Of a stretch of 64,000 nt of DNA, positions 1-64,000 are shown piece after piece. Position 1 is the first letter of the stretch. Each line of letters starts with the position of its first letter. The notes beneath the pieces were generated by a model that was given only the letters and a program-made list of their open reading frames with translations, did not search any database and was not told the origin of the DNA. Position numbers and translations under genes: made by a program. This DNA is from Candidatus Epulonipiscium sp. (GTDB taxonomy: Bacteria; Bacillota; Clostridia; Lachnospirales; Defluviitaleaceae): the NCBI GenBank assembly GCA_012519205.1, contig JAAYQR010000011.1, positions 62,001-126,000 on the forward strand, written 5' to 3'.

Positions 1-609
1 TTTCTGCAAATCCCCCATTAGGTCTAAAATCTGTGCCTGAATGGTTACATCTAATGCCGTTGTCGGTTCATCGGCTATCAGTATCTGTGGATTACATACT
101 AAGGAAATAGCTATCATTGCCCTTTGTCTCATCCCTCCTGAGAATTGATGGGGGTACTCGTTAAATCTATTTTCAGGATTGGGAATCTGAACCATACGAA
201 GCATATTCAATGCCTTATTCTTTGCCTCGTCCCCTCGTATATTTTGGTGTTTTTTTAATCCTTCCATAATCTGTTTTCCCACAGTCATCGTCGGATTTAA
301 GGAGGTCATCGGATCTTGGAAAATCATACCTATTCGACTTCCCCTTATTCCTTGCATTTCTTTATCCCTTTTCTTTAATATATCTTCACCATTAAATAAT
401 ATTTGTCCGCCTTTATACCTTGCAGGGGGCTCCGGATTGAGTCTCATCAATGACTTTGCCGTAACAGATTTACCAGAGCCCGATTCTCCTACAATAGCTA
501 ATGTTTCACCCTCATAAAGGTCAAAGGATACATCTCTTACTGCCTGAACTTCCCCGGCGTAGGTATCAAAAGATACCTCTAAGTTTTTAACCTCTAGTAT
601 TTTTTTCAT
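1..609 (-). CDS. oppD: Oligopeptide ABC transporter ATP-binding protein OppD (C-terminus cut by window edge)
   Basis: About 203 N-terminal residues are visible of the roughly 330 usual for OppD; the rest lies beyond the left edge. The start is the ATG at 607-609, 11 bases after the oppC stop, with a GGAGGTGAGTC ribosome-binding stretch. The translation has Walker A (GESGSGKS, near residue 37), the Q-loop (FQDPMTSLNP), the ABC signature (SGGMRQRAMIA, near 155) and Walker B (ILIADEPTTALD). DPMTSLNP is typical of the OppD/DppD branch. It is a cytoplasmic ATPase that would energise peptide uptake through OppB/OppC. As the last visible gene of oppA-oppB-oppC-oppD it is likely followed by oppF outside the window. 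Confidence 0.95.
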   Translation of the reverse strand, partial: MKKILEVKNLEVSFDTYAGEVQAVRDVSFDLYEGETLAIVGESGSGKSVTAKSLMRLNPEPPARYKGGQILFNGEDILKKRDKEMQGIRGSRIGMIFQDPMTSLNPTMTVGKQIMEGLKKHQNIRGDEAKNKALNMLRMVQIPNPENRFNEYPHQFSGGMRQRAMIAISLVCNPQILIADEPTTALDVTIQAQILDLMGDLQK

Positions 610-620
610 TGACTCACCTC

Positions 621-1907
621 CTATTTTCTAAGTCTTGGGTCTAGGGCATCCCTTAGACCATCGCCTAATAAGTTAAATGCAAGCATCGTTAAGCTAATAG
701 CTATAGCCGGAATAATAAGCTGATGAGGGAATTGTCTAAATATCTTTGCCCCTTGATTTGCCAGTACGCCCCAAGAAGCAAAAGGAACCGGAACACCTAA
801 TCCAATAAAACTTAAGAACGCTTCTGCAAAAATCATTTTAGGAATCATCATAGTCATATCAACAATAATAGGACCCATGGCATTGGGAATGAGATGTTTC
901 AAAATAATTCTTTTTGAGTCGGCACCTAAAGTTTTAGATGCAACAACATATTCTGAATGTTTAAGTCTCATAACTTCACCCCGAACAATACGGGCTGTTC
1001 CCATCCATCCTGTTACAATCAGTACAATACTTATGGGTTTAATACCCGGGTTCATCACTGTTAATAATAATATTGTATAAAGCATGTCAGGTACTGTCAT
1101 CAATATTTCAACGATACGCATTAAAATATCATCGACCCTACCACCGATATATCCGGAAATTCCTCCATAAACTATTCCAAAAATAGATGTTATAAATACT
1201 GAAATGAATGCAATAAAGAAAGAAATTCTTCCGCCTTCCCATAGACGGGTAAATAAATCTCTGCCAAATTCATCTGTACCAAACCAATGTTTAGAATTAA
1301 ACCATTTTACTCCTTTGGTTTCTATGATTAAGTTTGAACCTTTCTTTTCAAAGGTAATTCCTCTAAAATCCGAATCTTTAGCTAAAATTTCTTCTGATTC
1401 TTTATTTAACTTGTCTACGATACTACCCCATGTATCAGTATCAACTATATCAACTACTATTTGGTATTCCTTTTTATCTCCTTGCCAAGATTCTTCGGCC
1501 TGGTTGCCTATCTTAAATCCTACTTGCCCCGCAGATTGTAGTTGAACCTTTCTTAGAATAACCTTGCTTTTTCGATAATTAGGAATGTATTTTTCATATT
1601 TAAAAACTTCATTTGACAGGAGGGAAATACTCCTAGCATTGCTCATAATAGGAGTCTGATTTTGCTCGGCCAAATTTTGTTTTTCGTAGGTGTGGCCATA
1701 TAAAGACTTTGTTATTATGGGTCCTACTAAAGACATAAGAATTAAAAAAATTAAAATCAAAAAAGAAGTTATTGCTATTTTATTTTTCTTTAATCTCCTA
1801 TAGGCATCTTTCCAATAAGATAAACTTGGTCTTTTTATTTCCCCTGCGGCCTTTAGATTTTTGCCTATGTGTCTAAAATCGTCCTTATCCAACTGCGTAT
1901 TAATCAT
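621..1907 (-). CDS. oppC: Oligopeptide ABC transporter permease OppC, with a long extracytoplasmic insert
   Basis: Inner-membrane permease of the peptide importer, 428 aa, against about 300 for a typical OppC. After a cytoplasmic start (OppC_N-like, residues 1-40) and the first membrane segment (about 43-65) comes a hydrophilic stretch of some 130 residues before the conserved HWFGTDEFGRDLFTRLWEG motif near residue 210. The remaining segments and the EAA loop (VVASKTLGADSKRIILKHLIPNA) are canonical, and the protein ends in GDGLRDALDPRLRK as usual. The gene follows oppB directly (stop 1908, start 1907) with a GGAGGGAGGG site inside the oppB end. The insert would sit outside the membrane between TM1 and TM2 and could contact OppA or the peptide; that role is inferred. 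Confidence 0.93.
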   Translation of the reverse strand: MINTQLDKDDFRHIGKNLKAAGEIKRPSLSYWKDAYRRLKKNKIAITSFLILIFLILMSLVGPIITKSLYGHTYEKQNLAEQNQTPIMSNARSISLLSNEVFKYEKYIPNYRKSKVILRKVQLQSAGQVGFKIGNQAEESWQGDKKEYQIVVDIVDTDTWGSIVDKLNKESEEILAKDSDFRGITFEKKGSNLIIETKGVKWFNSKHWFGTDEFGRDLFTRLWEGGRISFFIAFISVFITSIFGIVYGGISGYIGGRVDDILMRIVEILMTVPDMLYTILLLTVMNPGIKPISIVLIVTGWMGTARIVRGEVMRLKHSEYVVASKTLGADSKRIILKHLIPNAMGPIIVDMTMMIPKMIFAEAFLSFIGLGVPVPFASWGVLANQGAKIFRQFPHQLIIPAIAISLTMLAFNLLGDGLRDALDPRLRK

Positions 1908-2837
1908 CTATTTCCCTCCCTCCCCTGAAATTTTAAGTCTAGGATCTATTAATCCATAGATAATATCTACTGCTAGCATGGAAGTAATAATAAGCGTAGC
2001 ATAAAAGATAGTAATACCCATAATCATAGGATAGTCTTGTTCAGTAATCGTCGAAACAAAATACTCCCCTAATCCAGCAACAGCAAAGATTTTTTCAACA
2101 ACAATTGACCCTGTAATTAATGCTGCAAACAAAGGACCTAAGACTGTAATTATAGGCATAATGGCATTCCTTAATACATGTTTCCATACAATTTGAAATC
2201 TTGCTAACCCCTTAGATTTAGCCGTACTAATATAATCTTGCCCAAGAACTTCCAATGTAGTTGTTCTCATTAGCCTAGAAATTGTAGCCAAAGAACTTAA
2301 GGCAAGGGTAATTGAGGGAAGTATCAAAGACCACTGGGTTTTATCTACTGTTACAGGGAACCAGCCTAGTTTAACCCCAAAAACATAAGCTAAAATAGGT
2401 CCTAAAATAATAGAAGGTATGGATACTCCGATGATTGCAATAAAAATCGATAGATAGTCCCATGTCCTTTGGTGATTAAGAGCTGCAATTATGCCTAAAA
2501 TTACTCCGAATATTACAGCAATAACCAAGGCTCTCCAACCTAATGAGAACGATTTGGGAAAACTTTGTTTAATCATATCCGTTACAGAACGTCCAGGATA
2601 TTTAATAGATGTTCCTAAATCTCCCTTAATAAGATTCTTCATATATATGAGATATTGTTCAGAACGGGGCTTATCTAATCCATATTTTACCCTTAAAGCT
2701 TGTTTAACTTCCGGTTTCAACTTTGGATCCGTAAATGGATCATTAGGTAGGGCATGCATTAAGATAAAAGTAAGGGTTGAAATAACCCAAAGAGTAAGCA
2801 CCGCCATCAAAAGACGTTTTATAATATATCTTAGCAA
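1908..2837 (-). CDS. oppB: Oligopeptide ABC transporter permease OppB (TTG start)
   Basis: Integral membrane permease subunit, 309 aa, the usual length. It opens with the hallmark MLRYIIKRLL, followed by the first membrane helix and a loop ending in LPNDPFTDPKL. The EAA loop DYISTAKSKGLARFQIVWKHVLRNA near residue 205 contacts the ATPases. The C-terminus DIIYGLIDPRLK is typical. The start codon is TTG at 2835-2837, chosen because GGAGG sits eight bases upstream and the family N-terminus begins exactly there. It pairs with OppC to form the translocation pore. Confidence 0.95.
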   Translation of the reverse strand: MLRYIIKRLLMAVLTLWVISTLTFILMHALPNDPFTDPKLKPEVKQALRVKYGLDKPRSEQYLIYMKNLIKGDLGTSIKYPGRSVTDMIKQSFPKSFSLGWRALVIAVIFGVILGIIAALNHQRTWDYLSIFIAIIGVSIPSIILGPILAYVFGVKLGWFPVTVDKTQWSLILPSITLALSSLATISRLMRTTTLEVLGQDYISTAKSKGLARFQIVWKHVLRNAIMPIITVLGPLFAALITGSIVVEKIFAVAGLGEYFVSTITEQDYPMIMGITIFYATLIITSMLAVDIIYGLIDPRLKISGEGGK

Positions 2838-2945
2838 GTCAATAACCTCCTATCTTTATTTTTTATATTAAGAAAGGTATATGATATATAGATTACCAAC
2901 CAAAAGCCTAATTGATTTAACCCTACAATGTTGGAAATCTATTTA

Positions 2946-2998
2946 AGAGAACCAACTTTAAGTATAGTGATTAAATTTAGTCCTAAAGTTGGTTCTCT
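2946..2998 (-). promoter_or_regulatory. Intercistronic hairpin between oppA and oppB
   Basis: Two perfect 15-base arms (2946-2960 and 2984-2998) with a 23-base loop lie in the 200-base gap between oppA and oppB. No long U tract follows on the minus strand, so it may be a leaky terminator or an mRNA-stabilising structure that lets the binding protein be made in excess over the permeases, as is common for binding-protein operons. Confidence 0.7.
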
Positions 2999-3040
2999 AT
3001 ATACATATACCTTTCTCTTATTATCTTAAATTACATAAAT

Positions 3041-4879
3041 TTATTTTTGTTTTTCTGCATTTTTTGCAGCCATATCAATATCTGCCCAGTAAAAGTCAGT
3101 GGTTGCCCCAACCCCTCTTATTACAGCCCCTGATACATAATTTTTAAATGTAAAATGTACATTTCTAAAGTATTGAGGTGCTACAACTGCATCGTCTATA
3201 AGTGTTTTTTCTGCATCATACATATATTGCATACGTTTTGTAGGGTCAATTTCATTTTTAGCTGCTTGAATTAGTTTGTCATATTCAGGATTATTGTATT
3301 TTCCACTATTATTTGGATTAATAGATTCAAATAGATCTAAGAAAGTCATTGCATCAGGATAATCCGGACCCCATCCAGAAGCAGACATTCCAAATTCTCC
3401 TTTTTGTAGTCGTGTTAATCTTTCTGACCATGGAAGTGGAACTAGATTTACATTAATGCCTACTTCTTTCCAGTCGGCTTGAAATTTTTCACCAACCTTT
3501 TGGTCAATATCTCCATCTCCAATTAATAAATCCATTGTAGGAAGTTCACTCATGCCTAATTCCTTAAGTCCTGCTGCTAAGGATTCTTTAGCTTTTTCTT
3601 TATTATTATCTTGGAATAATTCTATTCCATTTTCTTCACGGAATGTCTTTTCAAGACCTGGAAAAATTTCTGGAATAATTGCCAATGCCGGCCTATCCCC
3701 TAAGTTGATTTTTTCAACAAAAGATGTTCTATCCATAGCATACATCAATGCTCTACGGATATTTTTATTCTGAGTAATAGGATTATCGAAATGATTAAAC
3801 TCAATGTAGAACACACCATAGTCAGGACGATTAATCATTGCCTGTAGGTTTAATTCATTCAATGTAGCCATATCTTCAAAATCCGGCACGTCTTTAGCTT
3901 GAATTGCAGAGCCGTCTAGTGCTCCAGTTTTTAATAAATTGGTTCTAGTTTCTACGTCATTAACCATTTTCATATTAACAACATCAATATTGATGTTATC
4001 CTTATTCCAATAATGTTCATTCTTAACTAATTTAAAGTTGTCTTTATGTGCCCATTCTGCAACTTTCCAAGGGCCATTAGCAAGGAGTCCTTCTGCTTCT
4101 ATACCATATTTATTAGCGGCACTTTGCTCTTTATAAAAATCTTCTTTAACCGGAGCATAGACAGCAAATGCTGTTAAATTAGGGAAATATGGTGCAGGAA
4201 CTGCAACCGTAATTTTGATATTATTACCGTCTTTAACCGCTTTTACATTTCCCCAAAGCTCATCTTGTTTAGCTTCAAATTCTGCTTTTTCCTCATCTGT
4301 CATTTTTTCCATACGGGCACCCTGCTCATCCTCATTAAGATTTGCAAAATCCGGGTCTTTTTCTGTTAAGAATGTGGTCTTTGTGTAGGCTGCATAATCA
4401 GCTGCCCCCTCAATATAATCTGAAATCAAGAAACTATATGCTCCTGTTGTATCCATGGCCAATCTCCACCCGAAGAATAAATCTTCAGCTGTAACTAAAC
4501 TTCCATCAGCCCATTTTGCGTCGTCTCTCAGTTCAAATGCATAGGTATTGCTTGCTTCGTCATAGGTATATCCCTTAGCAATCCCTGGTTCTAAACTACC
4601 GTCATCCTTACCAAATCTCATTAAACCTTCCATAAACATGTTCTCAACCTGAATATCTGGTTGTCCCCACATTTGTTGTGGATCTAAGGTTTGAGGTTCA
4701 GAAGATAGATAATAATCTAAAACTTTTTCGCCTTCAAATTTTGTATCCTTATTTTCTTCCTTTACTTGTTCCCCAGCCTGTCCAACTGTTTGTTCTTCTT
4801 CTTTGCCACAACCAGTTAGGGCAATACTAAGAACCATAACTATTGCTAGGCTCATAGCCCATAATTTTTTTAGTCTCAT
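3041..4879 (-). CDS. oppA: Oligopeptide-binding lipoprotein OppA (SBP family 5)
   Basis: Extracytoplasmic peptide-binding lipoprotein, 612 aa. A signal peptide ends in a lipobox (IALTGC, Cys at about residue 24) for lipid anchoring. The SBP_bac_5 fold begins with DYYLSSEPQTLDPQQMWG and includes the family signature region LEPGIAKGYTYDEASNTYAFELRDDAKWADG. It first captures peptides, then hands them to OppBC. It is the first gene of the operon, with a promoter about 60 bases upstream and a GGGGG-type ribosome-binding site. The sequence is acidic and Lys/Glu-rich after the lipobox, typical of a flexible tether. Confidence 0.95.
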   Translation of the reverse strand: MRLKKLWAMSLAIVMVLSIALTGCGKEEEQTVGQAGEQVKEENKDTKFEGEKVLDYYLSSEPQTLDPQQMWGQPDIQVENMFMEGLMRFGKDDGSLEPGIAKGYTYDEASNTYAFELRDDAKWADGSLVTAEDLFFGWRLAMDTTGAYSFLISDYIEGAADYAAYTKTTFLTEKDPDFANLNEDEQGARMEKMTDEEKAEFEAKQDELWGNVKAVKDGNNIKITVAVPAPYFPNLTAFAVYAPVKEDFYKEQSAANKYGIEAEGLLANGPWKVAEWAHKDNFKLVKNEHYWNKDNINIDVVNMKMVNDVETRTNLLKTGALDGSAIQAKDVPDFEDMATLNELNLQAMINRPDYGVFYIEFNHFDNPITQNKNIRRALMYAMDRTSFVEKINLGDRPALAIIPEIFPGLEKTFREENGIELFQDNNKEKAKESLAAGLKELGMSELPTMDLLIGDGDIDQKVGEKFQADWKEVGINVNLVPLPWSERLTRLQKGEFGMSASGWGPDYPDAMTFLDLFESINPNNSGKYNNPEYDKLIQAAKNEIDPTKRMQYMYDAEKTLIDDAVVAPQYFRNVHFTFKNYVSGAVIRGVGATTDFYWADIDMAAKNAEKQK

Positions 4880-4932
4880 TAGGAATCCCCCTTCTTATAG
4901 TTTAGTTTAGTGAATAGTTAAAAACAAAAATT

Positions 4933-4961
4933 ATTATATCACCAAACCTATTTTTTTGCAA
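4933..4961 (-). promoter_or_regulatory. Sigma-A-type promoter for the opp operon
   Basis: On the minus strand TTGCAA (4956-4961) and a perfect TATAAT (4933-4938) are separated by 17 bases, about 55 bases upstream of the oppA start. The remainder of 4962-5303 is AT-rich and shows nothing else I can support, apart from a weaker TATAAT at 5267-5272 on the plus strand that could serve the CYTH gene. Confidence 0.75.
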
Positions 4962-5321
4962 TTTAATTATTCATGCGGTATTTTTTTTGAAGGTGAACCT
5001 TTATCATAATTATGGATATAATGCAGGATTTACTTCATTTATTGTCTTTATAGCTCATTTATCCTATTATTTTTAACCTTTTGGTAATTACTTATCACAT
5101 GTTTTACTGGATTACCTTTAATGTGTTAATATTCTAAAATAACCTTCTATTTTACTAACTTCATTTATCTTAATATTTGACATACACTCAAGCTTCTGAT
5201 ATACCAAATAAAAGAATATCAATATAAAAATACTTTAATTTACTTTTAAAAATATCAATTATGCAATATAATACTAGAAAAGGCTAATTCATATATTTCA
5301 ACAATGGGGAGGAGTTATTCT

Positions 5322-5780
5322 ATGGAAATCGAAAAAAAATATTTAGTAAAGAACATACCCGCTAACCTTCATCTATATGAAAAAAAAGAAATTATTCAAG
5401 GGTATATTTCTATTGATCCAACAATTAGATTAAGAAAAAGCGATGATGAATACTTCCTTACAATCAAAGGTAAAGGACATTTGAAAAGGGAAGAAATGGA
5501 GTTTCGCTTAACTAAAGAGCAATTTGAGAATCTTTGGGCAAAGGTGGACTCTGCTACTATAAATAAAACTAGATATTATATTCCTTTAGAAAATAACTTA
5601 ATAGCAGAACTTGATATATACCATAAGGATTTAAACAATCTTCTTACAGTTGAAGTGGAGTTTGATTCTGAAAAAGCCTCTGAGTATTTTATTCCTCCAG
5701 AGTGGTTTGGTGAGGATGTAACCCATGATAGCAGATATAAAAATAATAATATTGCTGTTTACGGTATTCCAAGAAGATAA
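5322..5780 (+). CDS. CYTH-domain protein (inorganic triphosphatase / adenylate cyclase class IV fold)
   Basis: A 152-aa protein that starts with the CYTH signature ExExK (MEIEKKYLV). It carries the alternating charged beta-strands of the triphosphate tunnel: TIRLRKSDDEYFLTIKGKG, REEMEFRLT, TRYYIP, AELDIYHKDLNNLLTVEVEF and the final aspartate/arginine segment VTHDSRYKN. The ATG at 5322 is preferred over an in-frame ATG at 5304, because GGGGAGGAG (5306-5314) is the ribosome-binding site and lies after the upstream ATG. CYTH enzymes of this size usually hydrolyse inorganic tripolyphosphate, but substrate cannot be read from sequence. It stands alone, convergent to the tRNA operon. Confidence 0.9.
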   Translation: MEIEKKYLVKNIPANLHLYEKKEIIQGYISIDPTIRLRKSDDEYFLTIKGKGHLKREEMEFRLTKEQFENLWAKVDSATINKTRYYIPLENNLIAELDIYHKDLNNLLTVEVEFDSEKASEYFIPPEWFGEDVTHDSRYKNNNIAVYGIPRR

Positions 5781-5822
5781 TAAGAAAAGCTTTATGGCAT
5801 GGGCCATAAAGCTTTTCTTATT
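5779..5822. terminator. Bidirectional terminator between the CYTH gene and the tRNA operon
   Basis: A perfect 20-bp stem (5779-5798 with 5803-5822) around a four-base loop. The stem bases at its outer end are A/T-rich on both strands, so it can end the CYTH transcript (+) and the tRNA transcript (-). Confidence 0.9.
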
Positions 5823-5826
5823 ATAG

Positions 5827-5907
5827 TGCGGATGAAGGGAGTCGAACCCCCACGCCAAAGGCGCTAGATCCTAAGTCTAGTGCGTCTGCCAATTCCGCCA
5901 CATCCGC
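5827..5907 (-). tRNA. tRNA-Leu(UAG)
   Basis: Acceptor GCGGATG pairs with CATCCGC. The anticodon loop CTTAGGA gives anticodon UAG. The long variable arm of a class II tRNA and the GGTTCGACTCC T-arm are present. CCA is not encoded (CTA follows the discriminator). Confidence 0.97.
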
Positions 5908-5926
5908 ATATTCAAATTATAAGCTA

Positions 5927-5999
5927 TGAGCTACCCGGGACTCGAACCCGGGACACCTGGATTAAAAGTCCAGTGCTCTACCGGCTGAGCTAGTAGCCC
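5927..5999 (-). tRNA. tRNA-Lys(UUU)
   Basis: Acceptor GGGCTAC pairs with GTAGCTC (one G-U). The anticodon loop CTTTTAA gives UUU; D-arm AGCTCAGCCGGTAGAGC and T-arm GGGTTCGAGTCC are normal. No encoded CCA. Confidence 0.97.
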
Positions 6000-6004
6000 A
6001 CAGT

Positions 6005-6079
6005 TGGCTGGGTAGGAAGGATTCGAACCTTCGCATGCAGGAGTCAAAGTCCTGTGCCTTACCGCTTGGCGACTACCCA
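6005..6079 (-). tRNA. tRNA-Gln(UUG), CCA encoded
   Basis: Acceptor TGGGTAG pairs with CTACCCA, discriminator G, followed by genomic CCA (6005-6007). Anticodon loop CTTTGAC gives UUG. The U1-A72 pair is typical of tRNA-Gln. Confidence 0.97.
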
Positions 6080-6087
6080 TCAATAAG

Positions 6088-6162
6088 GGTGAATAGTGGG
6101 ATTCGAACCCACGGTCTCCAGAGCCACAATCTGGCGCTTTAACCAGCTAAGCTATACCCACC
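6088..6162 (-). tRNA. tRNA-His(GUG)
   Basis: Anticodon loop ATTGTGG gives GUG. The acceptor has the extra G-1 opposite C73 that is the identity element of tRNA-His, followed by GTGGGTA paired with TATTCAC including two G-U pairs. CCA is not encoded. Confidence 0.96.
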
Positions 6163-6185
6163 ATATCTCTTAATCATTTTATATA

Positions 6186-6259
6186 CGTGCCTGCAGGGAT
6201 TCGAACCCCGGACACATGGCTTAGAAGGCCATTGCTCTATCCTACTGAGCTACAGGCAC
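6186..6259 (-). tRNA. tRNA-Arg(UCU)
   Basis: Acceptor GTGCCTG pairs perfectly with CAGGCAC, discriminator G. Anticodon loop CTTCTAA gives UCU, reading AGA/AGG, common codons in this AT-rich genome. No encoded CCA. Confidence 0.97.
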
Positions 6260-6265
6260 ATATAA

Positions 6266-6336
6266 AGCGGGTGATGGGAATCGAACCCACGTACCCAGCT
6301 TGGAAGGCTGGTGTTCTACCATTGAACTACACCCGC
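6266..6336 (-). tRNA. tRNA-Gly(UCC)
   Basis: Acceptor GCGGGTG pairs with CACCCGC, discriminator U. Anticodon loop CTTCCAA gives UCC. No encoded CCA. Confidence 0.97.
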
Positions 6337-6339
6337 AAA

Positions 6340-6417
6340 TGGTCGGGGTGACAGGATTCGAACCTGCGACCTCTTGATCCCAAATCAAGCGCTCTAGCCA
6401 AGCTGAGCCACACCCCG
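6340..6417 (-). tRNA. tRNA-Pro(UGG), CCA encoded; first gene of the tRNA operon
   Basis: Acceptor CGGGGTG pairs with CACCCCG, discriminator A, then genomic CCA (6340-6342). Anticodon loop TTTGGGA gives UGG. It lies closest to the promoter, 17 bases downstream of the -10 box. Confidence 0.97.
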
Positions 6418-6434
6418 TTTTGCCGACAACGATT

Positions 6435-6463
6435 ATTATATATGATTGATAGAAATTAGTCAA
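6435..6463 (-). promoter_or_regulatory. Promoter of the seven-tRNA operon
   Basis: TTGACT (6458-6463) and TATAAT (6435-6440) on the minus strand with a 17-base spacer, close to tRNA-Pro. This is a near-consensus strong promoter, as expected for stable RNA. Transcription order is Pro-Gly-Arg-His-Gln-Lys-Leu. Confidence 0.9.
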
Positions 6464-6507
6464 TACTTTTTTTAAAATGTATTTGTCCCTTTTTTATCAT
6501 TCTTTCT

Positions 6508-7023
6508 TTATACCATCCATAGTCGACTTAATTCATTGTCTTTTTTAATGGCCATTATAGCAGGTTCAACTTTTCCTTCCTCTTCTATCTCTATTATTCC
6601 AAAGGTAGGATATATAATACCTCTAGGCTGACTAATGCTTCCCGGATTAAAGAGAAGCATCTCACCATAATTTTCTATCAGAGGCATATGGGTATGACCG
6701 AATAATACTATGTCTACCTCTTTTTCTTCACCATAATAACCTATTCTATCATAACCCCATTTTACATCTTGCCTATGGCCATGGGTCATTAAAATCTTCT
6801 TATTTGCTATAGGTATTATTTTTTCTTTATGAATACTGCCAAAATCACAATTACCACCTACATAATGTAAAAGCAAACTAGGAAATTCTTTCATTAATTT
6901 AATAGCATCTTTTTCATGATCGCCTAGGTGTATAATAACATCTATTCTATCCTTTAGTTTTTGTATGACCATTCTAGGGTAGTAGAGGGAGCCATGACTG
7001 TCACTTAAAATTAAGAGTTTCAT
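6508..7023 (-). CDS. YfcE/MJ0936-family metallophosphoesterase
   Basis: Cytoplasmic phosphodiesterase of the calcineurin-like superfamily, 171 aa, the normal size. All metal-binding motifs are seen in order: DSHG (residues 8-11), GDHEKD (36-41), GNCD (58-61), THGH (80-83) and GHTHMP (109-114). Members hydrolyse model phosphodiesters with Mn2+ or Ni2+; the physiological substrate is not known. The ATG overlaps the rdgB stop by four bases (ATGA), so the two are translationally coupled. It ends the gerM-rph-rdgB-yfcE operon, an arrangement found widely in Clostridia. Confidence 0.93.
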   Translation of the reverse strand: MKLLILSDSHGSLYYPRMVIQKLKDRIDVIIHLGDHEKDAIKLMKEFPSLLLHYVGGNCDFGSIHKEKIIPIANKKILMTHGHRQDVKWGYDRIGYYGEEKEVDIVLFGHTHMPLIENYGEMLLFNPGSISQPRGIIYPTFGIIEIEEEGKVEPAIMAIKKDNELSRLWMV

Positions 7024-7631
7024 TTGGTTGTATCCTCCAACCTACCCTTTAATAAATCTTTCATGTTTTCTAATGCCTTTGCCCTATGACTTATTTTATT
7101 TTTAAGTTCTGGGGGAATTTGAGCTGTTGTCATATTGTATTTTGGAACATAAAATATGGGGTCATATCCAAAGCCATTTGCCCCTCTTATTTCATTTCCA
7201 ATCCTTCCTTCTATCACTCCCTTAGTAGTAATAATCCTTCCATCAGAAAACCCTGCAGCTATTACGCATACAAATCGGGCAGTTCTCTTTTCATCTGGTA
7301 CTCCTTTAAGCATATCTAAAATTTTATTGTTTTTTATATTATAAGGTGTATCTTCCCCCATAAAACGTGCCGATGAAATCCCAGGTTCACCATTAAGATA
7401 ATCTATCTCAATTCCAGAATCATCTGCCATAACAATACCTTTGCTGTGCTTCATAATCTCTTTTACTTTGATTATTGCATTTTCTTCAAAGGTAGTTCCA
7501 TCCTCTATGATATTAATATTTATCCCCGCTGCTTCCATTGATATGATTTCTATGTTGAGATCCTTCATTATCTCATTGATTTCTATAATTTTTCCTTTGT
7601 TCTTTGTTGCAAACACGATTTGTTCCATCAA
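7020..7631 (-). CDS. rdgB: XTP/dITP (non-canonical purine NTP) pyrophosphatase, RdgB/HAM1
   Basis: House-cleaning nucleotidase, 203 aa, that cleaves ITP, dITP and XTP to monophosphate and pyrophosphate so that deaminated purines stay out of DNA and RNA. The family N-terminus [13 protein letters not shown] is followed by [10 protein letters not shown] and [20 protein letters not shown], with the catalytic aspartate in [15 protein letters not shown] and the C-terminal ISHRAKALE complete the nucleotide pocket. Overlap is four bases with rph upstream and four with yfcE downstream. Confidence 0.96.
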
Positions 7632-8374
7632 AAATTTCCTCCAATAATATCTGCAATTTCTCCTAAGGCCTCTTTTTGCTTCTCTATTAATTCACTCGTA
7701 CCTTTTTTCCCTAAGTCAAGAAGCTTATTAAAGACTTCATGGGAAAATGGAGATCTTTCACCTGTCCCCTGGACTTCTATATACTCACCTTTTTCGGTCA
7801 TTACTAAATTCATGTCCACTTCTGCCCTACTGTCTTCTTCATAACATAAATCCAATAGAGGAATTTCTTCTACTACTCCAACACTGATAGCAGAAACAAA
7901 ATTTCTAATCGGCATCTCTTTTATGACTTCTTTTTTCAAAAGCAAATTACATGCATCGGCTAAGGCAACAAAGCTTCCAGTAATAGACGCTGTTCTTGTC
8001 CCCCCATCTGCTTGGATTACATCACAGTCTAAAGTGATGGTCCTTTCCCCTAATATAGTAAAGTCAATAACTGACCTTAAGGCCCGTCCAATCAGTCTTT
8101 GAATTTCTACAGAACGATTATTCATTCTTAATTTATTAATATCCCGTTGATTTCTTACTCCGGTAGATCTTGGAAGCATGGAATATTCTGCTGTTATCCA
8201 GCCTTCGCCACTACTCTTCTTAAATAGGGGAACCCTCTCTTCTACACTGGCATTACATATAATCTTAGTATCCCCCATTTCAATAAGTACGGAGCCCTCG
8301 GGATATTTAATATAATTACGGGTTATTTTTACTGTTCTTATTTGGTCATACTTTCTTTTATCAATTCTCTCCAT
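7628..8374 (-). CDS. rph: Ribonuclease PH
   Basis: Phosphorolytic 3'-5' exoribonuclease that trims the 3' ends of tRNA precursors, 248 aa. Characteristic segments are [46 protein letters not shown] (phosphate-binding arginine) and [37 protein letters not shown] and [14 protein letters not shown] complete the catalytic core. The start overlaps the end of the GerM-like gene by 37 bases; the N-terminus [11 protein letters not shown] fits the family, so this overlap is probably real. Confidence 0.96.
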
Positions 8375-8811
8375 TCATCTTTCATCCTTTCTTCTAGCCA
8401 TTCTTCCTTGCTATAAGATTTTATTATCGTTCCCTCAGGAAGGTAATCTTCTTGCCCTTCTATAAGTACTGTAATATTTTCCACTCCTGAAATAGCAAAA
8501 CCGGTATCTAAAATTTGGTATACAATCCACTGCTCAGTCAAGGTTCCCCCATAATTTTTAATATCCTTTGAAATATTTAGATACAGGCTACTATTTTCAA
8601 CACGAATATCCATTATCTTTACTTCCTTAGGGATAATACTTTCCTCTACATTAAAATTATTACCTAAAAGATCTTCAAATAATTCCTCTGCTTGCTTCTT
8701 AGTTACGTTAATTTGATGAATAGATACCTGTTCTTTTTGAATTGAAAATGCTGGGGATACGAACATAAATCCCATAAATAACAAAATAAAAAAATATGTT
8801 GGTTCAGCCAT
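8338..8811 (-). CDS. GerMN-domain protein (GerM-like, sporulation/germination), exported
   Basis: A 157-aa protein with an N-terminal membrane/signal segment (residues 5-23, [18 protein letters not shown]) and one GerMN domain (about 45-135). The domain shows the pattern [35 protein letters not shown] and [14 protein letters not shown]. GerMN domains occur in GerM, needed for sporulation and germination in Bacillus, and in other exported proteins; here there is one copy rather than two. The start has AAAGGAGGGG seven bases upstream. It is the first gene of the rph-rdgB-yfcE operon, an association common in Clostridia. Confidence 0.82.
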
Positions 8812-8961
8812 TTTACCCCTCCTTTATATTTTACCATTTTATACCACAAGGGGGGTTAGGACAAGGTATTTCGTTAGTGTGGTTTCTACATTATACTATT
8901 CTATACTATAATTTGCCTTAATTAAAGAATATATTATAAAATCTTTTACAGTTTTCGTGAC

Positions 8962-8997
8962 AAATTTTAGGGGTGATTGCAATCACCCCTAAAATTT
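8962..8997 (-). terminator. Terminator of the amidase gene
   Basis: A perfect 36-base palindrome (axis between 8979 and 8980) lies 13 bases past the amidase stop and is AT-rich at its outer ends, giving a U-rich tail. The remainder of 8812-8960 shows no convincing element. Confidence 0.85.
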
Positions 8998-9010
8998 TTA
9001 TATTTAACTT

Positions 9011-11251
9011 TTATCTATTAGTAGGATACCTTTCGAAAATGGTTAATATTCCTTCGAAGATTGCTTTCGCGGCATTTTGTCTAAATGAATCTGATCTAAG
9101 GAGATTAGCATCATCCTTATTGCTTAAAAATGCAACCTCAATTATCACCGCTGGCATTTTTGTTGTTCTAAGCACATAAAGTCCCGGACGTTCCTTAAGT
9201 CCCCTATCCTTCGTTCCTAATTGTTGTACAAGTACATTTTGGAAAATCTGTGCCATTTTTTTTCCTGAAAACTGTGCAGTTGTATCTAAATGGGTTGGAA
9301 AATATAGGGTTTCTGTTCCTTTATGTTCACTAGTAAAGGAATTATTATGCACACTTACAAATATATCCGCACCTATTTCATTTGCTAGTTTACTTCTATC
9401 TTCAAGGGATGGATAGGTATCGCTTGTCCTTGTATTATATACCTTAATATCCGGTCTGCTTGCAAGAAGGGCATTTAGTTTTAGGGTTATATCCAAATTA
9501 AGTTCTTTTTCAACTAACCCATTGCCCAAGGCACCAGGATCCTTCCCCCCATGACCTGCATCCAAAACCATAATTTTGCTATACTTTTCTGTCGGTTTAA
9601 GAATGGAAATAATGATATATTCTCCCTCATCTAAAACATCATAAGCAAAAACACTTTTTTGTATAAACTTAAATTCAGTTTTATTATTACTGTTTCTGCC
9701 TATTTGTATAGAATCTAGTTTACCATCTCCAAGATGAAAAACACCTTCACCATAAGTTAAATAATAATCCTCTGGCAAAATAATTTTGTAAATCCTATTC
9801 ATATAGTCATCATCATGTTTAATTGTCTTTATATCAAAATCCTTTGATGGCTTTTTAATCATAACCTGAGTTTTATCCTGGTTTATATACTGAATATTTT
9901 TATAGGTTGGGGGTATTATTTGTACAGAAGTTTTGCCCTTACCTGATGATACTACTTCATATTCAGGCTGGTTATCAACATCCAGAACGATTCTATATGT
10001 ATTACCATCAAACCGTGCAGTTCTAATACCCTTTACATATTGCCCCCTCACCAATTCTTCAATATCTTCTAGATTAGTTTCTATATAGGGAATATCAATT
10101 ACCAAACGATTTGGATTGGTTAATCTAAGTACCTTTACATTAGGGTTTGTACTGCCGTATAAGGTAAGAACATCTCCTCTACTGTTTTGACTTAATTCAA
10201 CCCTATTGAGGTTGGCCTTTTTCATTTCTAAAATAAAGCTCCTTCTATCGGATGCCATTCTAATATTATAATCTCCTTGATTTTTTAGGTCAAATACAAC
10301 CCTAACTACCTTGGGGTTTGAACTGAATTGACTTGAACGTATGGATTTCACTGTATTGCTATTTTCCACTGTTATATTTGTTTGTGATAGCTTCATATTT
10401 GCATTGTCAATATCTATTACTATTTTATTACCTTCTAAAGCCATATGTTCTAGGAAAGTAATTGGGGAACTTGCGGATACCTTAAATTGGCTCCCCCCAG
10501 TGGTATCTAAGGATTGTATCCCTATAATATCTGTTGTTGGATTTTGCACCCTCTCAATAGATGGTGGTGTTTGCTCTTTAGAACTATCTGGTTTAGACTC
10601 CACTATAATCGGATTTGTTGCCAATTTTGTAGGCAACTTAGGAATATCCCGGTTAAAATCAGATTCTACCGGTATATCCGGGATAGGTGCATCCTTATCT
10701 GTTTCGTTGTTTGTTTCCTTATCTTCTATAGGTTTTTCTAATTCATTATTATTATTTTCACCCTCGGGCAAGTCAATCTTGACTATACGCTCACTTTTCA
10801 TCCATTCAACATTAAATCCGATTGTTTCTGCAACAAATCGAATAGGAATCATAACCTTATTATTTATAATCTTAGGTGCCATGGGAATATTTTTGTCCTC
10901 GCCGTTAACCCAAGCTATATTGCTATTTGTTTTTAAAATAACTAGGGTGTCGTTCATTCCTGCATAGACCTCTTTAGTTTCAGGCTTCCATTCTACAACG
11001 GCTTCCATTGCTTCGAATACCTCACGGATAGGTACTAGAGTATTTCCATTAAAAACGATAGGGGGCATTTCTCCTTGTATATCCTTACCCCGTACTACTA
11101 ATTGAATAGGTCTTTCTTTATAAATATGGGTTTGTCCGTCATATTCAAGAATCATTTCATTGGTTTCTCCAGCATAAACCATATTTACAAATAATAAATT
11201 AAAGATAAGTATTACCCCTAATATGTATGCCATTGGTTTTATTTTTTTCAT
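9011..11251 (-). CDS. N-acetylmuramoyl-L-alanine amidase (Amidase_3) with stalk and AMIN domains
   Basis: Exported cell-wall hydrolase, 746 aa. After a signal peptide (residues 1-28) come copper-amine-oxidase N-terminal-like repeats (about 30-165), a Pro/Glu/Asp-rich linker (165-245), two AMIN-type beta domains (about 250-420), and a C-terminal Zn amidase (about 560-745). The amidase has the Zn ligands in LDAGHGGKDPG, the Glu of VEKELN, the His of FVSVHNNS and the catalytic Glu in AVIIEVAFLSN. It cuts the bond between MurNAc and the stem peptide; AMIN domains target such enzymes to septal or polar wall. The start at 11251 is chosen over 11293 because GGAGGGG lies four bases upstream and the signal peptide begins there. 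Confidence 0.92.
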   Translation of the reverse strand: MKKIKPMAYILGVILIFNLLFVNMVYAGETNEMILEYDGQTHIYKERPIQLVVRGKDIQGEMPPIVFNGNTLVPIREVFEAMEAVVEWKPETKEVYAGMNDTLVILKTNSNIAWVNGEDKNIPMAPKIINNKVMIPIRFVAETIGFNVEWMKSERIVKIDLPEGENNNNELEKPIEDKETNNETDKDAPIPDIPVESDFNRDIPKLPTKLATNPIIVESKPDSSKEQTPPSIERVQNPTTDIIGIQSLDTTGGSQFKVSASSPITFLEHMALEGNKIVIDIDNANMKLSQTNITVENSNTVKSIRSSQFSSNPKVVRVVFDLKNQGDYNIRMASDRRSFILEMKKANLNRVELSQNSRGDVLTLYGSTNPNVKVLRLTNPNRLVIDIPYIETNLEDIEELVRGQYVKGIRTARFDGNTYRIVLDVDNQPEYEVVSSGKGKTSVQIIPPTYKNIQYINQDKTQVMIKKPSKDFDIKTIKHDDDYMNRIYKIILPEDYYLTYGEGVFHLGDGKLDSIQIGRNSNNKTEFKFIQKSVFAYDVLDEGEYIIISILKPTEKYSKIMVLDAGHGGKDPGALGNGLVEKELNLDITLKLNALLASRPDIKVYNTRTSDTYPSLEDRSKLANEIGADIFVSVHNNSFTSEHKGTETLYFPTHLDTTAQFSGKKMAQIFQNVLVQQLGTKDRGLKERPGLYVLRTTKMPAVIIEVAFLSNKDDANLLRSDSFRQNAAKAIFEGILTIFERYPTNR

Positions 11252-11414
11252 TTTTCCCCTCCGCCACTTTACCTTAATTATGTCTAGTATCATGTTGATT
11301 TACATAAAAATTATATCAGAATTTAGCACTTTATTAAAGCAAATACGGAATTTGAAATGTTTTTGTAATATTAATGCTGTTTTAGAACAAACTATTCCTA
11401 GGAGGTGCTTTTTT

Positions 11415-11600
11415 GTGCTAGATATTAACTGCACTTATGACTGTCGTCATCAAACTTATGGAAAATGCACACTAAATACGGGCTCCAATGTATCTCAAGA
11501 TATTGATGAAAATTTTTCTATGGATTGTCCATATTATGAGGCTTCTCAAAGGAAAAAAGACAACCCTGATGTGCAATACTATTCCTTCTCAAAAAAATAA
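11415..11600 (+). CDS. Small Cys-rich protein, unknown function
   Basis: A 61-aa protein starting at GTG 11415, with AGGAGGTG seven bases upstream; an upstream in-frame extension is not used because it runs antisense through the amidase start. Four cysteines at residues 6, 10, 18 and 38 (CX3CX7CX19C) suggest a small metal-binding fold. The sequence INCTYDCRHQTYGKCTL resembles short Cys-containing proteins common in Clostridia that carry unreliable names in databases. It is transcribed divergently from the amidase and followed immediately by a terminator. Function unknown. Confidence 0.8.
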   Translation: MLDINCTYDCRHQTYGKCTLNTGSNVSQDIDENFSMDCPYYEASQRKKDNPDVQYYSFSKK

Positions 11601-11632
11601 GATGCACAAAATATCTATGTGCATCCCTTTTA
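11601..11632. terminator. Bidirectional terminator between the Cys-rich gene and ligA
   Basis: Eight-base arms (11601-11608 and 11618-11625) with U-rich flanks on both strands: CCCTTTTA on plus, TTATTTTTTT on minus. It touches the end of both convergent genes. Confidence 0.85.
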
Positions 11633-11633
11633 C

Positions 11634-13571
11634 TTAAATCATTTTTAAAAATTCCTCTTCTTTAATAATTGGAACCCCTAATTCTTTTGCCTTTTTATTT
11701 TTTGATGAGGTAGAATCGATATCATTATTAATTAAGTAATTTGTTTTCCCCGTTACTGCTGATGTTACCTTTCCTCCTAAAGATTCTACTTTTTCTTTTA
11801 ATTCTTTCCTATTTTTATGAAATGCTACCTCCCCAGTGATAACAAATGTCAATCCTTCTAAAATTTGTTTTTCTTGTTTGCTTTTCGCTCCTTTTATTCT
11901 TAAAATTTCATTTAGTACTTTTATTCTTTTTTTATTTTCATCTTGATTAAAGTAGCTATATATGGAGTGGGTGATTATTTCCCCAAAGCCTGCTATATTT
12001 TTAAGTTCATCTACATCGGCTTTCATTATCTTCTCCAAGTCATAATTAAAATGCTTACAAAGTAATTTTGCATTGCTAAGACCCACCTGATTTAAACCTA
12101 GGGCATATATAAAATTGGGGAGTTCAACATCCTTAGATTTTTCAATCGAATGAATAAGATTTTGATAAGACCTTTCTCCGAAACCCTCCATATTCTTTAT
12201 TTCTTTTTCATATGAATTCAAATCATAAATATCTTTAAAATCCTCTAAAAACCCTCTTTGTACAAATTTTTCAATGGTGGCTTCCGAAAAACCTTCTATA
12301 TTCATAGCATCCCTAGATACATAATGGGTTAATATTTTTATCCTTTGAGCATGACAGTTGGGATTAGTGCAATATAGAGCTTTTCCCTCCCTAATCTTTC
12401 TAACTTCTGTTTCCCCTTTACATACTGGGCATTTTTCAGGAATTTCTATATTATTACTTTTAGTTAAGTTTTCTGCCACTTGGGGTATAATCATATTTGC
12501 CTTGTAAACTTTTATTATATCTCCTATGCCTAATTTGAGCTCCTCTAGTATGCTTAGATTATGCACGCTGGCACGATTTACAGTGGTTCCTTCTAGTTCT
12601 ACACTTTCAAATATGGCTATGGGATTTATAAGACCGGTCCTTGAAGTATTCCACTGAATGTATAAAAGTTTAGTTTCTTTCATTTCATCCGCCCATTTGA
12701 ATGCTATGGAATGCCTTGGGAATTTCGCTGTAGCCCCTAGGGATTCCGAATAGGCCAAACTGTCGTAAGTTAATACTAATCCATCGGATCCGAAATCATT
12801 ATCTCCAATTTTTTCTTCAAATTGGTATACTGCTTTTTCTATATTCCCCCTAAACACTTCTTGATGTTCTACCACATCAAAACCTATATTTTTAAGCCAA
12901 TCTAATTGCTTGAGCTTAGAATCTTTAAAATTCTGATGGTCTGCTGCAACCAAGCTAAAAGCAAAAAAATACACATTCCTTTTTGCCGTTATCTTATTGT
13001 TTAATTGTCTTACGCTACCACTACATAGATTCCTTGGATTTTTATACTGCTCTTCCGGTGGGAGTACCTCATTTATTTTTCTAAAATCCGAATACTTAAT
13101 AACCGCTTCCCCTCTTATAATCAATTCCCCCTGAAAAGGTATAATTAGAGGTATATTTTTAAATACCTTTGCATTATTGGTTATGTCTTCTCCTATTTCA
13201 CCATTCCCCCTAGTAACAGCTTGAAATAGCCTCCCATCCCTGTAGGTCAATACAATGGTAAGGCCATCCAATTTCCATGAAATGATTCCTCTTTGGTTGT
13301 CTAAAAAACTTTTAAGTTTTGAAATTTCCTTTGTCTTATCTAGGGAAAGCATCCTTTGTGTATGCCGTACCTTAGGTAGAGTACTAAGTAAAGTATAACC
13401 TATTTTTTGCGTTGGACTGTCTGCTAGGATTATGCCAGTCTCTTTTTCAAGATTTTCTAATTCATCATATAATCTATCATATTCTTGGTTAGACATTATT
13501 TCTTTATCTTCTTGATAATAAGCTCTGGAAGCCTCATTTAAAATTCGAATCAATTCTTTCATTTTTTCCAT
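11634..13571 (-). CDS. ligA: NAD-dependent DNA ligase LigA
   Basis: Seals nicks during replication and repair using NAD+, 645 aa (family about 670). Domain Ia (1-60) has YYQEDKEIMSNQEYDRLYDEL. The adenylation domain has the nucleophilic lysine in WKLDG (near residue 100), TRGNGEIGEDIT, GEAVI and DGLVLTYD. An OB fold (RTGLINPIAIFESVELEGTTVNRASVHN) is followed by a Cys4 zinc site (CPVC...CTNPNC), helix-hairpin-helix repeats and a C-terminal BRCT domain (570-645). The usual TRGDG reads TRGNG and the common SDxEYD reads SNQEYD, so this is a divergent LigA. GGAGG lies six bases before the chosen ATG. It is near pcrA, a common pairing. Confidence 0.95.
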   Translation of the reverse strand: MEKMKELIRILNEASRAYYQEDKEIMSNQEYDRLYDELENLEKETGIILADSPTQKIGYTLLSTLPKVRHTQRMLSLDKTKEISKLKSFLDNQRGIISWKLDGLTIVLTYRDGRLFQAVTRGNGEIGEDITNNAKVFKNIPLIIPFQGELIIRGEAVIKYSDFRKINEVLPPEEQYKNPRNLCSGSVRQLNNKITAKRNVYFFAFSLVAADHQNFKDSKLKQLDWLKNIGFDVVEHQEVFRGNIEKAVYQFEEKIGDNDFGSDGLVLTYDSLAYSESLGATAKFPRHSIAFKWADEMKETKLLYIQWNTSRTGLINPIAIFESVELEGTTVNRASVHNLSILEELKLGIGDIIKVYKANMIIPQVAENLTKSNNIEIPEKCPVCKGETEVRKIREGKALYCTNPNCHAQRIKILTHYVSRDAMNIEGFSEATIEKFVQRGFLEDFKDIYDLNSYEKEIKNMEGFGERSYQNLIHSIEKSKDVELPNFIYALGLNQVGLSNAKLLCKHFNYDLEKIMKADVDELKNIAGFGEIITHSIYSYFNQDENKKRIKVLNEILRIKGAKSKQEKQILEGLTFVITGEVAFHKNRKELKEKVESLGGKVTSAVTGKTNYLINNDIDSTSSKNKKAKELGVPIIKEEEFLKMI

Positions 13572-13730
13572 GACTTACCTCCAATAAACTAAACACACCT
13601 TGTTTTTCACTCTCTTCCAATATCATTCTTGCTATACCCAGTATGACAGTGAAAACTCAGAGTTATATTAGAAGACTTTGGATGACTTCATAGAAGTCTA
13701 TCCCTATGATTTATAATACAACAATATATA

Positions 13731-13756
13731 AAAAAAATACAGACATCTGTCTGTAT
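13731..13756 (-). terminator. Terminator after the 58-aa ORF
   Basis: Nine-base arms (13737-13745 and 13748-13756) followed on the minus strand by an unbroken U run (A tract at 13731-13737). It separates the small gene and pcrA from ligA. Confidence 0.85.
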
Positions 13757-13757
13757 T

Positions 13758-13934
13758 TTATTTGCTTATGGACTTCCTTTCCATGTCATTAATAAAACGA
13801 AGTTTGTTTTGGGTCATATTTTTATACTGCTCTTTGGTAATCCTCCCCGATTCTAACAGGTTACCAGCAAAATCTATGAATCTTTTAGTAACCTCTATAA
13901 GCTTTACAATTTCTGAACTATTTTCGTTTTTCAT
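13758..13934 (-). CDS. Small helical protein, unknown function
   Basis: 58 aa beginning MKNENSSEIVKLIEVTK and rich in Lys, Glu and Ile, with predicted helix throughout and no membrane segment or motif I recognise. The ATG at 13934 follows a weak purine stretch (GTGGGATG); a longer 78-aa reading from 13994 lacks a ribosome-binding site. It lies between pcrA and ligA in the same direction and has its own terminator, which supports expression. Function unknown. Confidence 0.6.
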   Translation of the reverse strand: MKNENSSEIVKLIEVTKRFIDFAGNLLESGRITKEQYKNMTQNKLRFINDMERKSISK

Positions 13935-14153
13935 GACATCCCACTTTCCCATTCTAAGATTATATCTATGGATTAGAACTTCATTTATTACCACAAATGA
14001 TTTATGAACGTATTATATCACATTTTACTTTTTATTACAATTTTTCCATGTGTTTTAGTGGGCCATATTTTGTTATAGCTTGATATTATACTTATATATC
14101 TCAGTTTTCCTTATAATTTCTCTCTTTTCCTTCTATTTACTATTAAACCCCGC

Positions 14154-16370
14154 CTATTTTACTGCCTTTAATTTAGCCAGCCCTGCCATTAGCTTCTTCT
14201 GACCAAATTTGGGGAATGTAACGGTTACTTCATAATCTGCCCCTGCATAGGTAATATCTTCTACAGTACCTACACCAAATTTTATATGTTTTACTATATC
14301 TCCGCATTCATAATCCAGGGAAATCTTTTTAGGGGCCGCAGATGTTTCATTTAAGGATGCACCACCATAAGGTTTGTAATTTTCTAGAACCTTATTCCTA
14401 GCCCTTATACCTGCTAGAGGATCTGCAGACCTTTTGGGACTATTACCCATTTTTATAAGTTCCTTAGGTAGTTCCCCCACAAACCTGGATAAACGATTAT
14501 ACTGGGTAAGCCCCCTAAGCATTCTAGATTTGGCATGGCATAAATAAAGCTTTTCCTTCGCCCTAGTTATCCCTACATAGCACAGCCTTCTTTCTTCTTC
14601 TACTGCATCTTCTTTTTCTGATACTATACTCATATAACTTGGGAATACCCCTTCCTCGAGTCCCGTAATAAAAACATAAGGGAATTCAAGACCTTTAGCA
14701 CTATGAAGTGTCATAAGCACTACTGCATTATTTTCCTCATTATAGTTGTCTATATCGGCAACTAGAGAAACTTCCTCTAAAAATCCTCCTAAGCTTGGTT
14801 CTTCTGCATTTTCATCATAATCTGCAGCTTTGGATATTAATTCTTTAATATTTTGTATTCTTTCATTAGATTCCTCAGTATTTTCATTTTCTAATTCCTT
14901 CAAATACCCAGTCCTATCTAGAATGGTTTCTATAAGTTCCATAACGGTGCCAATTTGTGCCTGCACCTGAAAACCACCCATTAAATCCGCAAAACTTTTT
15001 AATTTTGTGGCTGCTCGTCCAAATTGAGAAACTAACTCCCTATCCCTTATCACATTAAAGAAGTTAATATCATTTGCTAGTACATAATCTTCGACCTTAC
15101 CTATAGTTGTATCTCCTATACCTCTTTTTGGTACATTAATAATTCTTTTTAGTGATAAGTCATCATCAGTATTCTGGATACTTCTTAGATACCCTAAAAT
15201 ATCCTTTATTTCTTTTCTTTCATAGAATCTTATTCCCCCCAATAACCTGTAAGGAATGCTGTGCTTAATAAGATGTTCTTCTAGTACACGGGATTGGGCA
15301 TTAGTTCGGTATAAAATAGCAAAATCATTATACTCTCTTGCTTCCTCTTCAATTTGCTTAACGATTTCTGATGCAACAAAATCTGCTTCCTTATGTTCAT
15401 TATCAGTTTGCCTAATCTCTATAGGATTGCCCTGTTCATTTTCTGTCCAAAGTGCCTTTTGTTTCCTTCCATAATTATTCTTTATAACAGCATTGGCTGC
15501 ATCGAGGATAATTTTTGTAGAGCGATAATTTTGTTCCAATTTAATAACTTTGGCATCTTTAAAATCCTTTTCAAAGTCCAATATATTTCTTATATTGGCC
15601 CCTCTCCAGCCGTAGATACTTTGGTCATCATCCCCTACAACACATAGATTTCCGTGCTTGGAAGCTAAGGACTTAACCAGTTTATATTGCGCTGTATTAG
15701 TATCTTGGTATTCATCCACCATGATATATTCAAATCTATTTTGGTAATAATCCAAAACATCAGGATGATAAGTAAATAGTTCCACAGTCTTAAAAATAAT
15801 ATCATCAAAGTCCAAGGCATTATTACTTTCTAATTTCTTTTGATAAAGCTTGTAAATATGAGATATTTTTTCTCTTCTATAGTCCCCTCTAGATTGTTTG
15901 TCATATTCCTTGGCTGTTATCAGTTCATTTTTTTGGGAACTTATTTCTCCTAGGATACTACCTACTGGGAAGTTTTTTTCATTATAGTTCAATTCTTTTA
16001 AACATTCTCTTATGAGGGTTTTTTGGTCTGCAGTATCATAAATAGTAAAATAACGGTTATAACCTATTTTTTCAATATCCCGTCTTAAAATCCTTACGCA
16101 AGCAGAGTGAAAGGTACTAACCCATATCTCATCGGAGCCTTGTCCTACTAGGGTATCGACCCTTTCCCTCATTTCCTTAGCTGCCTTATTAGTAAATGTG
16201 ATAGCAAGAATTTTCCATGGTAAAACATCTTCCTCCTGAATTAGGTAAGCTATTCTATGGGTTAAAACTCTTGTTTTTCCCGAACCCGCCCCTGCTAGTA
16301 TCAATAAAGGCCCCTTTGTTTGTAATACTGCTTCTTTTTGTTTGTGATTTAATCCTTCAATCAAATTCAT
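14154..16370 (-). CDS. pcrA: UvrD/PcrA-family ATP-dependent DNA helicase
   Basis: Superfamily 1 3'-5' helicase, 738 aa, used in repair, replication restart and removal of proteins from DNA. Motifs in order: Q-motif LNHKQKEAV, Walker A GAGSGKTRVL (near residue 30), AITFTNKAAKEMRERV, VDEYQDTN (II), VGDDDQSIYGWRGA (III), LEQNYRST (IV), LMTLHSAKGLEFPYVFITG (V) and EEERRLCYVGITRAK (VI). A C-terminal beta-strand module near 680-738 (CGDIVKHIKFGVGTVEDI) is the Tudor-like domain that in Bacillus PcrA binds RNA polymerase. The start at 16370 has AAGGAGAG upstream and gives the usual N-terminus MNLIEGLN; an eight-codon longer reading is unlikely. Confidence 0.97.
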   Translation of the reverse strand: MNLIEGLNHKQKEAVLQTKGPLLILAGAGSGKTRVLTHRIAYLIQEEDVLPWKILAITFTNKAAKEMRERVDTLVGQGSDEIWVSTFHSACVRILRRDIEKIGYNRYFTIYDTADQKTLIRECLKELNYNEKNFPVGSILGEISSQKNELITAKEYDKQSRGDYRREKISHIYKLYQKKLESNNALDFDDIIFKTVELFTYHPDVLDYYQNRFEYIMVDEYQDTNTAQYKLVKSLASKHGNLCVVGDDDQSIYGWRGANIRNILDFEKDFKDAKVIKLEQNYRSTKIILDAANAVIKNNYGRKQKALWTENEQGNPIEIRQTDNEHKEADFVASEIVKQIEEEAREYNDFAILYRTNAQSRVLEEHLIKHSIPYRLLGGIRFYERKEIKDILGYLRSIQNTDDDLSLKRIINVPKRGIGDTTIGKVEDYVLANDINFFNVIRDRELVSQFGRAATKLKSFADLMGGFQVQAQIGTVMELIETILDRTGYLKELENENTEESNERIQNIKELISKAADYDENAEEPSLGGFLEEVSLVADIDNYNEENNAVVLMTLHSAKGLEFPYVFITGLEEGVFPSYMSIVSEKEDAVEEERRLCYVGITRAKEKLYLCHAKSRMLRGLTQYNRLSRFVGELPKELIKMGNSPKRSADPLAGIRARNKVLENYKPYGGASLNETSAAPKKISLDYECGDIVKHIKFGVGTVEDITYAGADYEVTVTFPKFGQKKLMAGLAKLKAVK

Positions 16371-16395
16371 ATATACTCTCCTTTTCTTATTCAAA

Positions 16396-16427
16396 CAAAA
16401 TCCTTTCCATTTACATGGAAAGGATTT
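16396..16427 (-). terminator. Hairpin between the YerC-type gene and pcrA
   Basis: Thirteen-base arms (16398-16410 and 16415-16427) with a four-base loop, directly after the regulator gene on the minus strand and followed by a short T-rich stretch. It could end or attenuate transcription before pcrA. Confidence 0.75.
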
Positions 16428-16428
16428 A

Positions 16429-16725
16429 TTACTGATTTCTTTCTTCTAATCTATCAAGAATCATGTTGTATCCATCTGAACCATAAGTTAGGGAGCGGTT
16501 AACCCTACTGATAGTTGCTGTAGATGCCCCTGTTTTTTCTGTAATTTCCGAATAAGTTTTGTGTTTTCTTAACATCTTCGCTACTTCCAGCCTTTGGGCT
16601 AAAGACTTTATTTCATTGATTGTACATATATCTTCGAAAAAGGAATAACATTCATCTATGTTCCTAAGCATTAATATTACCTCAAAAAGATGGTCCGTTA
16701 ACTCATCTTTAATCTTGCTAACCAT
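16429..16725 (-). CDS. YerC/YecD-type TrpR-superfamily regulator
   Basis: A 98-aa DNA-binding protein. The TrpR-like helix-turn-helix is seen in SLAQRLEVAKMLRKHKTYSEI and TGASTATISRVNRSLTYGSDGY, the signature of the YerC/YecD family that in Bacillus and Clostridia lies next to pcrA. The start at 16725 is supported by GAAAGGAG; the 18 extra codons upstream lack a site. Ligand and targets are unknown; the conserved link to pcrA is contextual, not proof of control. Confidence 0.9.
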   Translation of the reverse strand: MVSKIKDELTDHLFEVILMLRNIDECYSFFEDICTINEIKSLAQRLEVAKMLRKHKTYSEITEKTGASTATISRVNRSLTYGSDGYNMILDRLEERNQ

Positions 16726-16816
16726 TAAATTACTCCTTTCATACTTACTCCTCTTTAATATTTTACAGTATGAAAGCATCTAAAGTCAAGCTATATAAAG
16801 AACTAGTAAACGTACA

Positions 16817-17524
16817 TCACTTTAAAAACCCTTTTAATAATTCTACAGAAGTATTAATAACTAAATCCTTTGAAACACCTAATTCATCTATAAGTTCTTT
16901 GGCATATTTAAAATTTCCTACATCAAAAGATATATGGGCATCGCTACCAATAATAAAAGGTACATCTTTTTTCAGGCATTCTATCATTATATCTTTAACA
17001 ATCCTAGCCCCCCCAGCCCTAAAGCTTCCGGGCCTTAAGGAACTATTATTGATTTCAAGAAGAGTATTGTACTCCTTTGAAGCTTCTACTACTGCTTTTA
17101 TATCAATGGGATACCGTGGATCCCCTGGATGTCCTATGATATCGATATTAGGATTTTCCATAACTTTAAGTAAAGCATTAGTGTTCTCACGGATATTCCC
17201 AGGATTAATACAAGGTGGATGAAAACTTGCTATAACAATATCAAGGTATCTTAGTGTGTCTTCATCTAAATCTACGCTACCTTCATAATCAATAATATTT
17301 ACCTCTGCTCCCTTTAAAATCTCCACCCCATATATCTTCTTGGGAAGGACTGCCATATTGTGAAAATGAAATAAATGGGCACCTCCAGGCATTTTATCTG
17401 AATGATCTGTAATAGCTATAAGTTCGAAGTTCTTTTCCGCTGCTTCTTTAGCCATTTCCTGTACCGTACTATAAGCATGACCACTGGCTACTGTATGACA
17501 ATGGGTATCTAAAACAAATTTCAT
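16817..17524 (-). CDS. PHP-domain phosphoesterase (YcdX-like)
   Basis: A 235-aa metal-dependent phosphatase. Metal-binding motifs of the PHP domain are DTHCHTVASGHAYST (residues 5-19), TDHSD, IIGHPGDPRYP and IIGSDAH near the C-terminus, the same set as in E. coli YcdX. The start at 17524 is preferred because AAGGAG needs the nine bases before this ATG; the ATG at 17533 would touch the site. Substrate unknown; candidates include sugar or histidinol phosphates. Confidence 0.92.
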   Translation of the reverse strand: MKFVLDTHCHTVASGHAYSTVQEMAKEAAEKNFELIAITDHSDKMPGGAHLFHFHNMAVLPKKIYGVEILKGAEVNIIDYEGSVDLDEDTLRYLDIVIASFHPPCINPGNIRENTNALLKVMENPNIDIIGHPGDPRYPIDIKAVVEASKEYNTLLEINNSSLRPGSFRAGGARIVKDIMIECLKKDVPFIIGSDAHISFDVGNFKYAKELIDELGVSKDLVINTSVELLKGFLK

Positions 17525-17725
17525 TAAGTCCATCTCCTTGTAATCTTATAGGGTCTTATATTTAAAATATTATTTTTATTGTATCATATTCATTTTTTAT
17601 TGCAAATCATTCATGTGTAATACCTATGTCACTATTTAATCCGCTTTTAAGTCTTTAAATTTTGTTCCCCATGTTTCTTGTATTTCTTTATATTATAAGC
17701 TCAATCAAAATTCTTCCCTAATATT

Positions 17726-18613
17726 TTATATAACAACTTTATTTCGACCCTTACTTTTCGCTTGGTATAATTTATCATCTACGCATTTAAGAACATCAGT
17801 TGCTGTTAAATCGTTATTTTTAATTGTACATAATCCAAAGGATGCCGTTATGCTTACCTTCTTATTATCAATAATTATTTTTGACTTCTCAATAGTTTTT
17901 CTTATTCTTTCTAAAACCCTATACGCTTTTTTATTATTAGTATTTGGTAAACAAATTAAAAATTCTTCTCCTCCATATCTGCCTACCCAATCTCCCTCAT
18001 ATCTAATAGATTGTAATAGCATCCTTGCCACTTTTTTAATAACAATATCCCCTGCACCGTGACCATAGGTATCATTTACCTTTTTAAAATAATCTATATC
18101 CATTATAGCAATAGATAGAGGTATTCTACTTGAACATCTTTCAATTTCCCTAGGTAACATCTCATCAATATATCTCCTGTTATAAATGTTGGTTAGGGGG
18201 TCCTTCATTATGAGGGCATTTATATCTTGTATCATGTTACGAAGTTCATGCTCACGGCTTTGCCCCATATTAAATGTTTCAAGGACTATGCCTTCGGTAA
18301 TATCTTTTATTAATTCTAGGGCTATTATTTCATTATCACTTTCTATAGGTACAATGAATATTAAAAAAACCCTTTCTCCATTATGCTGTATCTTAACTAA
18401 GTTTTCTTGACTTTCCAGTGCCCTCTTAAGTATGCAATCCTTGCACTCCCTGTTATCTAGGCAATAGGGATAACAGTTAACATTATCTGGCACCTTCATT
18501 TCCTTGTATTTAATAACCTTCTTTTTAGTTGGATTAATAATTCGTACAATATCAAAGATTCTTTTATAAACTTCTATTTGTTGCAGAATATCGTATTCTA
18601 TTAATTCTTTCAT
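17726..18613 (-). CDS. Diguanylate cyclase with a Cys-rich PAS-like sensor domain
   Basis: Makes the second messenger c-di-GMP. About 295 aa: residues 1-115 form a PAS-like sensor and 125-295 a GGDEF domain. The GGDEF has DPLTNIYNRRYIDE, IMDIDYFKKVNDTYGH, the active site RYGGEEFLICLP and the terminal AKSKGRNKV. The sensor has CYPYCLDNRECKDCILKRA (four Cys) and ends in IALELIKDITEG, a pattern I know from clostridial sensor cyclases and which suggests a metal or redox ligand. There is no membrane segment. The ATG at 18613 is favoured with GGGGG upstream; a GTG 11 codons earlier is possible. An RxxD inhibitory site before GGEEF is not evident (the segment reads YEGDWVGRYGGEEF). Confidence 0.9.
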   Translation of the reverse strand: MKELIEYDILQQIEVYKRIFDIVRIINPTKKKVIKYKEMKVPDNVNCYPYCLDNRECKDCILKRALESQENLVKIQHNGERVFLIFIVPIESDNEIIALELIKDITEGIVLETFNMGQSREHELRNMIQDINALIMKDPLTNIYNRRYIDEMLPREIERCSSRIPLSIAIMDIDYFKKVNDTYGHGAGDIVIKKVARMLLQSIRYEGDWVGRYGGEEFLICLPNTNNKKAYRVLERIRKTIEKSKIIIDNKKVSITASFGLCTIKNNDLTATDVLKCVDDKLYQAKSKGRNKVVI

Positions 18614-18874
18614 ATAAGTAAGTTCCCCCTTTAAAATGGTCTTCACTTTATAACTATATCAGAATAAGTCTTTTGTAGTATTTAGTTTTTATTCATAATT
18701 ATTATTAGAGCTATATTAATTCATTTATTTATAAAAAACAACTTAATTCTTATTCTAATTGTGTTTTTCTACTAGTAATTAATTCCATCAAAAATAAAAG
18801 TACTGTTTCTAGTACTTAATATTATATTGGCATATCTAAAAAGATTTATTCAGTATAGATTTGTAAAAAATGAA

Positions 18875-18918
18875 AAACCGCCAAATTCAGTGCTTTATAA
18901 CATTGAATTTGACGGTTT
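18875..18918 (-). terminator. Terminator of the pflB-purH operon
   Basis: Long hairpin with arms at about 18875-18892 and 18901-18918, six bases after the purH stop, followed on the minus strand by a U-rich tail. Between 18647 and 18874 nothing else is evident beyond AT-rich sequence. Confidence 0.85.
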
Positions 18919-18923
18919 ATATA

Positions 18924-20480
18924 CTAATGTCTAAAATGTCTCATTCCTGTGAATACCATGGCTATTCCATATTTATCACAGGCATCTATGGATTCTTGGT
19001 CCCTTAGGGAACCTCCCGGCTGGATTATTGCTGTTATTCCTATTTTTGCTGCTTCTTCAACACAATCTGGAAATGGAAAGAAAGCATCAGAGGCAAGACT
19101 TGCCCCTTTTAATTTATCTGCTCCTAATTGCTCTATGCAATGGTCTATTGCCTGCTTACAAGCCCAGATTCTATTGACCTGTCCAGGTCCTACCCCTAGG
19201 GACTGTTTATCTTTAGCTATGGCTATACCATTGGATTTTGCATATTTTACTATTTTCCAAGCAAAAAGTAAGTCTTCCATCTCTTTTTCTGTCGGTTTTT
19301 TCTTGGTTACTATCTTTGGCTCTTCTTCTGGAAGAAGTACATTATCTATATCTTGTATTAATAATCCACCTGCTACTTTCTTTAAATCATAGGAGCCTTT
19401 TGGCTGTTTAACTGTAATATCATCAAGTCTTAGGATTCTAAGATTTTTCTTTTTAGTCAATACTTCTAAAGCTTCACTACTATATTTTGGGGCAACAATA
19501 ATCTCTATAAAAATCTTATTCATTTCTATAGCTGTTTTTTCATCGATTTCACGATTTGCCACTACTATGCCCCCAAATATAGAAACTGGGTCCGAAGTAT
19601 AGGCTGTCATATATGCATCATAAATATTATTACCACTGCCTACACCACAGGGATTTGCATGTTTACACGCAACAACCGTAGGTTCTTCGAATTCTTTAAG
19701 AAGTTCTAGAGCCCCATTTGTATCATTAATATTATTAAAAGAAAGTTCTTTACCGTGAAGCTGAGTAGCCGAACTTAAACACCCTGTGTTTTTTCCTATT
19801 TCTTTATAAAAAGCTGCCTTTTGGTGAGGATTTTCTCCATATCTCATATCCTGAACCTTTTCAAAGGTTAGGCTTAAAGTATCTGGGAAGCCTTCACCTT
19901 CCCTTTGTTTTCTGAGGTAGTTCGCAATAAGGGTATCATAGCTTGATGTATGTTCAAACACCTTAGAGGATAAATAGAACTTAGTATTTTTTGATACCTC
20001 ACCTTTTTCTTTAAGTTCATCTAAAACCCTATCATAATCCTTAGGGTCTACTATAACCGCTACATCTTGATAATTCTTTGCAGCAGAACGAAGCATTGTA
20101 GGACCACCTATATCAATATTTTCAATGGCATCTTCTAAAGTTACACCATCTTTTAAAATAGTTTGTTTAAAGGGGTATAAATTCACAACTACCATATCTA
20201 TAGGGGTTATATCTAATTCTTCTAATTGACTTACATGTTCTTTCTTGCTTCTCATAGCAAGAAGGCCTGCATGAATATTAGGATGAAGGGTCTTTACCCT
20301 ACCATCTAGGCATTCTGGAAACCCCGTTATTTCAGAAATACCGATAACCTTAATTCCTGCATCGGAAATAGCTTTAGCTGTTCCCCCGGTAGATACAATT
20401 TCAAAACCTAGCTCACTAATTTTTTTTGCAAATTCTATAACTCCTGTTTTGTCTGAAACACTAATTAATGCTCTTTTCAT
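18924..20480 (-). CDS. purH: Bifunctional AICAR formyltransferase / IMP cyclohydrolase
   Basis: Catalyses the last two steps of IMP synthesis, 518 aa. The N-terminal cyclohydrolase (1-195) has [44 protein letters not shown] and the MGS-like fold. The C-terminal formyltransferase (200-518) has [29 protein letters not shown] with the catalytic Lys-His, the [14 protein letters not shown] loop, and [14 protein letters not shown]. It lies 20 bases after pflB in one transcript. PurH consumes 10-formyl-THF, which can be charged from formate made by PflB, so the two genes are metabolically linked. Both sit downstream of a ZTP riboswitch that reports shortage of this formyl donor. Confidence 0.97.
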
Positions 20481-20500
20481 ACTATATATCCTCCTTAATT

Positions 20501-22732
20501 TTATAATTTACCATGGAAACTCCTACTAATTACTTCTTGCTGCTGCTCTTTGCTTAATTTGTGGAAATTAACCGCATAACCGGATACCCTAATTGTTAGA
20601 TTGGGATGCTTTTCCGGGTGCTCCATAGCTTCTATCAATTTTTCCCTATTGATTACATTGACATTAAGATGATGAGCATTTTGAATAAAATAGCCCTCTA
20701 GAATACCTACTAAATTGTTGATTTGTTCGTCTTTTGCCTTCCCTAAAGTAGTTGGTTCTATACTAAGGGTACAGGATATACCATCCTTACAGGCCTCATA
20801 AGGAAGTTTTGCTACAGAGTTAAGGGAGGCTAGTGCTCCTTTTTTATCCCTATTATGCATAGGATTAGCCCCTGGAGCAAAGGGTTCCCCCATTTTTCTT
20901 CCATCGGGGGTATTTCCCGTTTTCTTTCCATATACCACATTAGAAGTTATTGTTAATATAGATAGGGTATGCTTTGCTCCTCTATAGGATGGAACCTTAG
21001 AAAGTTCATTATTAAATTCGACAACCAAATCCCTAGCAATATTGTCTACCCTTTCATCATCGTTACCATATTTAGGAAAATCCCCTTCCATCGTAAAATC
21101 GATTATCATTCCTTTTTCATCTCGAATAGGATGGACTTTGGCATGTTTTATAGCACTTAAAGAATCTGCTACTACCGATAGACCGGCTACTCCAAAAGCC
21201 ATAAATCTTCCTACCTCGGTATCATGAAGTGCCATCTGCAACTTTTCATAAGCGTATTTATCATGCATATAATGAATGACATTCATAGTATTAACATAAA
21301 GGTTGCAAAGCCAGTGGCTATAATATGAAAATCTTTTCACTACTTCTTCATACTCTAATGTATCTCCTAAGATAGGTTCCATATATGGGCCTACCTGCTC
21401 CTTACTTATTTCATCTTTTCCCCCATTAAGACTCATTAAAAGTACCTTAGGAAGATTGCATCTAGCCCCAAAAAACTGCATTTGTTTTCCTATTTTCATG
21501 GCAGATACACAGCAGGCAATCCCGTAGTCATCCCCATAGCTTGTTCGCATTATATCATCATTTTCATATTGTATGGAATCTGTTTCAACAGAAACTTTGG
21601 CACAATATTTTTTAAATTCTAAAGGCAGCCCGTTAGCCCAAAGCACAGTTAGATTAGGTTCCGGAGCAGGACCTAAGGTATATAAAGTATTAAGGAATCT
21701 ATAAGAGGATTTGGTTACTAATGTCCTTCCGTCTTCTCCCATACCCCCAAGGGATTCTGTAATCCAAAGAGGATCACCTGCAAATAATTCGTTATACTCT
21801 GGGGTTCTAAGTACTCTTGCCATCCTAAGTTTTAAAATAAAATCATCTATTATTTCTTGTATTTCTATTTCTGTAAAAGTACCTTCTTTTAAATCCCTTT
21901 CGAAATATATGTCTAGGAATGTACTTACCCGCCCTAGAGACATAGCGGCTCCATTTTGTTCCTTTATGGCCCCCAGATATCCAAAATATAGCCATTGCAC
22001 TGCTTCTTTTGAGTTATGGGCGGGTTTTGATATATCCACCTCATAAAGTAGTGCCATCTTCTTTAATTTGTCTAAAAAATCAATTTGACGATATATCTCT
22101 TCGGAAAGTCTAATATTCTCATCAGTCATCGCCTTTTTGGCAATATTTTTCTTGTCCTTTTTCTTTTCCTCTATTAAAAAATCTACGCCATACAGGGGAA
22201 TTCTCCTATAATCCCCTATAATTCTTCCCCTACCATAGGCATCGGGAAGACCTGTTATAATTCCATGCCTTCTTACTTTACGCATTTCATCACTATAAAC
22301 CCTAAATACTCCATCATTATGAGTAGTTCTATAAGCAAAATGTTCCTCTATATTCCTATCTAATTTATACCCATAAGCTTCACAGGCCTGTCTCGTCATA
22401 CGGATACCCCCAAAGGGATTTACCCCTCTTCTTAAAGGTCTGTTAGTTTGAAATCCTACTATTATTTCTTTTTCTTTTTCAAGATATCCTGGAGCATATG
22501 TAAGTAGGGACGATACTGTAGAAGTATCGATATCTAACACTCCACCCCACTCAGATTCCAATCTACATAAATCGTTATATTTTTTTAAAAGCTCCCTTGT
22601 TCTATCTGTAGCCCCCTCTAGAAAACCATCATTACCTTCATAGGGTGTATAATTTTTTTGTATGAAATCCCGCACATTGATTTCTTTTTCCCATACTCCT
22701 TTTCTAAAACTTCTCCATTGATTTACTTCCAT
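20501..22732 (-). CDS. pflB: Formate C-acetyltransferase (pyruvate formate-lyase)
   Basis: Oxygen-sensitive glycyl-radical enzyme that converts pyruvate and CoA to acetyl-CoA and formate, 743 aa, full length. The tandem active cysteines are in [13 protein letters not shown] (near residue 410) and the radical glycine is in RVSGYAVNF near the C-terminus (about residue 724). [27 protein letters not shown] is the typical N-terminal core. AAAAGGAGG precedes the ATG. No activating enzyme gene (pflA) lies next to it. The 5' leader is a ZTP riboswitch. In purine-starved anaerobes this enzyme supplies formate for one-carbon metabolism. Confidence 0.97.
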
Positions 22733-22751
22733 CTTTTCGCCTCCTTTTAAT

Positions 22752-22862
22752 ATAAAAAAACCGCCTGAACAAACAGGCTTAATATAGTCTGTTTGCCCAG
22801 GCGGTCGGCGAGTTTTCCCTGTATTTCCCGTGGGTTATCCCACTATCCGCCAGTCATACAAG
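22752..22862 (-). promoter_or_regulatory. ZTP riboswitch (pfl motif) with intrinsic-terminator expression platform
   Basis: Read on the minus strand, the aptamer starts with GACTGGCGGATAGTGGG (from 22855) and continues with AACCCACGGGAAA. It closes with the hallmark CCGCCTGGGCA (22794-22804). This fits the pfl/ZTP consensus, in which the last element forms the ZTP-binding pseudoknot. The same bases (22789-22804) pair with 22761-22776 to build a terminator ending in a U run at 22752-22760. ZTP binding should keep them in the aptamer and let transcription run into pflB-purH. ZTP accumulates when 10-formyl-THF is short. Confidence 0.93.
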
Positions 22863-22877
22863 GATTATTCGTTTTGC

Positions 22878-24242
22878 TTAGAAAATATATTTTAAAATAA
22901 ACAAAGCTGCTATAATGTACATTACCATATGAACATTTTTACCCTTACCAGTGATAAGTTTAAGAAGTACATAAGATATTACTCCAAAAACTAAACCTTC
23001 AGAAATACTATAAGCTAAAGGCATCATGATGATTGTTAAAAATGCTGGAAGTCCCTCTGTGTAATCTGTAAAATTAATTTTAGTTACAGATTCCATCATA
23101 AACAGCCCTACAATAATCAGTACCGGTGCTGTTGCAAAGGAAGGAATGACCATTATAATTGGTGTAAAGATTAAAGCAACTGCAAATAATACCGCGGTGG
23201 TTAGGGAAGTTAATCCGGTCCTACCGCCATCAGCAACCCCAGAAGCACTTTCTACATAAGTTGTAACAGTGGAAGTACCAAGGATAGCTCCTCCTACTGT
23301 ACCAATAGCATCTGCAAGAAGGGCTTCTTTTACTTTCGGCAGCTTTCCATCTTTGTCCAAAAATCCTGCTTTACTAGATACCCCTATTAAAGTTCCAATG
23401 GTATCAAATATATCTACAAACAGAAAAGAAAAAATAACAACTATAAAATCCAATGTAATCACTTTAGAAAAAGAAAACTTAGCAAAGGTCGGTGCTACAC
23501 TTGGCGGTGCAGATATAATTCCTTCAGGAATCAAACTAAACATACCAATTTCAGGGTTTACAACATACAATCCTGTAAGTTGGCAAACCAATCCAAGAAC
23601 ATAAGTGCCAAGTATTCCCCAAAGCAGAGCCCCTTTTACTTTTTTGATTACTAATGTGGCAGTTAAAATAAGCCCAACTAAAGCCAATACCACAGTAATG
23701 CTTTTAACATTTCCCAAGGTAACAAGAGTTGCCTGTTCTGATACGATAATACCTGCATTTTGAAAACCTATAAAGGTAATAAATAATCCTATCCCAACAC
23801 TTACTGCATATTTCATATTTTGAGGAATAGCATCAAAAATGGCTTCACGAACATTAACAAGGCTCAAAAGAATGAATACAATCCCTTCGATAAGTATTGC
23901 TGTTAGTGCCATTTCCCAACCATAAACCGAGGCAACACTAAAGGCAAAGAAAGCATTAAGTCCCATCCCCGGTGCCAGGGCAAACGGATAGTTTGCAAGT
24001 AACGCCATCATAAGGGTACCTAGGGCTGCTCCTAGGGCTGTTGCTGTTAAAACAGCTCCCTTTTCCATTCCTGTTGTGCTTAAAATATCAGGGTTAACCA
24101 CTAAGATATATGCCATGGTCATAAATGTTGTAATCCCAGCAAGAACTTCCGTTTTTACATCTGTGTTGTGCTGACTTAACTTGAATACCTTTTCTAATAA
24201 ACCATTGCTTTGAGGCCCCTTTTTTGCTTTTGATTGTGCCAT
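22878..24242 (-). CDS. NCS2-family nucleobase permease (PbuG/PbuO-like guanine/hypoxanthine type)
   Basis: Membrane transporter of 454 aa with about 12-14 membrane segments. It starts after a hydrophilic head (1-35) with TDVKTEVLAGITTFMTMAYILVVNP, the signature of the AzgA/PbuG branch of NCS2. ALAPGMGLNAFFAF and DIFDTIGTLIGVSSKAGFLDKDGKLP are the conserved substrate and cation regions. SGVADGGRTGLTSL forms the central motif. Substrate is likely hypoxanthine, guanine or adenine in symport with H+. It lies upstream of the pflB leader and has its own promoter and a structured leader. Confidence 0.92.
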   Translation of the reverse strand: MAQSKAKKGPQSNGLLEKVFKLSQHNTDVKTEVLAGITTFMTMAYILVVNPDILSTTGMEKGAVLTATALGAALGTLMMALLANYPFALAPGMGLNAFFAFSVASVYGWEMALTAILIEGIVFILLSLVNVREAIFDAIPQNMKYAVSVGIGLFITFIGFQNAGIIVSEQATLVTLGNVKSITVVLALVGLILTATLVIKKVKGALLWGILGTYVLGLVCQLTGLYVVNPEIGMFSLIPEGIISAPPSVAPTFAKFSFSKVITLDFIVVIFSFLFVDIFDTIGTLIGVSSKAGFLDKDGKLPKVKEALLADAIGTVGGAILGTSTVTTYVESASGVADGGRTGLTSLTTAVLFAVALIFTPIIMVIPSFATAPVLIIVGLFMMESVTKINFTDYTEGLPAFLTIIMMPLAYSISEGLVFGVISYVLLKLITGKGKNVHMVMYIIAALFILKYIF

Positions 24243-24296
24243 TTTAAATATCCTCCCTTAAACAATTTAAATTGAAAAAGCAAATAGTCAAACTCC

Positions 24297-24363
24297 ATAA
24301 ACTAAAAAATTCACAGGTTGTCTTGGACTTTTCTCTAGACTTCCATATGTGAATATAGTTTAT
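24297..24363 (-). promoter_or_regulatory. Structured 5' leader of the nucleobase permease gene
   Basis: On the minus strand ATAAACTA (24356-24363) pairs with TAGTTTAT (24297-24304), and TTCACA (24348-24353) with TGTGAA (24310-24315), the latter followed by a run of five to six U. A further GTCT...AGAC stem lies in the apical part. The inner helix plus U run looks like an intrinsic terminator, while the outer helix would bury that U run. This suggests attenuation. It does not match the purine, ZTP or PreQ1 consensus as I know them. Confidence 0.5.
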
Positions 24364-24378
24364 ATTTATTACAAAATT

Positions 24379-24408
24379 ATTGTATCAAATTTAAGCATTT
24401 CTTGTCAA
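24379..24408 (-). promoter_or_regulatory. Promoter of the nucleobase permease gene
   Basis: TTGACA (24403-24408) and TACAAT (24379-24384) on the minus strand with an 18-base spacer. Expected transcript start is near 24372, leaving a leader of about 130 bases. Confidence 0.8.
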
Positions 24409-24440
24409 TGGTTTCTCGAACTTTTTACTGAATGCCTTTA

Positions 24441-25127
24441 TTAATGTTCGGCATTAATGATAGCACCCTGAGATTTACCTTTTGCAATATCTACAGATGC
24501 GGAGGCACCTATTCGGTTTGCCCCTGCCCTTATTAGGGCTTCGGCATCTTCTTTAGTCTTTATTCCTCCTGAGGCCTTAACCCCCATGGTATCCCCTACG
24601 GTCTTTCTCATTAATACTATATCATCTCTTATAGCGCCTCCCCCTAAAAAACCCGTGGAAGTTTTTACAAAATCCGCTCCTGCTTCTTTGGCTAATAGAC
24701 AAGCCTTTTGCTTTTCCCCATCGGTTAAAAGAGAGGTTTCTATAATAACTTTTACTATGGCTCTATCCTTAACAGCATGAACTACAGCCTTAATATCATC
24801 TCTTACAAAGTCATATTTCTTATCCTTTAGGGCCCCTATATTTATTACCATATCTACATCTGTAGCCCCATTTTCTACAGCATCCTTAGCTTCCAATGCC
24901 TTCATACCAGTAATCATAGCCCCTAAGGGAAATCCTATTACTGTGGTTATGCCTATGTCACTATCTTGAAGTAAATGCTTTGCCATGGGAACGTAACAAG
25001 GATTTACACAAACTGTAGCAAATCCATATTCAATAGCCTCCTTACATAATTTCTTAATGTCCTCTTCCCTAGTATCTGGCCTTAACATTGTATGGTCAAT
25101 CATTGTAGCTAACTTTTCATTTATCAT
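24441..25127 (-). CDS. deoC: Deoxyribose-phosphate aldolase
   Basis: Cleaves 2-deoxyribose-5-phosphate to glyceraldehyde-3-phosphate and acetaldehyde in deoxynucleoside breakdown, 228 aa, class I TIM barrel. The family opening [20 protein letters not shown] is present. Catalytic elements are [46 protein letters not shown], the Schiff-base lysine in [10 protein letters not shown], and VKASGGIKT with the second lysine. AGGAGGTATTGTA precedes the ATG. It is a single gene between the permease and the RNA leader. Confidence 0.97.
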
Positions 25128-25466
25128 TACAATACCTCCTATAATTATGTAAAAAGTTTATATATATATGGTTTCAATAATTATAAATATATATTCACTC
25201 ATGTATTCTGAATTTCTTATAAGTGTTAATAAGATTATATGCTTTGATATTCCAGTAGGATTTATCTCTTTGACTATATAATATATATCATAATCCTCCA
25301 TATTACCAAAATCAACTATATCTTTTAACATACAATATTCTCTAAACTAACCTCCATAAAAATAGCCCTTTATTAGTATTATCTTCTTGCCGTCCTTAAT
25401 ATCAAATTCATAAATATATTATTGATTTATGATGTTCTTTGAATATTAAAAAGCTTAAAATTCATA
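25128..25466. other. AT-rich intergenic gap without a recognised gene
   Basis: About 340 bases, very AT-rich and full of stops in all frames. No ORF with a ribosome-binding site, tRNA or strong hairpin was seen; the deoC promoter presumably lies here but no near-consensus pair is clear. Confidence 0.5.
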
Positions 25467-25495
25467 TTGACAACTAAATTTTTTTATGATATATT
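25467..25495 (+). promoter_or_regulatory. Near-consensus promoter of the structured RNA / proXVW transcript
   Basis: TTGACA (25467-25472), 17-base spacer, TATATT (25490-25495) on the plus strand. Start of transcription expected near 25502. Confidence 0.82.
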
Positions 25496-25501
25496 GCAAG
25501 C

Positions 25502-25797
25502 TACAATTAAATTGTGAAGTACAAATCATGAGTAAGTATTTAGTGAGGTTGGGCATGTAAGTCTTAATATAATTCATCCATAGGACTTGTAGGTGTTAAT
25601 TCAAGCTAAATCATAAAACCGAAATTGTTTTGGAAAAACTTTAATTAGGTAGAACTGGGGTTTATTCAGGATCAACTTATAAATAAGGTGGTCATGAATT
25701 AGACTATGCAAATGGTTTAATGTGAGCCATAAAGGCGAAACTTAAGCACTCTAACTCTACGTATTAGCGATAATACTAGAGTTAGGGTGCTTTTTGT
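25502..25797 (+). ncRNA. About 300-nt structured RNA leader, class not recognised, ending in a terminator
   Basis: Between a strong promoter and a strong terminator there is no credible ORF but several good helices. A hairpin pairs about 25556-25566 with TAGGACTTGTA (about 25581-25591). CTAAAT near 25605 can pair with ATTTAG near 25539 to enclose it. Others are CCGAAA/TTTTGG (about 25619-25633), GATCAACTTAT with ATAAGGTGGTC (about 25670-25694, one mismatch), ATTAGAC/GTTTAAT (about 25698-25720) and GCC/GGC near 25730. It ends 41 bases before proX, in the same direction. I could not match it to T-box, SAM, lysine, cobalamin, TPP, FMN, glycine, ydaO, GEMM, 6S, SRP, tmRNA or RNase P. It may be a cis-regulator of the osmoprotectant transporter or a free small RNA. 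Confidence 0.65.
25746..25797 (+). terminator. Intrinsic terminator between the RNA leader and proX
   Basis: Arms of about 15 bases, AGCACTCTAACTCTA and TAGAGTTAGGGTGCT, with a 17-base loop, followed by TTTTTGTTTT. It lies upstream of the first gene, so expression of proX needs read-through or antitermination, unless another promoter lies in the 41-base gap. Confidence 0.9.
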
Positions 25798-25838
25798 TTT
25801 AATCCAGTAAAAAAAGAAAATCAGGAGGAAAAAGGGGT

Positions 25839-26729
25839 ATGAAGTTAAAAAAATTTTTAGGGATAATGGTATCTATATCATTGCTTATGGGGGTTGTAGG
25901 ATGTGCAAATACCGAAAATACATTAGGTGCAACTGAAAATAAAAGTGTAATTAATCTAGGTGTTACACCCTACCCACATATAGACCTTATAACTGAAATA
26001 CTTGAATTATCCTTAGGAGAGTTAGGTTATGAAACAGAAAGAGTTGAAGGTGATGTAGGTTTTATGTATCTAGGAATGTCCCAAGGCGATATAGATATCT
26101 ATCCAGATGGATGGTTACCAATTTTACACGGTAACTATATCGATAAATACGGCGATAGACTAGAAGTCGGTAACACGATATATGAACAAGTTACCATGGG
26201 AATAGTTGTTCCTACCTATGTGGATATTAACTCCATCCAAGAACTTAAGGATAATGCAGAAATATTTGATAATAAAATAGTTGGTATCGAACCTAGCGCT
26301 GGTATCATGTTAACAGCTTCAGAAACAATAGATGCTTATGGAATGGATAATATCGAATTATTAGAAGGAAGTACCCCTGCTATGCTAGCAGAAGTAGATA
26401 ATGCTGTTAGAGCAGAAGAACCTATAGCATTTTTGGGTTGGAGACCCCATATTATGTTTTCTGAATATGACCTTAAGGTATTAGAAGATGATATGGATAT
26501 TTGGGATTTTGATGATGTTCGTTCCGTTATGAACCCAGAACTAAAAGAAAAATCACCAGAGGCATATGAACTTATACAAAATTTCAAAATTAGTATAGAT
26601 GATATAGAAGACATATTATTTAAACTAGAACAAGGTGAAAACTCCTTAGAAGAATTATCTGCTGAGTGGTTAGCAAATAATAGGGGATTTCTTGATGAAA
26701 TATTAGAACAAGGGGTGGCATCTAAATAA
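25839..26729 (+). CDS. proX: Osmoprotectant (glycine betaine/proline-type) ABC transporter binding lipoprotein
   Basis: Extracytoplasmic solute-binding protein of 296 aa. A signal peptide ends in the lipobox MGVVGC (Cys at about 22) for membrane anchoring. The OpuAC fold opens with INLGVTPYPHIDLITEILEL and has QGDIDIYPDGWLPILHGNYIDKYG, rich in aromatic residues that could form the cation cage for a quaternary amine. IVGIEPSAGIMLTASETIDAYG and PIAFLGWRPHIMFSEYDLKVLED are also typical of ProX/OpuAC. AGGAGG lies upstream of the ATG. The stop is one base from proV. It delivers a compatible solute to ProW under osmotic stress. Confidence 0.93.
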   Translation: MKLKKFLGIMVSISLLMGVVGCANTENTLGATENKSVINLGVTPYPHIDLITEILELSLGELGYETERVEGDVGFMYLGMSQGDIDIYPDGWLPILHGNYIDKYGDRLEVGNTIYEQVTMGIVVPTYVDINSIQELKDNAEIFDNKIVGIEPSAGIMLTASETIDAYGMDNIELLEGSTPAMLAEVDNAVRAEEPIAFLGWRPHIMFSEYDLKVLEDDMDIWDFDDVRSVMNPELKEKSPEAYELIQNFKISIDDIEDILFKLEQGENSLEELSAEWLANNRGFLDEILEQGVASK

Positions 26730-26730
26730 T

Positions 26731-27927
26731 ATGAACAACCCAAAAGTAAGCATTCAAAAAGTATACAAGATATTTGGAAAAAGGACTACAAAAGCTTTAG
26801 AAGATCTCAAAAATGGAAAAGATAAAGAAACTATTTTAGAAGAAACAAAACAGGTCATTGCTCTTAATAATATTTCCCTTGACATTATGCCAGGGGAAGT
26901 ATTCGTTATAATGGGGCTATCCGGAAGTGGTAAATCAACTCTTGCAAGATGTATTAATAGATTAATAAGACCAACTTCAGGAAAAGTCTTAATAGATGGC
27001 AAAGATATTACTAAAATGAATAGTACACAATTAAGGGAAACAAGGCGTAAAAAAATGGGTATGGTATTCCAAAATTTTGGGTTATTTCCACACTTGAATA
27101 TATTAGATAACGTGGCTTATGGATTAAAAATTCAGGGAGTCGAAAAATCTAAAAGATATGAACAGGCAGGCGCGGCCATCGACCAAGTTGGTCTAAAAGG
27201 TTGGGAAATGAAATATCCCGAAGAATTAAGTGGTGGTATGCAGCAAAGAGTGGGCCTTGCTAGAGCCCTAGCCAATGATCCTGACATTTTGATTATGGAT
27301 GAAGCTTTTAGTGCGTTAGACCCTCTAATCCGTGCTGATATGCAAGATGAATTAGTAGACCTACAAAAAATTATGAAAAAAACAATTATATTTATTACCC
27401 ATGACTTGGATGAAGCTATAAAAATCGGTGATAGAATAGCATTAATGAAAGATGGGCAAGTGATCCAAGTTGGAACAGCCCAAGATATACTCATAAATCC
27501 TGCTGATGAATATGTAAGTAAATTCACAGAAAATGTAGACAAAAACAAAGTATTTACTGCCGAGCAAATAATGAGAGAACCCACTGCCCTAGCAAATATT
27601 ACAGATAACCCTCAGGATATTATGGATAAAATTATCGAAAAAAAGATAGATTCTATTTTTGTAGTTGATAAGGATAATAACTTAAAAGGACTTATAAGGC
27701 GTAAGGAACTAGAAAGAGCTATCAAAAATAAAGATACTAATATAACGAAATACCTAGACTTTAATTTTACTAAAGTAAGAAAACATAGATCCCTAGAATC
27801 TTTATTAGCACCTCTTGCTAATTCCAATGAACCAATTGCTATAGTATCTTCCAAAAATAAACTTTTAGGAATTGTAATAAGAAGCTATATATTCGAAGCT
27901 ATTACAGGAGGTGTAAAGAGTGAATAA
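26731..27927 (+). CDS. proV: Osmoprotectant ABC transporter ATP-binding protein with CBS domains
   Basis: Cytoplasmic ATPase of 398 aa, the ProV/OpuAA type. A family-specific N-terminal extension (VYKIFGKRTTKALEDLKNGK) precedes Walker A GLSGSGKST (near residue 68), the Q-loop VFQNFGLFPH, signature LSGGMQQRVGLARAL and Walker B ILIMDEAFSALDP. Residues 275-398 form a CBS pair, which in OpuA senses ionic strength and in several Firmicutes binds c-di-AMP; neither is proven here. The gene starts one base after proX and overlaps proW by eight bases. Confidence 0.95.
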   Translation: MNNPKVSIQKVYKIFGKRTTKALEDLKNGKDKETILEETKQVIALNNISLDIMPGEVFVIMGLSGSGKSTLARCINRLIRPTSGKVLIDGKDITKMNSTQLRETRRKKMGMVFQNFGLFPHLNILDNVAYGLKIQGVEKSKRYEQAGAAIDQVGLKGWEMKYPEELSGGMQQRVGLARALANDPDILIMDEAFSALDPLIRADMQDELVDLQKIMKKTIIFITHDLDEAIKIGDRIALMKDGQVIQVGTAQDILINPADEYVSKFTENVDKNKVFTAEQIMREPTALANITDNPQDIMDKIIEKKIDSIFVVDKDNNLKGLIRRKELERAIKNKDTNITKYLDFNFTKVRKHRSLESLLAPLANSNEPIAIVSSKNKLLGIVIRSYIFEAITGGVKSE

Positions 27928-28765
27928 ATTACCCATTATACCCTTGGCAGATATAATAAATACATTTCTTGACAAAAATATAGAAAAAATTACCCCTATA
28001 ACAAGAGCAATTAGTAAGAGATTGGAATGGTTTATAAAAGGGTTTGAAAAAAACTTAATTGCTATAAACCCCATTGTCCTAATATTAATTATTGGTATTT
28101 TGATATGGTTTTTATTAAAGGATAAAAAACTAAGTGTAATTCTTATGATACTACTTTCAGTTATCCTAGGCCTAGGATTATGGAAAGATGCCATGGGGAC
28201 ATTATCATTAGTAATGATAGGAACTGTTATCTCCCTACTAATGGGCATACCTATAGGTATTGCAGCAGCCCTTGATAATACAATAGAAAAAATCATAAGA
28301 CCTATACTTGATTTTATGCAGACCTTACCAAGCTTTGTATATCTTATTCCCGCAGTTATGTTTTTTAGCCTAGGTAAAGTATCAGCTCTCGTAGCTATTT
28401 TGATATTCTCTATGCCACCGGCTATTAGACTAACTAATTTAGGTATTAGGGAAGTACCGGAAGATAAAATCGAAGCTTCAAAAGCTTTTGGGGCTACTAA
28501 ATTCCAAATACTTTTTGGTATTCAACTACCTCTAGCACTCAAAACTATTATGACAGGTATTAACCAATGTATTATGATGGCTCTATCTATGTCAGTAATA
28601 GCGGCAATGATAGGGGCTGGTGGATTAGGAAGAAGTGTCCTTACAGCAATGCAAACCGTAGATATTGGTATGGGTATTGAAGGTGGATTAGGAATAGTCT
28701 TATTAGCTATAGTTTTAGATCGGGCAACAGAAAAGATAGCACAGAATAATCAAGGGATTCGCTAA
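27920..28765 (+). CDS. proW: Osmoprotectant ABC transporter permease
   Basis: Membrane permease of 281 aa, ProW/OpuAB type, with about six membrane segments after an amphipathic N-terminal helix (1-45). The EAA loop reads VPEDKIEASKAFGATKFQILFGIQLPLALKTIMTG, and GAGGLGRSVLTAMQTVDIGMGIEGGLGIVLLAIVLDR is the typical C-terminal part. The ATG lies eight bases inside the proV end with GGAGG upstream, so the genes are translationally coupled. It ends the operon, and accessory DNA begins directly after it. Confidence 0.95.
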   Translation: MNKLPIIPLADIINTFLDKNIEKITPITRAISKRLEWFIKGFEKNLIAINPIVLILIIGILIWFLLKDKKLSVILMILLSVILGLGLWKDAMGTLSLVMIGTVISLLMGIPIGIAAALDNTIEKIIRPILDFMQTLPSFVYLIPAVMFFSLGKVSALVAILIFSMPPAIRLTNLGIREVPEDKIEASKAFGATKFQILFGIQLPLALKTIMTGINQCIMMALSMSVIAAMIGAGGLGRSVLTAMQTVDIGMGIEGGLGIVLLAIVLDRATEKIAQNNQGIR

Positions 28766-28810
28766 CATAATATAAAATTATAATTAGAAAATAAGCATCT
28801 GATTTATGAT

Positions 28811-28896
28811 ATACTCCCTTCTGGGTAGACTGTTAAAATAATAAAACGGTTTATTAAGAAGGGAGTATAATCGTGCCCAAAAAAGAACAACCCATC
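28811..28896 (+). mobile_element. Left-end remnant of an insertion sequence with the first codons of a transposase
   Basis: A 12-base perfect inverted repeat (28811-28822 and 28857-28868) is followed by GTG at 28873 and the codons VPKKEQPI, after which a stop appears at 28897. From memory, the short start resembles OrfA of IS3-family elements of the type found at 33.3-34.5 kb in the same orientation. I read it as the 5' end of such an element, cut off after eight codons. The repeat may also be a transcription-limiting hairpin of the IS. Confidence 0.55.
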
Positions 28897-29009
28897 TAAT
28901 GAAATTCCTTTTCATATTCTATTTTATCATGTTTTATATCCAATTTTTCTATTTTTCACATTCTTTAGCATCAAAACAGCTTCAATAGTGATGCTGTAAT
29001 TACTTTGAT

Positions 29010-29120
29010 TTAGATCATTTTAACCATTTCTTCAAAGTCTTCATAGCTTTCTACAAATTCATATGGCTCATATTCTCCATATGCTGAGGGCCTAGTAATT
29101 GTTACCAATTGAATATCGTA
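29010..29120 (-). pseudogene. C-terminal fragment of a small protein (DUF6718-like tail)
   Basis: Frame on the minus strand ending at 29010 reads VGYDIQLVTITRPSAYGEY followed by EPYEFVESYEDFEEMVKMI. It has the look of a real conserved C-terminus, resembling from memory the end of short DUF6718-type proteins. It has no start, and overlaps out of frame the end of the ATP-binding pseudogene, so a junction probably lies near 29110-29125. Low certainty about the family. Confidence 0.4.
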
Positions 29121-30332
29121 TCCTACCTTGTCCTGTAATAGTGATAATTTCTTCTTTACGCATTTTATCAATTACAGTCCGTGCCTGTTGCTTCGTAAAG
29201 CCACAAAGTTCCCTGATTGTTGAATTAGTAATTGCCTCATTTTTTTCTAAATACTCTAGAACCATATTTTTAGCTTTAATATAGTGAACTGTCCTGTCTC
29301 TTGTATATTCAACATCTGACTTAATAGCCTCATACATCTTTGCTGTAAGCATATATTCTTTACCAACCACCTCAAGAAGACCAAGTCTTATTAAATTATT
29401 GCAACTTTTTCTTACATCATCTACTAGTGTCTGCGTTATATCTGATGCTTCTGATAACAAGATTGTTTTATCATCTGTTAAGTATTGTAAAATCATAAGC
29501 TCTGCTAAAGAAAAAGTATATTGCTGCATTTCTTGTTCTTTAATGACAAATTTTACAAAGTCAATATTATCAATAGAGCTATATATTGTCAAAGAGACAG
29601 CATCATTATAAGAACGATACTTAGGGTATGGTTTTCCCATTGAGACCATTTCCTTAAAAATAATATCAACACCTTGTCCTGTTCTCTGAACATACTTTAA
29701 TCGTTGTAATGTTTCTGCAATTAGCTTATTTCTTGGTATAGACGGGTGTGTAATTATATTTTTCTCCGTAATCCCACCCAAGAATCCTCCTGGATTTTCG
29801 ATTACAACTTTACAGTCAATCTATCAATAACACTAATAATAGGCTGTTTCAGATCCAACCTTGCATCGTATTCTTCAAGATTATCGGGTGAATAATGAAG
29901 ATAAATCACTTCTGCTTGCGGCAATAATTGCTTGATCGCATCTTCTTTTCCAACAAAAAATAATCCTGCAATTGTAAGTTTCTCCTTTTCCCCATCTGAT
30001 TTTATAAGTCCAAGATCACGAAGAAATGCCATATCATCCAATTCGGGTAACGTTGATTTTGAGTCCCTAAGTTTTATTTTCTCTTTTAACTTATATATTT
30101 CCAGCTTGTTGATATCAGTTTCTGTACTCTTATCCACAATTTGTCCAGAAAAATCAGGATTATGTATATAGGAATACTTATTGCTCATTTCATCCGGATA
30201 AAATGGTTTAGAATTTCTTCCTAATCTCTTCAGGCATCTTCCATCTGTAGTTGCATATGTTCTTCCATTAGATTTCACCGAAATCGCAATTACTGTCCTC
30301 CCATCATATTTGAAATCATAAATTTTATACAT
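29092..30332 (-). pseudogene. Broken AlbA_2/Schlafen-type ATP-binding transcriptional regulator
   Basis: Two reading frames form one decayed gene. The upstream part (29802-30332, 176 aa) carries the end of an AlbA_2 domain (VIAISVKSNGRTYATTDGRCLKRLG) and the middle region LPELDDMAFLRDLGLI. The downstream part (to 29092) starts in VVIENPGGFLGGITEKNI, the HATPase_c_4 signature, and ends in a winged-helix module with FTKQQARTVIDKMRKEEIITITGQGR. The N-terminal half of AlbA_2 is missing. At about 29800 the frame shifts and roughly 60 residues normally between these parts (the REALVNALVHRDY-type segment) are absent. Intact members are regulators or defence-associated proteins of unclear function; this copy is unlikely to work. 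Confidence 0.8.
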
Positions 30333-30423
30333 AGGTGTTACAATTTTGCTTGACTAGAACAAAGGTAAAATTAGTCAAATTCTTTTGTATGTTAAAACAG
30401 AAAATTTCTATTTTAGTTCTTAT

Positions 30424-31701
30424 TTAAATACCATCTTCTTCGATTATTATTTTCTTCAGCTTCCCCTCCAACTTACTTATAATTCCAGTCACCAAGGCAT
30501 TACCCATCATAAAATATCTTTGTCTCCTCGTCATACCCGTATTTGTCCAATTAGCAGGAAACATCTGTAATAATTCTGCCTCTATTTCTGTGATTTTTCT
30601 ATTTTCCCCTAAAATCTCATCATAAATTATATGTGATGATCTATTTACAGTACTTTCACTTGTTAACATCGTTCTACTGGGCAGGTCTAAAGGATCTGGG
30701 AAGGACATATTTCCTTCAGAAAATACATATTCATGCCCAGATTTACTTATTCTTTTAATCCTTTTTGAGCCTTTCAAATAACTCCATTTTTCTAATTCTT
30801 TACCTTCTATTACATAGTACTCCAAGTTTGTATCCTGATATTTTCTAGCTTCTTTAACTATATCTCCCAAAGTATAAAGCTTTTCTGAAATTTGTTCAAT
30901 TTGATTAAAATTTATTATCTCTCCATTAATACACATCCCTGTCGTCAAAAACTTCCCATCCTTATAATTTTTTGATATATCTACTGAATCTTTAAATTCT
31001 TTTATTGACTTATATTCTGGCTTTACATCAGTAGTTTTTATGGGAAAAATATCATTAAAGAAACCATCCTCTATAAGATATTTTTCCCTATTTTTTCTCG
31101 AAATTATTGCTTTTGAATACTTTGTAACTTTTAATGATGCAAATATGAAAACCCTTCGTCTCCTTTGGGGCATTCCATATTCCCCAGCATTTATCATTCT
31201 CCATTGAGTCATATATCCGAGATCATCTAAAGTTTTCAACATCACTGCAAAATCTCTGCCTCTTTGATTTGCAGGAGACTGAAGTAATCTATCTACATTT
31301 TCAAGCAAAACAAAAGGTGATCTTTTCTCATATAATACATCAACTATATCCCACCATAGTACTCCTTTTTTCCCTTGAATACCCATCTCATTTGATAAGC
31401 TCCTTGCTACAGAATAGTCCTGACAAGGAAATCCCCCTACCAAAAGTGTATGTTCTGGTATTTCCTTTTTATGAACCTTATTTATATCTATATTGCTATG
31501 ATTTTTATGTCCAAATCTTTTTGTATAGCAGTCATAAGCAGGCTGCGTCTTAGTAGATGGCTCCCATTGATTTGCCCAAACAAAATCCCATTCTCCATTT
31601 TCTATAGCAAGTCCTGTTTCTTTATTAAACTCTTTTATATGATTTAAACCTACTCGAAATCCACCTACACCAGCAAAAAGTTCAACAACTTTCAATCCCA
31701 T
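30424..31701 (-). CDS. DNA (cytosine-5-)-methyltransferase of a Sau3AI-type restriction-modification system
   Basis: Modification enzyme, 425 aa, that transfers methyl from SAM to C5 of cytosine. Conserved motifs: I VELFAGVGGFRVGL (residues 5-18), IV GGFPCQDYSVA with the catalytic Cys, VI VLLENVDRLL, VIII QRRRRVFIFA, and X MGNALVTGIISKL at the C-terminus. The target-recognition region lies between VIII and IX (about 190-360). Because its partner is a Sau3AI-family nuclease, the likely product is GATm5C. The gene follows the endonuclease in the same direction, 57 bases apart. It appears intact. Confidence 0.95.
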   Translation of the reverse strand: MGLKVVELFAGVGGFRVGLNHIKEFNKETGLAIENGEWDFVWANQWEPSTKTQPAYDCYTKRFGHKNHSNIDINKVHKKEIPEHTLLVGGFPCQDYSVARSLSNEMGIQGKKGVLWWDIVDVLYEKRSPFVLLENVDRLLQSPANQRGRDFAVMLKTLDDLGYMTQWRMINAGEYGMPQRRRRVFIFASLKVTKYSKAIISRKNREKYLIEDGFFNDIFPIKTTDVKPEYKSIKEFKDSVDISKNYKDGKFLTTGMCINGEIINFNQIEQISEKLYTLGDIVKEARKYQDTNLEYYVIEGKELEKWSYLKGSKRIKRISKSGHEYVFSEGNMSFPDPLDLPSRTMLTSESTVNRSSHIIYDEILGENRKITEIEAELLQMFPANWTNTGMTRRQRYFMMGNALVTGIISKLEGKLKKIIIEEDGI

Positions 31702-31758
31702 TATTATCCCTCCGTTTGATACTTCTATTGTAACTTATTTTGTATAAAAGATCAAACT

Positions 31759-33231
31759 CTATTTTAATTTGTTTTCAATTTGTTTAAGTACATAATCATT
31801 ATTTAACCAAAAGCACTGTTTTGTCATCCTATTACCATCTGGCAATATATCCGTATCCCTACTTATTTCTCCATTACCATATTTTATACCATCTACCAAA
31901 TGTGCTCCTTTTTGTGCATGAGGTCTTACATGCAATATCTTTGTATTTGATTTCTTAGGTAAATTATTTCTTATCGGTTTGCCTTTTTCTATTGTAAATT
32001 TAATGCCATCTTTAAAAATTTTTACAGCTCTCTCCCACTCTTCCTGTAATGTCCCTTCTATATCACTTACAGCCATATTCCAAAATTTTGCACCAGTTAA
32101 ATAATAATTATTTTCTTTCTTCTTATAAATTACAAATAAAATTTTTGTTTCTAAAAAATAGTTATAAACGTCTGATTCTTCCCAACTTTGGTTTATAAGA
32201 TCCATAATTTTAAAAGTTGGAAATGACATCGATTCTCTAATTTTTTTATTGGATTCTAATCTGACTGCTTTAACTTTTATATTTGCTTTCTCAAATTCCT
32301 CAGCATTTTTTGTTTTAACTCCCAATATTTCCAATGCTAAACGACTATACCTATCTTTACTTTTTATATTTTTATCACCAAAAAATTTTTCGAATAAATC
32401 TATATCTTTTTTGTTTCTATACTTATTAATTTTATCTAAGACAAAGGCTTCAAACTCTACTTTCTCATCATCTTTTAATATTCTATCTTCTTTTTCACTA
32501 TCTCCTAAAATATAATTTCGTAGCACATATGTCATATAAGATGCTTTTAAAGAAAATGCCCTAGGCTTAGCTAGTATTTCTGAATTGGGTTGAGGGGTTC
32601 TATCTTTAGAACTTGATGATTTAGTTGCAGCACCCAAATACAAGGTATCGCTTTCTGATAACTCATGAGCTTTACCATCTACTACCTTTTGTTTAATTTT
32701 ATAAAAATCACTTTCTATAATTCGTAAGTCTTCTCCTTTCGGGCTAAGCATATAGATATAGTTTATCATATAATCCAACCTATCCTCTATATGCGGTTCC
32801 CACAGATAGTATAATAACAGTATATTTTTTATTTTTTCCCAAGCATTACTATTATAAAAATCCATATCTATAATAGCCATGTAATTTATCATTGAAATTA
32901 TTAATCTTTCTTTTGCAGAGATAGATTCATTTTTATTGATTTTATAAGGTGTTACTTTTAATTCTACCTCAGCTTCTGGAAAATCTGCCTCAGATATATT
33001 ATCTGCTTTGTAGTGAAAATATCTTTCCTCTATTATTTCTCCTAAACCACCTTTACGACTTTTGTTTTCATAAGATGTCCTATATTCTTCCTCTGTAACC
33101 TCTTTTATAACCTCTGTTAAAAAATATTTGTCTTCATCACAAACATCTTTAAATGTTTTACCTTTCAATTTTTGTGCATATTTATAAATAGATTCCTTTT
33201 CTTTTGGATTATATTTCCTAAACATTGACAT
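31759..33231 (-). CDS. Sau3AI/MutH-family type II restriction endonuclease
   Basis: A 490-aa nuclease, almost the length of Sau3AI (about 489 aa). The N-terminal MutH-like domain has KSRKGGLGEIIEERYF, DFPEAEVELKVTPY (catalytic D, E and K) and SAKERLIISMINY. The middle has GKAHELSESDTLYLGAATKS and RAFSLKASYMTYVLRNYILGD, and the C-terminus has MTKQCFWLNNDYVLKQIENKL. All of these follow Sau3AI as I know it; the second half is a pseudo-repeat of the MutH fold with degraded catalytic residues that allows DNA looping. It should cut 5' of the G in GATC. A GGGGGAGTT ribosome-binding site precedes the ATG. It looks intact and is upstream of its methylase. Confidence 0.93.
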   Translation of the reverse strand: MSMFRKYNPKEKESIYKYAQKLKGKTFKDVCDEDKYFLTEVIKEVTEEEYRTSYENKSRKGGLGEIIEERYFHYKADNISEADFPEAEVELKVTPYKINKNESISAKERLIISMINYMAIIDMDFYNSNAWEKIKNILLLYYLWEPHIEDRLDYMINYIYMLSPKGEDLRIIESDFYKIKQKVVDGKAHELSESDTLYLGAATKSSSSKDRTPQPNSEILAKPRAFSLKASYMTYVLRNYILGDSEKEDRILKDDEKVEFEAFVLDKINKYRNKKDIDLFEKFFGDKNIKSKDRYSRLALEILGVKTKNAEEFEKANIKVKAVRLESNKKIRESMSFPTFKIMDLINQSWEESDVYNYFLETKILFVIYKKKENNYYLTGAKFWNMAVSDIEGTLQEEWERAVKIFKDGIKFTIEKGKPIRNNLPKKSNTKILHVRPHAQKGAHLVDGIKYGNGEISRDTDILPDGNRMTKQCFWLNNDYVLKQIENKLK

Positions 33232-33351
33232 AACTCCCCCATTTAATTGCTAATTTACTTAATTGTTTTAAGTCAGATTTATTATAATATAAACCTATAT
33301 ATATTATAGAATAGAAGGTTAATATACTCAAATAGAGAAAGCGAATTAGTG

Positions 33352-34540
33352 GAAGAAAAAAATCGTTCAAAGCAGCTCGCTAAAGAACTCACACATAAGG
33401 AAAAAGCACTTGCTGAAACAGCGGCTTTATTAGTGCTCAAAAAAAGGCTCAAGTGATCTGGGGGGAAAACGAGGAAGATTAATTAGCCTCCCAGATTGCA
33501 AGGCAGCGGTTGAACTTATTGATGGAGCAAGAGCGCAGGGAGCAAGGCTAGAACCAGCATGTAAAATACTTGGTATTACCAGCAGGACATATCAACGGTG
33601 GACACAAGGGGATCACATCAACGAAGATCAAAGAGCACACGCTACCAGACCAGAACCAAAAAATAAGTTATTCACAGAGGAAAAAGAAGAAATCTTGGAA
33701 ATAGTAAACTCCAAAGAATATGCTAGCTTACCACCTACACAAATTGTTCCCAAATTAGCTGATGAAGATAAATATATTGCATCAGAATCCAGTTTCTACA
33801 GAGTGTTACGTGAACAAAAAATGCTTACTCATCGTGGGAAAGCTAAACCTGGTGCACCTAGACCACTTTCTACGCATATTGCTGTAAAACCAAATGAAAT
33901 ATGGACATGGGATATTACGTGGTTACACCGTGATGTGAAAGGACTGTACTATAAGCTATATATGATTGTGGATATTTTCAGCAGGAAAATTGTAGGTTTT
34001 GAAGTATGGGAAGAAGAAAATAGTGCACATTCAGAAGTTCTTGTAAGAAAAGCATTACTATCTGAACGTATTTGTGGAAGACCGATTGTACTCCATTCTG
34101 ATAATGGTGCACCGATGAAGGGGGCAACATTCCTAGCAACCTTGGAAAGGCTGGGGGTTCAAAGTTCCTTTTCAAGACCCCGGGTGAGCAATGATAATCC
34201 CTATTCAGAGGCATTGTTTAAGACATTGAAGTATATTCCCACATACCCCGAAAGCGGATTTGAATCATTAAAGCATGCTAGAGAATGGGTGAAGGAATTC
34301 GTTCATTGGTATAATTATGTTCATTACCATAGTGGAATTAATTACATGACTCCAAATGATTGGCACAACGGGAATGGCGAAGAGATTATGCAAAAGCATA
34401 TAGAAGTATATAATCAGGCAAAAATAGTACATCCCGAGCGCTGGAGTGGACAGATTAGGGACTGCTCTCTTTCTGAAACAGTAGCATTAAACCCTGCAAA
34501 TGAAGATGAACATAGCCAAGTACTAGTGGCTCATGGATAA
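33352..34540 (+). pseudogene. IS3-family transposase remnant: end of orfA plus nearly complete orfB
   Basis: The orfB frame (open from about 33434) has a typical helical N-terminus (CKAAVELIDGARAQGARLEPACKILGI) and an rve integrase with the DDE residues in TWDITWL, HSDNGAPM and NPYSEALFKTLKY. It ends RDCSLSETVALNPANEDEHS. In front of it only about 35 codons of orfA remain (KQLAKELTHKEKALAETAALLVLKK). In these elements orfA normally continues into an IWGENEED-type end; here the A tract at 33439-33445 has seven A where eight would keep that frame, so a stop follows at 33454. The 5' part of orfA and its ribosome-binding site are missing. Probably inactive. Confidence 0.85.
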
Positions 34541-34767
34541 CATAGATTTGATGAAATGAACTATTGGCATGGAGGGCAAGCATGGTAGCATGCAACCTTG
34601 CACTGCCTTCATAAACTTTATACGACAACTTGCTTGACAGCTTCCGGTATTACCTTAAGATTTATAAAGCAAATATATTATTTGGTTTAGTTGCGCATCA
34701 TTTATTTTATGTGACATAAGATAAAAACAAATGCTTTTAGTAGCTCACTTTCATGTCTATTTTAGTA
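34541..34767. other. Non-coding tail of the IS3-like remnant
   Basis: No ORF. A small hairpin GCATG-GTAG-CATGC lies near 34599, and CGACAACTTGCTTGACAG at about 34624-34641 is the kind of sequence found at the right end of IS3 elements. No copy of the 28.81-kb repeat or clear target-site duplication was found. Confidence 0.4.
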
Positions 34768-34825
34768 AATAAAAAAGCACCTAGAGTTTAGATAATCAAT
34801 CTAGCTCTAAGTGCTTTCTTTTTTT
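34768..34825. terminator. Terminator-like hairpin downstream of guaA, possibly bidirectional
   Basis: AAAGCAC...GTGCTTT outer arms (34774-34780 and 34811-34817) with further imperfect pairing inside, T-rich on the plus side (CTTTTTTTC) and A-rich on the other. It marks the boundary between accessory and core DNA. Confidence 0.7.
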
Positions 34826-34993
34826 CTATTATTTAACTTTATAAAAAATAAGCATAAAATCTACTACTCACATTTTCTCATCATTTCTAGTAAAATAGCT
34901 TCAAAATAGCATCACTATTGTATTTTTTAATGAACTAATCTTCTACAAATGCTATTTATAAGGGTTTGACGGCAGTAACATTTTCGTTACTAT

Positions 34994-36529
34994 TCACTCC
35001 CACTCAATAGTCGCTGGGGGTTTACTTGTTATATCATAAACTATCCTATTTACCTGATCTACTTCATTTACAATTCTATTAGATATTTTGGCTAGTACTT
35101 CATGAGGTATCCTAGACCAGTCTGCGGTCATGAAGTCTGTGGTTTCTACTGCTCTTAAGGCTATAGTATAACTATATGTTCTCTCATCCCCCATTACACC
35201 CACGGAGCGGATATTTGTTAGCACTGCGAAATATTGTCCGATTTCTTTATCTAGACCGGCTTTAGCTATTTCATCACGGTATATATAATCTACCTCTTGT
35301 AGAAGTGATATTTTTTCCCTGGTTATATCACCTATAATACGGATGGCAAGTCCCGGACCCGGGAAGGGTTGCCTTGCTACTAAAAATTCCGGAATGTCTA
35401 AAGCCCGCCCTAAGTTTCTTACCTCATCTTTAAAAAGTTCTCTTAAAGGTTCGATAATTTCTTTGAAATCAACATAATCAGGAAGACCTCCTACATTATG
35501 ATGGCTTTTTATTACTGCTGCATCTTTAGTACCGCTTTCTATAACATCTGGATATATTGTTCCTTGAACTAAAAAGTCTACTGCACCTATTTTCTTAGCT
35601 TCAGCTTCAAATACCCTAATAAATTCTTCTCCAATTATTTTTCTTTTTGTTTCGGGGTCTGTTACCCCCTTTAATTTATCTAGGAACCTATCTTGGGCAT
35701 TTACGCGGATAAGATTCATATCGAATTGCTGCCTAAATACAGTTTCTACTTCTTCCCCCTCATTTTTTCTAAGTAGGCCATGATCTACGAAAATACAGGT
35801 TAATTGTTTTCCTATAGCTTTATGAATAAGCACTGCTGCAACCGAGGAATCAACACCACCCGATAGGGCACAGAGTACTTTTTTGTCTCCTATTTTTTCT
35901 TTTAGTTTCGCTATGGATTCTTTTGCAAAATCATTCATCTTCCAGTCACCCCTGCATCCGCATATACCAAATAAAAAGTTTCTAATTATATCTGTTCCTT
36001 TAGTCGTGTGATTTGCTTCAGGGTGGAATTGAACACCGTACAGTTTTCTATTATTATCTGCTATAGCAGCTACGGGACATGATGCAGTATGGGCTATTAT
36101 TTCAAACCCTTTGGGGAGTTCACTTATATGATATGTATGGCTCATCCAACATACAGTTTGTTCTTCTATTCCTTTAAACAGGGGGCTATCCATGGAAATA
36201 TTTAAATCTGTTTTACCATATTCCCTTTGTTCTGCTTTGGATATCTTGCCTCCTAAAAGATGTCCCATCAGTTGGAATCCATAACAAATTCCAAGTATGG
36301 GTATCCCAAGCTCAAATATCTTTTCCTCTATCATTGGAGCTTCTTTTTCATAAACAACATTAGGGCCCCCTGTAAATATTATTCCTTTAGGATTTTTCTT
36401 TCTTAGTTCATCCATAGGAGTGTCATAGGGAAGTACTTCACAATATACATTTGCTTCTCTGATTCTACGGGCAATAAGTTGATTATATTGGCCGCCAAAG
36501 TCTAAAATGATGACTAACTCGTGGCTCAT
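34994..36529 (-). CDS. guaA: GMP synthase (glutamine-hydrolysing)
   Basis: Converts XMP to GMP with ATP and glutamine ammonia, 511 aa. The class I amidotransferase domain (1-190) has [17 protein letters not shown], the nucleophile in [11 protein letters not shown], and the His-Glu pair in [11 protein letters not shown]. The ATP pyrophosphatase domain has the P-loop [14 protein letters not shown], and the C-terminal dimerisation domain ends [16 protein letters not shown]. The start at 36529 is chosen because AGGAGG precedes it and the family N-terminus begins there. It lies downstream of guaB in the guanine branch. Confidence 0.98.
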
Positions 36530-36594
36530 AATTTTCCTCCTAGATTTATATTTTAAATGGACATTGGCCATTTGAGATTTTCAGACAAGATTTA

Positions 36595-36625
36595 AATCCG
36601 GAAAGACCAATCGTCAATCCGGATT
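36595..36625 (-). terminator. Hairpin between guaB and guaA
   Basis: AATCCGG (36595-36601) and CCGGATT (36619-36625) form a GC-rich seven-base stem just past the guaB stop. The following bases are only moderately T-rich on the minus strand, so it may be a partial terminator that tunes guaA relative to guaB. Confidence 0.55.
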
Positions 36626-36631
36626 ATTTTA

Positions 36632-38089
<1,458 letters not shown>

Positions 38090-38115
38090 TCAACCTCTCC
38101 TTGATTTTTCGCTAC

Positions 38116-38144
38116 AGTTTATCAAAATATGATAGGATTGTCAA
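38116..38144 (-). promoter_or_regulatory. Promoter of guaB
   Basis: TTGACA (38139-38144), 17-base spacer, TAAACT (38116-38121) on the minus strand, giving a short leader. No purine aptamer fits between it and guaB. Confidence 0.8.
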
Positions 38145-38232
38145 CCACCTTTTAGATTTTATCTTTATGATTTGCACTTGTGAATTAAATATACCAACTA
38201 TTAATTTTAAACGAATGCTGTTCGTTCTTTTA

Positions 38233-38739
38233 TTATTTTTTAATGTACAGTTTCCTCGGAATATAATAAAAGATGCCTTTTAATATTGCTTCATTTGGTT
38301 CAAATATCATTTTTACTTTTTGATTATTGTAATTAAATAGGGCAGCATAGGTATTTTCTCCTGCTTCACCGCTGCTATAATCTAAAGTTTTTTCAAAACC
38401 ATCGAACTCATGGGTATGATTATTATCTTCTACATGGGCCATTACTTCAAAATCCCTGACAGAAACAGTCAATGCCTTTTTTCTTTTGCTTTTGTTTATA
38501 ATCTTATCAATATCTAAATCTGCATTGGTAAGTATATATTCAAACTCAATATCCTGTCGCTGAATAATCCAATATGCCCCATAAATAATAGCCGCAGCTC
38601 CAAATACAAAAAACGTGCCTAAAAAAGGTGCTATTAAAATAATTAATATCAGTGCAGCAATAATAATTAATGTAGTTATTATATTATCTTTAACAGTACG
38701 TTTTCTGTTAACTAGGTGTTCCTTAAATATATCTCCCAT
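38233..38739 (-). CDS. DUF6106-like membrane protein, unknown function
   Basis: 168 aa. A short cytoplasmic head (MGDIFKEHLVNRKRTVKDN) is followed by two membrane segments (about 20-60). The soluble C-terminal half contains EFEYILTNADLDIDKIINKSKRKK and RDFEVMAHVEDNNHTHEFDG. The combination resembles a clostridial DUF6106 family protein from memory. Function unknown. AGGAGG precedes the ATG. It is monocistronic between guaB and groEL. Confidence 0.75.
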   Translation of the reverse strand: MGDIFKEHLVNRKRTVKDNIITTLIIIAALILIILIAPFLGTFFVFGAAAIIYGAYWIIQRQDIEFEYILTNADLDIDKIINKSKRKKALTVSVRDFEVMAHVEDNNHTHEFDGFEKTLDYSSGEAGENTYAALFNYNNQKVKMIFEPNEAILKGIFYYIPRKLYIKK

Positions 38740-38810
38740 ATTCGTCCTCCTTTATTTTTAGCTACCTATTTCTTTTTTATATCCTATCATATAAATTTTC
38801 AAATATCAAG

Positions 38811-38839
38811 AAAACAGCCTGCCTTTCGGCAAGCTGTTT

Positions 38840-38840
<1 letters not shown>
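38811..38840 (-). terminator. Terminator of groES-groEL
   Basis: Arms 38811-38823 and 38828-38840 with loop TTTC, overlapping the groEL stop codon; AT-rich outer ends. Confidence 0.88.
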
Positions 38841-40489
<1,649 letters not shown>

Positions 40490-40501
40490 TTATAAATTCT
40501 T

Positions 40502-40786
40502 TTATTCTACTACCGCTAAAATATCACTTTGTTTTAAAATAATATATTCTTTTTCTTGGATTTTCACTTCTGTTCCAGCATATTTAGAGTAAATAACCTT
40601 GTCTCCAACTTTGACTTCCATTTTTATTTCTTTTCCGTCAACCTGTCCACCGGGGCCTACTGCTACTACTTCTGCTTCCTGTGGTTTTTCTTTAGCCTGA
40701 TTAGGAAGAACAATACCTGATTTGGTCTTTTCCTCAGCTTCTAATTGTTTAACAACTACTCTGTCACCTAATGGTCTTAAGTTCAT
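40502..40786 (-). CDS. groES: Co-chaperonin GroES (Hsp10)
   Basis: Heptameric lid for GroEL, 94 aa. [21 protein letters not shown] and the mobile loop [16 protein letters not shown] that binds GroEL are standard, as is the end [27 protein letters not shown] precedes the ATG. It lies 39 bases before groEL. Confidence 0.99.
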
Positions 40787-40833
40787 AAATAAACCTCCTT
40801 TTAATTATGTAGTTCAAATCATTTTTCATCTTA

Positions 40834-40860
40834 CTAGCACTCACTTAAGTTGAGTGCTAA
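40834..40860 (-). promoter_or_regulatory. CIRCE operator (HrcA site) of groESL
   Basis: CTAGCACTC (40834-40842), nine-base spacer, GAGTGCTAA (40852-40860); one base differs from the TTAGCACTC-N9-GAGTGCTAA consensus. Expected to be bound by the heat-shock repressor HrcA near the transcript start. Confidence 0.97.
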
Positions 40861-40871
40861 CTACAAAAATA

Positions 40872-40900
40872 ATATTAATAAAATACCTTAGGTAATGCAA
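40872..40900 (-). promoter_or_regulatory. Promoter of groESL
   Basis: TTGCAT (40895-40900), 17-base spacer, TAATAT (40872-40877) on the minus strand. It lies directly upstream of CIRCE, so HrcA would overlap the start region. Confidence 0.8.
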
Positions 40901-40999
40901 GGATAACTTTTGTCTATAATACTCCTTTAGGTATTGTTACCATGAGTTATGAGGATTATACTCTGTTTTTCTCCTAATTGCTAATATTTTCTAAAGGCC

Positions 41000-41743
41000 T
41001 TAAAAAACTAACTCCACTAATAATCTTATTTTCTGAAAAATCCCCTGAATGAAGGGCAAATAGTAAATAACAGGAATAAAAATTGCCGGTAGTAGATTCC
41101 CTACTTTAATCTTTTTAATCTTCATCATATTTAAGCCAATGGCGAAAATCAAAATTCCTCCTACAATAGATAACTCTCGAATCATATCTGCAGTCATATA
41201 AGGCTCAACCCATTGGGCAAGAATTGTTATTATACCTTGATATACTAATACTGAAATTCCCGAAAGAGCTACCCCAATGCCTAAAGTGGAGGATAATATA
41301 ATAGAAGTGACCCCGTCTAATATGGATTTTGCAAATAAAGTCTTATGTACTCCCTGAAGCCCGCTTTCTAAAGAACCCATAATTGCCATGGTCCCAACAC
41401 AAAAAAGTAAACTAGCCGATACAAACCCTTCCGAGATATTTCCCTGTTTATTCCCTTTTTTCATTTTATCCTGAATGAGGTTACCCAGGCTTTCAAGCCT
41501 TCCCTCAATATCCCACCACTGTCCTAAAAGTCCTCCGATAATAAGGCTTATTATAAATAAAATAGGATGGCTTCCAGGCTCTAGCATCCTTCCAACTGCC
41601 CCCGTTATCCCTATAAATAATACTGATAAGGCTATCCCATGAAGTACAATATCCTTATATTCTTCTTTTAAACCATTTTTTATAAATATACCTAAGGTCG
41701 CTCCACCAATGATTGCTAAGGTATTTACAATAGTTCCGAACAT
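41000..41743 (-). CDS. DUF554-family membrane protein (YqgA-like)
   Basis: 247 aa with about seven membrane segments. The N-terminus MFGTIVNTLAIIGGATLGIF and the block HGIALSVLFIGITGAVG are typical of DUF554. ASLLFCVGTMAIMGSLESGLQG and ILDGVTSIILSSTLGIGVALS form the central conserved core. Some members are linked to spore or metabolite transport, but no function is established. It lies 11 bases after the glycosylase gene and is probably cotranscribed. Confidence 0.88.
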   Translation of the reverse strand: MFGTIVNTLAIIGGATLGIFIKNGLKEEYKDIVLHGIALSVLFIGITGAVGRMLEPGSHPILFIISLIIGGLLGQWWDIEGRLESLGNLIQDKMKKGNKQGNISEGFVSASLLFCVGTMAIMGSLESGLQGVHKTLFAKSILDGVTSIILSSTLGIGVALSGISVLVYQGIITILAQWVEPYMTADMIRELSIVGGILIFAIGLNMMKIKKIKVGNLLPAIFIPVIYYLPFIQGIFQKIRLLVELVF

Positions 41744-41754
41744 TAAAAAACCTC

Positions 41755-42636
41755 CTACTTGCCAATCCTTAACTGTCTTGCATAGTAAAATAAATACTGC
41801 TGCGATATACCTGCCAAATCTCCAAAATATTCTTTTGCAAAGTTTTGGATTTCTTTCATACTTGAGCCTTTATTAAAGTAAAAATGTTCCATCACTCTCT
41901 TGACCCAAACATCTACGGGAAAAGCTTCTTTTTTACCAAGGCTAAACAAAAGTACACAATCTGCTATTTTAGGGCCCACCCCTTTGATTTTAAGTAGTTC
42001 CTCCTTGGCTTTATCATAGGATGAGGTCATAAGATTTTCTAAATTCACCTCTTTTGTCCTTACTTTTTTACATGCATCAATGATGTAAGGAGCGCGAAAT
42101 CCTGCCTTACACTGTCTTATATCTTCTTCTGAAGCAACCGATAATTCCTCTACAGTTGGAAAAGCATAATAATCGTTTCCATCTATGGTGTCAATATATT
42201 TTCCAAACATCTTGCTTATATTTTCGACTACCTGCTTAATATGAGGTATCTGTTTGTTTTGCGAAATAATAAAGGATATAAGGCACTCCCAAGGGTCCTG
42301 ATTTAAAATACGAATCCCCGGGGCAAATTCAATTGCATTATGTAGGTGAATATCCTTCTTTGCCAAATATTGCTTTATTATATCATAGTCCTTATTCAAA
42401 TCAAAGTATGGAATCCACAATTTCTCAAATTCTTTAGCTGAAGTCGGATAATAAATAATGCCCTCTTTACTTTGAGTTATAGTTAAGATTCGCCCCTTTG
42501 CAACGATTGTATAGGTATAATTATGAATCTTATGGAACCTAAAGCATTGTCCACATTCTAGGATTTGTTCAATATCAAAACTGTTTATAGGTTCTAATAC
42601 TACCCTACCTTCAATTTCTTTATATTGCACATTCAT
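41755..42636 (-). CDS. 8-oxoguanine DNA glycosylase/AP lyase (OGG family)
   Basis: Removes 8-oxoguanine from DNA and nicks the abasic site, 293 aa. It has the OGG_N domain (residues 1-115, FDIEQILECGQCFRFHK) and an HhH-GPD domain. DPWECLISFIISQNKQIPHI is characteristic. The helix-hairpin-helix reads LLKIKGVGPKIADCVLLFSL, where the Lys of GVGPKIADC is the Schiff-base residue, and the catalytic Asp is in AFPVDVWVKRVM. It fits the OGG1-like branch seen in Clostridia. The ATG has a weak GAAAGGAAG site. Confidence 0.93.
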   Translation of the reverse strand: MNVQYKEIEGRVVLEPINSFDIEQILECGQCFRFHKIHNYTYTIVAKGRILTITQSKEGIIYYPTSAKEFEKLWIPYFDLNKDYDIIKQYLAKKDIHLHNAIEFAPGIRILNQDPWECLISFIISQNKQIPHIKQVVENISKMFGKYIDTIDGNDYYAFPTVEELSVASEEDIRQCKAGFRAPYIIDACKKVRTKEVNLENLMTSSYDKAKEELLKIKGVGPKIADCVLLFSLGKKEAFPVDVWVKRVMEHFYFNKGSSMKEIQNFAKEYFGDLAGISQQYLFYYARQLRIGK

Positions 42637-42724
42637 CTTCCTTTCAAAAAGAATTCATGGTATATTAAAAAACAAAGCATATATCTAACTCGATATAAAT
42701 AAGATAATTAATGGAGTGGTAAAT

Positions 42725-43486
42725 ATGAAAGAGCAAATCTACACTATACCCCTTATTGATGCCTTTAAAGAAGATACAGAATGCCCCTTTTGTAGCCTTC
42801 ATGCAAAATTAGAAAAAGAAGGCATTGATTTTATGTTAGGGGCCTCTTACATGGAAGACGATATTCGCATGGACACAAATAAAATGGGCTTTTGCCCTAC
42901 CCACTATGAAAAGATGTTTTATGAGAAAAACCGCCTAGGCCTTGCCTTGATGCTCCATACCCACCTAGAGGAATTAAATGAAAGGCTTTCTAAAATTGCA
43001 TCCTCTAACAGTGTTTTAACTCCCAAAGTCCCTTCTATTCTCACTAGTATTATTAAAGCGTCAAAAAAAGATACCTATAATGAAAATATTAATCCAATTT
43101 CCTCTTATCTAAACAAAATTTATTCCGATTGCTATATTTGTAATAAAATCGAAAATACTTTCGACCGTTATGTGGACACTTTCTTTTACCTATGGAAAAA
43201 GGATAAGGATTTTGTTTCCTTAGTTTCAAAAGGAAAAGGATTTTGTTTAAATCATTTCTCTTTGTTACTTGATAAGTCTAACTCCTTATTAAATAAAGAG
43301 CAATGTTCTCTTTTTGCAAAAACCATAATTCCCATCCAACTTGAAAACTTGAAAAAAATTGAGGAGGATCTCCATTGGTTTATTCAAAAATTTGATTATC
43401 GTTTCAAAGATGAACCTTGGAAAAATTCAAAAGACGCAGTTCAAAGAGGTATTTTAAAAGTTTCTAGTGCTAAGGTCCATGAATAA
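42725..43486 (+). CDS. DUF6062-like Cys-rich protein, unknown function
   Basis: 253 aa, soluble. The first half has ECPFCSLHAKLEKEGIDFML, then YMEDDIRMDTNKMGFCPTHY and NRLGLALMLHTHLEEL. The second half repeats the logic with CYICNKIENTFDRY and GKGFCLNHFSLLL. Each half therefore carries a CxxC followed by a C-x2-H, which suggests two zinc- or iron-binding sites built from an internal duplication. I recall this as a DUF6062-type clostridial family without known function. The start is the ATG at 42725 with AATGGAGTGG upstream; it is divergent from the glycosylase. Confidence 0.8.
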   Translation: MKEQIYTIPLIDAFKEDTECPFCSLHAKLEKEGIDFMLGASYMEDDIRMDTNKMGFCPTHYEKMFYEKNRLGLALMLHTHLEELNERLSKIASSNSVLTPKVPSILTSIIKASKKDTYNENINPISSYLNKIYSDCYICNKIENTFDRYVDTFFYLWKKDKDFVSLVSKGKGFCLNHFSLLLDKSNSLLNKEQCSLFAKTIIPIQLENLKKIEEDLHWFIQKFDYRFKDEPWKNSKDAVQRGILKVSSAKVHE

Positions 43487-43643
43487 ATTTACTCCTAGAA
43501 ATTTAACTTTTATTGATTCTTCTAATAAATAACATGATATAATCTTTCAGAATACCTTTAAAACCAAATATAATTGACTTTTATTCACTCATAGTATTTA
43601 ATATAGATGTATTTATTAAAACTTCAAAGGGGGAAATTATTTT

Positions 43644-43913
43644 ATGGAACAACAACATCAACCAATACCTTATCAAAATGATTTGACTGAACCTATGACT
43701 GTAAAACAATGGCTTGGCACCCTAGCTCTTTTACTTATTCCATTTGCTAATTTTGTCTTAATGTTTGTTTGGGCATTTGGCTCCGGTACAAATATTAATA
43801 AAAGGAATTTCTTTAGAGCTCAACTGCTTCTTGCAGCAATAATAATGGGCGTGTACCTTCTTATTTTTATTCTTCTTATGGTCATGGGCATTACCTTAGC
43901 CACAATGCGATAG
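43644..43913 (+). CDS. Small two-helix membrane protein, unknown function
   Basis: 89 aa: a hydrophilic head, then membrane helices at about 24-46 and 60-85, joined by a polar loop with NKRNFFRAQ. AAAGGGGG lies upstream. It resembles short clostridial proteins in which TVKQWLGTLALLLIPFANFVL is conserved. It stands alone and is followed by a strong terminator. Function unknown. Confidence 0.75.
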   Translation: MEQQHQPIPYQNDLTEPMTVKQWLGTLALLLIPFANFVLMFVWAFGSGTNINKRNFFRAQLLLAAIIMGVYLLIFILLMVMGITLATMR

Positions 43914-43920
43914 GATAAAA

Positions 43921-43954
43921 AGACTGGATTTAGAATATATTCTAAATCCAGTCT
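43921..43954 (+). terminator. Terminator of the small membrane protein gene
   Basis: A perfect 34-base palindrome directly followed by TTTATTTTTTT. Confidence 0.9.
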
Positions 43955-43975
43955 TTTATTTTTTTCAAAATCCTA

Positions 43976-44003
43976 TTGACAAATTAAAAAATTATGGTAA
44001 TAT
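43976..44003 (+). promoter_or_regulatory. Promoter of the rubrerythrin gene
   Basis: TTGACA (43976-43981), 16-base spacer, TAATAT (43998-44003). Confidence 0.75.
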
Positions 44004-44029
44004 CTTATTTAATAACATTTATTACTAAA

Positions 44030-44041
44030 TAATAATTATTA
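44030..44041 (+). promoter_or_regulatory. AT-rich palindrome in the rubrerythrin leader (candidate PerR-like operator)
   Basis: Perfect 12-base palindrome TAATAATTATTA between the promoter and the AUG. It resembles a half-degenerate PerR box (TTATAATnATTATAA-type), and rubrerythrins are PerR targets in several clostridia. AT-rich palindromes are frequent here, so the call is tentative. Confidence 0.4.
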
Positions 44042-44057
44042 CATATGGAGGTATGAA

Positions 44058-44600
44058 ATGAAAAAATTTATATGCACAATCTGTGGTTATATTTATGAAG
44101 GAGAAGAGGCACCAGAATCTTGTCCGCAATGTAAAGCCCCTAAGGAAAAATTTATGGAGCAGTCTTCTAAGGAACTTGCTTGGGCTGATGAACATAGAAT
44201 AGGCATTGCCAAGGATGTGGATACAGAAATCTTAGAAGGTTTAAGACAAAACTATCTAGGGGAATGTACTGAAGTAGGAATGTACTTAGCTATGGCCCGT
44301 CAAGCTGATAGGGAGGGATACCCAGAAGTTGCCGAAGCCTATAAGAGAATTGCTTGGGAAGAAGCTGAACATGCCGCTAAATTTGCTGAACTTTTAGGTG
44401 AAGTGGTTGCAGCCGATACAAAGAAAAACCTACAAATGAGAGTCGATGCGGAATATGGCGCATGCCAAGGAAAGAAAGATATTGCAACAAAGGCAAAACA
44501 ACTTAATTATGATGCTATCCATGATACGGTCCATGAAATGTGTAAAGACGAGGCTAGACATGGTCAAGTATTTGCCGGACTTCTAAAAAGATACTTCTAA
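44058..44600 (+). CDS. Reverse-type rubrerythrin (N-terminal rubredoxin domain)
   Basis: Non-haem iron peroxidase of the anaerobic oxidative-stress defence, 180 aa. The rubredoxin domain comes first: [10 protein letters not shown] (residues 6-15) and CPQCKAP (23-29). The di-iron four-helix bundle follows, with ligands in the [22 protein letters not shown] and [12 protein letters not shown] helices, and [18 protein letters not shown] near the C-terminus. This order is opposite to classical rubrerythrin and matches the reverse type strongly induced by oxygen in Clostridium acetobutylicum. It accepts electrons from NADH via rubredoxin reductase and reduces H2O2 to water. Ribosome-binding site GGAGGT. 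Confidence 0.95.
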
Positions 44601-44632
44601 ATTTATATAAATGTTGGATTTTCCCCCACACT

Positions 44633-44664
44633 AAGAAAGAATGTAGCCCCCTACATTCTTTCTT
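44633..44664 (+). terminator. Terminator of the rubrerythrin gene
   Basis: Fourteen-base perfect arms (44633-44646, 44651-44664) around CCCC, followed by TATAC. The gap 44665-44903 is AT-rich and shows no other clear element apart from the OPT ribosome-binding site. Confidence 0.85.
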
Positions 44665-44903
44665 TATACTAAATTTTAAACTTTTACAAGCAAATAGGAC
44701 TTTCTGGCCCTTATCATAAGGTTCTCTTTTCTACATGTTTATTATTAATTTAATGCTTTTTGTTTTTATGGTTATCCTAAATACATAATATAAAAGTTGG
44801 TGTAAAAATTTTGTTAAAAAAATATACTATTTAAAAGGATATGCTAATAATTTGTCGAATTAATAATAGTGGAAGAAAATTACTTAAAGGAGGTTGTTTA
44901 CTT

Positions 44904-46814
44904 ATGCCACAAAAAGGATTGTCTTCGGGGGCCTATGGGCTTAAGGAGGGGGAAAAATATACGCCATATATCCCATCTAATACTATAATACCGGAATTTA
45001 CTGTTCTATCAGTAATATTAGGCATTCTATTATCTGTTATATTTGGGGCTGCAAATGCTTATTTAGGCTTAAAGGTGGGTATGACTGTTTCGGCATCAAT
45101 ACCAGCTGCAGTTATTTCTATGGCTATTGTTAGGGTTATTTTAAAAAGAAAATCTATCTTGGAAAATAATATGGTACAAACCATAGCATCAGCTGGAGAA
45201 TCTTTAGCTGCAGGAGCAATTTTCACTCTACCTGCCCTATTTCTTTGGGGTGAAACCCCAAGCGCATTAACTATGACCCTTATCACTTTAGTCGGTGGTG
45301 TTCTTGGAGTGTTGTTCATGATACCTATAAGAAGATACTTAATTGTGCAAGAACACGGCAAATTACCTTATCCCGAGGGAACTGCCTGTGCCGAGGTTCT
45401 TATTGCTGGGGAAGAAGGCGGAAGCAGTGCAGGTTTAATATTTAGCGGCGGTGGGTTAGGACTTATTTATAAATTTCTAGGAGATGGGTTAAAACTCTTT
45501 CCAACAGAAATCGAAACTAAAATAAGGGGCTTTAAAGGTGCCGCTATCGGTATGGATGTTCTCCCTGCTCTTCTTGGAGTTGGGTTTATAATTGGTCCTA
45601 AGATTTCAGCCTACATGCTTGCTGGAGCCATTTTAGCATGGCTTGGATTCATTCCAATGATTTCCTTTATCGGGAATAACCTAACCTCGGCAGTGGCTCC
45701 CTCAGTTGATTTAATTAAAGATATAGGCTACTGGGGAATATGGTCTGATTATATCCGATATATAGGTGCTGGTGCTGTTGCTACCGGTGGGGTTATCAGC
45801 ATGATAAAATCTCTCCCGGTTATGGTATCATCCTTTAAGGATGCTATTAAAGGTTATGGCTCTAGGGGTGATGCCTTTACTGAAAGAACTGATACAGATT
45901 TAAAAGGAAAATTCGTTACCATTACTGTGATTGCTTTAATTGTTCTTATGGGTATACTACCCATTATCCCCGTGGGTATAATGGGAGCTATCTTGATTGC
46001 TATTTTTGGTTTCTTATTTGTAACCGTTTCCTCAAGAATTGTAGGGCTTCTTGGCAGTTCATCAAATCCTGTTTCAGGTATGACCATAGCAACCCTACTA
46101 TTTACTACGATAATAATGAAGGCAACTGGTGCTACCGGAAAACCGGGAATGATTGCAACCCTTTGCGTTGGTGCAGTAATCTGTACAGCAGCTGCCATAG
46201 CAGGAGATGCTTCCCAAGATTTAAAAACCGGCTATCTCATCGGTGCTACCCCTTGGAAACAGCAATTGGGTGAAATTATTGGGGTCGTGGCATCTGCTGT
46301 AGCCATAGGCTTCATCATGATTTTACTAAATAATGCCTATACTTTTGGTTCAAAAGGATTAGGAGCACCCCAAGCAACTCTTATGAAGCTTGTTATAGAA
46401 GGTATTATGGAGGGTAATCTACCTTGGAATCTTGTATTTATTGGTGTATCCTCTTCTATAGTATTTGAGGTTTTGGGCATATCTTCCCTACCCGTTGCTA
46501 TAGGAATATACCTACCGATTCATTTATCAACTCCTATAATGGCAGGAGGACTTATAAAGGGTGCCCTAGATATGTTTGTTAAAGATGAAAAGGATAATAA
46601 GGCTAAAACAGAAAATGGTATCCTGTTTAGTTCAGGTCTAATTGCAGGGGAAGGATTAATGGGAATAATTCTAGCAGGGTTTGCTGCAGCCAACATAGAT
46701 TTTGCATTTGAGACTTTCCCCTTAGGACAGATAGGAGCCTTGATAATATTTGCATTGGTAACATTATCCTTGATATACTATGTATTTATTAAAAAAACAA
46801 AAGAAAACATATAG
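44904..46814 (+). CDS. OPT-family oligopeptide transporter
   Basis: Proton-driven membrane transporter of 636 aa with about 14-16 segments. Marks of the OPT family are the hydrophilic head, FGAANAYLGLKVGMTVSASIP, NNMVQTIASAGESLAAGAIF and YPEGTACAEVLIAGE. SSNPVSGMTIATLLFTTIIM, QDLKTGYLIGATPWKQQ and GLIAGEGLMGIILAG follow. The start at 44904 is chosen because AAAGGAGG lies upstream; a longer start at 44841 lacks one. Bacterial members carry small peptides, metal chelates or peptide precursors. The gene is followed after two bases by a PqqD-family gene, which suggests a specific peptide substrate. Confidence 0.93.
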   Translation: MPQKGLSSGAYGLKEGEKYTPYIPSNTIIPEFTVLSVILGILLSVIFGAANAYLGLKVGMTVSASIPAAVISMAIVRVILKRKSILENNMVQTIASAGESLAAGAIFTLPALFLWGETPSALTMTLITLVGGVLGVLFMIPIRRYLIVQEHGKLPYPEGTACAEVLIAGEEGGSSAGLIFSGGGLGLIYKFLGDGLKLFPTEIETKIRGFKGAAIGMDVLPALLGVGFIIGPKISAYMLAGAILAWLGFIPMISFIGNNLTSAVAPSVDLIKDIGYWGIWSDYIRYIGAGAVATGGVISMIKSLPVMVSSFKDAIKGYGSRGDAFTERTDTDLKGKFVTITVIALIVLMGILPIIPVGIMGAILIAIFGFLFVTVSSRIVGLLGSSSNPVSGMTIATLLFTTIIMKATGATGKPGMIATLCVGAVICTAAAIAGDASQDLKTGYLIGATPWKQQLGEIIGVVASAVAIGFIMILLNNAYTFGSKGLGAPQATLMKLVIEGIMEGNLPWNLVFIGVSSSIVFEVLGISSLPVAIGIYLPIHLSTPIMAGGLIKGALDMFVKDEKDNKAKTENGILFSSGLIAGEGLMGIILAGFAAANIDFAFETFPLGQIGALIIFALVTLSLIYYVFIKKTKENI

Positions 46815-46816
46815 AA

Positions 46817-47149
46817 ATGAAAAAAAATAAAAATATATTAACTATGATACCTACAAAAAACAAGAGGATACTCTGGAAAATTAAAAAAGGCAGGGTGATC
46901 CTAACTATAAATAGGAGCACCCCCTTTGATAGGCTCATGCATAAACTTTTTAAAATACCCCTAAGGACCAATGTAGAGTTGGAGGAATTTGGTTCATTTA
47001 TATGGCAGCAATGCGATGGAATTAAAACCATTTATGATATTTCTCAAAACCTAGAGGACAAATTCGGTGAAAGGGTTAATCCAGTTTTAGAAAGACTATT
47101 AGTATACATGAAAAGTTTAAAGGATAATAATTTTATTACCCTAAAATAA
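46817..47149 (+). CDS. PqqD-family protein
   Basis: 110 aa. After a Lys-rich head (1-25) comes the PqqD fold (about 30-110). Segments are RVILTINRSTPFDRLMHKLF, TNVELEEFGSFIWQQCDGIKTIYDISQNLEDKFGE (the usual D-x-G-x-x-T-v-x-e-I core) and LERLLVYMKSLKDNNFITL. PqqD proteins present precursor peptides to radical-SAM or other modifying enzymes. No radical-SAM gene or short precursor lies in this operon. It starts two bases after the OPT stop, so they are cotranslated. Confidence 0.85.
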   Translation: MKKNKNILTMIPTKNKRILWKIKKGRVILTINRSTPFDRLMHKLFKIPLRTNVELEEFGSFIWQQCDGIKTIYDISQNLEDKFGERVNPVLERLLVYMKSLKDNNFITLK

Positions 47150-47167
47150 TTTCCTAAATTATTAAAT

Positions 47168-47198
47168 AAAAGCTTCTGCGGATATCCACAGAAGCTTT
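47168..47198. terminator. Terminator between the PqqD and PFOR genes
   Basis: Arms AAAGCTTCTG and CAGAAGCTTT with a GGATATC-type loop, T-rich after and A-rich before; serves the two convergent units. Confidence 0.88.
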
Positions 47199-47203
47199 TA
47201 TTT

Positions 47204-50200
47204 TTATTCCATATTTGCTAAGCTTTGATAAGCTTCAAGTCTTTCTTTAGCATCTTTTTCTGCTTGTTCAAATAGCTTTTCTGCTATTTCTGGGAATGTT
47301 CTAGTAAGTGATGAATACCTTACTTCTCCCATAATAAATTCTTTATAGTCTTCCTTTGGTGCCTTAGAATCTAAAGTAAATGGATTCTTTCCATCTTCTT
47401 TTAGAAGTGGATTATATCTATATAGGTGCCAGTATCCTGCTTCTACAGCTTTTTTAGTTTGTTCTTGTGTGCATCCCATTCCTATTCTAATACCATGATT
47501 AATACATGGTGAATAAGCAATAACTAGGGATGGTCCAGGATAACTTTCTGCTTCAATTAAAGCTTTAATGAGCTGATTTTGATTTGCACCCATAGCTACC
47601 TGTGCTACATATACATACCCATAGGACATCATCATTCTTCCAAGATCTTTTTTCTTGATTGGTTTACCAGAAGCTGCAAATTTTGCAACGGAACCTGTTG
47701 GTGTAGACTTAGAAGCCTGTCCCCCTGTATTAGAATAAACCTCTGTATCAAATACAAGAACATTTATATCTTCTCCAGAAGCCAATACATGGTCTAAACC
47801 ACCAAATCCGATATCATATGCCCATCCATCTCCTCCTAGAATCCACTGAGATTTCTTAACTAAGAATTCTCTCTTTTCTAGGATTTCTTCGAATATTTCT
47901 TTAGCTCTTCCACTGCCGTTATAAGCTTCTAACATAGGTAATAATGTTAATGTAGCTTTCTTAGAACCTGCTGCATTATTAACATTTTCTACCCAATCCT
48001 TAAGAGTAGCCTTAATATCTTCAGAAATATCTAATGATACTGCTTCTTCTGCTATATCTTTTAATCTGCTTCGTATTTGTTTTACAGCTGTATACATACC
48101 AAATCCGTACTCTGCATTATCTTCGAATAAGGAGTTTGCCCAAGCTGGTCCATATCCGTTTTCATTGGTTGTATATGGAGTAGATGGAGCACTGCCTGCC
48201 CAAATAGAGGAACATCCTGTAGCATTGGCAATATACATCCTATCTCCGAATAGCTGAGTAATTAATTTAGCATATGGGGTTTCTCCGCATCCTGCACAAG
48301 CCCCCGAGAATTCGAGTAATGGCTGTTCAAATTGGCTTCCTTTTACTGTTGCAGTATTTAGAGGATTTTCCTTTTTGCTTAAGGTCATTGCATATTCCCA
48401 GTTTTCGATTTCTTTTGTCTGTGTTTCAATTGGTTTCATAACCAATGCCTTTTGTTTGGAAGGACAAACCTCAGCACAACTTCCACATCCAGTACAATCT
48501 AGAGCAGATACTTGTATTTTATAGGTATAGTTTTCTAAACCTTTACCGATGGCTTTCTTTGTTTCAAATCCTTCTGGTGTATTCTTTGCCTCTTCTTCAC
48601 TTACCAAAAACGGACGGATTGCAGCATGAGGACATACATATGAACATTGATTACATTGGATACAGTTATCAATTTGCCACTCTGGAACCTCCACAGCGAT
48701 TCCTCTTTTTTCGAATTTAGAAGTACCTTGTGGGAATGTACCATCTTCTCTGCCAACAAATGCACTAACAGGAAGTTTGTTTCCTTGTTGTCTATTTACA
48801 GGGTCTTGGATTGTTGTAACAAATTCTGGTAGTTCCATCGTTGCTGCTACTTCTTCAAATGCATTGGCATTAGTCCAGTGAGCAGGAACTTCTACTTTCA
48901 TAAATCCATCTACCCCTCTATCTACAGCAGCATAGTTCATATTAACAATCTTTTCGCCTTTTCTGCCGTAGGAATCTACGATAGCTTGTTTCATATACTT
49001 AACAGCATCTTCTATAGGAATAATATTAGCTAATTTAAAGAATGCAGACTGTAATACTGTATTGATACGGTTTCCAAGTCCGATTTCCTTTGCAATACTT
49101 ACCCCATCTATAGTATAAAAATTAATTTTTCTATCTGCAATAATTTTTTTCATCTGTGCTGGAAGTTTTTCTTCTAATTCTTCCGCATTCCAACCGCAGT
49201 TAAGTAAAAAGGTTCCCCCTTCTTTTAGATCGGACACCATGTCATATCTATCTAAATAAGATGGGTTATGACATGCAACAAAGTTTGCCTTATTTATTAA
49301 ATATGTAGATCTGATTGGCTCTTTACCAAAACGAAGATGGGAAATCGTCACCCCACCAGATTTCTTAGAGTCATAATCAAAATATGCTTGAGCATACATA
49401 TCCGTATGGTCTCCGATAATTTTAATGGAGTTTTTATTAGCTCCTACTGTTCCATCGGAACCAAGTCCCCAAAATTTACAGCTGATTGTGCTTGAACCTG
49501 ATACGTCTAATTCCTCTCCTAATGGTAGGGATTTAAAGGTAACATCATCAACAATACCGATTGTAAATTGATTTTTTGGAGCATCTGCATTAAGGTTTTC
49601 GTATACCGCTACAATTTGTGCTGGGGTTGTATCTTTTGAACCTAATCCATAGCGCCCCCCCACAATAACAGGGCGATCTGCTTTATCTATAAATGCAGAA
49701 CATACATCAAGGTAAAGTGGATCTCCGGTTGCTCCTGGTTCTTTAGTTCTATCTAATACAGCTATCTTTTTAACTGAGCTTGGAATTTCTTTTAAGAAAT
49801 GTTCTATGGAGAATGGCCTATACAAACGTACTTTAAGAAGACCTACTTTTTCCCCTTTACTATTTAAATAATCCACTGTTTCTTCTATTGTATCTACCAC
49901 TGAGCCCATAGCAATAATTACTCTATCTGCATCTGATGCTCCGTAATAGTTAAACAACCCATAATTTCGTCCTGTAATTTTATTAATTTCTTTCATGTAA
50001 TCTTCTACGATTGCCGGAAGTCTATCATAAAAAGGATTAGATGCTTCCCTAGCTTGGAAGAAGATATCTGGATTTTGTGCTGTTCCTCTTAGAACAGGAT
50101 GTTCTGGATTCAGAGCATTTTTTCTAAATGCTTTTACAGCATCCATATCAATGAGTCTTTTGTATTCTTCATAATCAATTACTTCAACCTTCTGGATTTC

Positions 50201-50734
50201 ATGGGATGTTCTAAATCCATCAAAGAAATGAAGAAAAGGAACTCTTGACTTAATGGCACTAAGATGAGCTACAGAAGCTAAATCGATTACTTCCTGCACA
50301 TTAGTAGATGCAAGAAGTGCAAATCCTGTTTGACGGCATGCCATAACGTCTGAGTGATCCCCAAAGATGGATAGGGCATGGCTAGCTACAGCACGGGCAC
50401 TTACATGAATAACTCCAGGTAAAAGTTCCCCTGCTACCTTGTACATGTTAGGAATCATAAGAAGTAACCCTTGGGAAGCTGTAAATGTTGTTGTTAATGC
50501 CCCTGCTGCTAAGGATCCGTGAAAGGTACCCGCAGCCCCTGCTTCTGATTGTAATTCAACCACATTTACTTCTTGTCCGAAAATATTTTTCCTCCCATTA
50601 GCAGCCCATTCATCAACATGCTCAGCCATAGGTGATGATGGTGTAATTGGATAGATTCCGGCAACTTCAGTGAATGCATATGAAACATGAGCTGCAGCCG
50701 TATTTCCATCCATCGTTTTCATAACTTTTGACAT
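47204..50734 (-). CDS. nifJ: Pyruvate:ferredoxin (flavodoxin) oxidoreductase
   Basis: Converts pyruvate and CoA to acetyl-CoA and CO2, reducing ferredoxin, 1176 aa as one chain (family about 1170-1190). The order is: pyrimidine domain starting TMDGNTAAAHVSYAFTEVAG, YPITPSSPMAEHVDEWA; gamma domain; two 4Fe-4S clusters CIQCNQCSYVCP and CTGCGSCAEVCP; then the TPP domain with the proximal cluster Cys in GACAGCGETPYAKL. GGDGWAYDIGFGGLDHVLASG and VFDTEVYSNTGGQASK bind TPP and Mg2+. It is the main pyruvate route in obligate anaerobes and supplies electrons for hydrogenases. AAGGGGG precedes the ATG. Confidence 0.99.
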   Translation of the reverse strand: MSKVMKTMDGNTAAAHVSYAFTEVAGIYPITPSSPMAEHVDEWAANGRKNIFGQEVNVVELQSEAGAAGTFHGSLAAGALTTTFTASQGLLLMIPNMYKVAGELLPGVIHVSARAVASHALSIFGDHSDVMACRQTGFALLASTNVQEVIDLASVAHLSAIKSRVPFLHFFDGFRTSHEIQKVEVIDYEEYKRLIDMDAVKAFRKNALNPEHPVLRGTAQNPDIFFQAREASNPFYDRLPAIVEDYMKEINKITGRNYGLFNYYGASDADRVIIAMGSVVDTIEETVDYLNSKGEKVGLLKVRLYRPFSIEHFLKEIPSSVKKIAVLDRTKEPGATGDPLYLDVCSAFIDKADRPVIVGGRYGLGSKDTTPAQIVAVYENLNADAPKNQFTIGIVDDVTFKSLPLGEELDVSGSSTISCKFWGLGSDGTVGANKNSIKIIGDHTDMYAQAYFDYDSKKSGGVTISHLRFGKEPIRSTYLINKANFVACHNPSYLDRYDMVSDLKEGGTFLLNCGWNAEELEEKLPAQMKKIIADRKINFYTIDGVSIAKEIGLGNRINTVLQSAFFKLANIIPIEDAVKYMKQAIVDSYGRKGEKIVNMNYAAVDRGVDGFMKVEVPAHWTNANAFEEVAATMELPEFVTTIQDPVNRQQGNKLPVSAFVGREDGTFPQGTSKFEKRGIAVEVPEWQIDNCIQCNQCSYVCPHAAIRPFLVSEEEAKNTPEGFETKKAIGKGLENYTYKIQVSALDCTGCGSCAEVCPSKQKALVMKPIETQTKEIENWEYAMTLSKKENPLNTATVKGSQFEQPLLEFSGACAGCGETPYAKLITQLFGDRMYIANATGCSSIWAGSAPSTPYTTNENGYGPAWANSLFEDNAEYGFGMYTAVKQIRSRLKDIAEEAVSLDISEDIKATLKDWVENVNNAAGSKKATLTLLPMLEAYNGSGRAKEIFEEILEKREFLVKKSQWILGGDGWAYDIGFGGLDHVLASGEDINVLVFDTEVYSNTGGQASKSTPTGSVAKFAASGKPIKKKDLGRMMMSYGYVYVAQVAMGANQNQLIKALIEAESYPGPSLVIAYSPCINHGIRIGMGCTQEQTKKAVEAGYWHLYRYNPLLKEDGKNPFTLDSKAPKEDYKEFIMGEVRYSSLTRTFPEIAEKLFEQAEKDAKERLEAYQSLANME

Positions 50735-50848
50735 CTTTTTACCCCCTTGTAATAATAAGTAGATTTTAGTATTTGTTTAAATACAATATAGAGAACCCCT
50801 ATGAAACCAAATTATGTACTTATTATAAATCAGTTCTCTTAAATAGGC

Positions 50849-50863
50849 TTGTGCATAACACAA
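50849..50863 (-). promoter_or_regulatory. Palindrome in the PFOR leader
   Basis: TTGTG-CATAA-CACAA (50849-50863), perfect five-base arms, about 30 bases after the predicted transcript start. It recalls half-sites of the redox repressor Rex (TTGTGA...TCACAA) but the spacing (N5) is shorter than the Rex consensus. The rest of 50735-51106 has no ORF I support. Confidence 0.35.
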
Positions 50864-50899
50864 ACCTACAATTTGCAACATGGTATATTGTATACATTT

Positions 50900-50927
50900 A
50901 TTATAACATAGAATATGTTTTAGTAAA
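50900..50927 (-). promoter_or_regulatory. Promoter of the PFOR gene
   Basis: TTTACT (50922-50927), 16-base spacer, TATAAT (50900-50905) on the minus strand, leaving a leader of about 160 bases. Confidence 0.6.
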
Positions 50928-51106
50928 TATCTATTTAGACTTTTTTAAGGTTTCTCCTATTTTATCGTTTACTATCAATTTTGCTCTATTATCGTATTGT
51001 GTTGACGACTTATTTATCAAAGCCTTCAATCTATTTGTTCCTATAATATCACCCCGACCTTATTCTAATACATAAATCAGATAATTACAAATCCATTGGT
51101 ACGCAT

Positions 51107-53233
51107 CTACTTGTTTAACTTTATTATAGTTTTAAATAAATCTCCGTCTAACTCTATATTGAGTTCTCCTCCATGGCAATCTACTATGGATTTTGCTATG
51201 GCAAGACCAAGCCCTGAACCTTCTGTATTTCTTGAGGTATCTCCCCTTTTAAATCTTTCAAAGAGTTCTTCTATGTTTTCTTCTAGTTCGTAATTTGAAA
51301 TGTTTTTAAAGGTAATAGTTATATCTTTATCAGTCTCGGTGCTATTTATATAAACCCTAGTATTATCTAAAGAATATTTTAAAATATTACTTATAATATT
51401 ATCAAATACTCTCCACATCTTACGGCCATCAACCCATGCATAAACATGGGGACTTAAAGAGGTAACCCTAAAATCTAAGGAAGACTTTTTGATTTTTTCA
51501 TCATGTTCTCCTAAGGCTTGTTTGGTAAGCTGGACGATATCTATCTTTTCTCTAAATAACTCTATATTTCCTGTAGCCATTTTAGAAACTTCAAATAGAT
51601 CATCAATAAGCACCTTTAACCTTTTTGACTTTTTATCTATTATTCCTATATATTTTTTCCTATCTTCTTCTGTTATATCTTTACTTTTTAGTAGTTCTGT
51701 ATAATTCATGATAGAGGTAAGGGGGGTTCTAAGATCATGGCTTACATTAGAAATAAGCTCCGTCTTCAGTCTTTCACTTTTAATTTGGGATTTCTTTGAA
51801 TTATCTACTCCCTCTTGCATTTTATTTATATTTACTGCAAGTTTTCTTAAAGGTCCCTTTCCTTTTAATTCTATTTGATTATTAAGGTTTCCATTTAAGA
51901 CTTCCTCGGTGGATTTTAAAATAATATTAAAATATCCTAATTTGCTAAAGACATAATATAAAATTCCTCCTCCTAAAATTAGGGCTACTGGAAAGTATAA
52001 AATGATAAATTCAAACCTCTTTAGTACTACAATAGCTCCCATTCCCAGCGCAAATATGCTTCCCATAATAAATAAAAGTTTAAATACTACGCTTTTAAAT
52101 AGAAGACTGTTTTCTAATTTCCCCTTTATTCTCCAAAGAATACTTTCTTTCCATAGAGATTTTAGTATTTCTGTGGATTTAAACATAGGTAATAAGAAAT
52201 ATATCTGCAAAAAAACCATTCCTAAAAATAAGGAATATATTATAAGCATTATAATATCCTTATATATAGTAGTTAAATAAAATCGTATGGTTATGGTGTT
52301 ACTAAAAAATAGTACCATGATTAGTCCTAGAAGCCTAATATCAATAGGGAGGGAATTATAATATTTTCTTAAGGGTTCTACAACTTCTAATATGTCCTTT
52401 CTCTTTTTAAATCCTAGTATTAAAGAAAATACTAGAATACTTAAGGAAAGTAGTAAATATACCAGAAATCTAATTGTACTATTTTTATAATCATAGGCAT
52501 TTTCTGCTATTAAACTGTGTTCATCCTTGGGTATGGCTATAAATCCTTTTAAATTCCTAGTAATGAAAAATCTATTGATACTAATCATATTATCGTTAGC
52601 TTTTGTATAACAAGGAAACTCCCGCATATATAGACTATTAGCTCTTATATCAGCATAAAGAACATTCTCAGGAACATTAGAATAAACCTTTCCATTGCCT
52701 TCCTCTATATAATATTTAATATAGTTTTGCATATGCCAAAATCTAGACTTGGTATTTTCTAGATTCTTTTCTAGTTCGGCTGTTTTTGTATTTATTAATT
52801 CTTTCTCTAACTCTTCTTCTGGTTTTTCATATTTTTTTCTTATTTCTTCCATCTTTTCATTTCGTTCTCTTAGTAATTCTTGTGCATAGTCAAAGGCATT
52901 ATTATTACTGGCTTCTGCTATTTTACTTTCATATTCAACTTCAATCTTGGATATTTTATTATCCACTATATTATCATAGTGATTTTTCAGCTCCATTATA
53001 TCATCTGATTCTATTTTTATGCTTTCATTCTTATCTAAGTAGATTTCAGAAAACAAATTAAGAAATCGTTCAACTTCTGATGTAAATTCTTCCGTTTTAA
53101 AGTAACTACCTTTCAACCTATATGGAAGCCAATTAAAATTTGTTTGTAATATCCCAAAACTATAAGAAAATAATATTATAAATGTAATTGCCATGACTGC
53201 TTTCTTAAAATTATTTTTCAATTTTATATCCAA
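51107..53233 (-). CDS. Membrane sensor histidine kinase
   Basis: 708 aa. A first membrane helix (13-31) precedes a large extracytoplasmic region (about 32-230), which contains a long charged coiled coil (about 55-165, rich in Glu/Lys). Further membrane helices follow (about 245-270, 300-350, 380-430), then a HAMP-like linker. HisKA has LISNVSHDLRTPLTSIMNYT with the phosphorylated His near residue 500, and HATPase has ISNILKYSL (N box) and GSGLGLAIAKSIVDCHGG (G box). The DHp-CA part resembles VanS/PhoR-type kinases. Its N-terminus overlaps the response-regulator gene by 23 bases, so they form one pair. Stimulus unknown. Confidence 0.93.
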   Translation of the reverse strand: MDIKLKNNFKKAVMAITFIILFSYSFGILQTNFNWLPYRLKGSYFKTEEFTSEVERFLNLFSEIYLDKNESIKIESDDIMELKNHYDNIVDNKISKIEVEYESKIAEASNNNAFDYAQELLRERNEKMEEIRKKYEKPEEELEKELINTKTAELEKNLENTKSRFWHMQNYIKYYIEEGNGKVYSNVPENVLYADIRANSLYMREFPCYTKANDNMISINRFFITRNLKGFIAIPKDEHSLIAENAYDYKNSTIRFLVYLLLSLSILVFSLILGFKKRKDILEVVEPLRKYYNSLPIDIRLLGLIMVLFFSNTITIRFYLTTIYKDIIMLIIYSLFLGMVFLQIYFLLPMFKSTEILKSLWKESILWRIKGKLENSLLFKSVVFKLLFIMGSIFALGMGAIVVLKRFEFIILYFPVALILGGGILYYVFSKLGYFNIILKSTEEVLNGNLNNQIELKGKGPLRKLAVNINKMQEGVDNSKKSQIKSERLKTELISNVSHDLRTPLTSIMNYTELLKSKDITEEDRKKYIGIIDKKSKRLKVLIDDLFEVSKMATGNIELFREKIDIVQLTKQALGEHDEKIKKSSLDFRVTSLSPHVYAWVDGRKMWRVFDNIISNILKYSLDNTRVYINSTETDKDITITFKNISNYELEENIEELFERFKRGDTSRNTEGSGLGLAIAKSIVDCHGGELNIELDGDLFKTIIKLNK

Positions 53234-53903
53234 TCCCCCACACCACCTTTAAATATCTTGGTTCTTTCGAATTAATTTCTATTTTTTCACGAATTTTTCT
53301 GATGTGTACTGCTACTGTATTTTCCGAGCAAAAACTTGGTTGATTCCATACTTTTTCATAAATCTCATCGATTGAATAGACCCTAGGAGCATTAACCATA
53401 AGAAGCTCTAATATTTTATATTCTGTAAAAGTTAAACGAACTCTTTCACCATTAGCAATAATCTCTTTTGTTTCTTGGTTTAATATGAGACCATTTATAT
53501 CTATTACTTTTTTTAATCCCTCATAAACCCCTAGCTCCATATATCTTCTTAATTGAGCTTTAACTCTGGCAATTAGTTCAATAGGATTAAACGGTTTTGT
53601 AACATAATCATCCGCACCTATTTTAAGTCCGAGTACTTTATCTGTATCTTCGCCCTTGGCTGTAAGCATAATGATAGGTATATTTTTTTCTTCTCGGATT
53701 TTGAAGGTGGTACTTACCCCGTCTTGTCTTGGCATCATGATATCCATAAGTATTAAATGTATTTCCTCTATTTCTAAAATTTCCATTGCTTCTATGCCAT
53801 CTTTAGCATGAATTACACTTATCCCTTCATTTTTTAAATAAATCTCAATGGCATCTCTTATTTCTTTCTCGTCATCCACTACTAAAACTGAATATTTTTT
53901 CAT
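53211..53903 (-). CDS. OmpR/PhoB-family response regulator
   Basis: 230 aa. The receiver domain (1-118) has the acidic pair in VVDDEKEIRD, the phosphoryl Asp in LILMDIMMPRQDG, the Thr in IIMLTAKGED and the Lys in DDYVTKPFNP. The C-terminal winged helix (130-230) has RVRLTFTEYKILELLMVNAP and VAVHIRKIREKIE. It is activated by the kinase encoded directly after it. Target genes cannot be told; a divergent MATE exporter begins 400 bases away. Confidence 0.95.
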   Translation of the reverse strand: MKKYSVLVVDDEKEIRDAIEIYLKNEGISVIHAKDGIEAMEILEIEEIHLILMDIMMPRQDGVSTTFKIREEKNIPIIMLTAKGEDTDKVLGLKIGADDYVTKPFNPIELIARVKAQLRRYMELGVYEGLKKVIDINGLILNQETKEIIANGERVRLTFTEYKILELLMVNAPRVYSIDEIYEKVWNQPSFCSENTVAVHIRKIREKIEINSKEPRYLKVVWGIGYKIEK

Positions 53904-54302
53904 AGTTAATACTACCTTTCCTAAATACTAAATATTAGTATTGTATCATACCTCCTTGCTTTTTATATCTTTAACCTTTATATGTAGGATTATAAATCAT
54001 AATCCTTAAAATACCCTCTATATAAATCTTAATTTTTTCTTAAGAATGAATAGATACCAATTCCCCTCACATCGTTTTCCAAAGAAACATAGGTATAAGA
54101 AGTGAACATACTCGGTATTTATTACAATATAAATCTACAGTCAAAATGAATTGTAATTAAAAATAATAAAATCAAGTGCCACTACTTTCCACTGTTTTTC
54201 TACTATGATTTACTGGATAAATGTCTTATAATAGATATTGGTTTTTACGCGCTTGGGATCTAATATGTATATCATCTAATGAAGACATAAAAGGAGTACA
54301 TA
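53904..54302. other. Divergent gap between the two-component operon and the MATE gene
   Basis: AT-rich, no ORF. A perfect eight-base-arm inverted repeat AGGATTAT-AAATC-ATAATCCT (53986-54006) lies about 85 bases upstream of the response-regulator gene and could be an operator. A TATAAT lies near 54227 upstream of the MATE gene without a good -35. Confidence 0.45.
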
Positions 54303-55631
54303 ATGGCTAAAGACTATTTGATAAAAGAAAGACCGGCGAAGGCTTTATTTGTTTTTGCTTTGCCCATGATTATAGGTAATTTTTTTCAACAATTTTATAC
54401 CATGGCAGACTCTGTAGTAGTCGGTCGGTTCGTCGGTGAAAATGCGCTGGCGGCTGTAGGTGCTTCCTATTCTCTTACGACGGTATTTATTTCAATTGCC
54501 ATCGGGGGTGGTATCGGAGCTTCTGTTATTACCAGTCGATATTTTGGCTCGAAAGATTATAAAAAGATGAAACAGTCTATTTACACTGCTATGTTATCAT
54601 TTCTAGTTTTGAGTTTAATACTAGGGATTTTAGGATTTTTAACCGGAAAGGAAATTATGCAGTTATTAAATACACCAGAAAATATTTTAGACATGGCAAC
54701 AGAATATTTAAATATATATTTTTTGGGACTCCCATTTTTATTTATGTATAATGTGATTTCTGCCATGTTTAATGCCTTGGGCCGCTCTAAAATTCCCTTA
54801 TACCTACTGATATTTTCTTCTATTCTCAATATTATCTTAGATGTATATATGGTCTATTCCTTGGGTCTAGGGGTCAGTGGGGTTGCGTGGGCTACTTTAA
54901 TTGCCCAGGGAATTTCTGCTGTTATATCCTTTATACTATTTATGAGGGAGCTAAGTTCATATCCCTGTGGGAGTCAAAGGCTTTTCGATGGAATGGAACT
55001 TAAAAGCATGACTAAAATAGCTTTACCCTCTATTTTGCAGCAATCTACCGTGTCCATTGGTATGATGCTAGTACAATCCGTAGTTAATAGCTTTGGATCT
55101 GAGATGCTAGCTGGGTTTTCAGCTGCCATGCGTGTTGAAAGTATCGCTTTAGTGCCCATGGCAGCCATGGGAAATGCTCTTTCCTCTTACACTGCCCAAA
55201 ATATTGGTGCTGGGGAATATGAGCGGGTTCGAAAGGGATTCCGCTCAGGAAATATTATTGTATTTATTTTTGCAGTTCTTATTTGCATAGTCCTTGAATC
55301 TTTTCATACTCCAATTATTTCAATATTTTTAGGTAGTGAGGGTACTCACCTTGCCATGGGAACAGGGGTAAACTATCTTAAATTCATGGGGTGGTTCTTT
55401 ATACTTGTTGGGATAAAAATGAGTACAGATGGGTTGCTCCGTGGGGCTGGTGATATGAAGATGTTCACCATCGCTAATCTTGTAAACCTGTCAATCCGAG
55501 TAATTGTTGCAATTACTATGGCGCCCCGCTTTGGCATAGCCATGGTATGGTATGCAGTACCAATCGGATGGTCGGCAAACCTTGTAATTTCCTTCTTCCA
55601 ATACCGAACCGGAAAGTGGAGAGAAATCTAA
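54303..55631 (+). CDS. MATE-family efflux transporter
   Basis: Membrane exporter driven by Na+ or H+, 442 aa, with 12 segments in two similar halves. Typical elements are PLLI-like opening ALFVFALPMIIGNFFQQFYTMADSVVVGRFVGENALAAVGA, FNALGRSKIPLYLL between helices 4 and 5, and RGAGDMKMFTIANLVN in the second half. The SYTAQNIGAGEYERVRKGFR motif marks the start of the repeat linker. It is likely to remove toxic cations or drugs; substrate unknown. AAAAGGAG precedes the ATG. It is divergent from the two-component system, which might control it. Confidence 0.93.
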   Translation: MAKDYLIKERPAKALFVFALPMIIGNFFQQFYTMADSVVVGRFVGENALAAVGASYSLTTVFISIAIGGGIGASVITSRYFGSKDYKKMKQSIYTAMLSFLVLSLILGILGFLTGKEIMQLLNTPENILDMATEYLNIYFLGLPFLFMYNVISAMFNALGRSKIPLYLLIFSSILNIILDVYMVYSLGLGVSGVAWATLIAQGISAVISFILFMRELSSYPCGSQRLFDGMELKSMTKIALPSILQQSTVSIGMMLVQSVVNSFGSEMLAGFSAAMRVESIALVPMAAMGNALSSYTAQNIGAGEYERVRKGFRSGNIIVFIFAVLICIVLESFHTPIISIFLGSEGTHLAMGTGVNYLKFMGWFFILVGIKMSTDGLLRGAGDMKMFTIANLVNLSIRVIVAITMAPRFGIAMVWYAVPIGWSANLVISFFQYRTGKWREI

Positions 55632-55675
55632 CATGGCATTATGCTTTGCCATCCCTTTGGGTTCTTCATCAAAAA

Positions 55676-55713
55676 CCTCCTGTCCTGACTATAATCTAAT
55701 AATCAACAGGAGG
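55676..55713 (-). terminator. Terminator of the alarmone synthetase gene
   Basis: Arms CCTCCTGT (55676-55683) and ACAGGAGG (55706-55713) with a 22-base loop, followed on the minus strand by TTTTT. On the plus strand the right arm holds the ribosome-binding site of a doubtful ORF at 55719. Confidence 0.7.
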
Positions 55714-55777
55714 AGACAATGTTCAAGTATGGGCAAACAGGTACCAAAATTAATGACCGCAGTGCCTGGTACGGTAC

Positions 55778-56488
55778 TCATGGTAGAGATACGGTCTGGT
55801 TATGCATTAATAGGTTTATTAGGTTTTTCTCTGTATTATTGGAGCCTTTAAATGTATTAATTTCTTTGTTTAGATTTTCCATTTTCTCATCTAGCTGGGC
55901 TACTGTAAGTGCAGCCTCTTTTAATTCATCCTTTAAGTTTTGGGGAATCTCCTCATTATACTTGTAGTAGATTTTATGCTCTAGACTTGCCCAAAAATCC
56001 ATACCCATGGTGCGGATTTGAACTTCTACACAGACGTCTTCTACCCTATCGGACATAAAGACAGGTACCTCTAAAATCAAATGAAGGCTTTGGTATCCAT
56101 TGGGTTTTGGGGTTTTTATATAATCTTTATATTTTATAGTTCTTATATCTTTTTGGTTTTGTAGCATCTCGCTTAATTTGTATATGTCGGATACGAATGA
56201 GCAAACAATGCGAATTCCAGCTATGTCCTTAATGTTTTCTCTTATAGATGGCAATGAAGCCTCTATACCTTTTCTATGGACCTTTTTTAGGATGCTTTCG
56301 GGGGTTTTTATCCTAGATTTTACATGTTCAATGGGATTGTATTCATGAATATATTGAAATTCCTGTTTTAAGATATTAATTTTTGTGTTCAATTCATCCA
56401 TACCGAACTTATAAGACATTAAAAATCTTGTTAATTGTTTTTCTAATACTTTTAATTGGTTTATATCTACTGCTGCCTGTATTTCCAT
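55778..56488 (-). CDS. Small GTP pyrophosphokinase (RelA/SpoT-like alarmone synthetase)
   Basis: Makes (p)ppGpp from ATP and GDP/GTP, 236 aa. It has a synthetase domain only (no HD hydrolase, TGS or ACT), as in YjbM/YwaC. Motifs: VKSRIKTPESILKKVHRKG (ATP site), IKDIAGIRIVCSFVSDIYKL, IKTPKPNGYQSLHLILEVPV (GTP site) and VEVQIRTMGMDFWASLEHKIYYK with the catalytic Glu. The C-terminal helix (about 195-236) would form the tetramer interface. It is a single gene, likely constitutive or stress-induced. Confidence 0.95.
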   Translation of the reverse strand: MEIQAAVDINQLKVLEKQLTRFLMSYKFGMDELNTKINILKQEFQYIHEYNPIEHVKSRIKTPESILKKVHRKGIEASLPSIRENIKDIAGIRIVCSFVSDIYKLSEMLQNQKDIRTIKYKDYIKTPKPNGYQSLHLILEVPVFMSDRVEDVCVEVQIRTMGMDFWASLEHKIYYKYNEEIPQNLKDELKEAALTVAQLDEKMENLNKEINTFKGSNNTEKNLINLLMHNQTVSLP

Positions 56489-56625
56489 ATTTGTTATATC
56501 CCTTCTTCTATCATAAAAACTTAATTATTTAATTGTTTTTCTATGGACTTAATGAAAATGTCTTTTAGGTGGAACTTATTTAAGGGGATTATATATTATT
56601 TTTGTGAACTAAATATGAATAGAAA

Positions 56626-56670
56626 GCAAAAAAAGACGATTCATTATATTAATCTTAAAATGAATCGTCC
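56626..56670 (-). terminator. Terminator of the Mrp operon
   Basis: Eleven-base arms (56635-56645 and 56659-56669) followed on the minus strand by TTTTTTTG, 20 bases after the last Mrp gene. Confidence 0.9.
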
Positions 56671-56688
56671 TTTTCATTATTCTAGAAA

Positions 56689-58590
56689 TTACATGCTAGC
56701 TAAACCGGGATGGGTTAAGGTGTACCAGATTATTAAAAGCACCAATGCTAAAACTAGTAGCGCAGCATCAGCACTAATCCCCGTTAGAGTAGCACCTCCA
56801 ACCGTACCGTTTCTAGATTTGTTAAATTTATTAAGGGTGAGGCAAAGACGAGAACTTATAGTCTTTATTACTTCCCAAATATCTGTGGTTAAATAACAAA
56901 AAGTCTTTTCAAGTTTTTGAAAAATATAAATTATCCCCATACCATTCAACTTTCCTAAGCCCTCTAATGTTAACCAAATAGGGGGGGTCCAATGAAAAGC
57001 TCCCGTCCTAAGTCCCATCCAGCACACCAGTATACCAAGGGCTAAAGTAATTACCATGCCCATGACATCACTTAGATTCCAAAAAGAAAAATTAACCAAA
57101 CTAGCTGCGGCATCTTCCATCCCTAAGGCTCTTGATACTGGCACAGCAATGATATTTGGAAAAAGTTTTGGTACAAGCCCTATTACTATCATAACTAATA
57201 CCAATAATCCCATAGATATTTGCATCCGTGGGAACCTATCATCAGATACCTTAATCTTAGTAGGCTCCCCCAAAAATATTAAGTAGTATAACTTCGCAAA
57301 TGATGCGGCTGTACCAACCCCTACTAATAGAAACAGCCGTTCTACCCAAATAACCCAAGCTACACCACCTTCAGCAGCCAAACTAACCCCATGGTGAAGC
57401 AGAGTCTTACTAGCATAACCATTAAGTCCCGGGGTACCGGTAATACCTAGTACCGCTAGAAACATTAGTATAGCAGTGATGGGGAAACGCCGTCTAAGCC
57501 CACCCAGCTTATACAAATTTGTCTCTTTCGAATGAATGTAAATAATACCAACACCTAAAAACAGGGCAACTTTAAATAAGGCATGGTTTACAATATGATA
57601 AATTGATCCCATTAATCCAAGTCCACCATCTAAACCTAGATAAAGACCAATACCTAATCCTAAAATGATATAACCCATTTGACTTACACTATGATAGGCT
57701 AAAAGCCGCTTAGCATCACTTTGAAGCAGTGCTGCTACAACACCTATTAGCATCGTACAGATACCAAGTATAGCTAGACTTGGACCAAGCCAAGACACTT
57801 CACTTCCTAGTCTTGTGCCCCAACCTGCAAATTCCCCTACTCGTATTAGGCCATAAGCCCCTACCTTTATCAATAATCCCGATAAAAGCGCGCTGCTAGG
57901 GGTAGGTGCCGCTGAGTGTGCATGGGGCAGCCAAAGATGCAAGGGCGCCATACCTGCCTTTATCCCAAACCCTATTACAAAAAGAACAATACTCCATGCG
58001 AAAAAGCGTGGATTTAAAGGAGTAATAGAGCCTACCCCAATATTTAGTGGAACATCTGTAGATATACCCATTAATACAATCCCTAAAGCTATAAAAAGAC
58101 CACCAATTATACTAAAAAACAAATAGAAATATCCAGCCTTAATAGCGCCTTTATCCCATCGATGTACAACCCAAAAATACGATACGACAGTCATCAGCTC
58201 AAAAAAAAGTAACATTGTAAGTAGGTTACCGGCTAAAAAAACTCCCAATACTGCCGTTAGGGTAAACAGCGTGCAAATCTCATAACCCTTTTTTCTGCCT
58301 TCATATTTCATATAGTCCGGTGCATATATTGAAACAACCAGCCAGAGGAAAGCTGCTAATACTACAAAAACCGCGGAGAGGGGATCCATGTGAAGGGCCA
58401 GGGTAAAGGGACCCGTTAAATCCATTTTATAAGTTAGTGACATGCCCCTAAAAACATCTCTAATGGTAAAACCTCCCATAGCAAGAACGATAGCACTGGC
58501 GATAAAAGGTATGTTTATTGACCTTTCCCGCATTAGGGACATAATAAGTGCTCCTGCAAGGGGAACAGCTATAAGTATCGTAAGCAACAT
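56689..58590 (-). CDS. Mrp-type antiporter large subunit, NuoL/ND5-related
   Basis: 633-aa membrane protein with about 14-16 segments, the last and largest of three homologous proton-channel subunits of this operon. Key charged residues are the Glu in LLFFELMTVVSYFW, the Lys in FGIKAGMAPLHLWLPHAHSAAPTPSSALLSG, and the Lys of GYASKTLLH. The C-terminal third has more segments but lacks the long MrpA tail; DUF4040/MrpB-like parts are separate genes. It would move H+ in exchange for Na+. Good ribosome-binding site GGAGG. Which of the three is the true MrpA counterpart is uncertain. Confidence 0.88.
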   Translation of the reverse strand: MLLTILIAVPLAGALIMSLMRERSINIPFIASAIVLAMGGFTIRDVFRGMSLTYKMDLTGPFTLALHMDPLSAVFVVLAAFLWLVVSIYAPDYMKYEGRKKGYEICTLFTLTAVLGVFLAGNLLTMLLFFELMTVVSYFWVVHRWDKGAIKAGYFYLFFSIIGGLFIALGIVLMGISTDVPLNIGVGSITPLNPRFFAWSIVLFVIGFGIKAGMAPLHLWLPHAHSAAPTPSSALLSGLLIKVGAYGLIRVGEFAGWGTRLGSEVSWLGPSLAILGICTMLIGVVAALLQSDAKRLLAYHSVSQMGYIILGLGIGLYLGLDGGLGLMGSIYHIVNHALFKVALFLGVGIIYIHSKETNLYKLGGLRRRFPITAILMFLAVLGITGTPGLNGYASKTLLHHGVSLAAEGGVAWVIWVERLFLLVGVGTAASFAKLYYLIFLGEPTKIKVSDDRFPRMQISMGLLVLVMIVIGLVPKLFPNIIAVPVSRALGMEDAAASLVNFSFWNLSDVMGMVITLALGILVCWMGLRTGAFHWTPPIWLTLEGLGKLNGMGIIYIFQKLEKTFCYLTTDIWEVIKTISSRLCLTLNKFNKSRNGTVGGATLTGISADAALLVLALVLLIIWYTLTHPGLASM

Positions 58591-58607
58591 AACACTACCT
58601 CCATTCT

Positions 58608-60059
58608 TTAGAAAAACCAGTTGACAACAGCTTCAACTCCAGGCCAAACAACTCCAGGCCAAATCCCCATAAATACCGCTACTACGGTCAAAATCACAGT
58701 TGGGGTCAGCATAAAGAACGCCCTGCCCCCTGCCTCAGCTCTAGGCCCTTTTCTTCTTCCACGAAAGGCATTCACTATAACAGGTATAAAACAAACAGCA
58801 TTAAGTATCCCGCTACCGATTAACACCAAAGCAAGCGGCCACTTCCCTCCTGCGGCACTTCCTTTCATCAAGTAATATTTGCCCCAAAAGGTATTAAGGG
58901 GCAATATACCAATCATCCCCAAAGTAGCAATACTAAATATGGTCATTGTCTTAGGCAGATTCCAACCGATTTCACCCATTCTACTGATTTTAGTTTCGCC
59001 AGTCTGCTCAGCAATAATTCCCGCACAAAAAAAGAGTGTAATTTTTAACGTAGAATAACTAATCATATGCATTATAGCCCCCGCCAATCCCCATGGATGC
59101 AGCGTAAGAGCACCTAGTAAAATATAGGATATATGACTGATGGTCTGGTAAGCCAAGCGTCGCTTTAACACATCTTGCCTGATGGCTATGATAACCCCCA
59201 TCAAAATCGTAATGGCCACAATCCAAATAAGAATAGTACTAAAACTTAGTTTTCCCATAAGTTCATAACCAAATATGGAATATACAACCCGTAAAATCCC
59301 ATAAGCTCCTGAATAAACCACCGCTACCGCATGGAGCAAAGCACTCACCGGGGTCGGTGCTGCCATGGCTTCGGGTAGCCATTGATGTAATGGCATTACC
59401 GCTGCCTTTACACCAAATCCAAGAAAGAACAACAACAATAACCAATTAAGTTCCGGTCCATATAGATGGGCCAAAATAGGAGTGCCTGTAAACTCAAGAT
59501 TCCCTGTCCAACTATAGGTGATCACAATTGCAATCAAAATTGCCCCTGCACCGGAAAGACTATACATAATATATTTTGAACCAGCTTTCATGGCCTCTGG
59601 ATTTCGTTCATGAATCACAAGGGGGTAGGTGGCAAAGGTAAGCAGTTCATAAAATAAATACAAAGCCACAAGATTGCCTGAAAAGGCTACCCCAAGCGTC
59701 ATACTAAGAGATATAAGAAAAAATATATAATATGTCCGTTGTTTTTGTTTTCCTTCCATATATCCAAAGGAGTATATAGCAGCAAAAAGCCATAAAGTAG
59801 AGGCAATTAATCCAAAAATAATTCCTAATGGATCCGGAGCAAAACTCCATGCTAATCCTCCAAATTGACCGGCTATTTTGATATGCTTCCCTGCAAAAAC
59901 CATATGGGCAACCCTCCAACTAAAAACCATACCGGATATAGTAGAAAGCGCAACAATAAGTTTGCGTAAATTATTTACCCGTTCTCCATCTCGGGGCATT
60001 AAAGCAACAATCAAGCCTCCAATTATCCCACTTGATAAAGCTAGAATTAGATACAACAT
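58608..60059 (-). CDS. Mrp-type antiporter subunit, NuoM/MrpD-related
   Basis: 483-aa membrane protein with 14 segments. It shows the conserved LYLFYELLTFATYPLVIHER (Glu), GVKAAVMPLHQWLPEAMAAPTPVSALLH (Lys) and, further on, LKRRLAYQTISHISYILLG. The TM12 Lys is in LNTFWGKYYLMKGS. It is the second of the three ion-channel subunits, 17 bases upstream of the ND5-like gene. The spelling EAMAAPTP instead of DAHSxAPTP is found in other Mrp/hydrogenase-type subunits. Confidence 0.9.
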   Translation of the reverse strand: MLYLILALSSGIIGGLIVALMPRDGERVNNLRKLIVALSTISGMVFSWRVAHMVFAGKHIKIAGQFGGLAWSFAPDPLGIIFGLIASTLWLFAAIYSFGYMEGKQKQRTYYIFFLISLSMTLGVAFSGNLVALYLFYELLTFATYPLVIHERNPEAMKAGSKYIMYSLSGAGAILIAIVITYSWTGNLEFTGTPILAHLYGPELNWLLLLFFLGFGVKAAVMPLHQWLPEAMAAPTPVSALLHAVAVVYSGAYGILRVVYSIFGYELMGKLSFSTILIWIVAITILMGVIIAIRQDVLKRRLAYQTISHISYILLGALTLHPWGLAGAIMHMISYSTLKITLFFCAGIIAEQTGETKISRMGEIGWNLPKTMTIFSIATLGMIGILPLNTFWGKYYLMKGSAAGGKWPLALVLIGSGILNAVCFIPVIVNAFRGRRKGPRAEAGGRAFFMLTPTVILTVVAVFMGIWPGVVWPGVEAVVNWFF

Positions 60060-60081
60060 CTTTTAACTCCCCTTTCCCCTA

Positions 60082-61578
60082 TTAAAGCGTCAATAATTCG
60101 GCAGCTGCCCTATTGGCTAATTCTAGTAAAGGTCCCGGTATAACTCCTAAAATAATAACTGCTGCCGATAATAAAATAAGGGCGGTTTTTTGTGCTAATC
60201 CGGGATCTTTCCAATCTTTTTGTGGTGCCTGCTCAAAATAGGCAATCCTAATAACCGGAAGGAGATAAGCAGCACAAAAGATACTTCCTGCAATAATCAC
60301 GATAATAGGAAGAATGGTCCCTGCCTCCAAACCTCCAAGGAGTAGATTCCATTTTCCAATGAAGCCAGAAAATAGGGGTATACCTATTAGACCTAAACTA
60401 CCAATGGTAAAGGCTGTCGCTGTTATCGGCATTTTTCTGCCAATGCCGGCTAATTCATTAATATTTTTCTTGCCTGTAGCAGCAATCATAGCCCCTGCTG
60501 CCAAAAACAAGGTCGATTTTATCACTGCATGACTGGCCAAGTAAAACAATGTACCTGTTAATCCCCTAGTATTTACAAGGCCTAAACCAAGAAAAATATA
60601 TCCCATCTGGGCCACCGTAGAAAAGGCAAGCCTACGTTTTAATTCTTCCTGTTTAAGAGCCGATATGGAACCGGCTATAATGGCAACCGTTCCTGTCAGA
60701 ACTAACATCTTATCTATGGCAAAACTTTTTAATAAAGTGGGCCCAAATACGGTATATAGGATTTTTAAAAGACAGATTAAATAGCCCTTTACGGCAAGTC
60801 CGGACAAAATAGCACTAGCCGGTGAAGGGGCTGATGAATGGGCATCTGGTAGCCAAACATGCAGTGGAAAAAGGGCTGATTTCACCCCAAAACCTACTAA
60901 TAAAAAACTAGCTGCCATCCATACCACATGGGGATTATTCTGCCAAATAGTCGCCAATTCCGAAGAGGCAAATCCCATATTAAGATTACCGGTAATAATA
61001 TATATAAAACCAATCCCCCCTAATACCAAAGCAGAACCGAGAGTCGCCAGTATCAAATACGTAAAAGCAGCCTCAGCAGCCCTAGGGTGATTCCGCGAAC
61101 TTACTAAGCCACAACAGCTTAGGGTAGCTACTTCTACTAAAACGAAAACATTAAAAAGGTCATTCGTTAGAGCCATCCCAGCTAGGGTACCACATAATAA
61201 TAAAAAGAGCACATAAAACCTAGCCACCCGTTCCTTAGCCCCTACCTCTTTTGTAAGGTTATCCTTAGCAAATAATGCAATAGGCAAACTAACCCCAGCT
61301 ACAACCAATAGGAAAAAAACCCCTAGATTACCTGCCTTAAGTTCTATACCCCAGGGTGCTTCCCAACCCCCTAAACGGTATATTATCGGAATTCCCTCTT
61401 TTTGTAAAAAAACTATAGATGCCAAATATCCTGCACCTATAAGCATTAAGACCTCGATAAAAATAACCAAGCCTTCCACTAACCGCATTCGTTTAGCAAG
61501 GGTTGGTAGAATGAATGCAATAAATAAAGGAGCGATAATAACAAATACCGGCAAATTAGCTGTCACTGTTTCCGCCAT
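60082..61578 (-). CDS. mrpD: Mrp-type antiporter subunit D
   Basis: 498-aa membrane protein with 14 segments, closest of the three to MrpD. Landmarks are NVFVLVEVATLSCCGLV (Glu), FGVKSALFPLHVWLPDAHSSAPSPASAILSGL (Lys), QEELKRRLAFSTVAQMGYIFLGLG and FSGFIGKWNLLLGG (Lys). Its ATG lies 23 bases inside the mrpC end. MrpD is needed for Na+/H+ exchange. It is 22 bases upstream of the next channel subunit. Confidence 0.93.
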   Translation of the reverse strand: MAETVTANLPVFVIIAPLFIAFILPTLAKRMRLVEGLVIFIEVLMLIGAGYLASIVFLQKEGIPIIYRLGGWEAPWGIELKAGNLGVFFLLVVAGVSLPIALFAKDNLTKEVGAKERVARFYVLFLLLCGTLAGMALTNDLFNVFVLVEVATLSCCGLVSSRNHPRAAEAAFTYLILATLGSALVLGGIGFIYIITGNLNMGFASSELATIWQNNPHVVWMAASFLLVGFGVKSALFPLHVWLPDAHSSAPSPASAILSGLAVKGYLICLLKILYTVFGPTLLKSFAIDKMLVLTGTVAIIAGSISALKQEELKRRLAFSTVAQMGYIFLGLGLVNTRGLTGTLFYLASHAVIKSTLFLAAGAMIAATGKKNINELAGIGRKMPITATAFTIGSLGLIGIPLFSGFIGKWNLLLGGLEAGTILPIIVIIAGSIFCAAYLLPVIRIAYFEQAPQKDWKDPGLAQKTALILLSAAVIILGVIPGPLLELANRAAAELLTL

Positions 61579-61957
61579 CCCCTAACACCTCATTTCTCAT
61601 CTTCGCTATTTTCCGAGCATTTGTAGTTCCATAAGATTGATGTAACCGAATAATAAGTGCCAAAGCAAAGGCTGTTACACTGACACTAACAACTATACCC
61701 GTCAACATTAATGCTGATGGGAGAGGATTAATATATACGGGACTAGGCTGATTTCCATCAAGAATTGGCACAGCCCCTCCTCTAATATTACCCCCGGCAA
61801 TAAACATAATAAAAATAGAACTTTCCATAATATTTATTCCAATCAATTTTTTAAACAAATTGTCCCGAGTCAGAACAGTAAGTACTCCAATAATAAACAA
61901 AACAACCGCAAAGGTATATGGATAATTGATGATTAGTTTTTCGAGAAATGTCCTCAT
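61556..61957 (-). CDS. mrpC: Mrp antiporter subunit C (NuoK-like)
   Basis: 133 aa, three membrane segments. VVLFIIGVLTVLTRDNLFKKLIGINIMESSIFIMFI is the NuoK-like core with the conserved acidic residue, and INPLPSALMLTGIVVSVSVTAFALALIIRLHQ is the end typical of MrpC. It overlaps mrpB by four bases and mrpD by 23. Confidence 0.94.
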   Translation of the reverse strand: MRTFLEKLIINYPYTFAVVLFIIGVLTVLTRDNLFKKLIGINIMESSIFIMFIAGGNIRGGAVPILDGNQPSPVYINPLPSALMLTGIVVSVSVTAFALALIIRLHQSYGTTNARKIAKMRNEVLGDGGNSDS

Positions 61958-62379
61958 ATTTCCTCCTCCTTCATTGTAAAAAACAAAGTTACCATGGTAC
62001 TGGCTACCCTAATACCAACACCTAGGCCAAGGAGAGAAATAAGCCCTCCAGAAGAAAGGGTTCCCGGCACACCTAAATCAAATCCCCCCAGCTTATTCGC
62101 CAAAAAGGGGACCCCTCTGATAATTCCTACCATTCCCATGATACCGTACCATAGGGTACCATAACTCTCTGTCCAAATCAGAACCTTTTCAGGAAGCTTA
62201 GCACGGCCTTTTTCCATGCCATAAATTGTAGAATATGCGATAAAACTAAGCCCCACTATAATTCCCCCTGCAAAGGAACCCCCGGGGGAAATATGGCCAT
62301 GGAGAATTACATAAATCCCATATATACACATAAGAGGGAAAATTATAGCAGTTACTCTTTTTAAAATAAAATCCTTCAT
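61954..62379 (-). CDS. mrpB: Mrp antiporter subunit B
   Basis: 141 aa, four membrane segments. The signature HGHISPGGSFAGGIIVGLSFIAY is the MnhB/MrpB motif and GLISLLGLGVGIRVASTMVTLFF the conserved end. It overlaps mbhE by one base (TAATG) and mrpC by four. Confidence 0.94.
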   Translation of the reverse strand: MKDFILKRVTAIIFPLMCIYGIYVILHGHISPGGSFAGGIIVGLSFIAYSTIYGMEKGRAKLPEKVLIWTESYGTLWYGIMGMVGIIRGVPFLANKLGGFDLGVPGTLSSGGLISLLGLGVGIRVASTMVTLFFTMKEEEI

Positions 62380-62672
62380 TAATCATTCCCCCTTGCTTTA
62401 TAGGATTTTAAAGTAATAACCACAGCAAGAGCTGCTGTAAAAAGTACAATTGTCTCGAACATCGTATCGTATGCCCTATAATCAAGCACAATAGCAGTCA
62501 CCATATTAGGAACTCCAGTATCTTCTAAGGCCTCGTTAATATAACGCTTAGAAACCTGATTATGCACAGGGTTATCTGGCATCCCATAAGGTGGCAATTC
62601 CGCCACCGCTATTAAAACACCATAGGTTCCTAGTAAAACTATAATTAAAATCAACAAGTTTCTTATTTTCAA
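62379..62672 (-). CDS. MbhE-like subunit (TTG start)
   Basis: 97 aa. One N-terminal helix, a loop with LPPYGMPDNPVHNQVSKRYI, and the helix region YDTMFETIVLFTAALAVVITL. This matches the MbhE module that in Mrp antiporters is the C-terminal part of MrpA. The start is TTG at 62672: AAGGAGGAG lies five bases upstream, while an upstream ATG at 62732 lies inside the preceding gene and lacks a site. Confidence 0.88.
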   Translation of the reverse strand: MKIRNLLILIIVLLGTYGVLIAVAELPPYGMPDNPVHNQVSKRYINEALEDTGVPNMVTAIVLDYRAYDTMFETIVLFTAALAVVITLKSYKARGND

Positions 62673-62674
62673 TA

Positions 62675-62926
62675 TTACTCCTCCTTTCGGCCGGTGCGAA
62701 AAACAACCACCATCATCAGGACGGTCATACAAATTCCTGCAGCAGCCTCCGTGACAGCAAGATCAGGAGTATTCATCTGTAGCCATATAAGAACCATAAC
62801 CAAACTGTATGCACCATAAATGATAACCGCATGCAAAAGATCTCTAATAAAATACATAGCCAAAGACGCCATCACTAGGATGAGCAGTAGAACCATAATC
62901 CAATAATCTGTAATTATAAACTCCAT
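62675..62926 (-). CDS. MbhD-like subunit (DUF4040)
   Basis: 83 aa with three membrane segments: ITDYWIMVLLLILVMASLAMYFI, LLHAVIIYGAYSLVMVLIWLQ and LAVTEAAAGICMTVLMMVVVF. The motif PDLAVTEAAAG is that of the DUF4040 domain, normally fused in MrpA but a separate gene in Mbh-type operons. It ends two bases before the TTG of the next gene. Confidence 0.9.
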   Translation of the reverse strand: MEFIITDYWIMVLLLILVMASLAMYFIRDLLHAVIIYGAYSLVMVLIWLQMNTPDLAVTEAAAGICMTVLMMVVVFRTGRKEE

Positions 62927-62930
62927 ATGC

Positions 62931-63242
62931 TCACCCCTTCCTCAGTTTTGTGTCCTTTACAGGTTTTATACCATGTATCAGACCTGCTTTTGCTACTAGA
63001 TGGGTCATTGTAGGATTGATTATCCAAAATAGCAATAAAATAACCCCTAATTTTATTCGCAAAATCCAGTTAGGACTAAGCAAGAAAAGCCCTACCCCTA
63101 TAAGTCCCACCCCTAGGGTATCACCAATTCCCACTGAATGAATACGAGTATAGGGATCCGGAAATTTAAACAATCCAAGGGTTCCTAGTCCAAAGGCTAT
63201 AAAAGAACCTATAAAACAAATAGCTACTATTAATCTAATCAT
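62931..63242 (-). CDS. mrpG: Mrp antiporter subunit G
   Basis: 103 aa, three membrane segments. LGTLGLFKFPDPYTRIHSVGIGDTLGVGLI is the MrpG/MnhG signature. The ATG at 63242 overlaps the mrpF stop by eight bases and follows GAGGAAG; a start at 63272 lies deep in mrpF and is less likely. Confidence 0.93.
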   Translation of the reverse strand: MIRLIVAICFIGSFIAFGLGTLGLFKFPDPYTRIHSVGIGDTLGVGLIGVGLFLLSPNWILRIKLGVILLLFWIINPTMTHLVAKAGLIHGIKPVKDTKLRKG

Positions 63243-63546
63243 CGGAAGACACTTCCTCTCCGTCACCTTCAAAGCCCTTAAGCCCCGATATCCTAAGCTG
63301 CCAATCCCCTGGGGTAAATACCCTAAGTATCCAAAGGCTACCTACAAATCCGCATAGCATAAAGACAAAGGCAACATCAATAAATCCATACTCTTTTCTA
63401 AAAAAAGCCATTAATAAGATAATCATACATACTTTACTGGTAATTGCATTGATAGCAATAAGACGATCCATGGCCGTAGGGCCTATAATACCCCTACAAA
63501 GTACCAGAAGAATCAGCATCATGAGCCCTGCTAGTATCCACTGCAT
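63235..63546 (-). CDS. mrpF: Mrp antiporter subunit F
   Basis: 103 aa, three membrane segments and a hydrophilic, acidic tail (GFEGDGEEVSSDD). GIIGPTAMDRLIAINAITSKVC is the MrpF signature, followed by EYGFIDVAFVFMLCGFVGSL. It overlaps the end of mrpE by about 50 bases. Confidence 0.93.
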   Translation of the reverse strand: MQWILAGLMMLILLVLCRGIIGPTAMDRLIAINAITSKVCMIILLMAFFRKEYGFIDVAFVFMLCGFVGSLWILRVFTPGDWQLRISGLKGFEGDGEEVSSDD

Positions 63547-64000
63547 ACTTCTCCCTCCTTTTTTGTATTCCTATCTCCAATTTTCTAATCTCATCAATCA
63601 TCCTCCAATGGGGTAGGCCCATCGCATTTTCTTTTGTAAGGGCATGAACAATAAACCTGCCGGTTTCAGGATCAATATCGATAGTTACCGTGCCTGGGGT
63701 AATAGTAATACAGGTGGCAAGTAGTATTCTTCCCCAATTACTTTTAATATGAGGCTGCATCACTACAAATACAGGACTTACCGCCGGATTAGAAAATAAC
63801 AAAGTTTTAGCTACAAGAACATTAGATTCGATAATATAACCTACTAAGAATATAAGACAACGCCCAAGAAGTGCCAGTTCCTTTAAGGAAAGTATAATAG
63901 GCAGCCTTGGATTAAGATCCCTCCAAAACCAAACAACAATTAAGGTAATAATCATACTGGCAAAAATATGCTGTATATCAAACTCTGCAGAAATCATCAT
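63494..64000 (-). CDS. mrpE: Mrp antiporter subunit E (5' end beyond the window)
   Basis: At least 168 residues are visible. The sequence carries membrane segments, then LLATCITITPGTVTIDIDPETGRFIVHAL, the MrpE/MnhE signature. MrpE is thought to stabilise the complex. The first visible Met is probably internal, since the window ends directly there and the usual first helix is missing. It heads the visible operon; anything further upstream is not seen. Confidence 0.88.
   Translation of the reverse strand: MMISAEFDIQHIFASMIITLIVVWFWRDLNPRLPIILSLKELALLGRCLIFLVGYIIESNVLVAKTLLFSNPAVSPVFVVMQPHIKSNWGRILLATCITITPGTVTIDIDPETGRFIVHALTKENAMGLPHWRMIDEIRKLEIGIQKRREKYAVDTSRAHDADSSGTL

Follow-up and report, generated by a model that had tools for sequence, protein, structure and literature searches.

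A candidate cis-regulatory leader RNA class with mutually exclusive terminator and antiterminator folds upstream of osmoprotectant genes in Bacillota

RESULTS

Locus and parts of the proXVW leader

The window, that is, the whole stretch of 64,000 nucleotides analysed here, contains a leader RNA of about 290 nt (25514-25797) situated between a divergent deoC-like gene (24441-25127, minus strand, label read off the translation) and the genes proXVW (25839-28765, plus strand). Pfam and NCBIfam models identify proXVW as a glycine-betaine-type ABC transporter, with a binding protein of the OpuAC type, an ATPase of the ProV type that carries a CBS domain and a permease of the ProW type, as a first-pass annotation of this DNA had assumed. 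For the permease, the best NCBIfam model is TIGR03416 at 289.1 bits, under its cut-off of 363, and the ProW model scores 245.1. The features of the locus are listed below with the evidence for each, where A3 is a MAFFT alignment of 56 sequences, and ON and OFF denote the two exclusive folds described further on.

25467-25495, plus strand: sigma-70 promoter TTGACA-17-TATATT, 11 of 12 consensus bases, TG before the -10
25514-25521, plus strand: conserved 5′ element GUGAAGUA (alignment A3)
25522-25632, plus strand: P1, closing the 5′ domain (25522-25528 with 25626-25632; covariation)
25530-25535, plus strand: GAGUA, conserved internal-loop element facing GAAA before the P1 3′ arm (alignment)
25538-25611, plus strand: P2, irregular long hairpin in the 5′ domain (covariation)
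25633-25638, plus strand: near-invariant GAAAAA linker joining the two domains (alignment)
25650-25663, plus strand: antiterminator 5′ strand with core UAGAACUGGGGUUU, ON-fold partner 25744-25759 (covariation)
25664-25699, plus strand: P3 of the four-way junction (98.0% of cells paired)
25700-25719, plus strand: P4 of the four-way junction (98.8% of cells paired)
25720-25743, plus strand: P5 of the four-way junction, with a GA-rich conserved internal loop (92-95% of cells paired)
25744-25759, plus strand: shared strand AAGCACUCUAACUCUA, terminator 5′ arm (OFF) or antiterminator 3′ strand (ON)
25744-25800, plus strand: intrinsic terminator plus U-rich tail, OFF fold (compensatory pairs)
25823-25828, plus strand: Shine-Dalgarno sequence AGGAGG of proX, beyond the RNA fold
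25839-26729, plus strand: proX-like gene, glycine betaine-type ABC substrate-binding protein (Pfam OpuAC, 1.9e-57)
26731-27927, plus strand: proV-like gene, ATPase with CBS domain (TIGR01186, 432.9 bits, cut-off 326.6)
27920-28765, plus strand: proW-like gene, permease (TIGR03416, ProW model, Pfam BPD_transp_1)

Most of what the first-pass annotation had read from the letters of this locus holds, with some boundaries moved. The near-consensus promoter at 25467-25495 is borne out, and the start codon of proX lies at 25839 on the same strand, 41 bases past 25797. The strong terminator that had been put at 25746-25797 is present, with its hairpin at 25744-25792 and its U-rich tail reaching about 25800; it is unlisted by a simple terminator scanner, yet it is dominant in the computed folds. 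The extent of the RNA has to be redrawn, in that the conserved part begins only at GUGAAGUA, position 25514, and takes in the terminator. The roughly 300 bases that had been called free of ORFs do contain short plus-strand ORFs, such as MSKYLVRLGM, and only such short ones. The AUG of the MSKYLVRLGM-type ORF is not conserved among the homologs in A3, and a leader peptide was rejected, there being no conserved ORF in the alignment of homologs.

The leader has a computed fold of -86.5 kcal/mol (z -4.86), which beats all 100 dinucleotide shuffles, with the caveat that much of this stability comes from the terminator. In A3, the homologs share a two-domain layout, in which GUGAAGUA and the P1/P2 5′ domain are followed by GAAAAA, the core UAGAACUGGGGYYU, P3, P4, P5 and the terminator. 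Specifically, P1 shows compensatory changes in all seven of its pairs, with 84% of cells paired, while P2, which has a conserved GUGAG/GUAAG-type internal loop and a variable tip, shows them at 15 of its 17 main pairs, the outermost pairs being less certain (60-79% paired).

Distribution of the RNA class

Homologs of the core were recovered by a plain DNA search of 146 relatives. The covariance model R1, built from 13 sequences (alignment A1), matches 29 of 392 genomes sampled from the order (a few low-scoring ones being uncertain), 15 of 391 from the class and 30 of 398 from the phylum, each count including the window genome; by genus, homologs occur in 14 of 174, 11 of 223 and 22 of 267 in the respective samples. 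A pattern scan of GTDB species yielded 34 records, 31 of which score at least 85 bits with R1. Weak reverse-strand R1 matches were discarded as matches to the terminator palindrome. After removal of identical cores, 85 distinct homologs remain across many Bacillota families, and the named hosts include Acetobacterium wieringae, Alkalibaculum, Petrocella, Anaerotalea alkaliphila, Thermohalobacter berrensis, Anaeromicropila populeti, Mobilitalea sibirica and Haloplasma.

A second model, R2, which covers the ON junction and omits the terminator hairpin, recovers almost the same set of genomes from the phylum as R1 (31 versus 30), and no terminator-free form was seen. The window genome has one copy of the RNA, also with R2, and an origin as a repeat or transposon was rejected on this ground. 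Of 55 homologs, 69% have a promoter with at least 10 of 12 consensus bases directly ahead of the RNA, compared with 4.6% for shuffled upstream sequence. Two Haloplasmataceae members located before ablB (L106:4368-4489 and L118:6089-6219) have P2 nearly absent and P4 and P5 reduced, and keep the GAAGUA/GAGUA/GAAA elements and the antiterminator core; these seemingly shortened RNAs are possibly a minimal form.

One strand shared by two exclusive folds

The left arm of the terminator has two alternative partners. Pairing with the core UAGAACUGGGGYYU gives the ON fold, where the resulting antiterminator helix closes a four-way junction with P3, P4 and P5 that leaves no unpaired bases between the helices; in the OFF fold the arm goes into the terminator hairpin. 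The antiterminator helix (columns 250-263 with 388-403 of A3) is paired in 96.6% of cells, as against 15-62% once the partner is slid, and has 69 both-side changes versus 12 in shuffles, with compensatory changes at 8 of 12 pairs. Because R1 had left the antiterminator core unpaired, this helix was not selected by the search. Furthermore, when the best pairing partner of the terminator left arm was sought without bias by duplex scanning, the same core came first in 33 of the 56 homologs. An initial register of the antiterminator (250-253/400-403 plus 256-261/392-397) gave way to one in which A392 is bulged out; there, 260-263 pair with 388-391, and these pairs covary.

The whole ON fold shows compensatory changes at 50 of 62 pairs, with 91.1% of cells paired versus 33-45% when slid and 753 both-side changes versus 250 in shuffles; RNAalifold alone gives compensatory changes at 43 of 53 pairs. 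For the terminator, 13 of 15 pairs have compensatory changes and 94.9% of cells are paired. Columns 388-391 covary both with the antiterminator (260-263) and with the terminator right arm (442-445), as would be expected of one strand serving two exclusive helices. Covariation was scored by shuffle and slide controls, not by R-scape, and the shuffles ignore relatedness. A lack of conservation and covariation among relatives would have refuted the proposal of a structured leader; both turned out to be strong, and the homologs have the same architecture.

In energy calculations, a transcript that ends before the terminator right arm has an antiterminator probability of at least 0.5 in 28 of the 56 homologs, and in the complete transcript the terminator prevails in 54 of 56, the antiterminator never. 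Since the full transcript prefers the terminator, termination would be expected without a signal, and the default OFF state is our inference from this modelling. The antiterminator is only marginal in the energy models, and what tips the balance is not shown. No base pairing linking the 5′ domain to the switch was seen in the covarying fold, so that any action of this domain would have to go through tertiary contacts or a protein.

Genes behind the RNA

Sorted by the gene that comes first downstream, the 85 RNAs form eight groups. The largest comprises KamA/AblA (lysine 2,3-aminomutase, ablA; 36 of 85), followed by family-3 amino-acid ABC binding proteins (23), BCCT transporters (13), AblB (5), ProV (5) and ProX (1, the window locus); the other two genes encode an amino-acid permease and a PLP-enzyme/acetyltransferase fusion, one each. 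Representatives of AblA, AblB, BCCT and ProV pass curated cut-offs. The set covers the synthesis of N-epsilon-acetyl-beta-lysine by ablA-ablB, betaine-type transport by BCCT and proXVW, and an amino-acid ABC transporter associated with them. AblA supplies beta-lysine, from which the compatible solute N-epsilon-acetyl-beta-lysine is made (PMC9337991), and AblB is the putative acetyltransferase completing it. At ablA-headed loci, ablB is usually next where enough sequence is covered.

A reciprocal test was made from the side of the enzyme. An AblA homolog (E ≤ 1e-150) is found in 17 of the 146 relatives, and all 13 homologs at 64% identity or more have the RNA directly upstream, with ablB as the next gene in all 13 and a family-3 binding protein then in some; the RNA is not upstream of the four at 56-60% identity. 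A family-3 binding protein follows ablA-ablB at L147, L148, L149, L154 and L103. The shared loci tie the family-3 ABC system to the ablA-ablB response, which suggests an osmotic role. The system possibly serves the uptake of an osmolyte or of lysine, its substrate being unproven, and with 23 binding proteins of unproven substrate the regulon could be partly lysine-related. The fusion, a PLP threonine-synthase-like domain joined to a GNAT acetyltransferase, lies directly behind the RNA (L077:1642-3015) and may make an unrecognised acetylated osmolyte.

Search for known RNA families

At gathering score, Rfam 15 has no family at the RNA, either in the window or in 33 homologous loci. The match to a known family that would have undone the first-pass reading did not turn up, and the failure to fit a known riboswitch class, ydaO/c-di-AMP included, is upheld. 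Specifically, there is no match in the window or the 33 loci to the c-di-AMP riboswitch (ydaO/yuaA), the Na+-I riboswitch (DUF1646 motif) or, at the RNA, the T-box; models for the first two are presumably included in Rfam 15. The same scans detect T-boxes in L010, L087 and L155, away from the RNA, and a later Rfam scan of ablA loci likewise showed T-boxes at a distance from the RNA and nothing else. With lenient settings, the window RNA and two homologs gave only chance-level matches far below threshold; those to PK-repBA, microRNAs, snoRNAs and plastid UTRs were rejected, being far sub-gathering, in several cases on the wrong strand and inconsistent between RNAs.

Elsewhere in the window, the Rfam scan reports seven tRNA genes, which form a cluster (5827-6417, minus strand), and a ZMP/ZTP riboswitch (RF01750, 64.2 bits; 22788-22867, minus strand) that directly precedes genes resembling pyruvate formate-lyase (20501-22732) and purH; the scan reports nothing at the proXVW leader. 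From translations alone, without a search, a DNA cytosine methyltransferase adjoins an apparent Sau3AI-type restriction enzyme (30424-33231, minus strand).

DISCUSSION

We consider it probable that these RNAs constitute a class of cis-regulatory leaders acting as a transcriptional switch for osmoprotectant genes, OFF by default and turned ON by an osmotic-stress signal. The new cis-regulatory RNA that had been suspected ahead of proX is supported by conservation, by covariation, by same-strand osmolyte genes at 85 loci and by the antiterminator. Comparison of homologous sequences supports well the RNA class, the strand switch between its two folds, the promoter and the set of genes behind it; the default OFF state, activation under osmotic stress and direct sensing are inferred, with no transcript, termination or ligand data. 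The locus qualifies as a cis-acting transcription attenuator, with a conserved terminator and antiterminator that exclude each other ahead of a coding region, and as a riboswitch candidate, having a conserved covarying structure and an expression platform before functionally related genes. We found no report of an RNA of this class in CC-licensed literature, subscription papers and preprints being outside the scope, and the class is apparently undescribed so far.

In the proposed mechanism, without a signal the left arm of the terminator would form the terminator and transcription would stop. Under hyperosmotic stress, a signal, whether ionic (K+ or Na+, for example) or a metabolite, would bind or stabilise the folded RNA, which would block terminator formation and turn the osmoprotectant genes ON. 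Direct sensing is inferred from the size of the RNA and its conserved internal loops. Whether the RNA is a new riboswitch class that itself senses an osmotic-stress signal (K+/ionic strength, glutamate, betaine or acetyl-beta-lysine) is a question on which we are evenly divided, the ligand not having been identified.

An RNA switch at ablA has precedent, since Na+-I and c-di-AMP riboswitches govern this gene at other loci (PMC9337991). The Na+-I riboswitch likewise has a leader fold overlapping a terminator, is an ON switch and controls ablA, eam and others (PMC9337991), whereas the present class is without an Rfam match and has a 5′ domain and a four-way junction. The c-di-AMP riboswitch shares the terminator-based control of osmolyte genes but has no Rfam match at the loci of this class, whose fold favours an ON switch. 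The proX motif (SRC-29-1) is a riboswitch candidate before proX, thought to sense osmoprotectants, but its 17 representatives are mainly from Spiribacter and it acts by RBS occlusion instead of a terminator (PMC8632094); comparing platforms, not sequences, the leader is not a member, as it has a terminator switch with the Shine-Dalgarno sequence at 25823-25828 outside. The opuB motif is also a riboswitch candidate before an osmoprotectant-type ABC transporter gene, but is mostly from Enterobacteriaceae and Shine-Dalgarno-based, and its ligand is said to relate to shikimate/aromatic amino acid metabolism (PMC11109978); judged by its published description and not by sequence, in that P1 of the motif is partly formed with the Shine-Dalgarno sequence of the ORF, the leader does not belong to it. 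T-box leaders resemble the class in being large and working by antitermination, with a terminator and an antiterminator that exclude each other, yet the class targets osmolyte genes and has no T-box match.

The opposite sign of control remains possible, though unlikely: a molecule plentiful in the unstressed cell, c-di-AMP or the osmolyte itself, would bind and favour the terminator, and stress would relieve it. Such genes are turned off by c-di-AMP riboswitches, and in Dehalobacter, ablA is controlled by a tandem Na+/c-di-AMP system (PMC9337991). In the energy calculations, however, the terminator is already the stable fold without a ligand, and it is the ON fold that accounts for the conserved core.

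Slightly less plausible still is that the same RNA and switch are read by an RNA-binding protein, an antiterminator or terminator factor, rather than by a ligand or ion. Several known antiterminators work via proteins, which gives this reading a precedent, and the large 5′ domain without a base-pairing link to the switch would suit it. The conserved region is nevertheless far bigger than known antiterminator sites of the LicT/SacY type, and no regulator gene lies behind the RNA, within a survey limited to the first downstream genes.

The alternative raised by the first-pass annotation, a free-standing, trans-acting small RNA with its 3′ end at the terminator, has very little left to support it: it could point to the RNA's own promoter and strong terminator and to the terminated transcripts that would accumulate, but it leaves the narrow same-strand gene set at 85 loci and the conserved antiterminator without a role, and these are what favour cis regulation. 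Lysine supply as the input, read by a divergent T-box or another kind of amino-acid leader, can be set aside almost entirely, for although lysine is the substrate of AblA, some targets are amino-acid transporters and the antiterminator architecture is common to both, no T-box matches at the RNA in scans that do find T-boxes at three of the loci, no leader peptide is conserved, and betaine transporters are not lysine genes.

It is known only in part how bacteria convert osmotic stress into the transcription of compatible-solute genes, and the RNA sensors known for it are few. The leader class offers 85 members, a switch whose ON and OFF folds are resolved, and target genes that form a coherent set, acetyl-beta-lysine synthesis and betaine-type uptake among them, so that ligand discovery becomes a direct experiment. 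If the RNA itself senses the stress signal, the class would be an RNA osmosensor for compatible-solute genes in a broad Bacillota lineage.
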